Positions 1-64,000 of a DNA stretch of 64,000 nucleotides are shown here, one piece after another (position 1 is the first letter of the stretch; the number at the start of each line of letters is the position of its first letter). The notes beneath the pieces are model-generated. The model did no database searches. It saw nothing but the letters and a program-made list of their open reading frames with translations, and was not told where the DNA came from. A program made the translations under genes and the position numbers. Source of the DNA: Desulfothermus okinawensis JCM 13304. GTDB taxonomy: Bacteria; Desulfobacterota; Desulfovibrionia; Desulfovibrionales; Desulfothermaceae. Location of the stretch: positions 1 to 64,000 of the forward strand of contig BBBM01000004.1 in NCBI GenBank assembly GCA_001311565.1, written 5' to 3'.

Positions 1-369
1 TATATATAATAATCTACTATATGTCAACTAAAAAATATCTCTATTAGTGACTACATAAAAATCCTAAAAACCGCCACTTTCTCATTAATATTCAATATGT
101 TATACTAATTTGTAGGGGTGAACTTCCGGTATATTGTTTAATGGATGATAAAACAAATTTTGCATATCTTTTTAAGATGAAATAGGCTAGTTTAGAAGAT
201 ACGTTGACCCCAGATATGGAGAAGGAATAATAATTCAGCTTCCCTGGAGAAGCTTGAGGTGAGAGGTATTAAAGGTCAGGATAGCCATCTTTATAGCTTT
301 TTTATCAATCCGGATACCATAAAAACGCCAAAAATTGCTATTTTTATCCTTAATATTTAATAGGTTATA
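1..369. other. gene-poor edge with decayed 3' duplicate
   Basis: No complete gene is visible here. Positions 85-133 resemble 350-397, which is the 3' end of the neighbouring dadA gene, so this stretch probably contains a decayed partial copy of that gene end. Between the two copies, roughly 190-360 on the plus strand, two frames join into a short open stretch stopping at 358-360 that reads like a broken C-terminus. I do not recognise it. Confidence 0.4.
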
Positions 370-397
370 CTAATTCACGGGGTAAACTTCCGCTATA
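85..397. repeat. imperfect direct repeat pair (85-133 and 350-397)
   Basis: The two copies are about 49 and 48 bases long and agree at roughly four out of five positions by eye, sharing blocks such as GTTATACTAATT and AACTTCCG. The second copy includes the stop codon and last codons of dadA on the minus strand; the first lies 250 bp further downstream of that gene. This pattern fits an old tandem duplication followed by loss of most of the extra copy. Confidence 0.6.
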
Positions 398-1649
398 AAA
401 AAACGTTCTATACTTAATGGAGTTACATCTATACTAGGTGGCTTGTCTAAGATAATTTCTTTTAACAGTTTTCCAGTCACTAATCCTTGAGTAATCCCTA
501 ACATCCCATGGCCACATGCTATTAATAAATTTTTAAAAAGATTACTACGCCCAATTATTGGTAAACCATCTGGAGTCACAGGGCGCATTCCTCTCCAGAC
601 TTCCATAATATGAAAATTGTTTTTAACTTTTATATAATTTTGAAGAGCGCTCAGAATATTTTCTATTCGTTTCCATTTTATAGATACATCTAATCCACTT
701 AACTCTAGTACCCCTGCTAAACGCATTCTATGCCCCAGAGGTGTAACAGCTACCTTTTCTTCCCCTAAGTATAATGGTATATTGGGAATAACTTCAGGAT
801 ATTCAATAGTTATACTATATCCCTTTGCTGGTTGAAGAGGTAAATTAAGACCCAATTCCTTACCTAACATGGAAGTCCATACACCTGTTGCTAGCACCAC
901 CTGTTCAGCTTTTAATTGGCCTTTAGTAGTTATGATTTTGTCAACTTTGTTTTTCTTGGTCTCAAAGGTAATTACTTCAGTATTTGTTAGAAAATTTACA
1001 CCTCTTTTTTTTGTGCCAGTTTAGCTAATTCTGTAACAATTGATGAGGATTCAGATGAGCATCCTCAGCAAAATAGATTCCTCCTGTTATTGATGGCAAA
1101 ATGTGGGGCTCATATTGCAGAACCTCATTTTTTCCCAATATCTTGAGAGTAATTCCATTTTTATTAAGTAATTCAGCCTCCTTGGCTGCTTTATGGAAAC
1201 TTTTTTTCATCAGTATAAAGATGTAGCCATCCACGTTGATCAAAACTACATTCAATATTTTCTGTTGATTGTAGCTCATTTAATAATGAATAACTGGCTA
1301 TATTCAACGATCTAATTATGGAAATAGCCTTGTGCATTTGAGTATCATTGCAAGCAGATCTAAATTGCCAAAGCCACTTTAGAAGTTCAAAATCAAGACG
1401 AGGTTTAATGTAAAAGGGACTATTTTTCTTCATTAGCATCCAACGCAAACTCTGACTAATAACACCAGGTGCAGCAAGGGGAATCACGTGACTTGGCACA
1501 ATAAGCCCAGCGTTACCGTAAGAACTGGCATCTGTGGAACAGACACCTCTTTTATCTAATAGGGAAACCCTCAATCCTTCTGAGCTTAAGTAATAAGCAA
1601 TAGATACTCCAATTACACCACCACCGACTATAAGAACATCCTGACTCAT
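370..1649 (-). CDS. dadA: D-amino-acid dehydrogenase family FAD enzyme
   Basis: Predicted FAD-dependent deaminating dehydrogenase of the DadA/DAO superfamily, which oxidises D-amino acids to 2-oxo acids and passes electrons to the respiratory chain. The N-terminus has the Rossmann FAD motif GGGVIGVSIAYYL (residues about 8-20), and the C-terminal part has the family block WRGMRPVTPDGLPIIG followed by GHGMLGITQG. The start at 1649 is preceded by AGGGG. The reading frame breaks near 1200 (A7, one base too many), near 1030 (a G apparently lost: CAG GAA read as CAGAA) and at 1005-1012 (A8). It is divergent from the liv operon. If it accepts D-lysine, the product would cyclise to piperideine-2-carboxylate and feed the pathway next door; that is inference. 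A glycine or other amine oxidase of the same superfamily cannot be excluded. Confidence 0.82.
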
Positions 1650-1885
1650 TTGATACCCCTTTTTTTTATTAAAAAAACCTCAAAAAAACACCCACTAGTG
1701 GATTTTACTTTACTCTGAAAAAAAACATTAGTAAACAAAATTCTTATTAAGAATTTTTAGACACAAACAAAAAAAACACATTCTGTTTTTATTTGCAACT
1801 TATAATTTTTTTTCCTTTAAAGGCGATTAACAAAGGGGAGATCAAATACATTAGTAACTTGTCATAAAGATTACCCCCTTATCTT

Positions 1886-1901
1886 TTGCAAAATTGAAAA
1901 T
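1886..1901 (+). promoter_or_regulatory. candidate enhancer site, copy 1
   Basis: TTGCAAAATTGAAAAT lies about 155 bp upstream of the sigma54 promoter of the liv operon. Copies with one mismatch each occur at 19756-19771 and, in reverse, at 19843-19858, both upstream of the gcdH sigma54 promoter. Position and repetition suggest a binding site for the PAS-AAA-Fis activator encoded at 19.8-21.6 kb. The motif is AT-rich, so chance similarity is possible. Confidence 0.5.
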
Positions 1902-2054
1902 TTTTTTTGCATAAATGCTTTTTAAGTAATCATTTGAAATTATATGGGTTTTTATATAATTTCTTAAAATTTTAGCAAAACTGCAAAATTTTTAAACATG
2001 CTCATAAGAAAAACTTTTATATTATAATCAAATAAATTCAAGATGTTATTAATA

Positions 2055-2070
2055 TGGCGTAACAATTGCT
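2055..2070 (+). promoter_or_regulatory. sigma54 promoter of liv/lysine operon
   Basis: TGGCGT-AACAA-TTGCT matches the sigma54 consensus TGGCAC-N5-TTGCW with the required 10 bases between the GG (-24) and GC (-12) doublets. It lies about 100 bp upstream of livH. A sigma54-dependent activator is encoded near the other end of the cluster, which supports the assignment. Confidence 0.75.
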
Positions 2071-2171
2071 AAAAAGTTTGAATGAGGTTTAGATAAGAAA
2101 ATTGTGATATTGAATTTTAAAAATGTTGATTCTAAAGTGGTTATGACCTTTTTAATAAAAAGGAGCGTACT

Positions 2172-3057
2172 ATGTTCTGGAATGTTCTTACAGTTGGTAT
2201 AATGGTTGGAGCAATCTATACGTTAGTAACCATTGGTTATAGTATGGTTTATGGAATTTTAAGGTTGATGAATTTTGCGCATGGAGATGTATATATTTTT
2301 GGTACATTACTAGCCTGGTCACTTTTGTCTGTTCATCATTGGCATCCTGTAGCGGCAATAATTGTTTCTGTAATTGTGGGCGGGACGTTGGCCTCTCTAG
2401 TTGAAATTATCTGTTATAGACGTCTTAGAGCAGAGCAACATCGAATGATCTCAATGATCACGGCCCTAGGTGCTGCATATATAATTCAGAATATCTCAGA
2501 ACTAAATTGGGGTAACCAAGTTTTATCTTTTCCTTCTTTATTCCCTGCACGTACTTTTACAATTTTTGGGATAACTGTATCATTAACCAATGTTATTACT
2601 CTAGCTATTGCCATTGGAGTGTTGGTTATATTTAACCTTTTTTTTAAAGTATCATAAGATAGGAAAGGCCATACTCTGTGCATCAGAAGATTTGGAAGCC
2701 TCAAGTTTAATGGGCATTCCTATAAATAGAACCATTTCCATAGTTTATTTCCTTGGTGGTGTTCTGGGAGTAATTGGAGGTATCTTATATTCTTCATCTT
2801 ATAACGTTATCTCAATTGGAATGGGATTTCGTGGTACCATAGTAGCTTTTACTGCAGCAGTAATAGGAGGAATTGGGAGCTTCAGTGGTGCCTTTATTGG
2901 TTCCATGATAATGGGGCTAGCTGAAAATTTTGTAGGAGTTTACATATCTAGTTCTTTTCGGGACCCTATTATATTTATGCTTCTTATACTTATATTGCTC
3001 GTAAAGCCTACTGGTATTATGGGTGAAATTGAAATCAAAAAAAGTTTAAAGAGCTAA
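2172..3057 (+). CDS. livH: branched-chain amino acid ABC permease LivH
   Basis: Integral membrane permease of the LivH family (about 295 residues), which pairs with LivM to form the channel of a hydrophobic/polar amino acid importer. The N-terminus shows the family block GAIYTLVTIGYSMVYGILRL followed by NFAHGD; several hydrophobic segments follow, and the C-terminus carries GGIGSFSGAFIGS, the coupling region to the ATPase. It starts five bases after an AGGAG ribosome site and is the first gene of a plus-strand operon. A T8 run near 2640 shifts the frame by one base between residues about 155 and 160; removing one T restores the protein. The neighbouring lysine-degradation genes suggest lysine, pipecolate or a related amino acid as cargo (inference). 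Confidence 0.88.
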
Positions 3058-3072
3058 TTGAGGAGGTTATAA

Positions 3073-4063
3073 GTGGTAAAGAACTTAAATAATAATATGA
3101 CAAATTCTAAAGCTATGAAAACCTTGAATGGAGAAGGCAAAAAAAACGCTAAAAACTGTAGTGGTTTTAGGAATTGTAATTCTCTTACTTATGCTCCCAT
3201 TATTTATAAAAAACCCTTATATCTTAGGCACCCTAAATTTTATGATCCTGTTCGGAGTGTGTTGTATGGGGCTCGATCTCATCTTAGGATATACAGGGCT
3301 ACTTTCCCTTGGACATGCTGCATTTTACGGAATAGGAGCTTACACCACTGCAATTCTCATGGTAAGGCATGGATTTGGATTTGTACCAGCATTTATTATA
3401 TCAGGCATGGTCACTTTTCTCATTGCTTTGTTACTAGCTATTCCAACAAGAAAGGTTCGTGGAGATTATTTTTGTTTAATAACTATAGCATTTGGTGAAA
3501 TATTCCGTCTTGTAGCAGTTGCATGGATAGGTTTCACTGGGGGTGCCATGGGTATAGTTGGGATACCTATACCACGAATTTTAGGATATGCCCTAAGAAC
3601 AGAGGCTGACTATTATTACTTCGGTCTTGCACTGTTGGCTTTTACCTATGTTACTTTGTATCTTTTGGTACATTCCCGTTTTGGACGTGCCTTTATCGCG
3701 ATCCGTGAAGACGAACTGGCGGCTCAGGCAATGGGTGTAAATACGCCTATGTATATGATTATGTCATTTACAATTGGATCTATTTATGCAGGACTTGCTG
3801 GTAGCCTCTTAGCTGTGTACCAAACTACAGTAACACCTTCAAATTTTAAATTAGAAGATTCCTGTTTGATGATTATAATGGTAATAGTTGGGGGAATGGG
3901 AAGATTATGGGCATCGTTGCTAGGTGTATTTTTAATGACTGTAGCGACAGAATTATTTAGACCTCTGGATAGTTATAGAATGATGATAATTGGAGCTATA
4001 ATGATTGGTGTACTTTTGTTTAGGCCTCAAGGATTATTTGGAATTTCGGCCTTTAAAGACTAA
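3073..4063 (+). CDS. livM: branched-chain amino acid ABC permease LivM
   Basis: Second membrane permease of the importer. Family blocks are visible: GLDLILGYTGLLSLGHAAFY near residues 65-85, RGDYFCLITIAFGEIFR, and GGMGRLWASLLG in the C-terminal coupling loop. I prefer a GTG start at 3073 because it sits six bases after a strong AGGAGG; this requires removing one A from the A8 run at 3138-3145. Starting at the ATG at 3128 instead gives an intact frame but no good ribosome site. Length about 330 residues. Immediately followed by livG. Confidence 0.87.
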
Positions 4064-4089
4064 AAAAAACAGTGTATGAGGTAGTTTTT

Positions 4090-4867
4090 ATGACACTCTT
4101 AAAAACAGAAAGACTTCAAAAGAATTTTGGCGGTGTCTTTGCAGTAAATAATGTATCTCTGGAAATAAAAAAAAGGTGAAATTTTGGGCATGATAGGTCC
4201 AAATGGAAGTGGGAAATCCACTTTTATCAATGTGATCACCGGGATTTATGAACCAGATGGAGGAGATGTCCTATTTAATGGAGAATCAATATCAGGTTTG
4301 CCACCCTATAAAATCACTGAAAAAGGAATCACCAGAACTTTTCAAAATTTAAGAGTGTTTTCAAATATATCTGTATTGGACAATATATTAATTGGTCAAC
4401 ACTGTAGGATAAAAAAATTCTCTAATTGATATCTATTTAAGACCTTTTAAGACTAGAAAAAGAGAAAAAGAAGCAGTTGATAAGGCATTAGAAATCCTTG
4501 AAATGGTAAAATTGGCTCATCGCAAGGATGAACTAGCAAAAAAATTTACCGTACGGAGAACAGCGTCTAATTGAAATCTGTCGTGCACTGGCCTCAGAAC
4601 CTGAACTTATATTTTTAGATGAGCCATGTGCTGGAATGAATCCTGTAGAGATGGATACATTGGCAGAATTTATACTGCAGTTACAATCAAAGGGTTATAC
4701 CCTCTTTATTATAGAACACAATATGCGTTTTATAATGTCAGTTGCAGAAAGGATAGTAGTGCTTAATGCGGGCAGTAAATTTCGTGAAGGAAGTCCCGCA
4801 GAAATTCAGGCAGACAAGGACGTCCAAAAAAATTTACCTTGGAGAAGAGGAAGGTTCAATATGTTAG
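4090..4867 (+). CDS. livG: branched-chain amino acid ABC ATPase LivG
   Basis: Cytoplasmic ATPase subunit of the Liv importer. Walker A GPNGSGKST lies near residue 38, the Q-loop region is TRTFQNLRVF, Walker B is LIFLDEPCAGMNP and the switch histidine is in IIEHNMRF. The frame is broken four times by single extra bases in A runs near 4170, 4415, 4543 and 4832; with these removed the protein ends [11 protein letters not shown] at a TAG (4865-4867) that overlaps the livF start. The overlap implies translational coupling. Confidence 0.86.
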
Positions 4868-5569
4868 AAGTTAAGAAAGTTTGTTCTGGATATGGAAAGA
4901 TTAATGTTTTAAATGAAATTAGCCTTTATATTGATGCTGGTGAAATCGTAGCAGTAATTGGAGCAAATGGTGCTGGGAAAACTACTCTTCTTAAGACTAT
5001 ATCTGGACTTATAAAGCCACAAAAGGGAGATTCTTTTTGAAGGAGAACCCATAACTCGCATGGCTCCCGAAAAAATTGTTGCCAGAGGGATAGTACATGT
5101 TCCAGAAGGGCGTAGAGTGTTTGCCAAGTCCACAGTTATGGTCAATCTGGAGATGGGTGCTTACCTACGTAAAGACCAACAGGAAATTAAAAAAAGACAT
5201 GGAAATGTGTTTTGAGCTGTTTCCTGTATTAAAGGAGAGGGCCAGTCAATTAGCAGGCACTTTAAGTGGGGGAGAACAACAGATGCTTGCAATAGCAAGG
5301 GGGCTTATGGCAAGGCCCAAAGTACTTTTACTAGATGAGCCATCAATGGGACTGGCTCCTTTTTTTGGTCAATGAAATCATGAAAGTTATTTCTCATCTT
5401 AACGAAAATGGAATGGCAGTCCTGTTAATAGAACAAAATGTAAAAAAAGGCTCTCTCTATTACACAAAGGGCCTATGTTATGGAGCTTGGTAGGATTGTT
5501 CTTGAAGGACAATCCCATGAACTTTTGCAATCAGATGAGGTTCGTAAGTGTTACCTTGGTGAACAATAA
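4861..5569 (+). CDS. livF: branched-chain amino acid ABC ATPase LivF
   Basis: Second ATPase subunit. Walker [10 protein letters not shown] is near residue 36, the signature motif is [17 protein letters not shown], and Walker B is [12 protein letters not shown], the last being typical of LivF. The end, [10 protein letters not shown], is also typical. Single extra bases break the frame near 5035 (T run), 5190 (A7), 5357 (T7) and 5445 (A7). The start overlaps the livG stop, and livK follows after 24 bp with its own AGGAGG. Confidence 0.86.
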
Positions 5570-5593
5570 ACACAAAAATATAAGGAGGTAAGT

Positions 5594-6754
5594 ATGAGAA
5601 AGAAAACTTTAATTTTAGCTACCGTACTAATGTTTCTTTTGGGAATGTCTATTCATTGTTTTGCAAAGGATGGGGTGGATCATAAAAGAAAGATTGTGAA
5701 GATTGCAGGTTATGATGCTGCCACTGGTAAATACGGCGATTATGGTCTTGGAGACAAGCGGGGACAAGAAATAGCAGTGGATGAAATTAATAAGAAAGGT
5801 GGGATTCAGGCTGGGCCACTAAAAGGTTATAAACTAAAACTGGATTTTTTTGATGATCGTGGGGATCCCAAAGAATCAGCAAGTATTGCTAAAAGAATTT
5901 CTGCTGGAGATTATCTTGTAGCAATTGGTCCTACTATTAGTTCATGTGCCCTTGCTGCTACTCCAGTTTTTTTACAGAAATAGGGTGCCAAACATTGTCA
6001 CATATTCCAACGCAAACACCATTACTGAGCAGGGCTTTGATAATATTATTCGCCTAACCTATACTACAAAATCTATAGCTACTTATATGGCTGAACAGGT
6101 GAAAAATCGTTTTAACAAACATTCAGCAGCCATAATTAGTGAAAATCAGGATTATGGTCAACAATTGGTAAAATATTTCAAAGAAGCAGCTAAGAAACTT
6201 GGTATTAAGGTGGTGGCAGAAAGTGTTATAACAGCGGGTCAGGATCTTGATTTTAAGTCTGTTTTAATGAAATCCAGGGCAAAAAAATCCTGGTGTTTTA
6301 ATACTTTTTGTCACATATAACGAAGGAGGAATGATAGTAAGACAGGCAAGACAGCTTGTGGAATGTTCTGATCTATGTTCCTGATGCAATGACTGAACCT
6401 AAATTTTACGAGCTAGCAGGTGATGTCCATAATGTTTATATCCAGTTGTCTCCAACCATTGATATTACCAGGCCTGCTGCAAAGGTTATAAAGGAAGAGT
6501 GGGAAAAAAGATATGGAGGATTTCCTCCACTTTCTGCTATTTATGGATATGATGCTGTTAAAATCGCGGAAAAAGTAATTGAAATGGGCGGTACAACAAG
6601 GGAAAAATTTATAAAGCTGATGAGAAAAGTAAGACATGAAGGTGTAGCCAATCCTATGTATGAGTTTGACCAGAAAGGAGACAGTAAGGCACCACCCTTT
6701 GTTACTATGTCATGTGTAGAATATTATGAGAAAAATATAAAAGGGAAAAAATAA
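5594..6754 (+). CDS. livK: periplasmic amino acid-binding protein LivK
   Basis: Extracytoplasmic substrate-binding protein (periplasmic binding fold type I) of the Liv importer. It begins with a signal peptide (MRKKT, then a hydrophobic stretch ending in HCFA), followed by KIAGYDAATG and GQEIAVDEINKKGGI, typical of the family. Three frame disruptions occur: T7 near 5967, A7 near 6285, and near 6357, where the expected LGWNVLIY reads as if two G bases were lost. About 385 residues. The bound ligand cannot be told from sequence; lysine or pipecolate would fit the operon. Confidence 0.85.
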
Positions 6755-6818
6755 TAAGATTTGAGATGAAATTTATTTATTAGTTATACAACGGGATAGT
6801 GATTAGGAGGCCGACAAT

Positions 6819-8110
6819 ATGGAGGATAAAATAAAAGAACAGGGATTGTGGGCGGTTACCGCCCCTCCTCCCCCCCCACTTCATGAACTTCAGGAAGATA
6901 TTACCTGTGATATTGCAATTATAGGAGGTGGTTATACAGGTGTATCTGCTGCTCTACATTTGGCAGAGGCAGGAATAAAAGCTGTATTATTAGAATCTAA
7001 ATATTTAGGATATGGAGGTTCTGGGAGAAATGTAGGGTTGGTAAATGCGGGCCTATGGGTGCTTCCTGAAGATGTAGTCAAAGAGCTTGGCACATATTAT
7101 GGAGAACAGCTCAATGCTGTATTAGGAGAATCACCTGATTTGGTGTTTAACTTAATAGAAAAGTATAAAATGTCATGTGAAGCCATTAGAAATGGTACAC
7201 TCCAGTGTGCACATTCAAAAGCAGGATTTCGTTACCTTAGGGAAAGAGAAAAACAATGGGGTCTAAGAGGTGCTCCTGTAAAGCTCTTAGATAGACACTC
7301 AGCTGCAGAAAAAAATAGGCTCAAATGCTTATCATGGAGCTCTATGGGACTTAAGGGCGGGGACAGTGCAGCCTCTAGCATATCTTCATGGTCTTGCCCA
7401 TGCTGCTGTTAAGAATGGAGCACAGCTTTTTGAGAGAAGTCCCGCAATTTACATTAAAAGGGAATCAGGCAAATGGTACATTAAAACTCCTAAAGGTACA
7501 GTACGCTCACAAGCTATAATTTGCGCCACCAATGGATATGTGGAAAAGGTTCTTCCAGAATTAACAAAGACCTTCATAAAATTTAATTATTTTCAATATG
7601 CCACAAAACCTTTGCCTGAAAGTGTGTTAAAAACAGTCATTCCTGAGAGACACGGCACATGGGATACTAATACTGTTTTGGCCTCAATGAGATTAGACAA
7701 AGATGGGCGTCTTGTAGTGGGAAGTGTAGGAACTGTTAATGGATTTGCCAATAAGTTACACAGAAGATGGGCAAAAAGAATGATTCGCAAGGTATTCCCC
7801 CAAATAGGAAAAGTGGAATTTGAGTATGCCTGGTATGGCGTGATAGCAATGACAACTAATCACATGCTAGGTTTTACAAACTTGGACCTGATTTTATAAC
7901 TGTTATGAGCTATAACGGCAGGGGAATAGGTCCTGGAACCATGTTTGGTAAGCTCATGGCTGACTATTTTTTTGCATGAAAAATCAGATGATGTGATTCC
8001 TTTGCCAGTTTCAGAGCCAAAGCCAATTACAACAAAAAAAATTCTGGGAGCTTTTCTACGAGACAGGAGCAAGATTGTATCACTCAGTTCAAAAATTTAT
8101 ATTGCGTTAA
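6819..8110 (+). CDS. FAD oxidoreductase, AmaA/PuuB-like (pipecolate oxidation?)
   Basis: DAO-superfamily flavoenzyme of about 430 residues. The N-terminus GLWAVTAPPPPPLHEL is followed by the FAD-binding CDIAIIGGGYTGVSAALHL (about 30-48) and YGGSGRNVGLVNAG; near the C-terminus is SYNGRGIGPGTMFGKLMADY. This architecture is shared by gamma-glutamylputrescine oxidase PuuB and the Pseudomonas L-pipecolate oxidase AmaA. The next gene encodes an AmaB-type dehydrogenase for the product of that reaction, so L-pipecolate to piperideine-6-carboxylate is the best guess. Frame breaks occur near 7303 (A7), 7875, 7967 (T7) and 8052. An AGGAGG precedes the start. If the host is anaerobic, the electron acceptor cannot be oxygen and is unknown. 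Confidence 0.75.
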
Positions 8111-8136
8111 TAAATGGCAAAATGGAGGTTAACATT

Positions 8137-9679
8137 ATGAATTTAAATGAGGTCCTTGATAAACTTGGTATAAAAAAAATCAACTTTGGTTCTAGCACTG
8201 GCGTAGATTGGGGTAAATCCAGTGATAAAGGTGTTATAGAGAGTTTTTCTCCAGTTGATGGAAAAACTATTGCGTCTGTGTATAAGGCCTCAGAAGAAGA
8301 TTATAATACTGTTGTGAATAAAGCAACTGAGGCCTTTAAATACTGGCGAAAGGTTCCAGCTCCAAAACGTGGTGAGGTAGTTAGAAAAATAGGTCTTAAG
8401 CTAAGGGAATACAAGGATGTTCTCGGTAGATTGGTTAGTTATGAAAACGGAAAGATCCTCCAGGAAGGCTGGGGTGAGGTTCAAGAAATGATAGATATTG
8501 CTGATTTTGCAGTGGGTCTTTCTAGACAATTATATGGCTTTACCATGCACTCTGAAAGACCAGCACATCGTATGTATGAACAATACCATCCATTAGGACC
8601 AGTAGGTATTATAACGGCATTTAATTTTCCTGTTGCAGTGTGGTCTTGGAATGCCTTTATTGCTGCTGTATGCGGAGATGTTATGGTGTGGAAACCTGCA
8701 TCGTCTGTACCTCTAACAGCAATAGCCGTTCAAAACATATTATCTGAAGTTATAAAGGAAGAAGGATTACCTGAAGGTATTTTTAATCTGGTGATAGGAA
8801 GTGGAGAGACTATTGGAGAGAAAATGTTACAAGACAAAAGGTTGCCTCTTATTTCTATAACTGGATCCATTCCTGTGGGAAGACATGCTGCTACTGTTAT
8901 ATCAAAACGAATGGGAAGATATATACTGGAACTTGGGGGAAACAATGCCATTATTTTAACAGAAAGTGCTGATTTAAAACTAGCTATTCCAGCAATAGTC
9001 TTTGGGGCAGTGGGCACTGCTGGTCAGAGGTGCACTACCACAAGAAGACTAATAATCCATGAGAATATTTTTGACAGAGTGAAAGAAGCCTTAATTAAAG
9101 CATATGCAAGTTTAAAAATTGGTAATCCTTTAGATCCATCGGTTCATGTTGGTCCTTTAATTGATAAAAAGGCGGTGGAAAACTATAAAAAAAGCCTTAC
9201 AGATAATTAAGGAACAAGGTGGTGAAATAATCTATGGTGGGGAAGTACTAGATGGGCCTGGATATGAATCTGGTTGTTATGTTAAACCGACCCTAGTTAT
9301 TGCGAAAAGTGATATGCCAATTGTTAGAGAAGAGACATTTGCTCCAATACTATACCTAATAAAATACTCTGGACATATAGAAGAAGCACTTGAAATTCAC
9401 AATAATGTACCACAAGGTCTTTCTTCTGCTATTTTTACACAAAACATAAAAGAATCTGAAGCATTCCTATCAGCGTGGGGATCTGACTGTGGAATAGCCA
9501 ATGTAAACATCGGCACATCTGGTGCAGAGATTGGAGGAGCTTTTGGAGGAGAAAAGGAGACAGGAGGAGGAAGAGAAGCTGGATCAGATGCATGGAAGGC
9601 CTACATGAGACGCCAGACTGTTACAATTAACTTTTCAGATGACCTTCCACTCGCTCAAGGTATTAGATTTGAAATATAA
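8137..9679 (+). CDS. amaB: alpha-aminoadipic semialdehyde dehydrogenase (ALDH7/AmaB)
   Basis: Aldehyde dehydrogenase of the ALDH7/antiquitin group, which oxidises L-2-aminoadipate 6-semialdehyde to L-2-aminoadipate with NAD(P)+. Diagnostic blocks are [37 protein letters not shown] and the terminal [10 protein letters not shown], all characteristic of this group. Catalytic residues are visible: Cys in [12 protein letters not shown], Glu in LELGGNN and Asn in ITAFNFP. Start at 8137 follows GGAGG by eight bases. A single extra A in the A7 run at 9186-9192 breaks the frame about two thirds of the way through; an A8 run near residue 13 is in frame. Length about 514 residues, as expected. This is the most specific single indicator that the operon degrades lysine. 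Confidence 0.9.
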
Positions 9680-9705
9680 AATGGGATACTCAGGGGGATC
9701 ATTAT

Positions 9706-10830
9706 AATGCGTCTTTGTTTGATGGAAGGAAATGAGGCAATTGCACGTGCAGCAGTGGCCGCGGGTTGTAGGTTTTTTTGCGGGATATCCAATAACCCCG
9801 GCCACCTCTCTGTATCATGAAATGTTAAAACTTCTCCCTCCTCTTGGAGGTATTTGTATTCAGGGGGAAGATGAAATAGCCTCTATTGGATTTTGTCTTG
9901 GGGCCTCTTTAAGTGGAATGAAAGTCATGACTGCTACTTCCGGTCCAGGAATCAGTCTCTACAGTGAACAGATATCCTTTGCTATTGGAAGCGAGATCCC
10001 AATAGTAATTGTGGATGTCCAGAGGTTAGGCCCTTCCACTGGTTCTGCAACTCGTGGTGCTGACGGTGACATACAGTTTTTGAGGTGGGGAAATTCTGGA
10101 GGATTACCAGTAATAGTCCTGGCTCCTGTAGATGTCAAAGATTGTTTTGTATTAACTATACATGCCTTTAACCTTGCAGAACAATATCGTTGTCCAGTGT
10201 TTATCGCCTCCAATAAAGAACTTGGGATGACCAGAGATACAATTAATCTAAAAGAAGTAAAACTTCCTCCATTAGTTAATCGAAAGATGGCGGATGATAG
10301 TGAGCCTTATCTTCCATACAAGACGGAAAATGATAATTCTCCCCCTTCCTTTCTTCCTCTTGGGAGCAAGCAACTTGTACGTATTACATCTTCAACCCAT
10401 GGAATAAACGGATACATTACTACAGATCCTGAAGAGATAAGTAATTTTCAAAATAGGCTCTACAAGAAGATAGAATCTCACATAGATGAATTTTCTTTTT
10501 ATGATTTTTTTTGAAATAAAAGGGGCTGATACCCTTGTTATAACTTATGGTGTTACAGCTAGGGCAGCCAAGGTAGCTGTAAAAAAATCTTGCAAAAAAA
10601 CAATATTATGGCTTCATTACTTGTGTTAAAAACATTATGGCCTGTGCCTGAAAAGCTAATTAGAGAAAAGGGAAAAAAACTACAAAAAGATAGTAGTTGT
10701 TGAGATGAATCTTGGACAATATGTTAGAGAAATAAAAAGGATATTTTATGATAAAAAGATAAATTTTCTGGGACAGATGAATGGTATGCTAATTTCACCT
10801 ACCCAGATTGAGGAGGCAATTACAAGATGA
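9706..10830 (+). CDS. korA: 2-oxoacid:ferredoxin oxidoreductase alpha subunit
   Basis: Alpha subunit of a KorA/VorA-type 2-oxoacid:ferredoxin oxidoreductase. The N-terminus LMEGNEAIARAAVAAGCRFF leads directly into AGYPITPAT, the conserved thiamine-diphosphate pyrimidine-domain motif; QGEDEIASIGFCLGASLSG and MTATSGPGISL follow. The C-terminal domain includes VVVEMNLGQYVREI. About 374 residues. Single extra bases break the frame near 9771 (T7), 10505 (T8), 10584, 10602 and 10675 (A7 runs). The stop overlaps the next start as ATGA. In context the likely substrate is 2-oxoadipate, giving glutaryl-CoA, CO2 and reduced ferredoxin; 2-oxoglutarate or branched 2-oxo acids are alternatives. Confidence 0.86.
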
Positions 10831-12129
10831 CTGACACCAGTTTATTAAATAAAAGTAGACCTCCAGTATTTTGCCCAGGATGTTCTCATGAACGTGTGGT
10901 ACAGGCCTTAGACAAGGCATTGATACGATTAGGTGTTAAAGGAAACCAGGTGGTAATTGTTTCTGATATTGGTTGTTCAGGGCTTTTTGATACCTTTTTT
11001 TAATACCCATGCGGTACATGGACTTCATGGCAGGGCACTAACCTATGCTACAGGTATAAAGTTAGCTAGACCTGAGCTTAAGGTTATAGTTACAATGGGA
11101 GATGGAGGTCTTGGAATTGGAGGTGCGCATGTATTGGCAACATGTAGGAGAAATATTGACCTTACTTTGTTGGTTTTAAATAATTTTAACTATGGTATGA
11201 CAGGTGGACAGTATTCTGTTACTACCCCCCAAGATGCTAAAGTATCCTCAGGATTTTTAAATCAATTGGAAAAACCAATTGACATATGTCAGGTAACTGC
11301 CTCTGCTGGAGCTGGTTGGGTGGATAGAACTTCCGTATATGAAAAGAATCTTGTTGAAAAGATTGAGGAGGCAATAAGATTTGAAGGTTTTTCTGTTTTA
11401 GATATTTGGGGTATATGTACAGGAAGATATATAAAGCGAAATGAAATCTCTCCTAAGATAATTAAGAAAAAAGATTGAAAAACTTCCTGAGTGGACGCAC
11501 TTTTTAAAACAAAATAAAAGACCTGAATACACCAAACATTATACAGAGGTGGCAAATAATACATCCAGTCCACCAGAACCTATAGAATTTGAGACATTGT
11601 ATTCGCCACCTCAAAATAAAAGACATGAAATAGTTATCATGGGAGCAGCTGGTCAAAGAATTGTTACTGCTGGAGAACTTCTTTGTATGGCAGGTGTCAC
11701 AGCTGGTCTTTATACAACTCAGAAGAATGATTATCCTATCACAGTGATGCGTGGTCATTCTGTCACAGAAGTCATTTTAAGTCCAGAGAAAGTTGATTTT
11801 ACAGGGATTGAAAATCCCACAGTATTAATTGCCCTGGCTGAAGAAGGTGTAAATAGAAAAAAAATCTCTTTTTAAAACCCTATCACCGGATACCACCATT
11901 ATTATAAAAAAAGGGCCTAAACATTCCGCCCAATAATGGATCTACAATTGAACTTGACTTTGATGCAAGAAAAATTCGTTCTCAAGATCTTGCTCTTGCC
12001 TCTATTGCATGGCTTGCCAAAAATAAAATTGCAATAAATGAAGATATGCTAACGTCTGCTCTTAAATACCGTTTTAAGGGAGAAGTATTAACCAAGGCCC
12101 TTCAAATAACAAAAACCTGGAAGGAATAA
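10827..12129 (+). CDS. 2-oxoacid:ferredoxin oxidoreductase, fused beta-gamma subunit
   Basis: The first part is a KorB-type beta subunit: CPGCSHERVVQAL near residue 15, SDIGCSG near 48, the TPP motif GDGGLGIGGAH near 92 and CTGRY near 200, giving four cysteines placed as for a 4Fe-4S cluster. After a linker of about 50 residues (SSPPEPIEFE) the frame continues into a gamma (KorC) domain beginning HEIVIMGAAGQRIVTAGELL and containing RGHSVTEVILS. I find no stop or ribosome site between the domains, so this appears to be a natural fusion of about 430 residues. Single extra bases occur near 10999 (T7), 11467 (A6), 11863 (A8) and 11907 (A7). No separate ferredoxin-type delta subunit is adjacent. 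Confidence 0.82.
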
Positions 12130-12132
12130 TTT

Positions 12133-13098
12133 ATGAAGGTAAGATTTCTTTGTTCAGAGGATGTTAAAAAGGCGCTTCCTATGGAAAAGGCAATTGATGT
12201 CATGGCTGAAGCCTTTTCTCAGTTTTCTTCAGGGAGAGCTCAAGTGCCATTAAGGAATCGAGTTAAAACTAAAAAAAGGAGAAACATTATTTATGCCAGC
12301 CTATCTTATGGATACTGGGGCTGTAGCAATTAAGGTGGTATCTGTGTACCCAGAAAATATAGAGCATGGCTTGCCAACAGTTCCAGGCATTGTCCTAGCT
12401 ATTGATTCAGATACAGGAATACCCCGGGCGATTATAGAAGGTTATACCCTAACAGCTATTAGAACCGGTGCTGCAGGCGGACTTGCAGCCAAACTTCTCT
12501 CCTTACCAAATTCAGAGAATTTGGTTGTTTTTGGTGCAGGAACTCAAGGGTGGGCACAGATTTGTGGAGTACTTGCTGTTAGGAATATAAAACGCATATG
12601 GATCTTTGATCCGAATGAAAAAAAATAAAGAAAATCTTGCCCTCAAATTAAAATCACTCCCATCTCCCCCCGACGTAATTATATTTGACGACCCCAATAA
12701 AGCTGTAAGTAGAGCACATATAATCGTTACAGCTACAACATCTACTACTCCTGTATTTGATGGAAGTTATGTTAGGCCCGGAACCCATGTAACTGCTGTT
12801 GGATCTTATACCCCTAATATGCAGGAGATAGATGGCAAACTTATGCAACAGGCTAAAGTAGTGGTTGATTCCCGTGAGGCTTGTTTGGCAGAAACAGGAG
12901 ATATTATCAAACCAAAAGTATCAATATATGCTGAAATTGGAGAAATTGTAAGTAAAAAAAAGTCTTGGAAGGACATCTGATGAAGAAATTACCATTTTTA
13001 AGACTGTTGGTATAGCTGTGCAGGATGCGGCTGCTGCGAAAGCAATAGTTGAATATGCAGAACAGAAAAATTTAGGGGAGCTAATGGAGTTAACATGA
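12133..13098 (+). CDS. ornithine cyclodeaminase / mu-crystallin family protein
   Basis: NAD(P)-binding protein of the OCD/mu-crystallin family, about 320 residues. It starts MKVRFLCSEDVKKALPMEKA; the central part has TALRTGAAGGLAAK-like TAIRTGAAGGLAAKLLS and the dinucleotide-binding loop VVFGAGTQGWAQ. Known members include lysine and ornithine cyclodeaminases and ketimine (piperideine-2-carboxylate) reductases. In this operon it could make L-pipecolate either directly from L-lysine or by reducing piperideine-2-carboxylate; sequence alone does not decide. It starts three bases after the beta-gamma gene. Frame breaks near 12272 (A7), 12622 and 12955 (A7). Confidence 0.82.
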
Positions 13099-13259
13099 TA
13101 ACTTGCGCCACTAATATCTGGTTATAATTATTGAAAGACATCTAAAAAAATATTCCTTTCATTATATTCTCATGCCTAACAATAAATAGAAATCATGGAA
13201 ACTAATTTAATTTTTATTTTTGATATTTAAACTCAGAACATATGTTAGGAGGAATAACT

Positions 13260-14510
13260 ATGGAAAATAGTTTAAATCCATTTCACATAGCACAAAAGCA
13301 ATTAGATGAAGCAGCGGAGTATTTGGGGTTAGATGAATCAACCATGAACTTTTGAGATGGCCAATGATGGAGCTTCATTTTCGTATTCCAGTGAGGATGG
13401 ATGATGGTAGTATCAAGGTATTTGAGGCATTTAGGGTGCAGTATAACACGGCTAGGGGACCTGCAAAAGGCGGAATAAGATGGCATCCTGATGAGACCAT
13501 AGATACTGTTAGAGCACTTGCTGCATGGATGACATGGAAGACAGCAGTCTTAGATCTGCCCCTAGGAGGTGGAAAAGGTGGTGTTGTTTGTAATCCAAAG
13601 GAGCTTTCAGAGCCAGAAAAGGAGCGTCTGGCTAGAGGTTACATGAGAGCTGCTGGGAAACACCTAGGAGTATTTCAGGATGTCCCAGCACCTGATGTAT
13701 ACACTAATCCACAAATTATGGCGTGGATGATGGATGAATATGAAACCTTGGTTGGGGAAAAACATCCTGGAGTTATTACTGGAAAGCCCTTGCCTTTGGG
13801 AGGCTCTCCTGGAAGAAAAAGTGCCACTGCACGTGGTGGTATCTATGTGGTAAGGGAGGCAGCAAAAGCAATAGGGCTTAATTTAGAAGGTAACTCAATG
13901 GCAGTGCAGGGATTTGGAAATGCTGGGCAGAATGCAGCTATTTTAGGTGAAACTTTACTTAAAATGAAGTTAGTTGCTGTGTCAGATTCAAAAGGGGGAA
14001 TTTATAATCCAAAGGGTATTAATGTGAAAGCATTAATTGAGTACAAGAGAGAGACTGGTTCAGTTGTAGGTTTTAAAGATGCAGATTCCATAACCAATGA
14101 GGAATTACTTGAATTAGATGTTACAGTATTATTTCCTGCAGCACTTGAAAATGTAATAACTGAGGAAAATGCAGATAAAATAAAATGTAAAATAAGTTGT
14201 GAGCTTGCAAATGGTCCAACAACTCCTGAAGCTGATAATATTTTATTTGATAGAGGTATATTGGTTCTTCCTGACTTTTTGGCAAATGCAGGCGGTGTTA
14301 CTGTATCCTATTTTGAACAGGTGCAGAATGCATATAATTATTATTGGAGTCTTAAGGAGATCCAAAGAAGATTATGTGAAAAAAATGACCAAGGCATTTA
14401 GAGCAGTTTATGAGATGCATATAAAAGAGAATATCCACATGAGAAAGGCTGCTTATCTTTTAGCTGTATCAAGGGTAGCTGAAGCATGTAGACTTAGGGG
14501 TTGGGTATAG
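13260..14510 (+). CDS. gdhA: glutamate dehydrogenase (Glu/Leu/Phe/Val family)
   Basis: NAD(P)-dependent glutamate dehydrogenase of about 417 residues. Visible motifs are [18 protein letters not shown], the catalytic-lysine segment [22 protein letters not shown] (dinucleotide fold) and [16 protein letters not shown]. The start follows AGGAGG. The frame breaks near 13351, where FLRWP needs one more T (T5 read as T4, an exception to the usual insertion), and near 14382 (A7, one A too many). Together with the aminotransferase downstream it would recycle glutamate to 2-oxoglutarate and release ammonia during amino acid catabolism. Confidence 0.92.
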
Positions 14511-16815
14511 ATGAAATTAGATCTGCACCATAATATACTTATTCAATTAATCAAAGAGTATGAACTAATTAACCGTATATTTAAATATCCTGAAATAAAA
14601 AATACCGTATTTTCAGTTTTTAAAGATGCTTTAAAAGAGAATTTCAATATAGATGAAGCTGTTATTGAGAGTAAAATATATCAAGTAAAAAGCCTATTAA
14701 GACAACGAATAGAGGAGGAAGAATTAAAAAAAGATACTCGTTGTTATATTTTTTTTCCATTTATTTTGAGAATAGTAGATGGGATGATTATATTAATCTC
14801 GCAAGAAAAAAAGGTATTGTTTAAAAAAATTAGCAAAAACAGTTAACAAAGAAGGGGCAACCTATGGACAGATACTAAGAGCACTTAAGAAGTTTTGCGA
14901 AATTCCAGAGGGGGACTTGTATCTTTCTCCAAGTGAGGTAGAAGGGATGAGGGTTGCCCTGATTAATTATTTTATCTCAAATCAACTGTCTTTTATCAGC
15001 ATTGCCAAAAATCATATCACAGTCAGAGATGTAAATGATATTTTGGAAAATACATACAGGAGTAAGAGAAGGCCTGGTAGAATTGGTGGTAAGGCAGCAG
15101 GTATGTATCTCGCTTATAGGATACTTGTGCCAAGGTTTGGGGATAGAGATAAGGATCTGGAAAAATATATAAAAATCCCAGAATCCTATTATTTCAATTC
15201 AGGAATTTTTTTCAGAATTCATAGATTATAACGACCTATATGAGTTTCATACACAAAAATATAAAACATTAGAGGAGATTCAAAAAGGATATGAGCAGAT
15301 AAGCGAGCTTTTTAAAAGGGCAAAATTTCCAGATAACATAGTTGATCAATTTAAGGAATTTTTAAAAAAAGGTGGGAGAACACCCCTTGATTCTTCGTTC
15401 ATCTAGTCTATTAGAAGACAACTTTGGATATGCCTTTTCAGGAAAATATGATTCTGTATTTCTTGCAAATCAAGGAGATATAGAGACAAGATTAGAAGAA
15501 TTTATTTTAGGTCTGAAACAGGTACATATGAGTGCCTATTCTCCTGCAGCGTTAATATATAGAAGAGATCGTAACTTACTTGATTTTGATGAACGAATGA
15601 GTGTTCTTGTTCAAAAAGTGGTTGGCAGAAGAGTTGGGAACTATTTTTTTCCCCTTTGCTGCTGGTGTAGGATTTTCTTATAGTTCTTATTCATGGTCAC
15701 CTAAAATTGATAAAAATCTGGGAATGGTTAGGTTGGTGTTAGGACTTGGAACCCGAGCAGTGGATAGGGTTGGTGGAGACTATCCCAGAATGATTTACCT
15801 CTCTCATCCTTCTCTACGTCCAGAAGTGAGTGCAGACCAAATAGTAAAATATTCTCAAAAATTCATAGATGTGTTAGATATTAAAGAAAGGTGTGTGAAG
15901 AGCGTTTCTATAAAGGAATTTATAAAACAAGCAAAACATCCAGAAATGTATCATGCCATTTCAATAATAGACAACGAGCACATCTCATCCCCACTTTTTA
16001 AAAAAAGTTCCTTTAGATAAAGTATCTGTGTGTATAACTTTTGATAATCTCATAAAAAAAAACAAAATTCATTGCCCTAATGAAGAAGGTCTTAAAAAAA
16101 TTAGAAGAGGCTTATAATACACCTGTTGACGTAGAATTTGCCTGGGACAATGGGATATTATATATTTTACAGTGTAGACCTCTTTTTGTGACTCAAGAAG
16201 AACATGATGTAGAAATTCCTCATGATATTCCAGACAAAGATATCATTTTTACAACCCACATGGCATTAAATAATTGTAAGATAGAAGGAATAAAATATGT
16301 CATTTATGTTGATCCCAAAAAAATATGCCACTATACCATCTCCTCAAAAAAAAGATAAAAGTTGGACACATTGTGGGCAAACTCAACAGGTGTCTTGAGA
16401 AGGGTTCCTTTGCTCTTTTTGGACCTGGTAGATGGGGATCAAATGATTTAAATTTAGGAGTAAAAGTGACTTATGAGGATATAAATAGAGCAAAAGTGTT
16501 AGCTGAAGTTGCCTTTGAACAAAATGGATCAACTCCTGAAGTATCCTATGGAACACATTTTTTTTAATGATCTTGTGGAATCACAGATACTTCCTTTAGC
16601 TATCTTTCCAAATCATCACAAAACTATTTTTAAAGAGGATTTTTTTTAAAACAGGCAAGAATCTCCTTACACAGATAATATCTGAAGCAGAAGAATTCAA
16701 AGAAATTATATATGTAATTTTAGTGCCAAATGAACACCAGGGAAGATACCTAAATATTTATCAAAATTCTAAGCAACAGTTTGGCGTTGGTTTTCTATGT
16801 CCACCAAGAACTTAA
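14511..16815 (+). CDS. orphan PEP/pyruvate-binding (PPDK_N) ATP-grasp protein
   Basis: Large protein of about 765 residues with only the nucleotide-binding half of PEP synthase/PPDK. Recognisable blocks: PGRIGGKAAGMYLAYRI, LILRSSSLLEDNFGYAFSGK, and near the middle VEFAWDNGILYILQCRP, which match the PPDK_N ATP-grasp fold. I see neither the phosphohistidine swivel domain (TSCGGMTSH type) nor the PEP-binding barrel. It follows the gdh stop without a gap. A C-terminal region with FGPGRWGSNDLNLGVKVTYE is not assigned. The gene has roughly nine single-base insertions in A/T runs (for example near 14822, 15207, 15366, 15647, 16002, 16320, 16560 and 16640). Similar proteins in Desulfobacterota are called phosphoenolpyruvate synthase, but the actual reaction is unknown. 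Confidence 0.7.
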
Positions 16816-16871
16816 ATAAGAGATAACGAACAAATATAACTACTATATATTAATTGCAGGAGGTAAATATA

Positions 16872-18098
16872 ATGACATTAATTAATGAAAACTTTCTTAA
16901 GTTACAACAGAGTTACTTATTTTTTGAGACTGCAAAGAGAGTAAATGAATTTCAGAAAGAAAATCCTGAAATTGATATAATAAAAATGGGTATTGGAGAT
17001 GTCACTCTACCTCTTCCTCAATCATGTATTGAAGCAATGGAAAAAGCACTAAATGAAATGGGTAATGCTGATACATTTAGGGGATATGGACCTGCCCAAG
17101 GATATGAATTTTTAAGAGAAAAAAATAGCATTTTTTTGACTTTCAGAACAGGGGTATAGATATATCAAGAGATGAAATTTTTGTAAGTGACGGATCCAAA
17201 TGCGATACTGGTAATTTCCAGGAACTTTTTTTCTTCAGACGCCATAGTAGGTATCCCAGACCCTGTGTATCCTGTATACATAGACACAAATGTAATGGCT
17301 GGCAGAGCAGGAGAACTCAAAGATGGAAGATATACAGATATTAAGTACTTGGAATGCACCATTGAAAACAATTTTATTCCAGATATTCCTGAAAATAAGA
17401 TTGACATTATATACTTGTGTTTTCCAAATAACCCAACTGGAGCAACTATTAATAAAGATGAGCTAAAAAAAGTGGGTGGAATACGCTTTCCAAAATAAAT
17501 CAATTATTTTATTTGACGCAGCATATGAGGCCTTTGTCCAAGATTCAGATATTCCTCGCTCTATTTATGAGATCTCTGGAGCCAAAAAGGTTGCAATAGA
17601 ATTTAGGAGTTTTTCAAAAACTGCTGGTTTTACAGGAGTGAGGTGTGCATATACTGTAGTTCCTAAAGATTGTGTTGGGTATACAAGATGGTAAAGAGGT
17701 AAGTTTATACAACTTATGGTTAAGGAGACAATCAACAAAATTCAATGGAGTTTCTTATATTGTTCAAAGAGGAGCAGAGGCCATATATTCAGAAAAAGGT
17801 CGAAATGAGGTAAAAGAACGCATTACTTATTATTTAGAAAATGCAAAATTAATTAGAAAGTCATTGGAAGATATTGGATATTTTTGTGTGGGTGGAGAAA
17901 ATTCTCCATATGTATGGGTGAAGGTAAATATGAATTCGTGGAAATTTTTTTGACTTGTTATTGAAAAAGTGCGGGGTGGTATGTACTCCTGGCAGTGGAT
18001 TTGGAATGTGCGGTGAAGGGTATATTAGGTTAAGTGCCTTTAACTTTAGAGAAAATGTGGAAAAGGCCATAGAGCGAATCAAAAAAAATTTAATTTGA
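16872..18098 (+). CDS. dapL: LL-diaminopimelate aminotransferase-type enzyme
   Basis: PLP-dependent class I aminotransferase closely matching the DapL family: [79 protein letters not shown] and the lysine-bearing [19 protein letters not shown]. About 409 residues; starts after AGGAGG. Frame breaks occur near 17122, 17215-17230, 17467, 17690 and 17945. DapL normally makes LL-diaminopimelate for lysine and cell-wall synthesis. Here it ends a catabolic operon, where transamination of 2-aminoadipate to 2-oxoadipate is the missing step, so recruitment of a DapL paralogue is possible. A biosynthetic role remains the conservative reading. Confidence 0.85.
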
Positions 18099-18405
18099 TT
18101 GATCCAATTACATATGTATAACTACTATTTTAGAATTCTAGTTAGATTTAAAGAATCTCAAATGGTAACCCGAGGTTATTAAATTGATAACCTCGGGTTA
18201 AGATAAATATAAATTAGTAATTGTAACTTAGAAATACTTTTATATTTTTTCCAACAAGGTATTCTCTTTGCCTTAAGTTGTTTTCTCATTAAAGGTAGTT
18301 TTGAATTAAATTTATAACACTAACTAACCAAAAGCTTTAATAACTTGTGTTAATTTAATTTTTTTTCATTACCATTTTTTTCTCCGATAATAGAGAAGTT
18401 GATCA
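18099..18405. other. intergenic region between convergent dapL and gcdH
   Basis: AT-rich gap of 307 bp with no open reading frame I would defend. Its notable content is a long perfect hairpin at 18166-18200, listed separately. T-rich stretches near 18249-18255 and 18357-18365 could contribute to termination on either strand. Confidence 0.6.
18166..18200. terminator. perfect 14-bp hairpin, probable bidirectional terminator
   Basis: TAACCCGAGGTTAT (18166-18179) pairs exactly with ATAACCTCGGGTTA (18187-18200) across a seven-base loop. It lies between two convergent genes. A long T tract does not follow immediately, so it may act as a processing or stabilising structure rather than a classical intrinsic terminator. 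Confidence 0.65.
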
Positions 18406-19597
18406 CTAACTCTTTCTAGTAAAAGCTTGAATCCCTGTTATATATCGTCCTAAAATCAATGTGTGAATGTCATTGGTCCCCTCATATGTATACACGCTTT
18501 CGATGTTAGCCATATGTCTAATTGGAGAGTAGTCTAGGGAGATACCATTGGCACCTAAAAGTTCTCTAGCTATTCTAGCACACATCCTAGCCACCCAAAC
18601 ATTATTCTTTTTTTGCAAAAGAAATCATCTCAGGTGTTCCTTTTCCTTGGTCTAAAAGTCTTCCAACCCTATATGATACTAATTGTCCTTTAGAAATTTC
18701 CATGAACATCTTTACCAGTTTTTCTTGTACTAATTGGTATGAAGCTAGAGGCTCTCCAAACTGTTTCCTCTCTTTGGTGTAAGTTAAAGCAGTCTCGAAA
18801 CAATCCATAGCGGCACCTAAAGCACCCCATGAAATTCCATATCTCGCCTGGTTTAAACACATAAGTGGAGATTTAAGTCCTCCTGAATTAGGTAAAAGAT
18901 TCTTTTCAGGGATCCTGCAATTTACAAATCCAAGCTCACCTACACCTCCAGCCCTCATGGACCCTTTTTGTGTAATAGCTGATTGTGTAAAGCCCTTAGT
19001 TTCTCTCTCAACGACAAATCCTTTAATCCTTCCATCATCTACATCCTTTGCAAACACAACTGCAATGTCCGCTATATCTGCTTCTGTTATCCAAGTTTTG
19101 GTTCCATTTAATATCCACTCATTGCCATCTTTTTTTAGCAGTTGTCTCCATGGAACCAGGATCAGAACCATGATTTGGTTCAGTCAATCCAAAACATCCA
19201 ATAATTTCTCCACTTGCAAGTTTAGGCAAATATTTTTTTCTTTTGTTCCTCATCCCCAAATTTCCATATGGGATACATAACAAGGCCAGAGGTAACTGCA
19301 ACAAAACTCCTCAGAGCGCTATCCACCCTTTCCACTTCCTGACAAACCAGGCCAAATTCCACATAATTTCCTCCAGGACATCCATATTCCTCTGGCAAAA
19401 AAAGTACCTAACATTCCAATGTCTCCCATTTTAGGAGCAATGTCCTTAAAAGGTAGAGATTCTTCCTTATGAAAGGCTTCCTTTACTAACGGTTCTATTT
19501 CCTTGTTCAAAAACTCTCTCACTGACTTTTTAATTAACTTTTCTTCTTTAGAAAGTTTATCGTCCAATCTGAAAAAGTCTATTCCTTTAAAAGCCAT
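18406..19597 (-). CDS. gcdH: glutaryl-CoA dehydrogenase
   Basis: Acyl-CoA dehydrogenase whose sequence follows glutaryl-CoA dehydrogenase: [19 protein letters not shown] at the start, [18 protein letters not shown] in the FAD/substrate region, [11 protein letters not shown], and at the end [18 protein letters not shown] with the catalytic Glu. The residue before that Glu is Tyr, as in decarboxylating enzymes, so the product is probably crotonyl-CoA plus CO2. Start at 19597 is chosen because GGAGG lies seven bases upstream; a longer frame to 19729 lacks this. Frame breaks occur near 18609, 19132, 19230 and 19395 (A/T runs). About 396 residues. Electrons would go to ETF. It is preceded by a sigma54 promoter and the PAS-AAA-Fis gene. 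Confidence 0.9.
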
Positions 19598-19654
19598 AAA
19601 TAGTCCTCCATACCTTTTATTCATATTGAATTGTATAACGTTTCTAATTTTTTT

Positions 19655-19670
19655 AGCAAAATTTGTACCA
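19655..19670 (-). promoter_or_regulatory. sigma54 promoter of gcdH
   Basis: On the minus strand the bases read TGGTAC-AAATT-TTGCT, with GG and GC exactly ten bases apart as sigma54 requires. It lies about 58 bp upstream of the gcdH start. The -12 part, TTGCTAAA, is the same as at the liv promoter. Confidence 0.72.
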
Positions 19671-19755
19671 TTATTATCAATGACATAACCATCTATTTTT
19701 TTATTAATTTTCAAAGATAAAATCTCCATAAAAACAGAAAAAAAATATGGAGGGA

Positions 19756-19771
19756 TTGCAAATTTGAAAAT
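19756..19771 (+). promoter_or_regulatory. candidate enhancer site, copy 2
   Basis: TTGCAAATTTGAAAAT, one mismatch from the copy at 1886-1901, lies about 86 bp upstream of the gcdH sigma54 promoter, in opposite orientation relative to that promoter. It is a plausible binding site for the adjacent activator. Confidence 0.48.
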
Positions 19772-19842
19772 ACAGTAGAGAAAATTTAAGTATATTTAGC
19801 CAGAATATACGTTATTAAATTTTGCTTTTTTTGCAATAACTC

Positions 19843-19858
19843 ATTTTCATTTTTGCAA
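19843..19858 (-). promoter_or_regulatory. candidate enhancer site, copy 3
   Basis: On the minus strand TTGCAAAAATGAAAAT, one mismatch from copy 1, lies about 173 bp upstream of the gcdH sigma54 promoter and in the same orientation. It overlaps the last codons and stop of the activator gene, so coding constraint also affects it. Confidence 0.42.
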
Positions 19859-21578
19859 TTTACGATAAAGGGTAGAAGGGGCTACCTTTAATATCTTGGA
19901 CGCCTTAACTACACTTCCAAATTTTCTTACTGCTTTTTCAATAACACTAATTTCATATTTTCTCACCATTTCTTTTAGTGAATGAAATTCGTTTAAGGGA
20001 TAGTTAGTATTATTCTTTAGAAAGATATCCTTTGGTAATTCACCTTCATCAATAACATTATTTTGACTCATAATTATAAGTCGCTCAACTAAGTTTTTTT
20101 AACTCTCTAACATTTCCTGGCCAATGGTAATTATACAAAAAGTCAATAACTCCTTTTGAAAATGACTTTTTCATTTTATATTTTGTATTAAATTCTCTCA
20201 AATAATAGTAAATTAATGGTATAATATCTTCTTTTCTTTTTCTTAAGGGCGGTACATAAATAGGGACTACGTTTATTCTAAAGAAGAGGTCTTGACGAAA
20301 TTTTCCCTTTGAAACCATGTCTTTTAAGTCTCTATTAGTAATGCAAATTATTCTAACATTAATTTTCTTACGCTTAACCCCACCTATTCTTTTAATTTCA
20401 TAATCTTCAAGAACAGTAAGCAACTTTGATTGAAGATATAAAGGCAACTCTCCTATTTCATCTAATACCAAAGTACCTCCATGGGCTAGTTCAAACAGTC
20501 CTGGTTTACCACTGGAATCTGCTCCTGTGAACGCCCCTTTTTCATAACCAAATAACTCAGCTTCCAATAAATTGTCAGGGATTGCACTACAATTAATACT
20601 CACATATGGAGCATCTAATTTGGGAAAAGTCATTTTATGTATTAATTTTGCTATAACACCCTTACCAACTCCTGTTTCTCCATAAATTAAAACTGGAACT
20701 CTATTATGCTGTAATTGAACAATTATATCCAAAATCCTTTCCATGGATTTTGATTCGCATATTATATTTGAGGGAAGATTTATAATTTGTTTTTTTTAAT
20801 TCTCTAATCTTGTGTTCATATTGTTCTGCCAGCTCTTTGGCTTCCTTTAGCTCTCTACTAAGTTGCCTCATCTCAGAAAGGTCTCTAACTGTCGTAACAA
20901 CCATACTTACCTTTCCATCTTTATCTAATACAGGATTTCCAGAAACCAATACTTCCTTACCAGTAACAGTTTTAGCTTGAATAGACATTGGCTTTTTATT
21001 TTTAATTACCATTGGTGTTACAAATTTAGATACATATCCTTTTTCTTCTAATTCCTTTACAGTCTTACCTAAAACATATTCTGGTTTCAGACCTGTTATT
21101 TTTGCCCAGGAAGAATTAACTCTAAGTGTTTTTCCATATCCATCAGTTACATAAATTCCATCATAGATAGATTCTATAATAGTATTTAATTCCTTAACAA
21201 GTAAATGATATGTTTCAAGTTCATTTGCCAACTTTTCCATTTCAGAAAAATGTTGGAAAAGGCTAATAACACCTATTACTTTACCGTTATATTCTATTGG
21301 ATAACGTTGTACAAATAATGTTTTACCTTTAATCTTTTCTCTTTTCCCAATTTGTTCTTTTTTAGTTTTAAATATATCTTTTATTTCACTCCATGCATTA
21401 TACGATATATCTGACAAATATAATTTATTTGTCTTATTTTTTATATTTAAAATCTCTCTAGCAGTATTATTAATAAATCTTATACAACTCTCTTTATCTA
21501 AAATAACTATTCCTATCTTTATGGAGTTTAGTGATATATTAAATAATATATCTTTTTTTATTAAAAAAAATCTTCCAT
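19847..21578 (-). CDS. PAS-domain sigma54-dependent activator
   Basis: Enhancer-binding protein of about 577 residues. It has an N-terminal region and one clear PAS domain (IYVTDGYGKTLRVNSSW, then VTTVRDLSEMRQLSREL), an AAA+ domain with Walker A YGETGVGKGV, the sigma54-contacting GAFTGADSSG, Walker B GGTLVLDEIGELP and RRDL/FRQDLFFRINVVPI, and a C-terminal Fis-type helix-turn-helix ending VAPSTLYRKLQK. Start at 21578 follows GGAG. Frame breaks lie near 21552 (T7/A run), 21566 (A/T8), 20793 (A8) and 20095 (A7). Sitting next to gcdH and two sigma54 promoters, it probably controls the lysine/glutarate cluster; the PAS domain would sense the signal. A TTGATT/TATAAT-like promoter lies at about 21609-21638 on the minus strand. 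Confidence 0.88.
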
Positions 21579-21872
21579 AAATACTCCTTAAAACATATTG
21601 TGTATTATATTATATATACAAATTCTAAAATAAATCAATATAATATACTGCTGTAGACCTTAACGCAACTTCCTAAAAATTATTTTTATGTGAAATATTA
21701 AAAAAATGGGCTCAAAAACTGATTAACATATGGATATGAAATCAACATTGGATGAAAATGTCAATACTCTTTACTAATTGAGTAATATTAACCTTATCTG
21801 CCTATTTCTTTTGCTCCGATTAGTGATTGGGTTATGGATGAAGATAGTGTAAGAATTTTTCTGTAAAAAGGT
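21579..21872. other. intergenic region upstream of the activator
   Basis: About 290 bp of AT-rich DNA between the activator start and the insertion sequence. The part next to the activator carries a possible sigma70 promoter for it on the minus strand (TTGATT at 21633-21638, TATAAT at 21609-21614, 18-base spacer). The remainder shows no feature I can support. Confidence 0.4.
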
Positions 21873-21908
21873 GCTTAACCTTTCTGATATGAGGCTTCAC
21901 TTCGGTCA

Positions 21909-22035
21909 GCCTTGACTGGGCACTCAAAGCTGGTGATTGTAACCCCGGCTTTGGGGTTACACTAAAAACAGCTTATCTAAAACCCGCAAATTGGTGCCGT
22001 TATTTTACCAGCTTTGAGTTTTGCCCCGTCAAGGC
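21909..22035. repeat. nested inverted repeat inside the IS 3' end
   Basis: Between the left end and the transposase stop lie about 240 non-coding bases. They contain a long imperfect inverted repeat (21909-21934 against 22007-22035, sharing GCCTTGAC and CTCAAAGCTGGT) that encloses a perfect 8-bp hairpin GTAACCCC/GGGGTTAC at 21939-21960. CTAAAAACAGCTT occurs on both sides of the structure (near 21962 and 22111). It could be a structured RNA, an attenuator shielding the transposase, or a smaller element inside the IS. Confidence 0.6.
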
Positions 22036-22130
22036 CAAGCCTTTGAGGTGACCTCTGTTTCGCCTCTGTTTATACCCCCCCTTCCGTCCCTCAAAGGGGA
22101 AACGGGGTTCCCTAAAAACAGCTTTTTTTA

Positions 22131-23287
22131 CTATGTCATTCTCAGATATATCCTCCCTTGTTCCCATTCCTCAGAAATCTCCATCAATACCGCACTCACT
22201 AGCCTTAAGCATGATGCAGAGTTCGGGAAAATCCCCACTACCCGTGTTCTTCTGTTTATCTCCCTATTAAGCCGTTCAACCATGTTGGATGTCCGAATCC
22301 TTCGTCTGTGCTCTTCCGGAAACCTAAAAACTGTGAAACCTTCCGGAATATTCTCTTCTGCCCAAGTTGCGAGCCTAGGAGCGGCTTCGGCGTAATGTTT
22401 TACGAATTGTGAAAGAAGTCTTCGGGCTTCTTCTTCACACGGCGCATTAAAAATGGCTCTGATACTCGATGCGACCTCCTTTTTCATGCTCTGCCTGGGA
22501 ATGTAGCTTTGAGCATTTTGTTGAAGATGAAACTGGCAACGTTGCATGCTACACCTGGTAAAACTGCTTTCAATGCACTCTTTAAACCTTCGTGAGCATC
22601 ACTTATGACCAGCTCAACTCCATGGAGACCCCTTTCCATTAAACTCCTTATGAAATTGTGCCAGTGTACCTCACTTTCTGAAAGAGCAACTGAAACTCCC
22701 AACACTTCCCGCTTTCCGTTCTCCCTTGCACCTACCGCAATTAATACAGCACAATCAAGTACCCGACCACCTTCTCGAACTTTCTCATACCTTGCATCAA
22801 GAACTAAATAACGATAAGCTCCAAGCGGTCGGTTCTGCCACTTCTCCAGGATATCATCCAATTCATTTGCTGCCTTGCTTACCTGCGAACTACTGATCTC
22901 TAATCCGCATAACTCCTCTGTAATAGCAGCTACCTTACGGGTTGAAACCCCATGAACATACATCTCCGCCAACGCCAATTTTAATGCTCGTTCTGATCTC
23001 AACCCCTTTTCCAAACTCTTTGGATAAAATTTTCCCTCTCTTACCTGCGGAATGCTAAACTCCAACTCACCTACACGAGTTTTTACCCTCTTCGGTTTAT
23101 ACCCATTTCTTCTCCTCCTCCTATTTTCACTCCTCTCATACGGCAACACACCCAAGTACTTATCCCTCTCAACCTCCATGGCAAGGTTTATCAGTAACTT
23201 CACGGCCTTACCCATGCCATCGAGCCCCTCTTCAGTAATCAGTTCCAATGCCTCCCTTACTATGGTATCTTTATCCCTACAGGTCAT
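22131..23287 (-). CDS. IS256-family (mutator-type) transposase, frameshifted
   Basis: DDE transposase of about 385 residues. The region RRRRNGYKPKRVKT and the helix-turn-helix-like VSTRKVAAITEELCG precede YLVLDARYEKVR (first Asp), VISDAHEGLKSAL (second Asp), RCQFHLQQNAQSYIP and, in the second half, NMVERLNREINRRTRV with the Glu. A one-base loss near 22543 splits the gene: GVAC should continue QRCQFH but CAAC is read where CCAAC is expected. It is not at an A/T run, so real inactivation is possible. Start taken at 23287; an in-frame upstream start at 23320 overlaps the terminal repeat. Confidence 0.87.
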
Positions 23288-23402
23288 GGCAACTTCCTTT
23301 CTATCTATATTTTTTTCCAAATATCAGAAAGGTTAAGCCATGACCTACTAATTTTTCAAATAAATCAATTTTACAGAAAAAAATGATACACTACTAATGG
23401 GT

Positions 23403-23423
23403 CTTAACATATATATTGTTAAG
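23403..23423. promoter_or_regulatory. inverted repeat upstream of acyl-CoA dehydrogenase
   Basis: CTTAACA and TGTTAAG form 7-bp arms around a TATATAT centre, about 155 bp upstream of the acyl-CoA dehydrogenase start. The symmetry fits an operator for a dimeric repressor, but no regulator is adjacent and the IS lies just outside, so the evidence is structural only. Confidence 0.35.
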
Positions 23424-23577
23424 GCATTGGATGATAGGATGGATTTAAAAGAACTTTTTTTTGGCTGCCATACCATTTCTTATAATAGACGTGATAACCA
23501 TTGTACTTTGCATGATATTTCCAGAGATTATAACCTGTTTCCCAAAGGCTTTGGGGTATTAAACATGGAGTCAACTC

Positions 23578-24759
23578 ATGTATTTAGAAGATTTAAGACT
23601 ACCTTTTTTATCAATAGAACACCAACTCCTCAGGCAAAGTATAAGGGATTTTGCAAAAAAAAGAACTAATAGGAGGTGCATTGGAAAGGGATGAAAAAGG
23701 TGACCTTAAAGAAACTGTAAGACTTTTTAGAAAATTAAAGGATCTAGATGTGTTTGGGCTAAGGATTCCAGAAAAATATAGTGGTATGGGCGCAGACATG
23801 TATTCAGAGCTTATTTTAATGGAAGAACTTGGTTATGCAGATGCCAGCGTTGCTATCACTACCTTAATACATACTGGGGCGGCTGCTGCAGTTATATATG
23901 AGATGGCATCAGAAGAGATAAAACAAAAATATCTCCCAAAAGTAGCCACAGGTGAGAAAATTCTTGCCTTTGCCATGACAGAAGGGGATGTTCCTGGAAG
24001 TTGGTCATCCTACATGCAGACCACGGCAACCCTTGATGGGGACCACTATGTATTAAATGGGACCAAGGTATTTATAACAAATGCCACTATTGCAGATCTC
24101 TTTGTGGTGTTCGCACGAACCCATCCAGAAGAAAAAGGACACAAAGGCATAGGCATTTTTTTTGGTTGAGAAAGAATTTCCAGGAATTTTAACATCAGAA
24201 GAGCCATCATTTGGAGATAGAGCAGGTTCATGGGGTTCGGTCTTTTTTTGACAACTGTAAAGTTCCCAAGGAAAATCTCATAAAAGATGGGCCTAATGCC
24301 TTTGCTGAGGCCATGAAACTCTTTAATTTTGAGCGTATGGAAAACCCATCTATCTGCAATGGAATTGCACAAAGGGCCCTGGATGAGACCATTTCTTTTT
24401 TTGACCAAGAGAAAAGAACCAAAAAAAAGGACTTCCGTTTACAAAAGCATATCAGCATGTTCAATTTAAGCTAGCAGAGATGTATGCCAGAATCAGGGCA
24501 TCAAGACTTATGGTATGGCATGCATGTTATCTCGCTGAAAATGGATATCCCTTTGTAAAAGAGGTATCTTCTGCCAAGTTTTATGCAAATGAGACTGTTA
24601 GATGGGTGTGTGAGCAGGCCCTTCAATTACACGGTGGTTATGGATTTTCCCGTTCTTTTATTATTCAGAAATTACTCAGAGATGTTTTTTTTTGGCGGAA
24701 TTGCTGGCGGGACACTTGAAGCCTTAAAAGACAGAACCGCACGGGAACTCTTAAGGTAG
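23578..24759 (+). CDS. acyl-CoA dehydrogenase family protein
   Basis: FAD-dependent acyl-CoA dehydrogenase of about 393 residues. Blocks seen are LLRQSIRDFAKKEL, LRIPEKYSGMGADMYSE, MTEGDVPGSWSSYMQTTA, LNGTKVFITNA, and near the end LQLHGGYGFSRSFIIQKLLR. The usual catalytic YEGT near the C-terminus is replaced by a GGIAGGTLEAL stretch, as in acyl-CoA dehydrogenases whose catalytic base sits elsewhere. Start at 23578 follows GGAG and requires removing one A from the A8 run at 23655. Further breaks occur near 24160 (T8), 24187-24250, 24421 (A8) and 24687 (T8). Substrate unknown; it lies just beyond the IS from the gcdH locus and may once have been closer to it. Confidence 0.85.
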
Positions 24760-24788
24760 GTTAAGTGGCATGTTTTTAAAGGTGTGAT

Positions 24789-24833
24789 ATAGTGGAAAGG
24801 GCAAGGTATTTAATACCTTTACCCATCCACTAT
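24789..24833. terminator. long inverted repeat between convergent genes
   Basis: ATAGTGGA, GGG and AAGGTATT on the left pair with AATACCTT, CCC and TCCACTAT on the right, forming an extended imperfect hairpin between the convergent acyl-CoA dehydrogenase and DUF1638-like genes. Probably a bidirectional terminator. Confidence 0.65.
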
Positions 24834-24837
24834 GAAT

Positions 24838-25492
24838 CTAAATCTCATTGAGTATTTTTGCCTGTTCTGTGAGTAAATTTTTAAATCTGTCTAAGGTTAC
24901 TTCATATGTTTGCATTGGAATACCCATCCAGTCGCAATACTCCAAAAATTCCTCTGGATGCTCATTCATATATTTTTCCATAAAACCAATTCCATCTGCC
25001 ACAATGGCACCACCTGTATGTCTTGGGAAATTCTCATTTGCCATAGCTTTATCCCAGCCCTTGAATACCTGCTTTCTGAACCTTACCCAACCAGGGTCAT
25101 CCACCACACCTTTTCTCCACCAGCAAGCTCTAACGCAGCCTTTTCCCTCTCTTCTTCACTTATAATCATATCTATACAATGGCTGGCCTGTATCCTGACT
25201 ACATTGGGACCTTGTTCGTCTATTATGACCTTCATGGTCCTGGTTGGTTCATCTGGATTTACATAGCAAAATTTCCCCCCATAAACTACCAGCACTTTAT
25301 CACATACTTCTTTGGCCTTATTTATCCTGGATATTAATTGACGTTCCAATTCCTTGATATCTTGATGTAGTCCCGGGGTAGTGAAAAATATGTGTTCAGT
25401 GTCTAAAAATCCTTCTTCCTGAAGGGCTGATTTCCATACTCAGGGTCCCACACGACACAATTGCAATATTGGAAAAAGATATTTTTTTCCAT
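24838..25492 (-). CDS. DUF1638-like protein
   Basis: Soluble protein of about 215 residues resembling the DUF1638 family: an N-terminal strand reading IAIVSCGTLSMEI, VLVVYGGKFCYVNPDEP, then RIQASHCIDMIISEEER and WMTPGWVRFRKQVFKGWDKA. No signal peptide is seen. Function is unknown; family members often accompany corrinoid or methyl-transfer genes. Start at 25492 follows AAGGAG. Frame breaks occur near 25484 (A7), 25425 and 25090. It follows the flavodoxin gene by 30 bp on the same strand, so both are probably transcribed from the sigma54 promoter at 26082-26097. Confidence 0.6.
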
Positions 25493-25522
25493 AAAAAAAT
25501 TACTCCTTGAACTAGTTTTAAT

Positions 25523-26014
25523 TTAATTATCTTGAAACAGCCTTTTTTTATTTTTTTGTATTAGGTTTGAGATATCGTTGTCATCTGGATGACCTTTAGA
25601 CAGTGGAGCGTCTTTGAACCATTCAGGGGGAGTTGGTTTTGATGCAGCCTTTTCCATTATCTTTGGAGAGACCTCACCCTGGCAATTAAAAGTTCCTATT
25701 ATATCACAGCCCTCAAGTAAATCCTTTGCCCTTTCCATACCTCTTTTGGCGTGTTCTGAATCAGGGGCTGCGCCATGCGTTGCCATTAGAAATACCTTTT
25801 TGTTTTTTATTTTTTTGAAGGTATTCAAGGGAAGCTGGATCTGGGACTCCTTTTTTTAAACCAAAACCCTATTACTACTAAATCATAGCCATCTGGTGCA
25901 GGAGCATTTTCAATACTGTATATCTCTTTGGGTTCTGGCAATACTTGATAGGCAGCTTGTGCCAATTTTTTTTGTGTTTCCTGTTTGGGATGAATATACA
26001 ACTAATGTCTTCAT
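25523..26014 (-). CDS. flavodoxin-like protein
   Basis: Small FMN-binding protein of about 162 residues. The N-terminus KTLVVYSSQTGNTKKLAQA has the phosphate-binding SQTGNT loop; VVIGF and PDSEHAKRGMERAKDLLEG follow, and FNCQGEVSPKIMEK resembles the C-terminal half of the Flavodoxin_3 family. It likely carries electrons for a low-potential oxidoreductase. Start at 26014 follows GGAGG. Frame breaks at A/T runs near 25967, 25855 and 25815. It is first in a two-gene operon behind a sigma54 promoter. Confidence 0.8.
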
Positions 26015-26081
26015 ACAGACCTCCTCCTCGTTTAGACTGTTTAAATAATTATATCCCCAACATAAGTCCATCATTACCTTC

Positions 26082-26097
26082 AGCAAAATGAATGCCA
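26082..26097 (-). promoter_or_regulatory. sigma54 promoter of flavodoxin operon
   Basis: On the minus strand TGGCAT-TCATT-TTGCT fits the sigma54 consensus with correct GG-GC spacing, about 68 bp upstream of the flavodoxin start. The 16-bp motif seen at the liv and gcdH promoters is absent here, so another activator may act. Confidence 0.72.
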
Positions 26098-26170
26098 GTT
26101 TAAATTTAATAAAAGGCCAATAATTTCAAGTAAATTTATTGTAGGAAAAGACGTGTGGGAAATTAAGTAA

Positions 26171-26213
26171 TTAACTGGTGTTAATGATTTTGTTAATAGT
26201 TAACACCAGTTAA
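26171..26213. terminator. perfect 14-bp hairpin downstream of hydrolase
   Basis: TTAACTGGTGTTAA at 26171-26184 pairs exactly with TTAACACCAGTTAA at 26200-26213 across a 15-base loop. It lies 80 bp beyond the stop of the alpha/beta hydrolase gene and upstream of the flavodoxin promoter, consistent with transcription termination between the two units. Each arm is itself nearly palindromic, so a protein-binding site is an alternative. Confidence 0.6.
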
Positions 26214-26293
26214 AATATTAGAATAGGATGCCAGGTGTATTTAATAAAAATTGGCACGAGTAGGATAGTAAAGATTAAGTAATTACCATATGT

Positions 26294-27143
26294 TTAATTC
26301 GAAAAATTAGCAACTGAATATTGGAAAGACTCTTTGTTGATTGGAATTATTCTCTCTTCTTTATCTAACCCCTGTAGATAAGCAAGTGCCACTTCATTGA
26401 ATTCACAATGCTTCTCCACATTACACACATGACCACATTTTTTTTATTAAGAAAAAAAATCAGAAATTGGATCAGCAGTAGCATATGCAATAACATCATC
26501 TACAAATAAATGATCCTCGTCACCAGATATGAATATCTTTTTTTAATTTACCAAATATATTTGTTGTAATTTCATCACAAACTTTTCTATAGGAAGCAAG
26601 TAATTTATGCCATTTTAGAAATTCCTTTCTACCTAATTTTTTTTGCTTCTCTAACAAACACAGATCTAGATTTTCTATGGTTTTTCTTTGGCATTATTAT
26701 CCATGCAAAGATTTTATAAAGCCACATATAGGGAAGTAATCCCTTTAAGACATAACTAAGATACAAAAGAAATGTGGTTTTTATTGTAAAGCGCATTGCA
26801 GCGCCTCCAAGTATAAGGCTCTTTACCCTTTCTGGATAATAATTGCCAATTGCCATACCTACTATGGACCCAAGAGATATACCCATAAAATGGGCTTTTG
26901 ATATATTTAAATGGTCCAGTACTTCAATTATTGAGCTTGATACTGACTCAAAATTGTATGTTTCAAGAGTTTCTTCTGTATTTCCATGTCCATAAAAATC
27001 AACTAAAAGTAAATTGTAGTATTTTTTTAAAAAAAATTCCACTGCTTGTACCATATCCTTGAGCTTCCCCCAAGTCCGTGCAAAAAGACTATCCAGTCTT
27101 TCTTATCTTTGTTTTCACAATAAATGATTTTATAATGTATCAT
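26294..27143 (-). CDS. alpha/beta hydrolase
   Basis: Serine hydrolase of about 280 residues. Visible are the oxyanion segment FLHGLGGSSRIW near residue 20, LLLVDFYGHGNTEE, the nucleophile elbow FMGISLGSIVG, GDEDHLF as the acid region and the HVCNVEKH histidine. Start at 27143 follows AGGAG. Frame breaks occur in A/T runs near 27020-27065, 26638, 26538 and 26441. Substrate unknown. It lies downstream of the PAS-LuxR gene on the same strand, with a 200-bp gap. Confidence 0.8.
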
Positions 27144-27344
27144 AGGTGGCTCCTGTTTGTTTTTTTGTATTCTTTTTCATTGTTGTAGATCACATTAGAC
27201 CTTTTGATTTTTTTTTGGGAACGTAAGGAAATGCTAGAAAAGTATCAGGCTAATACTAGTATATATGACAAAATTTCTGCATATATCACGTGGGAATTAT
27301 TGGATAAATTAGAAATAGGGGGGTTATTTTATCTTTGAATTTTA

Positions 27345-28689
27345 TTAATCCAGTGACTGGAGGTAGGTCCTTAGATTGATTTTTTTTGTGTTTTATACCT
27401 AATTTTTCCCTGATCTGGTTTCTGTGAAACTCAACTGCCCTTGTTGAAATATTCATGATTTCAGCTATTTCCTTCGTGGTTTTACCCATTTTTATAAACT
27501 CAGCCACCTTTAGTTGTGAAGGGGTGAAGTTATAGAAATTTGCTGATACTTTTTGCGAAAAAGGGGCAAGGATATTTATTAGGTTGTTTTCAATGAGATC
27601 CAAAAGTCCCTGTTGTTGGATGGATAGTTGAGTTGACTTAAGCTCCTTCACATAGGGCAAAACAAGGTCCTTTATATTGGATAAAAATTTTCTCTCCATC
27701 TCTTCCCTTTCTTTTTGCTTGTGTTCAAGCAAGACCTTTAGGGTAGTATTCATTTCTTTTAAATTTTTTTGCTTGAATTTTTTAATTCTTTTTCCTTTTT
27801 TTCTAAGCTTAGCCTCAATATTTTTCCTCTCATTTATCTCCATAATTAGTTGTCTATTCATATCAATGACAGACTTTGTCCTTTCCTTTACCTTTTTTTT
27901 CCAGCTCTTTTTTTGGCGTTTTCAAGCATGTTTCATAGAGTTTTTTTTTCTGTAATATCCACAAAGGTACAAAATAGGCAGATGGGATTGCCATTTGCAT
28001 CATCTACTTTATGGGCGGAAAGTTCTACGTGCTTAATTTCCCCATGTTTGTTTATTCCAGATAGTTCTCCTTGCCATTTTCCTTTTTTTTAATAATGCTT
28101 CCAGAGCTTCATTGGCAGCATTTTTGTCCAATGCAAAATCTACTAGGGAAGTGCCTAAGACTTCTTCCTTTGTACCTCCCCATTCCTTTAAAAAGGCTTT
28201 GTTTACATAAGTAATTTTCCCCTCTAGATCTCCTATCACCACTGCATTTATGGAAGATTCTATGGCAAGATCTTTTACTTTCATCTCTTGCTCAATCTTT
28301 TTTTCTGTCTGTAATATCTATAAAGGAACACATCATGCATACAGGGGAATTGTCCCTGTCTGTGACTAAAAATGCAGAGAGATAGACACAAATAGGGCTT
28401 CCATCCCTTCTCCTTCCCCAAATTTCTCCTTCCCATGAACCCTTGGTAATTACCTGTACTATCACCTGTTCAGCCTCTTTTTTTTGTTCAAGGCAAAAAA
28501 AGTCAGCCTTCTTGCCGACAAGTTCGGATCTCAGGGCACCACCCCACATCTTTAAACATGCCTCATTCACGTATGTTACGTTTGCATTAAGGTCACTGAA
28601 AGCAATACCATTTATGGAAGATTCTATGGCAAAATCTTTTATTTGAAGTTCCCTTATTATGTTCTCATAGGCCTCTTTTTTTCATACAT
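27345..28689 (-). CDS. PAS-PAS-LuxR transcriptional regulator
   Basis: Cytoplasmic one-component regulator of about 450 residues. Two PAS domains are visible (about residues 10-125 with YVNEACLKMWGG, ending SFIDITDRKK, and 130-250 with YVNKAFLKEWGG, ending FVDITEKK). A lysine-rich coiled-coil linker follows, then a LuxR-type helix-turn-helix: FTPSQLKVAEFIKMGKTTKE and IAEIMNISTRAVEFHRNQIR, ending KINLRTYLQSLD. Frame breaks lie near 28683 (A7; here one A seems missing), 28482, 28308, 28088, 27896, 27775 and 27380. Ligand unknown. The divergent phosphodiesterase gene and the downstream hydrolase are possible targets. Confidence 0.82.
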
Positions 28690-28739
28690 TTATTCCCCTT
28701 ATCCTAGAAAAAAAGTATTTTTGAACTATTACCAAATAG

Positions 28740-28754
28740 TTGAATTATATTCAA
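28740..28754. promoter_or_regulatory. palindrome in divergent promoter region
   Basis: TTGAATTATATTCAA is a perfect 6-bp-arm inverted repeat around TAT, midway between the PAS-LuxR gene and the phosphodiesterase gene, which diverge. It could be an operator for the regulator, but in such AT-rich DNA it may also be chance. Confidence 0.3.
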
Positions 28755-28863
28755 TTATTTTTTTGAATATTTTTTTTGTTGGAAACCTTGTTTCATTTAA
28801 ACAAAAGATACACTAACTAATCCCTTGTATTTTTTTCTGTCTACCTGTTAAATCCCATCACCT

Positions 28864-30166
28864 ATGGAACAAAAGAATAGGCTTGTAATAATAGGGCTTG
28901 ATGGGATGTCTGTATCCCAACTAAAGTTCGTGTGCAGGGAATTTTCATTGAGTAACCTGGGACAATTAGTTGATAGTAATTATCTAAGTTCTATTGAATC
29001 AGAGCTTCCAGAGCTCTCACCAGTAAATTGGACATCTTTTTTTTACAGGTAAAGGACCAGAACAACATGGTGTATTTGGATTTTGGGATATAGATCCCAT
29101 TTCATACAAGATATCTATTTCTGATTTTACAAAGGTGAGGTGTAAGACCATTTTTCATGAACTGGGAGAGAGGAATATTATATCCAAAGTAATTAATCTA
29201 CCAAATACATATCCGGCTTTTCCAATTCGAGGTGTATTAATATCTGGCTTTGTTGCTAAAGACCTTTTAAACAGTGTCTTTCCAAAGGTCTATGTTCCAA
29301 TGTTAGAGGAGATTGATTATAAATTAGAGGCTGATACAATAAAGGGGATAAAGGACCCTGAATACCTGTTAAAAGAGGTTTTTTTTGTGTCTTGAGTCCA
29401 AAAAAAAAGGTCCTTAATCTCTTCTGGCCAGATCTTACATGGGATCTTTTTGTGCTTATTTTTACAGAAACAGATAGGATAAACCATTTTTTATATCCTG
29501 CTATTTTTGATAAAAAAAATCCCCTTCATTCCATGTGTAGAGAATTTTTTTAAGAAATTGGATGGGGTGTTTGGAGAAGTTTTAGATAGATATTCATCTC
29601 TCCCTTCACCTAAGAGATTTATGATGGTATCGGACCATGGTTTTTGTGAACTAATTACTGAAGTTGATATAAATGCTATACTGAAACAGGCAGGTATGCT
29701 CTTTTTGGAAGATACCCCTACCTTTGAATTAGATGCATCTTTTATATCAGATAAAACAACTGGTTTTGCACTTGATCCAGGAAGGATATTTATCCACAAA
29801 AAGGGTGTTTTTCCAGAGGAGGTAGATAGGTCTGATTATAAAAAAATAGTAAATGATATAATAGAACTACTCAACGCAGTTGAATATAATGGGAGCAAAG
29901 TATTTGATAGGATATACCTTAGAGATGAGCTTTACCCAGGATCTAAGTTCATAAATACCCCAGATATAATAGCCCTGCCCAAAAAGGGGTTTGATCTAAA
30001 GGCAAAGTTTGATAGGGAGTCTATTTTTGGTTGTTATGGACGCTTTGGTACACACTTTAGAGAAGATCTTGTTTTCTATGATTCAAATTTATCTGGTAAA
30101 GTCACCAGGGTAAGAGATGTGGGACAGGAAATATTAAAACACTTTCAAAACCTTGTGGTAGTTTAA
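28864..30166 (+). CDS. type I phosphodiesterase / nucleotide pyrophosphatase family protein
   Basis: Alkaline-phosphatase-superfamily protein of about 430 residues. The N-terminus RLVIIGLDGMS carries the first metal ligand Asp; ELSPVNWTSFFTGKGPEQHG contains the expected Thr nucleophile in SFFTGKGP; later metal-ligand blocks are TETDRINHFL and VSDHGFCE, with FGTHFRED near the end. It lacks an obvious signal peptide. Such proteins hydrolyse phosphodiester or pyrophosphate bonds in nucleotides or lipids; the substrate here is unknown. Single extra bases occur near 29041 (T8), 29385 (T8), 29400 (A9) and 29512 (A8). uvrD follows after 12 bp. Confidence 0.8.
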
Positions 30167-30178
30167 TGGGAAAATTCT

Positions 30179-32268
30179 ATGATAGACCTGGAAAAAGATT
30201 TAAATGAAGCCCAATTTGAGGCAGTTACTACAATACATGGTCCAGTTTTGGTTATTGCTGGGGCAGGAAGTGGAAAGACCAGGACCATTGTCTATAGACT
30301 GGCGCACCTGGTTAATTTAGGGGTAAGCCCTTCATCTATTTTGCTTCTTACTTTTACCAAAAAGGCAGCCCAGGAAATGCTACTTAGGGCTGGTAAACTA
30401 CTTGGCGCTCAGATGGATGGGGTGGTTGGTGGCACCTTTCATTCATTTGCCAATTTAATCCTCCGGCGTTTTGCAAAGGATATTGGATATTCGTCTGAAT
30501 TTACCATATTAGATCAATCTGATTCACAGGATATTATAAAACAATTAAAAGATTCTCTAAAGATAGGACAAAAAGACAAAAGCTTTCCAAAAAAAGAGCA
30601 CTGTCTTTTCCCTGATTTCTCGTATGCGAAATAAAGAGATTACATTAGAAGAAGCTGTTATATCTTCATCCTCACATCTTTTGATTTATTTAGAAGACAT
30701 GGAAAAAAATATATAAGGCATACACTGATTTTAAAAAAAGAGCACAACTTAATGGACTATGATGACTTGTTGTTTAATTTAGAAGAGTTACTTTTGTCTA
30801 AAGAAGATATTTTGAACTTTTTGAAGATGAGGTATCAGTTTATAATGGTTGATGAGTATCAGGATACAAATTTAGTTCAAGGAAGAATTGTATCTCTTCT
30901 TTCAGGAGAAAATGGCAATGTAATGGCAGTTGGAGATGATGCACAATCTATATATTCATTTAGGGGTGCAACAGTTAGAAACATTTTAGATTTCACCAAT
31001 ATATTTCCAAAATCAAAAGTTATTTTGCTGGAAAAAAAATTACAGGTCAGTTCAATCTATATTGGATTTTAGCAATGAGATTTTAAAAAATGCAAAAGAA
31101 AAATATGAAAAAAAAGACTCGTGGCTATACGAGAAAGAGGTCAAAAGCCTCAGTTAATTAGAACAATCAGTGACCAGAGTCAGGCATTGTTAGTGGTAAA
31201 TAAAATAATTGAGATGTCCCATGAATATCCTTTAAATGAAATAGCTGTTTTATTTAGGGCTGGTTATCAATCATATCCAGTGGAACTACAATTAAATAAA
31301 ATGGGAATCAAGTATAAAAAAATTTGGAGGCATGAAATTTTCAGAAGCAGCCATATAAAAGATATAATTGCATATCTCAGGCTAATACACAACCCCGCAG
31401 ATTATATATCATGGCAACGGGTATTTTGTCTCATACCAAAAATTGGTCCAAAGACCGTAAAAAGGATGTTTGATAGTTATTTCTCAGACAAAAATTACTT
31501 AACCCATATTTGTAAATCCAATAAAGAGGTTAGTGATGTAATTTCCCTTATGAATGATTCAGATATTAAAGATTCAAAACCAAAGGATATCTTAGAAAAA
31601 ATAATAGGGATCTACACCCCTTATTTTATGAATGAATACCATGACGACTATCCAAAAAGACAGGCTGGTTTAGATGAACTTTTGCAACTGTCCTCCAGTT
31701 ACTCCGACTTGGAGCTATTTTTGACTGATATCACCCTTGAGCCAGTGGACTCATATGGTATGGAAGATCCACTGGAGCAATATGTTACCCTGTCTACCAT
31801 TCACTCAGCCAAAGGACTGGAATGGGATGTTGTTATTTTGATGGATATGGTTGAAGACAGGTTCCCATCAAGCTATCCCAATTTGAACCAGAAGGTATGG
31901 AAGAAGAGAGGAGGCTTTTTTATGTAGCCACAACAAGGGCAAGGGAAAGGCTCTATATCTACAGTCCAAGGACATTGGTCTCAAAAACTGGAGATCCTTA
32001 TCCAGCCAGGATAAGTCCATTAATCGAAGAGCTAGGTAACAAAGTCTTTGATGAATTTTCTGAAAACTATACTGGTTCTCTAACAAAAACAACTCAAAAA
32101 AAAGATAATATTATAGAGAAAAAGACTTCAAAAAAGGGGATGTGGTGTACACATAAGGTCTTTGGAAGGGGAAAGATAATTGGAATAATAAGTCCCAACA
32201 AGTATAAGGTCTATTTTTCAGGCTTCGGGGTAAAGGTAATTTTAAGAGATTATGTGAAAATAGAATAG
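30179..32268 (+). CDS. uvrD: UvrD/PcrA-type DNA helicase
   Basis: Superfamily 1 3'-5' DNA helicase of about 690 residues. Motif I AGAGSGKTRT is near residue 30, Ia LTFTKKAAQEM, II VDEYQDTN, III GDDAQSIYSFRGA, IV LLEKNYRS, V STIHSAKGLEWD and VI EEERRLFYVATTRARERLYI. The end, KVFGRGKIIGI, matches the UvrD/PcrA tail. Single extra bases break it near 30595, 30705, 30735, 31036, 31093-31110, 31317 and 31900. Role: nucleotide excision and mismatch repair or recombination control. Confidence 0.92.
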
Positions 32269-32284
32269 CCATAAAAACTTTAGA

Positions 32285-32313
32285 TTGACAAAGGATATCT
32301 TGTATACTATATG
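32285..32313 (+). promoter_or_regulatory. sigma70-type promoter of arsR operon
   Basis: TTGACA (32285-32290) and TATATG (32308-32313) are separated by 17 bases, about 25 bp before the arsR start. ATAT blocks on each side of CTATAG around 32309-32327 form a weak inverted repeat overlapping the -10 region, where ArsR-type repressors usually bind. Confidence 0.68.
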
Positions 32314-32337
32314 ACTCTATAGCGATATGGAGGTGTT

Positions 32338-32680
32338 ATGAAAAAAATTTATCAAAGTTATGAAGGCACTATCAGATCCAAATAGGGTGAAGATCTTAAA
32401 GATGCTTCAGATGCGTACCCTTTGTGTTTGTGAACTCCAGGCAGTCTTGAAGGTAGCCCAATCCACAGTTAGCAAACACTTAAAGGTATTGGAAGAGGCA
32501 GATCTTGTTACCTTTGAAAAAGATGGTCTCTGGGTAAATTACAGGATAAACCAGGATACAGACAACCCTTATGCAAAGACCATGTTGAATATACTAGAGG
32601 ATTGGTTAAATGAAGACGTACAGATAGTTTCCATCCTAAGAGAATTAAAAGATATTTCCAGGGAGAAATTGATAAAATAA
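32338..32680 (+). CDS. arsR: ArsR-family metalloregulator
   Basis: Winged-helix repressor of about 114 residues. After MKKFIKVMKALSDPNRVKIL it has RTLCVCELQAVL, where the CxC in the third helix matches the arsenic/antimony-sensing site of ArsR, and VAQSTVSKHLKVLEEADLV is the recognition helix region. The first codons contain an A7 run with one extra A. GGAGG precedes the start. It heads an operon with a permease, a redox protein and a DGC-domain protein and probably represses it until metalloid is present. Confidence 0.9.
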
Positions 32681-32750
32681 CCTGTCCTGCAAAGGAGAGA
32701 TATTACATTTATATGCATAATTGGCCATTTCACTAAATAGAGGTAGTTAT

Positions 32751-33924
32751 ATGAAAGAGAGGTATAAGTTAGGGATATTGGTTGCCATATTTTTAATAGC
32801 TTACTTTACCCCATGGGAGAGTGAGATAATCAGGAGATCAGGGCTTGAGGCCTTTTTGATGTTGCAAGAATATGCAAGGCAACACGTCTTGACCTGTCTT
32901 ATCCCTGCATTTTTTTTATTGCTGGTGCAATAGCGGTGTTTGTGTCCCAGGCATCAGTCTTAAAGTATTTTGGACCCCAGGCAAATAGGATTTTGTCATA
33001 TTGCGTTGCCTCTGTTTCAGGAACCATCCTGGCTGTGTGTTCCTGTACAGTACTTCCCCTGTTTGCTGGTATATACACAAGGGGGGCAGGCATAGGACCA
33101 GCAACAGCATTTTTATATTCTGGACCAGCAATTAACGTCCTTGCAATTGTATTTACTGCAAGGGTGTTGGGCTGGAAGTTGGGTCTTGCAAGGGCTATTG
33201 GGGCTATTTTATTTGCATTCATTGTGGGAATCTTGATGGAAATTATATTTAAAAAGGACGAACAAAAAAAGGTTAGGGGGACAGATCTATCTTCCCCAGG
33301 AACACAAAACAAGGCCACTTTGGCAGGAAACCGTATATATGATAACCATGATCCTCATCTTACTCTCTGCAACAATAGCAAAACCAAAGACCCAAAGCCC
33401 AATATGGACTACTCTTTATGAGATAAAGTGGTATTTGACTGGTTTTTTTCTTAATTTCTCTTTTTCTTATGTTAAAAATGTGGTTTGCAAAAGAAGAGAT
33501 AAAGACATGGGTGGATTCCACCTGGGGATTTATGAAACAGATATTTCCACTTCTCTTTGCAGGGGTATTGGTAGCTGGATTTTTTTTTGGGCAGACCAGG
33601 ACATGAGGCATTAATTCCATCTCGTTTTGTTGAAGCACTTGTTGGAGGAAACTCATTTTTTTGCAAACTTTTTTTGCATCAATAGTTGGTGCTCTTATGT
33701 ATTTTGCAACACTTACAGAGGTGCCAATACTCCAGGGACTTATTGGTTCAGGAATGGGACAGGGGCCAGCTTTGGCCTTGTTGCTTGCAGGACCAGCCCT
33801 TTCCCTTCCTAACCTCCTGGTGATTAGCTCTATTATGGGATGGAAAAAGGCCCTTACCTTTGCTGGGATAATAGTTGTCCTGGCAACTGGTTGTGGAATG
33901 TTTTATGGATATATTGTTTCGTAA
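32751..33924 (+). CDS. ArsP/UPF0718-type permease
   Basis: Membrane permease of about 388 residues with two homologous halves. The first half has AVCSCTVLPLFAGIYTRGAG and GPAINVLA; the second has FATLTEVPILQGLIGSGMGQ and LAGPALSLPNL. The CSCTVLP motif is typical of the PF03773 permease family, which includes the organoarsenical exporter ArsP. Frame breaks occur at T/A runs near 32910, 33330-33345, 33450, 33588 and 33655-33670. Placed directly after arsR, it likely exports an arsenic species or another thiol-reactive compound; the exact substrate is uncertain. Confidence 0.83.
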
Positions 33925-33952
33925 AAAATACAACATAAAGGAGGTAGTTGTC

Positions 33953-34186
33953 ATGGAAATAAAGGTATTGGGACCAGGATGTCCAAGGTGTGAGCAGGCC
34001 TTTCAGGTGGTTATGGATGCACTTCAAGAAGCAAACATAGCGGCAAATATAGATAAGGTAACAGATACAATGGAAATCGCAAAGGCAGGTGTATTTGGTA
34101 CCCCAGCTATTATGGTGGATGGTGAGGTAAAAAGCGTTGGCAAGATTCCTACTAAGGCAGAAGTATTGACCTGGTTAAAAAAATAA
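33953..34186 (+). CDS. small thioredoxin-like (redox-active disulfide) protein
   Basis: Protein of 77 residues with an intact frame: MEIKVLGPGCPRCEQAF carries the redox motif CPRC, and FGTPAIMVDGEVKSVGKIP has the cis-Pro typical of the thioredoxin fold. This size and motif match the archaeal-type glutaredoxin-like family (MTH895/TM0996). Start follows GGAGG. Part of the arsR operon, so it may reduce the metalloid or keep partner cysteines reduced. Confidence 0.87.
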   Translation: MEIKVLGPGCPRCEQAFQVVMDALQEANIAANIDKVTDTMEIAKAGVFGTPAIMVDGEVKSVGKIPTKAEVLTWLKK

Positions 34187-34199
34187 CAGGAGGTGAGTT

Positions 34200-34576
34200 A
34201 TGGATAAGAGTTGCTGTAACTCTAACAATGACCAATATATGATCCTGTGCTGTTCAGGTGGATCAAATGTAGGGCAGCTTGCCAATGCAACTGCTATAAG
34301 ACTCACAGAACAGGGCGTTGGAAAAATGTTTTGCCTGGTAGGAGTTGGTGGGGATCTTCCAAAGTTTGTGGAGTCAGTTAAAAATAAAGAAAACGTACTT
34401 CTCATTGATGGGTGTGAAGTAGGGTGTGGATTTGCAACCCTAAAAAGACACAATATAGAACCAAAAAAAATATCTCGTGGTGACGAAATTGGGTATAAAA
34501 AAAGACTCCAAACCTTGATATAACAGAAAATGAGTTAAAACAGGTTGTGGAAAAGGCTTTGTCAGAATGTAAATAA
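34200..34576 (+). CDS. DGC-domain putative zinc-binding protein
   Basis: Protein of about 125 residues with MILCCSGGSNVGQLANATA at the start, LPKFVESVKNKENVLLIDGC, then EVGCGFATLK. The two CC/C motifs and the DGC triplet define the DGC family (PF08859), often found beside ArsP-type permeases. Frame breaks lie near 34466 (A8), 34498 (A7) and 34512. Last gene of the arsR operon; an intrinsic terminator follows. Confidence 0.8.
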
Positions 34577-34585
34577 AAAAATTTT

Positions 34586-34607
34586 AAGGGGCTATGCCCC
34601 TTTTTTT
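34586..34607 (+). terminator. intrinsic terminator of arsR operon
   Basis: AAGGGGC-TAT-GCCCCTT forms a 7-bp stem with a three-base loop followed by seven T residues, starting ten bases after the DGC gene stop. Its A-rich left flank lets it also terminate the convergent EamA gene. Confidence 0.88.
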
Positions 34608-35510
34608 AATTTTTTTAGATTAAGTTTTTTTGATTTTACTATATGAATTTTATTAAAATCTACTTCTGAAATAACCATACTGAGGACAATTAACATCCCC
34701 CTATAATTGCCTTTAATGTCAATATTTCTCCCCCATAAAAATGGGCAAATATAGCCCCAAAAACTGGCTCACCTGAAAATATAATAGCTGTCTTTGTTGG
34801 GATTGTATATCTTTGAAAGTATGTCTGGGCCCAGAACGCAAAATTTGATGCAAAAACAGAGCATATAATAATGGCCCACACTGTATTTTTCTCTATTTTC
34901 AAGAGTTCACTACTATGGCCATAAAAAATGGCGAAAATTCCACTTAATAAAGCTATTGTCCCCATTTGAATAAATGCAAGATTAAATGCATTATTGTATT
35001 TTGTGTATTTATCTGTATAAATAATGTGTAGTGCTACGCATATTGCACAAAAAAAAGACAATGATATCACCTTTATTAATTTTAAGCTCTCCATTTATAC
35101 AGAGTAGTGAAAGTCCAATTAAAGCCATTATTGACCCAATTTTTGCATTGAATGGTATGTGTTTTTTTGAAAAAAAAAGCTATTTATTATTGGCACTATA
35201 ACTACATTTAAACCTGTTACAAATCCAGCATTTGCAGCAAGCGTGTATTTTAATCCAATGGTCTGAAATGCATAAGCCAGAAACAATAGACCGCCAAGTA
35301 TCATGCCATGAACAATTGTTTTTAGATGGAATTCTCTTCTACAAAAAAATTACAAAAGGTATGAAAAGAAAAAAAGGCGACTAAAAATCGCTGGAATAGA
35401 AACACATATACATCAACATAGGCTATGGCATGTTTAACAATTGTAAAGGTTATGCCCCAGATAAATGTCACTGATGTGAGTACTATAAGCGATTGGGATT
35501 CTTTGGTCAT
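34592..35510 (-). CDS. EamA-family drug/metabolite transporter
   Basis: Membrane protein of about 300 residues with ten expected segments in two EamA repeats. The start reads TKESQSLIVLTSVTFIWGIT, and the second repeat contains YFQRYTIPTKTAIIFSGEPV and FGAIFAHFYGGEILTLKAIIGG. Several frame breaks near 35340, 35175 and 35050; near 34700 a G run seems one base short (G6 expected, G5 seen), after which the protein continues to a stop inside the terminator hairpin. The exact 3' end is therefore approximate. Substrate unknown. It follows the hybrid kinase by 17 bp on the same strand. Confidence 0.78.
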
Positions 35511-35527
35511 GGGGACTAGTTTTTTTA

Positions 35528-38318
35528 TTAATTATTTAGAGAAGTCAACAGCTTTTTAATATAACTAGCAAATTCATAAATGGTATATGGCTTTTTAATG
35601 GCTCCTACAAATCCATATTTTTTTGTACTCCTTAAAAATTGGATGCGCAGTGTGTCCAGAGGATATTATTATTCTGGCATCTTTGTCTATTTCAAGGATC
35701 TTTTTGCCCACATCCAATCCTCCTTCTCCACCAACAATTGTCAGGTCAAGGACCACCACATCAAAACCCTTTTTTTTTGTTTAAGGCCTCTTTATAAATT
35801 GATATGGCTTCATTGCCATTAGACACAACTGTCACCGTTCCTCCAACAATGGGCACAAGCTCTTTTATTACTTCTCTGAACATCTCTTCATCATCCATGA
35901 GTAAAATATTAATACCTTCCAGGCTTGTATCAGGGTTATCTTTTTTAGGTTCCACAGTTATTTCTCTTTTGGCTGGTAGATATAACACAAATTCAGTCCC
36001 TTTCCCTTTTTCACTTATGACTTCAATGTGTCCCTGGTGGTTTTTAACTATATTTTCAACAACATACAACCCAAGCCCTGTTCCTCCTTTTTTTTGTTGA
36101 AAAGTATGGCTCAAATATCCTAGACAGATTGTCTTCGTCAATTCCTGGTCCTGTGTCTTTTATTGATATACGCACATAATCACCTTCAGATAATCCTTTG
36201 ATCTCGTCCCTCTTCACATGGATATTTTGTGCCTTAATTGTTATTTTCCCTCTATCTTTCATTGCATCCTTTGCATTTATAATGAGGTTTTGGATTACTT
36301 GATCTATCTGGGTCTCATCTCCATTAATATAATATAAGTCTTCGTCAATCAAAAATTCTGCCTCAACACTTGTTCCAGCTAAAATCAGCCTTGTTAGTCC
36401 TTTGATTTTTTTTCCTATAATCAAAGGGTTTTTTTTATCTGGTTCAAACTCCGTGCTAAGTAGAATCAATTGTTTGGTGAGATTTCTTGCATCAAGAATG
36501 GTTTTTTCTACTTTTTCAAAAAAATTTTCTTTCAAAGGCATCAATTTTTAGTTTATTTTTAACCAGTGCACAGTTGGAAACAATAGTTGCAAGTATGTTA
36601 TTGAAATCATGGGCAATGCCAGCAGATATCTGGGACACTGTATTTAATTTCTCTAATCTGATTAGTTCTGCTTCCCTCTGCCTTTGTTCCCTTCCATCCC
36701 TAAAGACTATTACCACTCCTATTAATTCCCCGTCTTTCCCAAAAATTGGAGCTCCACTATCTAATATGGGAATTTTGTCACCATCTTTCCTGATTAACAG
36801 GGTGTGGTTGCCAAGACCAATTATCTTTCCTGTTTTCTTGATCTCTGTAAATGGATTATCTACTTTTTTTACCTGTTTTTTCAGATACAATGTTAAAAAC
36901 CTCTTCCAGATTTCTTCCTATAGCTTCCCCTTTTTTCCATCCAGTTATCTGTTCTGCTACTGGATTAAAAAAATTTTATCTTTCCCTCTTTGTTAGTTGA
37001 TATTACCCCATCTCCAATGGAATTAAGGGTAGTTTCAAGCTCATTGGCAAGGGTGATTATCTTTTCTTCCTGTTTTTTCATATCAGTTATGTCCTGACAC
37101 AAAAAAAATTACCCTGTTGGGTCTATTTTTAAGCCTTACAGAGTTGGCGAGCACATAGACAGTTTCCCCATTGGGTTTTACATATCTTACCTCAAGCCCT
37201 TTTAAGCTGCCATGTTTTATTATTAAATCTCTAGCCATTTTTTTGTAGGTGTTTGTCTTCTGGATGGGTCCATTCATCAATCCTCTTTCCAATTATATCT
37301 TCTTTTCTTCTACCAATGAGATTTAGATATTCTTGGTTAACGTCCAATACATATCCGTCTAAGTCCCGTTCAACCAGCCCCATATTTGCCGCGTGAATAA
37401 TAGAATTTAATCTATCGTATAGTTCCCCTATCTCTATGTTTTTTTTCTATAAGTTCCCTGGTCCTTTTATCTACAATCCTTTTTAAGGATAAAGACCATG
37501 CAAGGATAACAGTAAAAATTAACAAAAATATCACAACTGTAATAATTAAATATTTTTCCCACCAGAAATTAATTTTAACCCCTGTCCATTTACCTGTGAT
37601 TTCGTTTATCTCTTTTTTTTGATATCTTATTGAAACCACTATTTATTAATTTTAATAATTCACTATTTCCATCTTTTACTGCAGCATATACCTTTGATAC
37701 GTAAATTGGTCTTTTTGAGTACTTAAAATTATCACCCCCCTTATATTTTGCCAGGTAAAAGAGCGCAATTGGTCCATCGCAAATAAATACCTTAATTTTA
37801 CCGTTTATTGCAGCTTTGACCATATCTTCAGTAGTTGGAAAGGTCTTTATATGTATATAAGGATAATTTGATTTTAAGAATTTTTCTGCATAATCTTCAC
37901 CTACAACACCAACAAGAAACCCTGAAATATCATCTATAGTTTTTATTCCAAAAATATCTTTGTGGAAAAATATTCTGGTATCAATCTGAGTATATGGTAT
38001 GCTGAAATCAAAAAAATTTATCCCTCTCCTTACTGTAGAATATACCACCAACTACATCATATTTACCCTTCTTTACCCCTTCCAGTGCATCTTTCCACTT
38101 CATTAGTCTATATTGAACCTTTATATTGGTCTTTTTCTCCCATAACTTCCATATATCCACAAAAATTCCCCGGGGTTTTCCCTTTGCATCCTTAAATTCA
38201 AAGGGGGCATAAGACTGGTCTCCCACCACAGTTATAGTCTTATTGGTGTATGAATAAAGAGTAGTGGAAAAACATATTGAGATTGTGAAAAACAATAAAA
38301 AAGATACATTTTTTTCAT
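35528..38318 (-). CDS. hybrid histidine kinase with periplasmic SBP sensor
   Basis: Membrane sensor of about 925 residues. A signal peptide (about 1-22) leads to a solute-binding type 3 domain (DQSYAPFEFKDAKGKPRGIF, ISGFLVGVVGEDYAEKFLKS), a membrane segment near 255-280 (YLIITVVIFLLIFTVILAWS), two PAS domains, a HisKA helix with AGIAHDFNNILATI, an ATPase domain with INAKDAMKD, DTGPGIDEDNLSRIFEPYFS and GTGLGLYVVENIV, and a receiver domain (LLMDDEEMFR, VVVLDLTI, IKKPY). Many single-base insertions occur, for example near 35768, 36086, 36528, 36865, 37102, 37238, 37440, 37613 and 38018; the start run near 38310 seems one A short. It would sense a small extracellular ligand; the output partner is unknown. 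Confidence 0.87.
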
Positions 38319-38344
38319 AATATTATTCATATTATTCCTAATAG

Positions 38345-39132
38345 TTATTTATAAAATATACGGATATAGAGATCTCCTTTAAATGGTCCAAGTCTTTTCC
38401 CAAGCCCTTTTAGACGGATGGCCTTTCCTGGAATATAGTTTTCTGGTATCTTTGTAATTATTTGTGTTGGTTTTTTCTTAAATTGCGTTATCTGAAATTT
38501 GAGTTTTGCCCCAGGTATTAGTTGATTTTTGTCCATATAAATCACGTGCTCATGGTCTAACTGTGACCTGAACCACTTTTTTTTAAATTTGATATACTAA
38601 AAATATATCCAACTTTTTTTTATCCTTTCAACTGGAGAATAACTAACTACATGGTCTAATTTTCCATCCTGGTGGTATATTGACCTCTTCTTTACTTCTC
38701 TAAATATATCTTCAAATACCTGTCTGGCAAAGGGATCCTTTAATATATTTTTTTTAAGATATCTTCCTGTGATAATTTGTTTTTTTTTCGATTTGTTCCA
38801 TTTAGATGTATCTCTTTTTTTTGATTCCCCCTTTGTCCTTGTTGTTTTATAAAAAAAATCTTTTTTTTGCAGTATAGTATGTGGCCTTTTTCTGGAAGTT
38901 TTCATATGTAGCGTGTTCTTTAGGTCTGTCTTTCTCAATAGTTTGTTTATGGTGGGTGAGCAAAAATACATATGCTTCATTTAATTCCTGAAATTTTTTT
39001 ACCAGCATCCTTTAGGTTGGGATTTAGGTCTGGGTGATACAAAAAGGCAAGTTTTCTATATGTTTTTTTTATATCATCCAATGATGCATTTTTATCAATT
39101 TTTAAGATAGCTAGTGCTTTGTTTTTGTCCAT
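38345..39132 (-). CDS. J-domain (DnaJ-like) protein
   Basis: Protein of about 260 residues. The N-terminal J domain reads [20 protein letters not shown], then [13 protein letters not shown] with the HPD tripeptide that stimulates DnaK. The middle is lysine-rich and poorly conserved; the C-terminus, [21 protein letters not shown], resembles the substrate-binding domain of type II DnaJ proteins. No zinc-finger repeats are seen. The lysine-rich middle is heavily broken by A/T-run insertions (about 38990, 38875, 38810, 38775, 38745, 38580). It starts two bases from the ykgJ-like stop, so the two are coupled. Confidence 0.75.
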
Positions 39133-39133
39133 A

Positions 39134-39586
39134 TCAATAATCTGAATCTATTTTTAAGGCATTGGGTGCATCTTTATCTTTTTTTTAACAAGTCATGTTC
39201 CCTTAAAAATTTAAGACCATATTTTCTAAATTCCTCAAAAGAAACATCCCTTGAAATTCCAGGGCAATACTCCTTTGCCAGAAAAAAACTGTATTCATCT
39301 TCTAAATTTCCCTTAAAAAATGGCCACGCAAGGCATATATCAGGTTTTACCATGTGAATTTTACATCCCTTGTGAGGGTTAAAAAAAAACACAACTGCCA
39401 TCTGTTTTGGTGCTTAAAGAGTATTTTCCATCTGGGGTTTTTTTGTGTAAACTTGATCAGGAAATCACTAATTTCAATAGATAGATATTTGCAGATTCTT
39501 TCTATTTCCCTATATGTTACAATAATCCCACCTTCCCCTGTGCAACATTGCCCACACATCTTACAATCAAAGACCTGTTTATTCAT
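39134..39586 (-). CDS. YkgJ-family cysteine cluster protein
   Basis: Protein of about 148 residues whose N-terminus [19 protein letters not shown] has the C-x2-C-x2-CC cluster typical of the YkgJ/CxxCxxCC family; later cysteines are in [19 protein letters not shown] and EYCPGIS. These are thought to bind zinc or an Fe-S cluster; the function is not established. Frame breaks near 39383 (A/T8) and 39182 (T8); removal of the latter extends the protein to a stop at 39134-39136, two bases before the J-domain start. Confidence 0.8.
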
Positions 39587-39751
39587 CTTTTACATGTCCT
39601 CTAAGATATCCATTTTTTTTATAGATTGCTAATAGGGACAATTTTGTATAAACTGAAATTCCCAATGGATTTATAATCTATTTGATTTTATCTAATTGGG
39701 CAATATTAAAAAAATTTGTATTAAAAAAAATTAAGGGATAAGGGGGAGAGC

Positions 39752-40979
39752 ATGTTTGAAGCCTTGGAAATCATACCAAGAGAAGAACTTGAGATGAGGT
39801 GGAAAAGGGTTAGAGAAATATTGGATAAATATCAACCTGAATCAGGGGGGCTAATGCTTTTGTCCAGGGTCCACATTTATTGGGCAAGTGGACATTTTGC
39901 AACAGGTGTATTCTGGTTGCCCAGGGAGGGTGAACCCTCTCTCTTTATAAGAAAAGGGATTGAGCGCGCAAAGATAGAATCACTGGTTAAAAATATATTT
40001 TCTTATCGCTCCTTTTCAGACATCATTAATATACTTAAAGAAGCAGGGGAACCTCTACCTGATGTGTTTTCAATTGAAATGGGAGGGGTTCTGTGGTCCA
40101 TGGGAAAATTAATTGAAAAGAAATTTCAGGGGAAAAAAATTGCTCGATGGTGACACAATAATAAACAGGGCATGTGCCAAAAAGACCAAATGGGAAATTT
40201 ACAAATTAGAACTTGCAGGAAGCAGGCATTATAAGGGAATTTGTGAAATTGTGCCTGAAAAAAAATAAGACCAAATATGAGTGAGAGGGAAATTGGAGAG
40301 AAAATATTAGACACATATATGTCCCTTGGTCACTCTGGCATTTTGCGTATGCAAGGAGCATATGAGGAACTATTTATTGGGCACATAAGCTCTGGTGATT
40401 CAGGTATTTATCCAACCTGTTTTAATGGACCTGTTGGAGGTAGGGGGATACATGCAGCAGTTCCCCATTTTGGCTATGATGGGAAGGTTTGGAAGGAAAA
40501 AGAATTACTTATGGTGGATACTGTATTTTCCCTGGAAGGCTATCACACAGATAAATCCCAACTCTTTTTTTTCTGGAAAACAAGCAGATATGCCAAAGGA
40601 TGTGAGAAAGGCCCAGGAATTTTGTCTCATGGTGCAAACAGAATGTGCCAAGATGTTAGTTCCAGGTGAGTCACCTGAGAATATTTATGCCTTTGCTATT
40701 GATTTAGCCAAAAAGTATGGATTTGAAGAAGGTTTTATGGGGCTTTCTGGTAATAAGGTTCCATTTATAGGTCATGGTATAGGTTTATATCTAAATGAAT
40801 GGCCTCCAATAGCAAAAAGATTTACAGATCCACTAGAAGAGGATATGGTAATCGCCCTGGAGCCAAAGATTGGAATACCAGATATTGGCATGGTTGGAGT
40901 TGAGAATACCTTTTTGGTCACTTCTAGTGGGGGAGTTTCCTTAACAGGAGATAAGTTTGATGTTATTTTTATTGAGTAA
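39752..40979 (+). CDS. M24-family metallopeptidase (Xaa-Pro peptidase-like)
   Basis: Peptidase of about 407 residues of the creatinase/prolidase fold. The N-terminal domain precedes a C-terminal catalytic domain with the metal ligands in VDTVFSLEGYHTD, FIGHGIGLYLNEWPP, IALEPKIG and VGVENTF (two Asp, one His, two Glu as in M24). Frame breaks near 40133, 40262 and 40566 (A/T runs, one base extra). Cytoplasmic. It cleaves N-terminal residues before proline or related substrates. GGGGGAGAG precedes the start. Confidence 0.86.
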
Positions 40980-41080
40980 AAAAAGATTGGCTTTTGTAAT
41001 TTGGGTATATTGGCAAAAGGAGAAGTGCCTAACATTAATCCAAGTTTTAATAAATTCGGATTAGGTCCACAAATAGAAGT

Positions 41081-42598
41081 ATGAATTTAACTTACAATGA
41101 TCTACTTGCACTTTATGAAATAGCCAAGTTAGTTGCCTCTGAAGATGATATAAGGGACCTTATGTTAAAGGTCTTAGATATCTTGAATGAGAAACTTGGC
41201 ATGAATAGGGGGATGATTTCTGTCTTAGACCTCCAATCTGGGGAAGTTTGGTTAGATGTGGCCAGGGGCGTTGAAATTGGTAAGGAGAAGATTACCTATA
41301 GGCCTGGGGAGGGAATAACAGGCAAGGTTGCCCAGACAGGTAGGCCAATGGCAATAGCAAATTTAGGAAAAGAAGCGCATTTTTTTGGACAGGACTGGTG
41401 CAAGGAAGACCATTGACAGAAAAGAACTCTCTTTTTTGTGTGTTCCAATTTTTTTACAAGGGAAAGGTAGTTGGAATTTTATCAGCAGACAAGCTGTCAA
41501 AAGAAGTGGAAGATCTGGATAAAGAGTTAAATCTTCTATCTTCTGTGGCTCACCTGCTTGGGAAGGCAGTTTATTTTAGGGCAGTTGAAGAGGAAAACAG
41601 AAAGCTCAGAAAGCAACTGGCCACTGCCAGACGCCCAAAGACCAATATAATTGGCAGATCCAAAGGAATACTCACAGTTTTAAAACTAATAGATCAAGTT
41701 GCAGACACTGATACCACTGTGCTTATTATTGGGGAGACTGGGACGGGAAAAGAGCTTGTGGCCAGCGCTATCCATGAAAATAGTGGCAGGGCCAAGGGAC
41801 CTTTTATAAAAATAAATTGTGCTGCGATGCCTGAGAGCCTTCTTGAAAGTGAGTTATTTGGCCATGAAAAAGGTGCTTTTACAGGGGCAGCCTATAGGAG
41901 AAAGGGATGCTTTCAAGAGGCCCATAAGGGGACTATATTTTTAGATGAAATTGGTGAACTTTCCCCAATGGCACAGGCAAAACTACTTAGGGTGTTACAA
42001 GAAAAGGAGATCCAGCCAGTTGGATCTTCCAGGACCATTAAAGTGGATGTCAGGGTAGTAGCTGCTACAAATAAAAATTTAGAGGAGGAAGTAGCAAAAG
42101 GCCGTTTTCGCTCAGACCTATTTTTTAGGTTAAATATCTTCCCAATTTATCTTCCTCCACTAAGGGAGAGATGTTCTGACATTTTACTCTTGGCTGATTT
42201 TTTTTGTAAGTAAGTATTCAAAAATTTTTAAAAAGGATGTAAAAAGACTTTCCACAAGTGCAATTGACATGCTCATGTCATATCACTGGCCAGGAAATGT
42301 AAGAGAATTGGAAAATTGTATAGAGCGTGCAGTACTTATTGCAGAGGGGCATACCATTGAATCCCATCATATGCCACCTTCCCTGCAAACTAGCTTAAAG
42401 GGCGAACAGGGTAAAATACATGGTAAATTTGATATCTTAGTGGCAAATTTTGAAAAAGACTTAATTATTGACGCCTTAAAAGAGACCAATGGAAATCAAA
42501 GTGCTGCAGCAAAGATACTTGGTACTACCAAAAGAATAATCCAGTATAAAATAAAGAAGTATGGCATAGACCCCAAACGATTCAAAAAAAAGAAATAA
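41081..42598 (+). CDS. NifA-like sigma54 activator (GAF-AAA-HTH)
   Basis: Enhancer-binding protein of about 505 residues: a GAF domain (about 15-165, [20 protein letters not shown]), an AAA+ domain with Walker [28 protein letters not shown] containing the sigma54-contacting GAFTGA, Walker [12 protein letters not shown] and [13 protein letters not shown], and a Fis-type C-terminus [20 protein letters not shown]. The layout is that of NifA. Breaks near 41383 (T7), 41450 (T6) and 42200 (T8). glnD follows 12 bp later, which supports a role in nitrogen regulation rather than in the lysine cluster. Confidence 0.88.
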
Positions 42599-42610
42599 AT
42601 ACTAGGCGCC

Positions 42611-45184
42611 ATGGATTTAGCCAAGAAACTCTCAAAAAAAATTAAAGGAAAAAAAGAGATAGTTTTAAACAGCTATGTGTTCAGGAAGTAGTGGGTTTAA
42701 ATTCAGTTTTGGCCTATGCTGATGATGTTATCAGTTGTATTTCATCCCATCTAAAAGGGTTTAACTTTGATAGGTTTTGTGTAGTTGCATCTGGTGGCCT
42801 GGGTAGGGGAGAGATAAGCTTTGACTCTGATCTGGACCTTGTTTTTTTATATAAAAATAAACTCTCAAAAGAATCGAAAAAAAATTGTGGAATCCATTAT
42901 ATCTTCTCTATGGGACGCTGGATTTGAGGTGGGTCAACAGGTCTCCTCAGTATCAGGGCTCAATAAACTAATTAGATCTGACTTTCCCGCCTACACCTCC
43001 CTCCTGGAAACCAAGTTTTTAGGTGGTGACAAATATCTCTACAAAAAAATTTACCACGAACCTTATCAAAGAGATTACCACCACCAGACAGAAAAGGAAC
43101 TTTTTGAAGAAATTAAAAGAGTATAGGGAAGAGAGGATAAAACAATATGGTGAAAGCATTTACTTAATTGAGCCAACATAAAAGAGGGGCTTGGGGGAAT
43201 GAGAGATATTCACTGTATAAGATGGGGAGGTGTGGTCTGCTTAAATACCCCTGATTTAAGTACTATTATGTCCCTTGGATGGATAAATCAAGATGAGCTC
43301 CAGTGGTTATTAAATGGTTATGATTTTTTTGTGGAAAACCCGGATACAACTACATATTATTGGTGGGAACAAAAAAAGAACAATTGAGTCTATACGATCA
43401 GCATTCAATTGCTAAAACAATGGGATTTTCCCATGGAGATACTATATCATCTGAAGAAGCATTCATGAGGATGTATTATACACATACCTCAAGGATAAAG
43501 AGGGTAACCAATTTTTTTTATTGATAAACTATTTGATAGATTTGTTGAGAAAAATAAGAGGAAAAAGGAAAAAATAATTCCAGGACCTTTTATTGTTAAA
43601 AATAATTTGATACAGTTTAAAGATGCAGATGATGTAAATATTAGGCCTGAAATTTTAATGGAGATTTTCTGGAATGCATCAAAGATGGATCTTAAATTTC
43701 ACCACGAGACAGGAAGGGTGATAAGAGAAAATTTAGATTTAGTAGAACAGATTAGGAATAATGAAAAAGTAGTCAATATGTTTTTCGATATTTTATTAAA
43801 TGAGAAAAATAGTTTTGATATATTGAAAGTTATGCATGAAACAAAATTTTTGGATACATTTATACCTGAATTTTTACATCAGAGGTATAGGGTTCAGTAT
43901 GATACTTACCATATATATACAGTAGATGAACATTCACTGCGAACTGTTAAGGTATTACATGAATTAAAAAAATAGTGAATATTCTTATTTATTTGACCAG
44001 GGTGTAAATCTAAAAATTTTATTTTTAGCAGGATTATTACATGATATTGGAAAGGGATATGGAAAAAGTCACTCAAAAGTAGGTAGTAAACTGGCAATGG
44101 AGATTGGAAAAAGACTTTTTCTTACAAAAGAAGAAATAGAACTTTTATGTTTTTTTAGTGGAAAATCATCTCTTGCTTGCTGAAACTGCTTTAAAAAGGG
44201 ACTTAGAAGATGAAAAGCCTGTTGAGAGCTGCGCCATTAAAATAGGATCCTTAAAGAGGTTATATATGTTATTTTTGCTCCAGATTGCAGATTCCATTGC
44301 TACAGGAGATAGGGCATGGAATAAGTGGAGAAAGACCCTTTTAGAAGAAATCTTTATTAAAGTGAGGAATATCCTAAAAGGCGAAACCTTAAATGGAGGA
44401 GATATTGGAAGTATAATAGAAGAGGTTAAAGAAAGGGTAATTGCACTGGCAGACAAAAATCATATACCAAACATAAAGACATGGTTGAACGACCTCTCTA
44501 TTCGATATCTACTTAGTCAAGCCCCTGAAGATATTTACCTTCACTACAATTTGGAAAAATTGTTCACACAAAAAAAGGGATGTTGTCTTAAATTTAAGAC
44601 CCTTAAAAAAATGGATTTTGGGAACTTGTCTTTATTTCTGAGGACCATCCAAAGTTATTTGACTTTATAACAGGTGTGTTGTGGGTAAATGGTGTTAATG
44701 TATTGGCAGCTGATATATTTACAAGGAGATATAATGTAGCTGTTGATATTATAACAGTGGAAAATATACCGGACCCCTTTAATATTCAAAGGTTTTGTGA
44801 GAGAATAAAAAAACACACTAAAAAAAATTACTATCGGGACAGTTAGATTTAAAAGAACTTTATAAAAAGAAATGTTACACACATTTTGACAAATATAGAT
44901 TTATCAGAATAAATGATAGGGTAGTAATAAATGAAGAGGCTTCAGATTTCTATACAATTATTGAGGTATATACATGGGAGAGGCCTGGTGTATTACATAC
45001 CATTTCAAAGGTTTTGCATGAGTTTGATCTAAATATAAAGGTAGCAAAGATTTCTACTCCAGGGGAACAGGTAGTGGATGTTTTTTTATGTGACCACAAA
45101 TAACGGTGAGAAGATACAAGATCCCAAAACACATGAAAAAAATAAAAAAAAGCCCTAATTAATGCATTGAAGGAGCTTAGCTAG
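42611..45184 (+). CDS. glnD: [protein-PII] uridylyltransferase
   Basis: Bifunctional nitrogen sensor GlnD of about 850 residues that uridylylates and deuridylylates PII. The nucleotidyltransferase motif GGLGRGEISFDSDLDLVFLY is near residue 60; GGMRDIHCIRWG follows; the HD domain has LAGLLHDIGKG; and a C-terminal ACT region reads YTIIEVYTWERPGVLHTIS. About a dozen single-base insertions in A/T runs break it (for example near 42690, 42885, 43150, 43335, 43518, 43970, 44150, 44608, 44820, 45085). It follows the NifA-like gene, but no glnB or ammonium transporter lies in the window. Confidence 0.88.
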
Positions 45185-45187
45185 GTT

Positions 45188-46222
45188 ATGTGGCTTCTTG
45201 TTATCTCTTTTGGCCTGGCAGTTGGTGTCTCTGCTTTGTGCTCCCTCACTGAGGCAGTTTTATATTCTGTGTCGTGGAGTTATATTGAGAGCCTCAGAAA
45301 AAAAGGGGAAAAAGTCAGGAGAGATATTATATCAGTTAAAATCAAATATAGACAGACCAATAACCGCAATCTTGACATTAAATACAGTTGCTAATACAGC
45401 AGGGGCATCCATAGCTGGCGCTGCTGCCATGTCAGTATTTGGAGAAGAGAAATTATATATTTTTTCCATAGTTTTTACCCTTACCATCCTGTTTTTCTCA
45501 GAAATTATTCCAAAAACAGTAGGGGTTTTATACAACAGGTTTTTTTGCAACAATACTGGCAAGGCCACTTATGGGCATGGTGATTTTATTTTTGCCAATT
45601 ATAAATATTATTAGTTTTACAATTAGGTTCTTTGAAAAAGGTAAAAGTAGGGGATTAGATACTTCTGAAGAGGATGTTTTGGCACTTGTGAGTTTATCTA
45701 GAAAAACAGGAGTATTAAAACACTTTGAAGAAAAATATATAAATAATGTACTGGAACTTGACAAAAAAACGGGTTATGCAGGTGATGACACCTCGTACTG
45801 TAATGTTTTCTCTTCCTGCTGAGATGAGTATAGATGACTCAATAGATGTTGACAAAATGTGGCATATAGCAGGGTACCAATTTTTTTTAATGGAGATATA
45901 GAAGACATTCGGGGAATTGTCTATAAAGTTGATGTACTTAGGTGTATAATTAAGGGTCAAGGGAATAAAAAAACTATATGAACTCAAAAAACCAGTCCAT
46001 TTTGTGCTGGAGACTATTACTCTGGATAGACTCCTTCTTACATTTTTGGAATCCAGGATACCAATGGCTATTGTTTTAGATGAGTATGGTGGTATCTCAG
46101 GGCTTATTACATTGGAAGATATCCTTGAGGAGATATTGGGTAAAGAGATAGTTGATGAAACTGACAGGGTTGAGGACATGAGGAGACTTGCAGAGAAGAA
46201 AAAAACAGGAGATCTTTTCTAA
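45188..46222 (+). CDS. CNNM/CorC-type membrane protein
   Basis: Protein of about 340 residues with an N-terminal DUF21 (CNNM) membrane domain (LTLNTVANTAGASIAGAAAM and FFSEIIPKTVGVLYN are characteristic) followed by a CBS-pair region containing VMTPRTVMFSLPAEMS, LESRIPMAIVLDEYGG and ISGLITLEDILEEILG. No C-terminal CorC_HlyC domain is evident. Such proteins are linked to magnesium or cobalt efflux. It begins three bases after glnD. Breaks near 45300, 45542, 45768, 45885 and 45970; the end near 46200 may also be shifted. Confidence 0.82.
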
Positions 46223-46240
46223 GATAGGGGAGGATAATAA

Positions 46241-46650
46241 ATGAAAAAAATCAAAAAAAACAGACTTATTTAATAGCTTTTTTTGCTAATTTTTTTCTGG
46301 ATTTATATTTCTTGTATATACATCTATTAAATCTGAGAGTGTTTATTTCTTAAATGTATCTGAGGCGCTTGCAAAGGAGAAATCAGACCTAAAAAAATGC
46401 CAGGTTATTTGGAATAGTGGGAAAAAATATAGAAAAAAAAGGGGAATACATAGAATTTCCTTTATTGGACAAGGACTATCCAGAGAAAAAGATTTTAGTA
46501 AAATATAGCGGTGGTATTCCTGATACCTTTAAAATTGGAAGTGAAGTCATAGTTGAAGGAGGTTTTACTAAAAACGTATTTAACGCAAAGGTACTTATGA
46601 CCAAGTGTCCATCAAAATATCAAAAAAGAAACAGAAAGGATGTTGGATAA
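46241..46650 (+). CDS. ccmE: cytochrome c heme chaperone CcmE, cysteine type
   Basis: Periplasmic heme chaperone of about 135 residues with an N-terminal membrane anchor and an OB-fold domain: YFLNVSEALAKEKSDLK, ARLFGIVGKNIEKKGEYIEF, ILVKYSGGIPDTFKIGSEVI and VEGGFTKNVFNAKVLMTK, then CPSKYQ. In the classical protein the heme-binding residue is His in HxxxY; here the site is CPSKY, the Cys form known from Desulfovibrio-type systems. Breaks near 46254 (A8), 46279 (T7), 46395 (A7). Its stop overlaps the ccmF start by one base. Confidence 0.86.
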
Positions 46651-48516
46651 TGGCTGCTCTAAGTTACTTTTTTTTGATGCTAGGTTTTTTTTCCTGTACC
46701 TTTTTCAGTGTATTTTTACTTTACTGTTTTTGGAACAAAAGGGACATTAGTTGGACTAACTGGGTTCAAGGCTTGATTTTCTTCTGTGTAATGTTGTGTT
46801 TTTTTAGTCCTTTTATACGCCTTTTTAAAAAGGGATTTTTCCTACGTTTATGTAGCTTCATATTCTGATACATACCTTCCGTGGTATTATGCCCTAACTG
46901 CAATATGGGCGGGACAGGAGGATCTCTACTATTGTGGTTATTATTTATTGCAGGTTGTGGGGTAATACTTGTAAAACAAAGGGGGTATAAAAAAACTTTC
47001 AGTTGATACAAAGGCAATTTTCTGGTCTTTATTTTATGCAACTGAAGCATTTTTTTTTTCTGCTACTTATAACAGTAGCTAATCCTTTTTTTATTAAATA
47101 ACCCACCCCCTACTCAGGGAAATGGACTAAATCCCCTATTAATTCATCCTGGAATGATCTTTCATCCTCCAGCACTGTTTTTGGGATATGCATCATTAGT
47201 GGTTCCAGCATTAATTGGTCTTTCCATTAGGATATGTGGATTTAGGGGAGATGTCTTTTACATGATTAGAAAATGGACTATGTTTTCATGGGTATTTTTG
47301 TCTATAGGCATAATCCTTGGCATGTGGTGGTCATATTATGAACTTGGTTGGGGTGGATATTGGGCTTGGGACCCAGTTGAAAATGCATCACTGGTACCAT
47401 GGCTATGTACAACTGGTTTTTTTACACGTAAATATTGTGGCTACAAGGGAAAAGGCCCTTGAAAGGACGTGGGGCCTGTTATTGGGACTATCGTTGATAA
47501 GTTGTTTTGTGGCTACATTTTTAACTAGAAGCGGAATAATCCAGTCCCTCCATGCCTTTTCAGAAGGGGGTATTGGTGGACCTATTTTATTTTTGATAAT
47601 AATTAGCTTGATTCTGGTAATATATATTACATGCTTATTTCCATCTAGAAACAACAATGAACTCAGTGGAATGTTTTCTAAAAATGGTTTTTTTAATTAT
47701 TTGTACATGGATGTTCTTAGGACTCTGTGCAATAATCTTGATCGGGACAATGTATCCTGTTATAAGTAAAGCCCTTTTTTTCTGAGGCAAAAGGACTTTC
47801 CTCTTCTTTTTACAACAGAGTATTTCTGCCAATTGGTAGTTTCCTCATATTTTTAATTATCTTTTGTCCGTGGATTAAATGGAGAAGCGAGTCAATGCAA
47901 AAACAAGGATTTATGTTTTTAGGGATATTTGTATTTTTATCTATAATTATATGGGTTTTTAAAATTAAGAACCTGCTGGTTTTACTCTCCATATCATCTG
48001 GTATTTGTGCCTTTTTATCTGTTATTTATTTTGTTTTTAAGTATAATTTATATTCAAAATCTGGTCCACTGGGAAAATGGGGAATACATTTATCTATTAT
48101 AATAATGGCAATATCCATTGCAATATCTTCAGGATTTAAAAAGAGTGCAGATTTTATATTGGCTAAAGGACAGAGTATAAAATTTGAAAATTATGAAGTA
48201 AGATACAAAGATTTTACAAAGAAAAATTATCAAGACAAAATTGTATATACCTATAATTTTGACGTTAATTTTAAAGATAAGCATCTGGGAGAGTTAAATC
48301 CTGAAAAGATTTTTTTATCTAGTTCAAAATAACCTATTTTCAAAGGTAGCAGTGCTCAGGAGATTTTTTGATGAGTTGTATTTGAGTGTTATTCAGAGTA
48401 CTGAAAATGGAGTTTTAAAATTACAGATACAAAGAAATCCAATGGTACATTGGATATGGTATGGGGCCATCCTTTTAACCATTATGGGATCTGTAGCTAC
48501 CTTCAAAAGGACTTAG
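46650..48516 (+). CDS. ccmF: cytochrome c maturation protein CcmF
   Basis: Polytopic heme lyase subunit of about 620 residues. The WWD signature appears as GWGGYWAWDPVENASLVPWL; other blocks are LIHPGMIFHPPALFLGYASL, RSGIIQSLHAFSEGG and a periplasmic region before the last membrane segment (WIWYGAILLTIMGSVATF). Breaks at runs near 46671, 46803, 46985, 47050-47090, 47420, 47690, 47777 and 48312. It overlaps ccmE and abuts ccmA. Confidence 0.87.
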
Positions 48517-49133
48517 ATGTTAGAAGTCGTTAAAGTTAGCAAGGTTTTTGGCCACAGGCTCATTTTTAAAGATGTAAGCTTTAAAGCCAGTAAGGGTGAT
48601 GGTATATTTGTGCATGGTCCAAATGGATGTGGCAAGTCTACATTGATAAGAATCATTGCTGGTTCCATAAAGCCTACAACAGGTGAAATCAAGTTCTGTG
48701 AAAGGGTACACAAAATAGGTTATATGGGTCACTTTTTATCTGTATATGGAGAAATGAATTCCATTGAGAATTTAAAGTTCTGGGCTGATATATATGGCAA
48801 AAGTTTTAAGTCAAATGAAATTAAGGGCATCCTTTCTAAGGTTGGACTTGGAAAAGTGTGTTATGAGAAAGTGTCTATATTTTCAAGGGGCATGACTCAA
48901 AGGTTAAACATCGCAAGGTTAATGGTGATAGACCCTGAAATCTATCTTTTAGATGAACCTGAGACAGGTCTTGATCTGGAATCAAAGGAATTGCTAAAGG
49001 GTTTTATTTTGTCTGAACTGGATAAGGGGAAGATAGTAATCTGGATAACTCACTTGCAAGCAGACAATTTTTTTTAAGAAAAAAACTGGTATTCATGGAT
49101 AATACATTTATTTTAGAAGAGAACAAAAATTAA
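48517..49133 (+). CDS. ccmA: heme exporter ATPase CcmA
   Basis: ABC ATPase of about 205 residues for CcmABCD-dependent heme transfer to CcmE. Walker A VHGPNGCGKST, signature FSRGMTQRLNIARLM and Walker B IYLLDEPETGLD are all visible. Essentially intact: only an insertion in the T8 run near 49071 shifts the last twenty residues. It is followed after three bases by ccmB. Confidence 0.87.
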
Positions 49134-49136
49134 ATC

Positions 49137-49815
49137 ATGTATCCAATTTTAGTTGTTTTAAAAAAAAGACTTAAAGGTGATTTTTTTTTAAGAAAAAGGG
49201 AATCATTGAGGCCTTGCTCCTTGGGCTTATAATTATCTTTACCTTTAGCCTGGCTAGTAGTAATCTTTCCTCCATTCATCCAACATGGCTGGTACAATTT
49301 TTTTGGGTCTGTTCCCTTTTCTGTAGTGTACTTGTATTTCGGGAACTCTATAGGATAGAAGAAAAGGACAATGTATTTGAACTACTCCTAATTTCCCCTA
49401 TATCAAGGGAAGGAATTTGGATTTCAAAAACAATATCTGGGCTTATAGCTGTTTTTTTTTATACAGATCTTTTTTTCTCATTTTAATGGCAATTTTTTTT
49501 AAAAACAGATTTTAAAAATGGCCTTTTTTTACTTAATTACATCGATTCTATTAATAGATGTGGGTATATCAATTATGGGATCTTTTTTTTGGTGGAGCAA
49601 TGGTTGGAAGTCATCTTAAAGATTCCCTTTTGACAACAATACTTCTTCCCCTGGAAATACCTCTAATACTTGGGGGTATAAAAATATGGACTCAACTTGC
49701 AAATGGTGGTTCCTTTAAAGACATCATGGGATGGATTAATGTGATTTGTGGCTATGACGCAATTTTTGCTGGAATTTGCCTGTTTTTGTTTCCACACATT
49801 TTGGGAGATAGCTAG
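49137..49815 (+). CDS. ccmB: heme exporter membrane subunit CcmB
   Basis: Membrane partner of CcmA, about 220 residues, with blocks typical of CcmB: LLGLIIIFTFSLASSNLS, WVCSLFCSVLVFRELYRIEE, NVFELLLISPISREGIWISK and TTILLPLEIPLILGGIKIW. Six hydrophobic segments are expected. Badly interrupted by A/T-run insertions near 49163, 49186, 49450, 49492, 49525 and 49588. Between ccmA and ccmC in the usual order. Confidence 0.85.
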
Positions 49816-49820
49816 GAGTT

Positions 49821-50633
49821 ATGAAAAAAAATTTTTCCATAGAAACCACAATCTTGATAATGAGTTTTATATCTATAATTGTGGGCATATATTTTATATA
49901 TGTGTACGCCCCAGTGGAAAAAGTAATGGGAATACCTCAAAAAAATATTTTATTTCCATGTATCTTTTGCATGGTGGTCATTTTTTTGCATTTTTTTTTG
50001 GTGTGTGTTTACAGCTTTTTATACATTTTAAAAAGGGACTCAAACTATTTATTGTGGTCAATTTCTGCAGCAGAAATAGGAGTTTTATATTCTACATTAG
50101 TATTAATAACTGGAATTATCTGGGCAAAGGCATCCTGGAACACCTATTGGACTTGGGATCCAAGGCTTATTACAACGCTTATCATGTGGTTTATGTACGT
50201 AATATATTTAGTTATTGTCAATATGGATATTCAGGAAGATAAGAAATATATCCTTGGAAGTGGAGTTGGGATTATTGGTTTTCTTGATGTACCATTGGTA
50301 TTTTGGTCTGCAAGGATGTGGCGGAGCATACATCCAGCAATATTTGCATCCAAGGGTGGTGGAATGCCAAGGGAAATGTTACAGACTATGTTTATAAACC
50401 TTATTGCATATGGATTTTTGTTTTTATATCTTTTTCTATTTAGAAAAAGACAGTTGACACTAAAAGATAAGCTAGAACAAATAATTAAGAACAAAATTTT
50501 TTTGACTATATGGAGAAAGCTTATGAAATATCTTGTGTTAGCAAATATTATTGTTTGGATTGGTATTATAGGTTATCTAATGTTTCTTGGGAATCAGAAT
50601 AGAGAGATTTTAAAAAAAATTAAGCCAAATTAA
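49821..50633 (+). CDS. ccmC: cytochrome c maturation protein CcmC
   Basis: Intact 270-residue membrane protein that loads heme onto CcmE. The WWD motif reads KASWNTYWTWDPRLITTLIM, and conserved histidines lie in VIFLHFFL and MWRSIHPAIF. Notable because T7 and T9 runs at 49981-50000 remain in frame here. A C-terminal extension after KKRQLTL-type sequence ends with a further membrane helix (LVLANIIVWIGIIGYLMFL), consistent with a fused CcmD-like helix. Confidence 0.9.
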   Translation: MKKNFSIETTILIMSFISIIVGIYFIYVYAPVEKVMGIPQKNILFPCIFCMVVIFLHFFLVCVYSFLYILKRDSNYLLWSISAAEIGVLYSTLVLITGIIWAKASWNTYWTWDPRLITTLIMWFMYVIYLVIVNMDIQEDKKYILGSGVGIIGFLDVPLVFWSARMWRSIHPAIFASKGGGMPREMLQTMFINLIAYGFLFLYLFLFRKRQLTLKDKLEQIIKNKIFLTIWRKLMKYLVLANIIVWIGIIGYLMFLGNQNREILKKIKPN

Positions 50634-50651
50634 AAAAAGAGTTTAAGTAAT

Positions 50652-51241
50652 ATGGATACCATTAATTCAAATAATTCAAAAAAAAGTAAAGATATTAATA
50701 TTTATTATTGCATTTAATGTTTTTTTATGGTTGCCTATATGATTTATTATAAACTTCAAAATCCTTCACTTGTTGTTCAAAATACAGATACATCTCATGG
50801 TGAGGTATCAAAAGTAGATATTGAAAATATTATAACAAAATACATGAAGAGAATAAAAAAAGGATCCAAATGATATTGAAGCCTTAAAATCCCTTGCTTC
50901 TATTTTTATTCAAATGAGGGCATGGGACAGGGCAGAATTCTTTTTAAAAAAAGGCATACAAACTTATGCCAAATGATGAGGAAATAATTTTAAATCTTGC
51001 CATGTGTAATTTATTCCTAAAAAAAATATAACCATGCATCCATATTGCTAGAGAAAATTGTTACCCTAGACCCAAACAATTATATGGCTAAGTTTAATTT
51101 GGCATATTTATATGGTTTTATTTTAAATAAAAAAACAAAAATCAAAAAAAATTATTTAATGATATTCTACAAGATAAAAAGGCTCCTAAAAATATAAAAG
51201 ATAAAGTTAAAGAATCCTTAATGGAATTAAAAGATCATTAA
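50652..51241 (+). CDS. membrane-anchored TPR protein, CcmI/NrfG-like
   Basis: Protein of about 190 residues with a short N-terminal membrane segment (ILIFIIAFNVFFMVAYM) and tetratricopeptide-like helices: DIEALKSLASIFIQMRAWDR, LPNDEEIILNLAMCNLFLK, LEKIVTLDPNNYMAKFNLAY. Position at the end of the ccm genes suggests it helps present apocytochrome to CcmF, as CcmI or CcmH C-terminal domains do. At least five A-run insertions break the frame (50680, 50722, 50862, 50947, 51020). Confidence 0.65.
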
Positions 51242-51266
51242 TTTTATAATTAACCATAAATATTAG

Positions 51267-52745
<1,479 letters not shown>

Positions 52746-52756
52746 GAGTTGTGTCC

Positions 52757-54305
52757 ATGGAAAGTTTAGATAAAGTTATAATCTTAGACTTTGGTTCCCA
52801 ATATACCCAATTAATAGCAAGGAGAATCAGAGAAGCTGGGGTATATTCAGAGATCCATCCATGTAATATTGATATTGAAGCTCTAAGGAGACTAAAGCCC
52901 AGGGCAATGGTTTTTTCTGGTGGTCCGTCAAGTGTATGTGAAAAGGGATCCCCAGATATTGATATGGAAGTATTTAATTTAAATGTACCAATACTTGGTA
53001 TTTGTTATGGTATGCAGCTTATAGCAAAAAAAGATGGGAGGAAGGGTGAGCCCATCAACCAATAGGGAATATGGAAGATCTGCACTTATAAAGGTATCGG
53101 ATTCTCCCCTTTTTAGAGATGTATTTGAAGATGGAAGTTTAAATGTCTGGATGTCCCACGGAGATAAAGTAGAAGAGATTCCACCTGGGTTTTCAATTAT
53201 TGCAAAAACAGAAAATATTGATGTTGCAGCAATGGAAAATAGGGATAAAAATATATATTGCCTCCAATTTCATCCAGAGGTTGCCCACACAGTAAATGGT
53301 GAAAAGATAATTAGGAATTTCTTATTTGATATTTCCAGGTTAAAACCCACCTGGAATATGGCGTCATTTGTAAAAGGGGTAATTCAAGATGTGCCAAAAC
53401 AAGTTGGAGATGCAAATGTTGTATTGGGAATAAGTGGAGGAATAGACTCAACTGTTGTGGCAGTACTCTTAAATAAAGCAATTGGAAAGAGACTACACTG
53501 TATTTTTGTTGATAACGGACTCTTAAGGCAAAATGAGGGAAATGAAGTTGTTCATTACTTAACAGAACATTTTGATTTAAATTTAAGGTATGTAGATGGT
53601 TCTGATACTTTTTTGTCTAGACTAAAAGGGATAACAGATCCAGAAGAGAAGAGAAAAATCATAGGAAGGACCTTTATTGAAGTCTTTGAAAAAGAGGCTA
53701 GATCCATTGAAAATGTGAAATTTTTGGCCCAGGGACCCTATACCCAGATGTAATAGAAAGTGTTTCTTATAAAGGGCCATCTGCAGTTATAAAAAGTCAT
53801 CATAACGTAGGTGGACTTCCAGAAAAAAATGAACCTAAAGCTAATTGAGCCCCTTAGAGAGTTATTTAAGGATGAAGTAAGAAAGGTTGCCTATGAGTTG
53901 GGTATTCCAGATTTTCTGGTCTGGAGGCATCCATTTCCAGGGCCTGGGCTTGCAATCAGAATAATTGGGGAGATTACTGAGCAGAGGCTAAAAATACTTA
54001 GACAGGCAGATAAGATTGTAGAAGAAGAGCTAAAGGATGCTGGATGGTATTACAAGGTATGGCAGGGATTTGCAGTTTTGCTTCCCTTGAAAACAGTTGG
54101 GGTTATGGGAGATGAGAGGACCTATGAGCACGTGGTGGCCTTGAGGGTAGTAGACAGTTTAGATGCCATGACAGCAGACTGGTCCAGACTCCCATCTGAG
54201 CTACTTGCAAAGATCTCAAACAGGATAATAAATGAAGTTAAGGGAGTAAACAGGGTGGTATTTGACATATCGTCAAAACCTCCTAGCACCATAGAATGGG
54301 AATAA
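52757..54305 (+). CDS. guaA: GMP synthase (glutamine-hydrolysing)
   Basis: Two-domain enzyme of about 516 residues converting XMP to GMP. The amidotransferase triad is visible: Cys in LGICYGMQ, and His/Glu in [10 protein letters not shown]. The synthetase P-loop is [13 protein letters not shown]; the C-terminus [11 protein letters not shown] is diagnostic. Breaks near 53029 (A7, one extra), 53733 (one G lost before GTLYPDVI) and 53827 (A7). Start taken at the ATG eight bases after TAGGAG rather than the GTG six bases earlier. Confidence 0.94.
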
Positions 54306-54327
54306 TATAACAAAATGGAGTTTAGGG

Positions 54328-54589
54328 ATGTTCGGGGTAGGTACATCAGAGCTTTTAATAATTTTTCTTGTTGCACTTTTGGTTATAGGTCCGTCAAAAC
54401 TGCCAGATATAGCAAGGGCTTTGGGAAAGGCCCTTGCAGAATTTAGAAGGGTTTCATCTGATGTAAAGAGGCAGATTGACCTGGAAGTACAACTGGCAGA
54501 TCTGGAAAAAAAGAAATAAAGTATCAAATGTGGATCAGGATAAAACAGAGGAAAAGGATATATTAGAGGACAAAGGGGATATGGAGTAA
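54328..54589 (+). CDS. tatB: Sec-independent translocase TatA/TatB-type protein
   Basis: Small membrane protein of about 87 residues: a short N-terminal helix FGVGTSELLIIFLVALLVIG, the PSKLPDIARALGKALAEF amphipathic helix and an acidic tail ending KGDME. The GxSELLII and PxKLP pattern is common to TatA and TatB; the Glu after the first residues favours TatB. An extra A in the A7 run near 54508 truncates it at 54519 in the raw frame. tatC lies 1.6 kb downstream. Confidence 0.8.
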
Positions 54590-54599
54590 ACAAAAGAAG

Positions 54600-54824
54600 A
54601 TGAGGTTAACAAATAAGGTCTTGAGGCGGTTAGGTTTTACTCAAGTCAACAGTGAATCTGGAATGATGCATCAAGTTCGAGATATTGCCATGAAAACACT
54701 ATGGAGTAATTTTTCTTCTTTAGTGGATGAACATCCCAGGAAAGAATTGCTCAAGACTGCCATGAACAACAAAACAATCTCAGTCACATATGAAATTCCA
54801 GAACAGGAATACCTATTAGTGTAG
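54600..54824 (+). CDS. small hypothetical protein
   Basis: Intact frame of 74 residues starting MRLTNKVLRRLGFTQVNSES and containing DEHPRKELLKTAMNNKTISV. No signal peptide, membrane segment, cysteine or known motif. No clear ribosome site precedes it. It sits just before the rhodanese/TauE pair and may belong with it. I do not recognise it, and it could also be a chance frame. Confidence 0.4.
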   Translation: MRLTNKVLRRLGFTQVNSESGMMHQVRDIAMKTLWSNFSSLVDEHPRKELLKTAMNNKTISVTYEIPEQEYLLV

Positions 54825-54861
54825 GCGTAGCGTTATACCTCAGATAAAGGAGGAAAACCAA

Positions 54862-55264
54862 ATGGAAAAAGTAATTAAGAAATTTACGTTGGAATTCTTT
54901 GGCACAGGAAAGCACAAAATATTACCAGAAAAATTTTTTTGAAACAGAAAATGGTTTTCTATTGGATGTCCGTTCAAAAGAAGAAGCTGGCTCTCTTTCC
55001 ATAAGATTGGATTATCATCCAAATATCGAATGTAGAAACATACCTCTTGACGAACTTCCAGATCGAATTGATGAAATTCCTCACCATACATCAATAGCTG
55101 TGTTTTGTTCTGGAACCGTTCGGGCAGCTATTGCTTATGTATATTTATTGTCAAAAGGTTATACCAATGTGCATATTATTGTAGGAGGGTATCCAGCTTT
55201 AACAGAAGCTCTAATGCCTGGAAAGGTCTTAAAGGTAATTAAACAAAATAAGGAGAATAATTAG
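54862..55264 (+). CDS. rhodanese-like sulfurtransferase
   Basis: Single-domain rhodanese of about 134 residues. FLLDVRSKEEAGS is the first conserved block, and the active-site loop is AVFCSGTVRAA with the persulfide-forming Cys. A T7 run near 54938 contains one extra base. Start follows AAAGGAGG. It is directly followed by the TauE/SafE gene (stop and start adjacent), so the pair likely handles a sulfur compound such as sulfite or thiosulfate. Confidence 0.85.
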
Positions 55265-56073
55265 ATGTCACATTTGCTTATGGTGAGCTTCCTTATTTTT
55301 GTTGTAGCAGTTGCCATGACTATGGTTGGTAAAGGCGGAGGTAATTTTTATGTTGTGATTCTTACACTCGCCAATATTCCCATGCATCAGGCCGCAACAA
55401 CTGGTCAGTTTATTCTTTTTTTCGGCTTCTATTGCGGCAATGCTTGTTTTCCAGAAGAATAAATCAGTATCCTGGAAATTGGCCTTTTTAATCGGCTCTT
55501 TTACAGCATTAGCTGCTCTTGGAGGTGGGTATTTTTCTCATCTGTTCAGTGGTTTTACTCTTAAAATTATATTTGCGGTCATGCTCTTTATCGCAGGAAT
55601 GCTGATGCTAATTCCTGTTTCAGAAAAACAAAATAATATAGTAAACAGCCATTTGGGAATCATAAATATTAAATCTGGAGACAAAGTATATAGTGTTAAC
55701 TTGTGGATTGCTCTGCCAATCATTATTTTAACGGGTTTTGGTGCCGGCATGGTAGGTGTATCAGGGGGCTCTTTTTTTAGTTCCCTTGATGGTATTGGCC
55801 TGCGGAATTCCTATGCATACAGCTGTTGGAACAGCATCTGCCTTAATTGCGACCACGGCTTTTATGGGATTTGTGGGACATGCTGTCCAGGGTGATTTTA
55901 ATCCGTCATGGGCTATTCCATTGGCTTTTGTTACAATTATAGGAGGAATAATAGGTGGAAAATTTGCCTTAAAATCCAAGCCTAAAAATTTAAAAAGGCT
56001 TTTTGCTTACACAAACTGGATAGCTGCTCTTTTTATGATTTTTAATGCATTCCACACAAAGGGAATGATATGA
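55265..56073 (+). CDS. TauE/SafE-family sulfite/sulfonate exporter
   Basis: Membrane protein of about 269 residues. The two half-repeats begin MVGKGGGNFYVVILTLANIP and GVSGGSFLVPLMVLACGIP, both with the Gly-rich G-x-GGG/SGG pattern and following HQAATTG / HTAVGTASA that define TauE/SafE. Breaks near 55417 (T7) and 55775 (T7). It pairs with the preceding rhodanese. Confidence 0.87.
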
Positions 56074-56189
56074 AATCTTGGTTGAATCATAACAAGGCTG
56101 AAGGTTGAAGGATGAAGAGCACTCACATAACAGACACAAACACAGCAAAGAAGGAAGAAGGTTTTTCTCACTAATTAAGGAGATGTCCA

Positions 56190-57108
56190 ATGACTGAAAA
56201 TGATAAACTTCCAGTAACTGAGCTAGAGTCATCTGAAAACAATTCTCAACCACCTATCCTTGGACAGGAGGAAATCACTCAAAATGATGAAGTCGCTGAG
56301 ATGAGCTTGTTGGAACATTTAGAGGAGCTTAGAAAGAGGTTGGTTAGGGCAGTTGTAGCCATTTTTTTGGGAATGCTTGCGTGTGTGCCCGTCTCAAAAC
56401 AGATATTCAATTACATAATGCTTCCACTTTTTAACTCCCTTCCAAAAAAATTCAACTATGATATATACCTCTCCCCATGAGGCATTTTTTTGTATATCTA
56501 AAAATGGCGTTTATATCTGGTATTTTTCTTACCCTCCCATACAGTTTCTATCAAATATGGCTTTTTGTGAAACCAGGACTATATCCAGAAGAAAGGAAAT
56601 TTATTTTACCTATTTCCATATGTTCTGCTTTTTTTATTTATAATAGGTGCACTTTTTGGATATTTTGTTATTTTTCCATATGCATATAAATTTTTCATGA
56701 GTTTTGCTGATGTGTACATTAGCCCCATGATCAGTATGAAGGAGGGACTATCTTTTGCAGTCAGGATCTTGATTGCATTTGGACTTGTTTTTGAGCTTCC
56801 ACTTGTTATATTTTTTTCTTGCAAGATTGGGCTTGGTTACATCCAAATTTTTAAGAAAATATAGAAAATATGCAATATTAATAGCCTTTATTGTTGCAGC
56901 AATACTTACACCACCAGATGCAGTGACCCAGGTCTTAATGGCTGGTCCATTGGTATTATTGTATGAAGTGGGCATCTGGATTGCCCATATTTTTGGTAGA
57001 AAGGAAAACTCTAAAACAAATAGTAAAGAAGATGAAGATATTACAGTACAAAAACAAGGAGAAATAGATGGAGAAGATAGAGTACAGGAGGAAGACAAAA
57101 GAGACTAA
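56190..57108 (+). CDS. tatC: Sec-independent translocase TatC
   Basis: Receptor subunit of the Tat translocase, about 305 residues. EMSLLEHLEELRKRLVRAV is the conserved N-terminal block; other matches are SPHEAFFVYLKMAFISGIF, PGLYPEERKFILP, and ILTPPDAVTQVLMAGPLVLL in the last membrane hairpin. Breaks near 56448 or 56479, 56630 (T7) and 56813 (T7). The tail is acidic and lysine-rich and overlaps hisB by 41 bases. Confidence 0.9.
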
Positions 57109-57605
57109 TATTGAAATAGAGTTTGGTTTAATGGGTGAGTCCAGTTTTAATATAGATACGTCCCTGGGATATCTTGACCATTTTCTCACCCTATTGGGTT
57201 TTTGGGGTAATTTTTATCTAAATGTAAAGGCAAGAGGTGACATCCAGGTTGATGCTCACCATCTAATAGAAGACATTGGGCTAAGTCTTGGAGAGGTTTT
57301 TAGAAAATCCCTTGGAGATAAAAAAAGGCATAAGCAGAATGGCGTGGGTAAGGGTGCCAATGATGAATCATTAGTGGAGGTTGTAGTTGATCTATCGGGG
57401 AGGCCTTATTTTGTTTTAAACAACGAAGAAATCCTACCCCATGTAATCTTTGGAGAAGAAAGAGATATCTGGAGGGAATTTTTTTAAGTCATTTACAAAT
57501 AATGCAAAAATAAATCTCCACATAAGCTTTGTATATGGGAAGAATGGCCATCATTTAATAGAGGCTGCTTTTAAAGGTCTTGGTATTGCCTTAAATAGGC
57601 AATAA
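57068..57605 (+). CDS. hisB: imidazoleglycerol-phosphate dehydratase
   Basis: Histidine biosynthesis enzyme of about 178 residues. Manganese-binding blocks are [10 protein letters not shown] and [17 protein letters not shown], with [12 protein letters not shown] and [16 protein letters not shown] later. Two compensating errors occur: an extra A near 57324 and a lost G near 57362 (VPMDES expected), plus an extra T near 57481. The start lies inside the end of tatC, so translation is coupled. Confidence 0.92.
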
Positions 57606-57651
57606 GGCCAGTTTCAAATAATAAAATAATGAGCACAAAGGGGATGTTAGA

Positions 57652-58284
57652 GTGAAAAAAAATTTTTATATTTTTTATAATTTTTTTTGCAGGGTGCGCA
57701 GGAGTGCCAAAAGAAGAAACCTCAGTCAAAATTCAGGGTAAATTGGCTATATCCCCCTTTGAACATCCAACTGTTCCCCATGATGTTTTGTCTGGCTATA
57801 TAACAGACGAGTGTGGAAAGATAGATAAGGAAGTACTGAAGAAACTAACCAATATTCTTTTATCAAGCCTACCCACAAAGCAAGGTATACAGATAATTGG
57901 ACCTAATTTTGTGGACCAATGTAAGGAGCTGGTCATTTTAAAAGAAAATAAAACCTATTTAAATCCAGTTAAAAAGTGGGTTCAAGTTGGCAAGTGTATA
58001 CCCTGTGATTACCTCATTGTCCCTCAATTGTTTGTATTTAAGCCAAGGGTAGGGGGCAAATGGGGGGCATTTGAACCAGCCAAGGTTATGCTTTCTCTTA
58101 ATCTTATTGATATTAATAAAGGTTCTCTGATTAGGTCATTTTTATACAATGAGACCCAAGAGCCGCTAACAAAAAAATATTTTGGAGTTTAAAAAAATTT
58201 ATAAAAAGAGGAGGCAAGTGGGTCAGTGCATATGAACTTGCTAAAGAGGGAATTACAACAGGTATTAAGGAGCTTGGTCTATGA
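57652..58284 (+). CDS. uncharacterised lipoprotein
   Basis: With one extra A removed at 57655-57662, the N-terminus reads KKIFIFFIIFFAGCAGVPKE, a lipoprotein signal with the lipobox FAGC. The mature part contains LAISPFEHPTVPHDVLSGY, IIGPNFVDQCKELVIL and YLIVPQLFVFKPRVGGKW and would lie on the periplasmic face of a membrane. About 209 residues. The reading continues past an apparent stop near 58190 if one A is removed at 58191-58197, ending at a TGA overlapping the hisA start. I do not recognise the family; it resembles secreted proteins that assemble with outer-membrane partners only in general build. Confidence 0.65.
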
Positions 58285-59050
58285 TCTTATTTCCTGCAAT
58301 TGATATAAAAAAATGGACAGTGCGTCAGGCTAAGACAGGGTAAATATAATGAGGTAACTATATTTTCTAAGGATCCTACAGAGATGGCCAAATTTTGGGT
58401 TTCAAAAGGGGCTAAATATCTCCACATTGTGGATCTAGATGGTGCATTTGAAGGAACCCCTAAAAATTATAAGCTCATAGAAAAGATATGTAGATCAATT
58501 GACATACCTGTTCAACTGGGAGGTGGAATTCGAAGTTTAGAGGTTGCAAAAAAAATATTTTGATGCAGGCGTAACAAGGCTCATTATAGGAACCATGTTT
58601 TTTTTGAAAATCCTCTTGAATTTAAAGCCCTTTGTAGAGAATTTAAAGGGAAAATAGGTGTGTCATTGGATGCAGAAAATGGAAGATTAAAATCAAGGGG
58701 TTGGGTTGAAGATACTGGACTTATGATTGACAGTGTGGTTTCAGAAGCTAAAGACAACGGTGCTAGTTTTATTGTTTTTACTGATATTTCAAAGGATGGT
58801 ATGCAAACAGGAATTAATCCTGAGCCTGTTAAAAAAACTCTTGAAACTTACCTCTCTGCCTGTAATTTATGCAGGAGGGGTACGGGATATAAATGACATA
58901 AAGACCTTATTTCCCTTAAAAGACCTTGGACTCCAGGGGATTATTACTGGAAGGGCAATATATGAAGGAACATTAGACTTTGAGGAAGCAATAACCTGGA
59001 TAGATGCACAAATTGAGTTTAAAAAGCCGTCAACAATATCAGGGAAATAA
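58281..59050 (+). CDS. hisA: ProFAR isomerase HisA
   Basis: TIM-barrel isomerase of histidine biosynthesis, about 255 residues. [19 protein letters not shown] is the diagnostic start with the catalytic Asp; [34 protein letters not shown] and [12 protein letters not shown] follow. Breaks at runs near 58307 (A7), 58550 (A7), 58598 (T8) and 58833 (A6). Its end overlaps the convergent EamA gene by about 30 bases. Confidence 0.92.
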
Positions 59051-59898
59051 TCGTAAGAAAAATACCGTATAGGGATTTTTTAGTAATTTTGTCTTTAAAT
59101 ATAATTGAAGACATTATAATACCAATAACAAAATGCATCCCATTTATAGTGGCAACTAGAGAAAGGGGACCAGTTTCCAGGGCCAAAAGATAACAATAAA
59201 AACCAAGGATATTTAAAATCCCCATTAATATTCCAATAGTAATTGTAGAAAATTTGAAGTAATACTTTTTAGAAAAAATAGTTTGCCCAGGGTTTATTAT
59301 TTTTAATGCAATGGTAAGAAAGATTGTGGATATAACATACGATATAAAAATAAAAACAAATTTGTTTACATAATTTGCTGCATATTTACATGAAATAGAT
59401 GAAATAGCACCACATATCATTGCAATGGATGCCCACATAAGTCCTAGATTACGAGAATTTTTATAATAAGAGTTTTTGTTAAATTGGGAACTAATAAGAA
59501 TAAGGGCCATAAGCGAAAGAATGATTCCACTAATTTGAAAATATGTAAGTTTTTCATTTAAAAAAAACACAGGAATAAAAAAACTACAATTAATATATTC
59601 AGTCTAATAAATGGATAAACTAAAGAAGGGGATGAAAATTTTAGAGATTGAATATGGCTTATTGTTGCCATGGAAAAGGTTATACTGTTTACAAGGCTCA
59701 AAAAAAAGAGTATATTTATCCAAAGAAATGGCTGTATTAGTTACAAAGATAAATACATAACTTATACAGCTCACAGATAACATAAAAATAATAGTTGTGG
59801 CAATGGAATTACAATTGTACTTTGCAGCTATATTATAAAAAAAACCTTTGAACCCCTATTAAGAAAAAGGCTGAAAATGCATAAGTATACCAGGACAT
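59019..59898 (-). CDS. EamA-family transporter
   Basis: Membrane protein of about 290 residues with ten expected segments. The start MSWYTYAFSAFFLIGVQRFF lies at 59898; the C-terminal half is intact from FLNEKLTYFQISGIILSLMA onward, with LLALETGPLSLVATINGMHF in the second EamA repeat. Breaks are confined to A/T runs near 59830, 59698 and 59570-59580. Substrate unknown; paralogous to the transporter at 34.6-35.5 kb only at family level. Confidence 0.77.
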
Positions 59899-59954
59899 AA
59901 TTTTTTTTTAAGATAAAAGTTATAAAAGTTCAATTATTTGTTTAAGGGGTTTCT

Positions 59955-60533
59955 ATGGTAAAGATCCTTGCCTTTGGAAATAGTTTGACAGAGGGCTTTG
60001 GTTTAAGACCAGATAAATCATTTGCCAGTATACTTGAAAAGCGTCTAAAGGATAAACTATTTGACTGCCACGTTATAAATGCAGGGCTGTCAGGTGATAC
60101 CACCTTTGGAGGCCTCAGACGGCTGGACTTTTATCTAGAGGAATTACCCCATGTAGTTGTTTTAGAACTGGGAATAAATGACGGTTTCCTGGAATATCCA
60201 ATTGATGATATTCGTTCCAACTTAGATAAGATAATAGAAAAATCAAAAGGTATTGGTGCAGAGGTATTACTCATTGGCGCAAGGATCCCAGAAGGGCTTT
60301 TTGAAATAGATAAAGGATATTGCAAGGAGTTTGAAGAAATATTTACAGACCTTGCCAAAGAGCACAATATTCCCCTTGTACATGATATATTAGGTGGAAT
60401 TATAGGCAACCCATCGCTTACTTTAGAAGACCTGGTACATCCAAATGAACAAGGGGTTGAAATTATGGTAGATAAAGCAATTCCTGATGTGATCAACTTA
60501 TTAAAAAAAAATAGAGGAAGGCAGGTAAGATGA
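59955..60533 (+). CDS. GDSL/SGNH-family arylesterase (TesA-like)
   Basis: Intact 192-residue hydrolase. Block I KILAFGNSLTEGFGL carries the serine in GNSLTEG, block II is INAGLSGDTTFGG, block III ELGINDGF contains the GxND, and block V DLVHPNEQG supplies Asp and His. No signal peptide, so likely cytoplasmic, as in arylesterase or lysophospholipase TesA homologues lacking export. Its stop overlaps the ychF start as ATGA. Confidence 0.87.
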   Translation: MVKILAFGNSLTEGFGLRPDKSFASILEKRLKDKLFDCHVINAGLSGDTTFGGLRRLDFYLEELPHVVVLELGINDGFLEYPIDDIRSNLDKIIEKSKGIGAEVLLIGARIPEGLFEIDKGYCKEFEEIFTDLAKEHNIPLVHDILGGIIGNPSLTLEDLVHPNEQGVEIMVDKAIPDVINLLKKNRGRQVR

Positions 60534-61542
60534 AAACAGGTATTTTTGGTTTTTCTGGATGCGGTAAAACCGAGTTGTTTCTCGCCCTTGCAGGGGCTGA
60601 AGCTGCTAATTTAAACAGGGCAATGGTAAAGGTAATTGACCCAAGACTACAACCCCTCGCAGAGTTGTTTAATCCCAAAAAGATCACATATTCTGAGATT
60701 GAATACTGGGAGATCTCAGGGGCAGGGGCCAAGAGTCTTGGAAATAAAGTGTTAAATGATATAAGAAGCATGGATTGTTTAGTACCAGTAATTGATTGTT
60801 TTTCTGGTCTATATGACCCTAAAATGCAGGAAGAGAATATTGAAGGGGATCTAATAATTTCTGATCTGGCTGTAGTAGAAAAGAGGTTAGATAGGATATC
60901 TCTGGATAAGAAAAAAAGACAAAAATTTGATAAATCCAAGGGAAGAAGATCTGCTTACTAAGGCTAGAGAACTCCTTGAAAAGGAACTACCACTTAGGAT
61001 TGACCATGAAATAAGAACTGCCCCAGAGCTTAAAGGCTTTCAATTTTTGTCTGCAAAACCAATTTTATATGTGTACAATGTATCAGAATCTGATATTGGA
61101 AGGTTCAGGGGATTGAATGAGCAAAAGGAGCCCTACAAGAAAAAAAATAGAGGTATGTGCAAAATTGGAAAGGGAACTTAGAGAGATAGAAGATGACCTA
61201 GAGAGAGAAGAATTTCTAAAGGATATGGGTATAGATGAATCTGCTCTGGATAAAGTAATCCATGCTACATATGAGCTGCTTGGACTGATCACTTTTTTGA
61301 CTGCAGGAGAGAAAGAGGTAAGGGCATGGACAATTAGAAGGGGTTCCACTGCAAAGGAGGCAGCTGGTGCAATTCATTCTGATATTGAAAAGGGGTTCAT
61401 CAGGGCGGAAGTACTCTCATGGGCTGACTTTGAAAAATATAGGGATTTTAAGAAGGCAAAGGAAGTAGGGGTGTTACGACTCGAGGGCAAAGACTATATA
61501 GTTCAAGATGGAGACATAATTACATTTAGGTTCAACATATAA
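60530..61542 (+). CDS. ychF: YchF/Obg-related P-loop NTPase
   Basis: P-loop NTPase of about 337 residues. G1 is IFGFSGCGKTELF rather than the usual GxPNVGKST, and KPILYVYNVSESD covers the base-recognition region; the C-terminal TGS-like domain begins TFLTAGEKEVRAWTIRRGST and ends DYIVQDGDIITFRF. YchF proteins bind ribosomes and hydrolyse ATP. Breaks near 60929 and 61125. The divergent P-loop suggests a YchF-related paralogue rather than the canonical gene. Confidence 0.8.
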
Positions 61543-61560
61543 AAGCAAGGAGGGATGGTT

Positions 61561-62105
61561 ATGGCAGATATTATGGAAATCATAAAAAAACAGGAGAAGC
61601 ATAAGAAAATTTGAGGACAAAGACATTGAGCATGAAAAGATAGAGCAGCTCATGGAGGCCGTCAAATGGGCTCAGTCTTGGGCAAATACCCAATGTTGGG
61701 AGGTTGTAGTTGTAAAAGATTTAGAGGTTAAGAAAAAAACTTCAGGAAACACTCCCAAATAACAATCCAGCCTATCTAGCCATAGTTAAGGCACCAGTTG
61801 TTTTTGTTATGGTGGCAAAATTAGAACAGGCTGGTTATTATAAGGGCCAGGTTACCACTAAATTTGGTGACTGGTTTATGTTTGATATTGGCATTGCTAC
61901 CCAAAATTTGTGCCTAACTGCACATTCTCTGGGACTTGGCGGGGTAGTTGTTGGACTATTTGACCACAATAAGACCAAAGAAGTATTGGGTGTGCCTGAA
62001 GGATATGAGGTTGTTGTTATGATTCCAATGGGATATCCTGCCCAAAGTCCTAAGCCTCCCAAGAGAAAGGAGATCACAGAATTTGTTCACTATGAAAAGT
62101 TTTAA
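61561..62105 (+). CDS. nitroreductase family protein
   Basis: FMN-dependent oxidoreductase of about 180 residues. The start [20 protein letters not shown] has the RSIR phosphate-binding motif; [16 protein letters not shown], the central [19 protein letters not shown] and the final [20 protein letters not shown] are typical. Breaks near 61590 (A7) and 61737 (A7). Follows AAGGAGGG. Substrate unknown. An intrinsic terminator follows. Confidence 0.88.
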
Positions 62106-62111
62106 ACAATA

Positions 62112-62142
62112 AAAAAAGGGAGGGACATCCCTCCCTTTTTAT
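62112..62142 (+). terminator. intrinsic terminator after nitroreductase
   Basis: AAAAAGGGAGGGA and TCCCTCCCTTTTT form a long GC-rich stem with a two-to-three-base loop and a T-run tail, seven bases after the stop codon. A symmetrical A/T flank would let it work on both strands. Confidence 0.9.
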
Positions 62143-62279
62143 TGCACATGGCCAATTCTCCAAAACATTGTTTTATAATTAAATGGTTTACAAATGCAAA
62201 AAAATGAGTATATACGAAAACCAATTCCTCCTGCACTATTTGTTTACCCAAATATCTATCTGGAGAGGAAAATTAAAAT

Positions 62280-62898
62280 ATGAAAAAATCTTCTACTTTT
62301 TTAAAACTAAAAGAAGAAGAAAGGGCATATAGAAAAGAGATAATTTTAGAAGCTGCCATAAAGTTATTTTCTGACCATTCATTCTATGAAATAGGTATGA
62401 GAGATATTGCAGAGGAGGCAGGAATAAGTCCTGCATCTATTTATAGATATTTCTCCAGTAGAGATGACATTATAGCGGAAATACTGGAACACGAGGCAGA
62501 ACAGGGGAAAAAAATTGCAGCTACAGCGGATTGAGTCTGGAAGTCCAGACCTATTGGATGTTGCAAGGGGTATTGTGGACTTTTTCTTAACAAGAAAATC
62601 TACCTTCAGATGTTAGGCCACTTTTTGATAAATGAGGAAGTAGAAGAGGATGCCAGGGAAAAGTTTATTAAAATCAGGGAGCAATATCAGATAGAATTTG
62701 AAAATATATTGCTTGCCCTTGGATGTGAAAAAGAAAATGTCAGTCTTTTTGCAAAGTCCTTTTTTTGCTTCAATATTAGGTATAATAGTCAATTATAAAA
62801 GCCCACGAGATAATAGAGATCAATGGGATATTGATCATATATATAAACTTGCAGAAGAAGCAGCAAATATATTTATGGAAGGAATGCCAAAAGAATAG
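62280..62898 (+). CDS. TetR-family transcriptional regulator
   Basis: Repressor of about 205 residues. The N-terminal helix-turn-helix reads ILEAAIKLFSDHSFYEIGMR, DIAEEAGISPASIYRYF; the C-terminal ligand domain is poorly conserved. GGAGAGG precedes the start. Breaks near 62508 (A6), 62598 and 62760 (T7). The target is unknown; the nearest genes are the upstream nitroreductase and the convergent FKBP. Confidence 0.86.
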
Positions 62899-62941
62899 AT
62901 ATAGCAGTACCTGGGGCAGACCCAGATACTGCATTGTTTTT

Positions 62942-63376
62942 TTAAGCTGCTACCAGATCGACTAATTGGATTTCAAACTTAAGATTTTTTCCAGCAAGGG
63001 GATGATTGGCATCAAGAACAACATTGGTATCATCCATATCAGTTACCCTCACCAACACCTGGGTGTTTTGCGGGGTTGTGAGCTGAAGCATCATTCCAAT
63101 CTCTGGGTTGATGTGTTCAGGAAGATTTTTCCTGGGAACTTCCAATTTTGCCATCTCATTGTACTCACCATAACCATCTTCTGGAGCAACGTCTACTACC
63201 TTTGTTTCTCCAACACCCATACCTACTACTGCATTTTCAAACCCCGGAATAATTTCACCGTTGCCAATTGTAAACTCAAGGGGATCGTGGTCAAATGAGG
63301 AATCAAAGACTGTGCCGTCTTCTAAAAATCCTTTATAATGAACCTTCACCTTATCTCCTTGTTTTGCCTTTTCCAT
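62942..63376 (-). CDS. slyD: FKBP-type peptidyl-prolyl isomerase, SlyD-like
   Basis: Intact 144-residue protein: KVKVHYKGFLEDGTVFDSSF at the start, EFTIGNGEIIPGFENAVVGM for the FKBP fold, GYGEYNEMAKLEVPRKNLP entering the IF chaperone domain, and the end HPLAGKNLKFEIQLVDL, which is characteristic of SlyD-type proteins. No histidine-rich metal tail. It folds proteins by proline isomerisation. Divergent from the M23 gene. Confidence 0.94.
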   Translation of the reverse strand: MEKAKQGDKVKVHYKGFLEDGTVFDSSFDHDPLEFTIGNGEIIPGFENAVVGMGVGETKVVDVAPEDGYGEYNEMAKLEVPRKNLPEHINPEIGMMLQLTTPQNTQVLVRVTDMDDTNVVLDANHPLAGKNLKFEIQLVDLVAA

Positions 63377-63461
63377 GAATCTACCTCCTATAAAAATTCG
63401 TTATAAATATCTATGCTACACAAAAGAAAATAAATATGCAAACAAAAAAAGGATAAATGGA

Positions 63462-64000
63462 ATGAAAAGAGTTAAAGTGCTTGGTGTTTTATTTGTGATT
63501 TTAATAGGTTTGGGAATAGGATATTATGTTTTTACCCTGGATAGGATACCACCCAAAATTACCTTGGAAGACAGAAAATATATAGGGATTAATGATAATG
63601 AATTAAGAGTTAGTGTGAAGGACAATAAATCCTTTTTAAAGCAGGTTGATATAGAAATTTTTCAGGGAAACAGAGAGAAAAAGATTCCTTTAGAACTTGG
63701 AAAAGATTCTTACTATATTGATTACAAATTAGATCCCAAAAAGCTTGGATTTAATGATGGTAAAATCACAATAGTTGTGAGGGCTGTGGACAAATCCATA
63801 AATAATTTTTTTGCGGGGAAATGTATCAAAGGTAGAAAGGACTTATATATTGGATACGTCACCTCCTACTATTCTCATGAAGACATATAGACACTATTTA
63901 CAGGTTGGAGGATCAGGGGTTGCTGGATTTTCCGTTTCAGAGCCTGTGGCCAAGGCAGGGGTTGAAGTTTATAACTATTTTTTCCCAGCATATAAATTTG
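63462..64000 (+). CDS. M23-family peptidase-like membrane protein (5' part)
   Basis: N-terminal part of a protein running past the window edge. MKRVKVLGVLFVILIGLGIG is a membrane anchor; the periplasmic region has IPPKITLEDRKYIGINDNEL and, after a frame change near 63830, DTSPPTILMKTYRHYLQVGG and EPVAKAGVEVYNYFFPAYKF, a layout typical of anchored NlpD/M23 endopeptidases whose catalytic domain comes later. The catalytic part is not in the window, so the assignment rests on the N-terminal domain only. Confidence 0.6.

Follow-up and report, generated by a model that had tools for sequence, protein, structure and literature searches.

Transfer of phosphate from ATP to a histidine is discussed as the mechanism of rifampin phosphotransferase (RPH), PpsAB and HpeHI in one published account (PMC12167813). 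RPH is given there a rifampin-binding domain and a canonical histidine motif, and HpeHI, CreHI and PpsAB are described as modular systems acting on phenols, in which a separate ATP-grasp protein is used with a swivel-plus-substrate protein and the parts can work with separate partners (PMC12167813). The protein analysed here carries its PPDK_N domain and its swivel-like domain in one chain with no acceptor domain seen. RPH (structures 5hv1, 5fbs and 5fbu) is among its closest known relatives by structure, but neither of the two RPH features was seen in its family, and the genomic context of the family is that of glutamate enzymes. With PEP synthase and PPDK it shares a PPDK_N domain with the same conserved residues; unlike them it is without a PEP/pyruvate barrel, and its histidine domain is not recognised by sequence. 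The family is a member of the PPDK_N superfamily without a known description, of the dikinase kind, in a strongly conserved and unexplained setting. No published account of the family or of its link to glutamate enzymes was found in full-text searches of papers available without subscription.

In Enzyme I of the phosphotransferase system the swivel domain gives its phosphate to a protein, so a protein acceptor has precedent. GlnD and GlnE control PII and glutamine synthetase covalently, by nucleotidyl transfer. The family would similarly be a covalent control of an ammonia-assimilation enzyme, but by phosphohistidine transfer and with an unrelated fold, although one tandem member (locus L085) has an added nucleotidyltransferase-like domain. 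Nitrogen enters and leaves metabolism through glutamate dehydrogenase (GDH) and glutamate synthase (GOGAT). A gene that has stayed beside them in both bacteria and archaea, whatever the orientation, enzyme type and phylum, is strongly suspected either of controlling these enzymes or of catalysing an unknown side reaction.

The gene in the window and its intact relative

The window is the whole stretch of 64,000 nucleotides that was analysed, and the gene occupies 14511-16815 on its forward strand. It directly follows gdhA (glutamate dehydrogenase; 13352-14510, forward strand), the 3' end of which lies near a frame break; the last codon of the frame that continues gdhA finishes at 14510, directly before the ATG at 14511 that starts the PPDK_N gene. 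The open part of gdhA was matched by PF00208 (E 3.4e-67) and PF02812 in Pfam, and gdhA is 89% identical over 336 residues to a second gdhA of the same genome. The sequence-only reading had described an orphan gene between gdhA and an aminotransferase. The upstream neighbour stands; the aminotransferase had no Pfam match on its open 101-aa piece, and the gene is not unique in its genome, a second copy having been found on contig C13 (L040), likewise 3' of a gdhA. Pieces of a 2-oxoacid:ferredoxin oxidoreductase and an ornithine cyclodeaminase/mu-crystallin gene lie at 9732-12980, 5' of gdhA, and an oxidoreductase cluster of this kind was also seen by eye near the C13 copy.

A single protein is encoded in 14511-16815, but its reading frame is interrupted: about ten frame segments are separated by nine frame changes, and every change falls at or close to one of 14 runs of 7-9 A or T. 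The gene is real. Its frame changes were taken as an assembly fault, since breaks also occur in gdhA, in the ornithine cyclodeaminase-like gene that precedes it and in other PPDK_N genes of the bin, on other contigs, and the completeness of the bin is estimated at 43.76%. Neither the number of genes nor the pseudogenes called in this bin (G000, the window's genome) can be relied on. Runs of at least 7 A or T number 293 in the window (1-64000), and several genes are broken at such runs.

A genome of the same genus (G003) holds an unbroken 758-aa relative (L039:8345-10621), which was aligned along 14520-16797 of the window with tblastn. The N-terminal region was placed at 14511-15050 from this match and the alignment (boundary approximate), the PPDK_N (ATP-grasp type) domain at 15051-16200 from the PF01326 match (boundaries approximate) and the C-terminal domain at 16201-16812, all on the forward strand. 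The conserved PPDK_N residues are the Lys of GGK (15091), the Arg of RSSS (15396), the acidic pair of D.E (16128/16134) and a Gln and an Arg (16170/16176). The C-terminal domain carries GPGRWGS (16418-16441) and EVSYGTHFF (16538-16564), the latter including the candidate phosphate-carrying His (codon 16556-16558, forward strand; His664 in the L049 protein). The motifs were found in the window pieces as GRIGGKAAG (15076), RSSSLLED (15396), PVDVEFAWDNGILYILQCRP (16122), FGPGRWGS (16418) and EVSYGTHFF (16538).

PF01326 was matched in the window at 15354-15638 (E 5.5e-17, one stop inside) and 16071-16226 (E 2.3e-10), which bears out the nucleotide-binding domain proposed earlier. In the intact relative the PF01326 match scored 175.5-176 bits against a gathering cut-off of 27 (E 1.6e-51; profile positions 3-314 of 328), and PPDK_N was the sole Pfam domain at E <= 0.01 (175.5 bits, residues 188-559). 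Six intact members were matched by PF01326, three of them also by Response_reg, and none by a PEP/pyruvate-binding barrel domain in Pfam, in agreement with the proposed lack of a PEP domain. No NCBIfam model reached its cut-off in the intact relative: the pyruvate, water dikinase and PPDK models gave 70.4 of 739.75 bits (TIGR01418) and 21.4 of 843.45 bits (TIGR01828), and the RPH model NF041857 gave 26.3 of 999 bits. The nearest sequences in the Protein Data Bank are rifampin phosphotransferases, weakly matched. By eye, pilus genes and not gdhA lie upstream of the G003 gene and two-component genes adjoin it; the genes downstream of the C13 copy (a response regulator, a histidine kinase and others) are, again by eye, common to the G003 locus.

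Predicted fold of the C-terminal domain

The member at locus L049, 57% identical to the G003 protein over the core, was modelled as a whole protein (pLDDT 89.5, pTM 0.87). The best structural match, over PPDK_N, was RPH 5hv1 (Z 19.9, 298 residues); other matches include PEP synthase 2ols (Z 18.6, 370 residues; model 134-745, chain 12-467), PPDK 1dik (Z 15.6, 353 residues; model 134-747, chain 10-513) and HpeI 9goj (Z 13.8). The ranges give first and last residues only, and those of the model extend to 735-747.

ATP-grasp ligases also match this model, lower down the structural ranking. In a ligase, PPDK_N would itself activate a carboxylate or carbonyl, and binding of the second substrate would fall to the C-terminal domain, a route of the kind proposed for PigC/RedH-like proteins, and the PigC and RedH models do match the PPDK_N part of the intact relative. 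These matches reach 43.3 of 1300 required bits for PigC (NF052631) and 21.1 of 1350 for NF052632, both short of the cut-offs; the best structural matches are dikinases, and the C-terminal fold matches phosphohistidine domains first. A ligase is on this evidence distinctly improbable.

The C-terminal domain, of about 200 residues, carries GPGRWG and a near-invariant His. Structure prediction of this region had been proposed as a check in the sequence-only reading, and the L049 domain modelled alone with AF2 gave a confident model (pLDDT 94.8, pTM 0.92). The top eight VIA rows for the isolated domain were all phosphohistidine domains (Z 5.5-6.3, 101-122 residues): six from PPDK (5jvj and 5jvl 375-512, 5lu4 382-512, 2r82 375-511, 2x0s 402-534 and 1kbl 380-507), the RPH swivel domain 5fbu 756-867 (Z 5.9, 110 residues) and EI-Ntr 5t1o. 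These Z-scores are middling (below 8). The lower ones are level with those of rows 9 and 10, two unrelated enzymes: a muramoyltetrapeptide carboxypeptidase (Z 5.3) and an MccF-like protein (Z 5.2). Rows 9 and 10, together with further VIA rows for RraA-like proteins, aconitase and GroEL/TRiC, belong to the SCOP swivelling beta/beta/alpha fold. In the domain model the near-invariant His starts a helix (120-127) between two strands; the catalytic His of PPDK likewise starts a helix between strands.

Other comparisons of the domain gave no match. Foldseek with the C-terminal domain alone returned nothing at E <= 0.001, the top rows being CD38 and acetylxylan esterase (E 0.04-0.12). No family member was among the places listed for PF00391 in 16 genomes, and comparison with 25 canonical histidine regions by hhalign gave a probability of 0.1. 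The family lacks the canonical GGxT(S/C)H motif. From the predicted structure, the C-terminal domain is probably a swivelling fold of the phosphohistidine type and may have the corresponding role. The earlier statement that a phosphohistidine domain is missing is correct for Pfam, but the predicted structure points to such a domain in the C-terminal region. Of the ligation or phosphorylation proposed there, the evidence is better for a dikinase-type phosphorylation, given that PPDK_N is followed by a swivel-like domain with a histidine.

Family breadth and linkage to glutamate enzymes

The C-terminal piece was matched at E <= 0.001 in 35 of 101 genomes near that of the window, and a scan of named genomes gave at least 584 candidates. 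The best 80 of these at least 584 were taken as named loci, with tandem members counted singly, and come from Chloroflexota, Thermodesulfobacteriota, Calditrichota, Ignavibacteriota, Bacteroidota, Acidobacteriota, Gemmatimonadota, archaea and others. Conserved residues were scored by pattern in 172 members (149 loci). The PPDK_N Lys was present in 169, the Arg in 171 and D.E...Q.R in 165; GPGRWG was present in 157 and G(T/S/A)HFF in 168. The C-terminal His itself is kept in 170 of the 172, two of the four exceptions to the last pattern (GTHFY and GTHFL) retaining it. In the tandem second copies L069:11817-14192 and L077:11821-14166 the His is replaced by Asp (GTDF), and the first copy keeps the His.

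A neighbourhood survey, also proposed as a check, was made across the phylum. Among 395 genomes, matches at E <= 1e-10 were obtained in 227, and 125 places with E <= 2.5e-81, in 114 genomes with the window's own genome outside the count, were counted as members. Fragments from the own genome were left out, as were the G441 gene's second fragment and rows at E >= 7.6e-21, taken for other PPDK_N proteins. For 41 genomes further GDH places were added, from rows at about E 1e-40 or better plus a single row at 3.7e-27, and the linkage counts are lower bounds. At least 86 of the 125 members (at least 84 of the 114 genomes) lie within 5 kb of a GDH, where about one would be expected by chance as estimated from genome size. 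GDH is on the same strand and upstream in 36 of these pairs and downstream in 28; 21 pairs are convergent and 1 is divergent. PF00391 places, which include PEP synthase/PPDK-type enzymes, served as a control: in 11 genomes with a listed GDH (of 16 searched), 11 of 12 members but 0 of 50 PF00391 places lay within 10 kb of a listed GDH.

Loci were fetched for 20 of the 39 unlinked members and 40 of the at least 86 linked ones. The 20 unlinked loci held a GDH fragment (1), a glutamate synthase match within 6 kb (9), AmtB/PII/GS-III (1) or none of these (9); representatives were checked with Pfam, and three of the nine GOGAT labels (L183, L185 and L187) are weak, with matches of only 27-31% identity. 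Another L183 gene had no Pfam match. Across the 60 phylum loci NrpR was seen in seven that also hold the pair of GDH and family gene (L135, L136, L139, L140, L142, L149 and L150; PF01995 checked in L140 only), GS-III in L136, AmtB in L162, PII in L183 and sigma-54/GAF regulators in some (checked in L177). At order level 3 of 8 loci lie by a GDH and 5 do not; a ninth, truncated locus (L042) also lies by one.

For the named members (best 80 of at least 584 candidates), 49 of 55 outside Chloroflexota have GDH, GOGAT or another nitrogen gene within 6 kb, but in Chloroflexota only 6 of 47 and in Promineifilum 0 of 2. In Bellilinea caldifistulae GOMI-1 (locus L112) the member has a GDH next to it. 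Two GDH types, about 33% identical, are both linked to members. On a FastTree tree of the 172 members, label changes on starred branches numbered at least 13 (GDH type 1), at least 20 (type 2) and at least 7 (GOGAT), the type changes being partly inflated because L088, L090, L096, L115 and L119 contain both GDH types and the label was that of the higher-scoring or nearer GDH. The association with GDH and GOGAT has apparently been retained, or acquired anew, on many occasions.

The linkage could be neutral or transcriptional, with an operon shared with GDH for expression only, and most Chloroflexota members and the G003 gene, being without a GDH neighbour, would fit this. The linkage outlasts changes of orientation, GDH type and phylum, however, and convergent pairs cannot share an operon, so this explanation is very unlikely. 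The partner is the glutamate/ammonia node and not amino acid catabolism generally. The proposed link to catabolic genes is conserved and stronger than claimed, with its partner corrected to GDH and glutamate synthase. A broad, context-free distribution had been named in the sequence-only reading as what would speak against such a link; the distribution is indeed broad, but outside most Chloroflexota it is not context-free. An early reading of the family as context-free, made from the G003 locus, was dropped after the neighbourhood survey.

A neighbouring aminotransferase was also considered as part of the system and rejected. Aminotransferase-like genes were seen by eye in 7 of the 80 named loci (L049, L057, L080, L083, L084, L085 and L110; best 80 of at least 584) and in 3 of the 60 phylum loci, far more rarely than GDH. 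By eye, a gene resembling the sliding clamp of DNA polymerase is present in 20 loci, mostly of Chloroflexota (e.g. L116:3020-4153), close to many of the members that have no GDH neighbour.

Proposed phosphotransfer and its alternatives

The N-terminal parts of the 172 members were sorted by simple patterns into KaiC-like (51), coiled (17), short (11), receiver (5), other (85, the remainder after sorting) and unassigned (3). The KaiC-like label is a reading, these N-termini having no Pfam match; Response_reg was matched by Pfam in three members, one of them slightly under the cut-off. Helices at about residues 1-165 are visible in the L049 model only.

Starting from the domain order, the conserved residues, the predicted fold and the genomic linkage, we tentatively favour, at a likelihood somewhat short of even, a dikinase-type phosphotransferase of the glutamate/ammonia node that passes phosphate to the neighbouring GDH or GOGAT and so regulates its activity. 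The PPDK_N domain would bind ATP, the beta-phosphate would be passed to the conserved His (His664 in L049) on the C-terminal swivelling domain, and AMP and Pi would be released. The phosphate would then be handed to a partner, most likely the GDH encoded alongside or, in other genomes, glutamate synthase; a partner is proposed because no acceptor domain was found in the family protein, which is without a PEP/pyruvate or drug-binding domain of its own. The activity of the partner would be set by the nitrogen or energy state, sensed through the variable N-terminal module. Transfer from ATP to a phosphohistidine is suggested by analogy with PEP synthase, PPDK, RPH and HpeHI, and the glutamate enzymes as target, with a regulatory role, by the linkage.

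The variable N-termini, and the NrpR, PII, AmtB, GS-III and sigma-54 regulators of some loci, fit a regulator. Against this best reading stand a histidine domain without sequence support, the mostly unlinked members of Chloroflexota and the G003 gene without a GDH neighbour. The GDHs themselves were also compared: for one type, no column separated 34 linked from 20 other enzymes (>=85% versus <=35%), so that no acceptor site stands out; the other type had no unlinked rows for this comparison. If the favoured reading is true, an ATP-using dikinase module can run without its own acceptor domain. The linkage, seen across many bacteria and archaea, hints at a so far undescribed control of nitrogen metabolism.

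The strongest alternative is that the protein is a small-molecule dikinase, a pathway enzyme rather than a regulator. By the same chemistry it would pass phosphate to a small molecule that belongs to the glutamate/2-oxoglutarate/ammonia node and is bound by the N-terminal region. The N-terminal parts differ, so that no common acceptor site is evident, the receiver domains of some members suggest signalling, and protein acceptors have the precedent of Enzyme I. A metabolite shared by the two enzymes would, on the other hand, fit linkage to both GDH and GOGAT, and some N-terminal motifs are common to many members. RPH, HpeHI, CreHI, PpsAB, PEP synthase and PPDK, moreover, act on small molecules according to the account cited above (PMC12167813). 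Such a dikinase is possible, if on the unlikely side.

Catalysis might also be lacking altogether. An allosteric partner that binds ATP/ADP and GDH or GOGAT, and reports the energy state by conformational change, would suit the tight linkage, the variable N-terminal parts and the Asp in place of His in two tandem copies (L069 and L077). We think it unlikely, as the Lys, Arg, Asp/Glu, Gln/Arg and His are nearly invariant, which is unusual in a pseudoenzyme.

The favoured phosphotransfer to GDH or GOGAT can be extended to a wider and more doubtful proposal: a widespread, undescribed, protein-phosphorylating branch of the PPDK/PEP-synthase dikinases would control GDH and glutamate synthase with phosphate from ATP, relayed by a cryptic phosphohistidine domain. 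A calcineurin-like phosphoesterase might reverse this, and the whole would be a bacterial and archaeal counterpart to the control of nitrogen assimilation by GlnD/GlnE. A calcineurin-like phosphoesterase lies in the flanks of 11 of the 80 named loci (best 80 of at least 584), with PF00149 matched in L073.

GDH followed by two tandem members was often seen in Calditrichota, Ignavibacteriota, Bacteroidota, Acidobacteriota and Thermoplasmatota, the first member being short (longer in archaea) and the second having a length of about 1050 aa. In L085 the long second member of such a GDH-linked pair (L085:9032-12235) has at its end a nucleotidyltransferase-like domain (PF01909, 23.5 bits, cut-off 21) of the Pol-beta/NTP_transf_2 type, the superfamily of GlnD/GlnE-type enzymes. 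The long member of L062 has GSDIDIMIHF at its C-terminal end. In L073 the calcineurin-like phosphoesterase gene (L073:8841-9701) lies on the opposite strand, right after the tandem pair.
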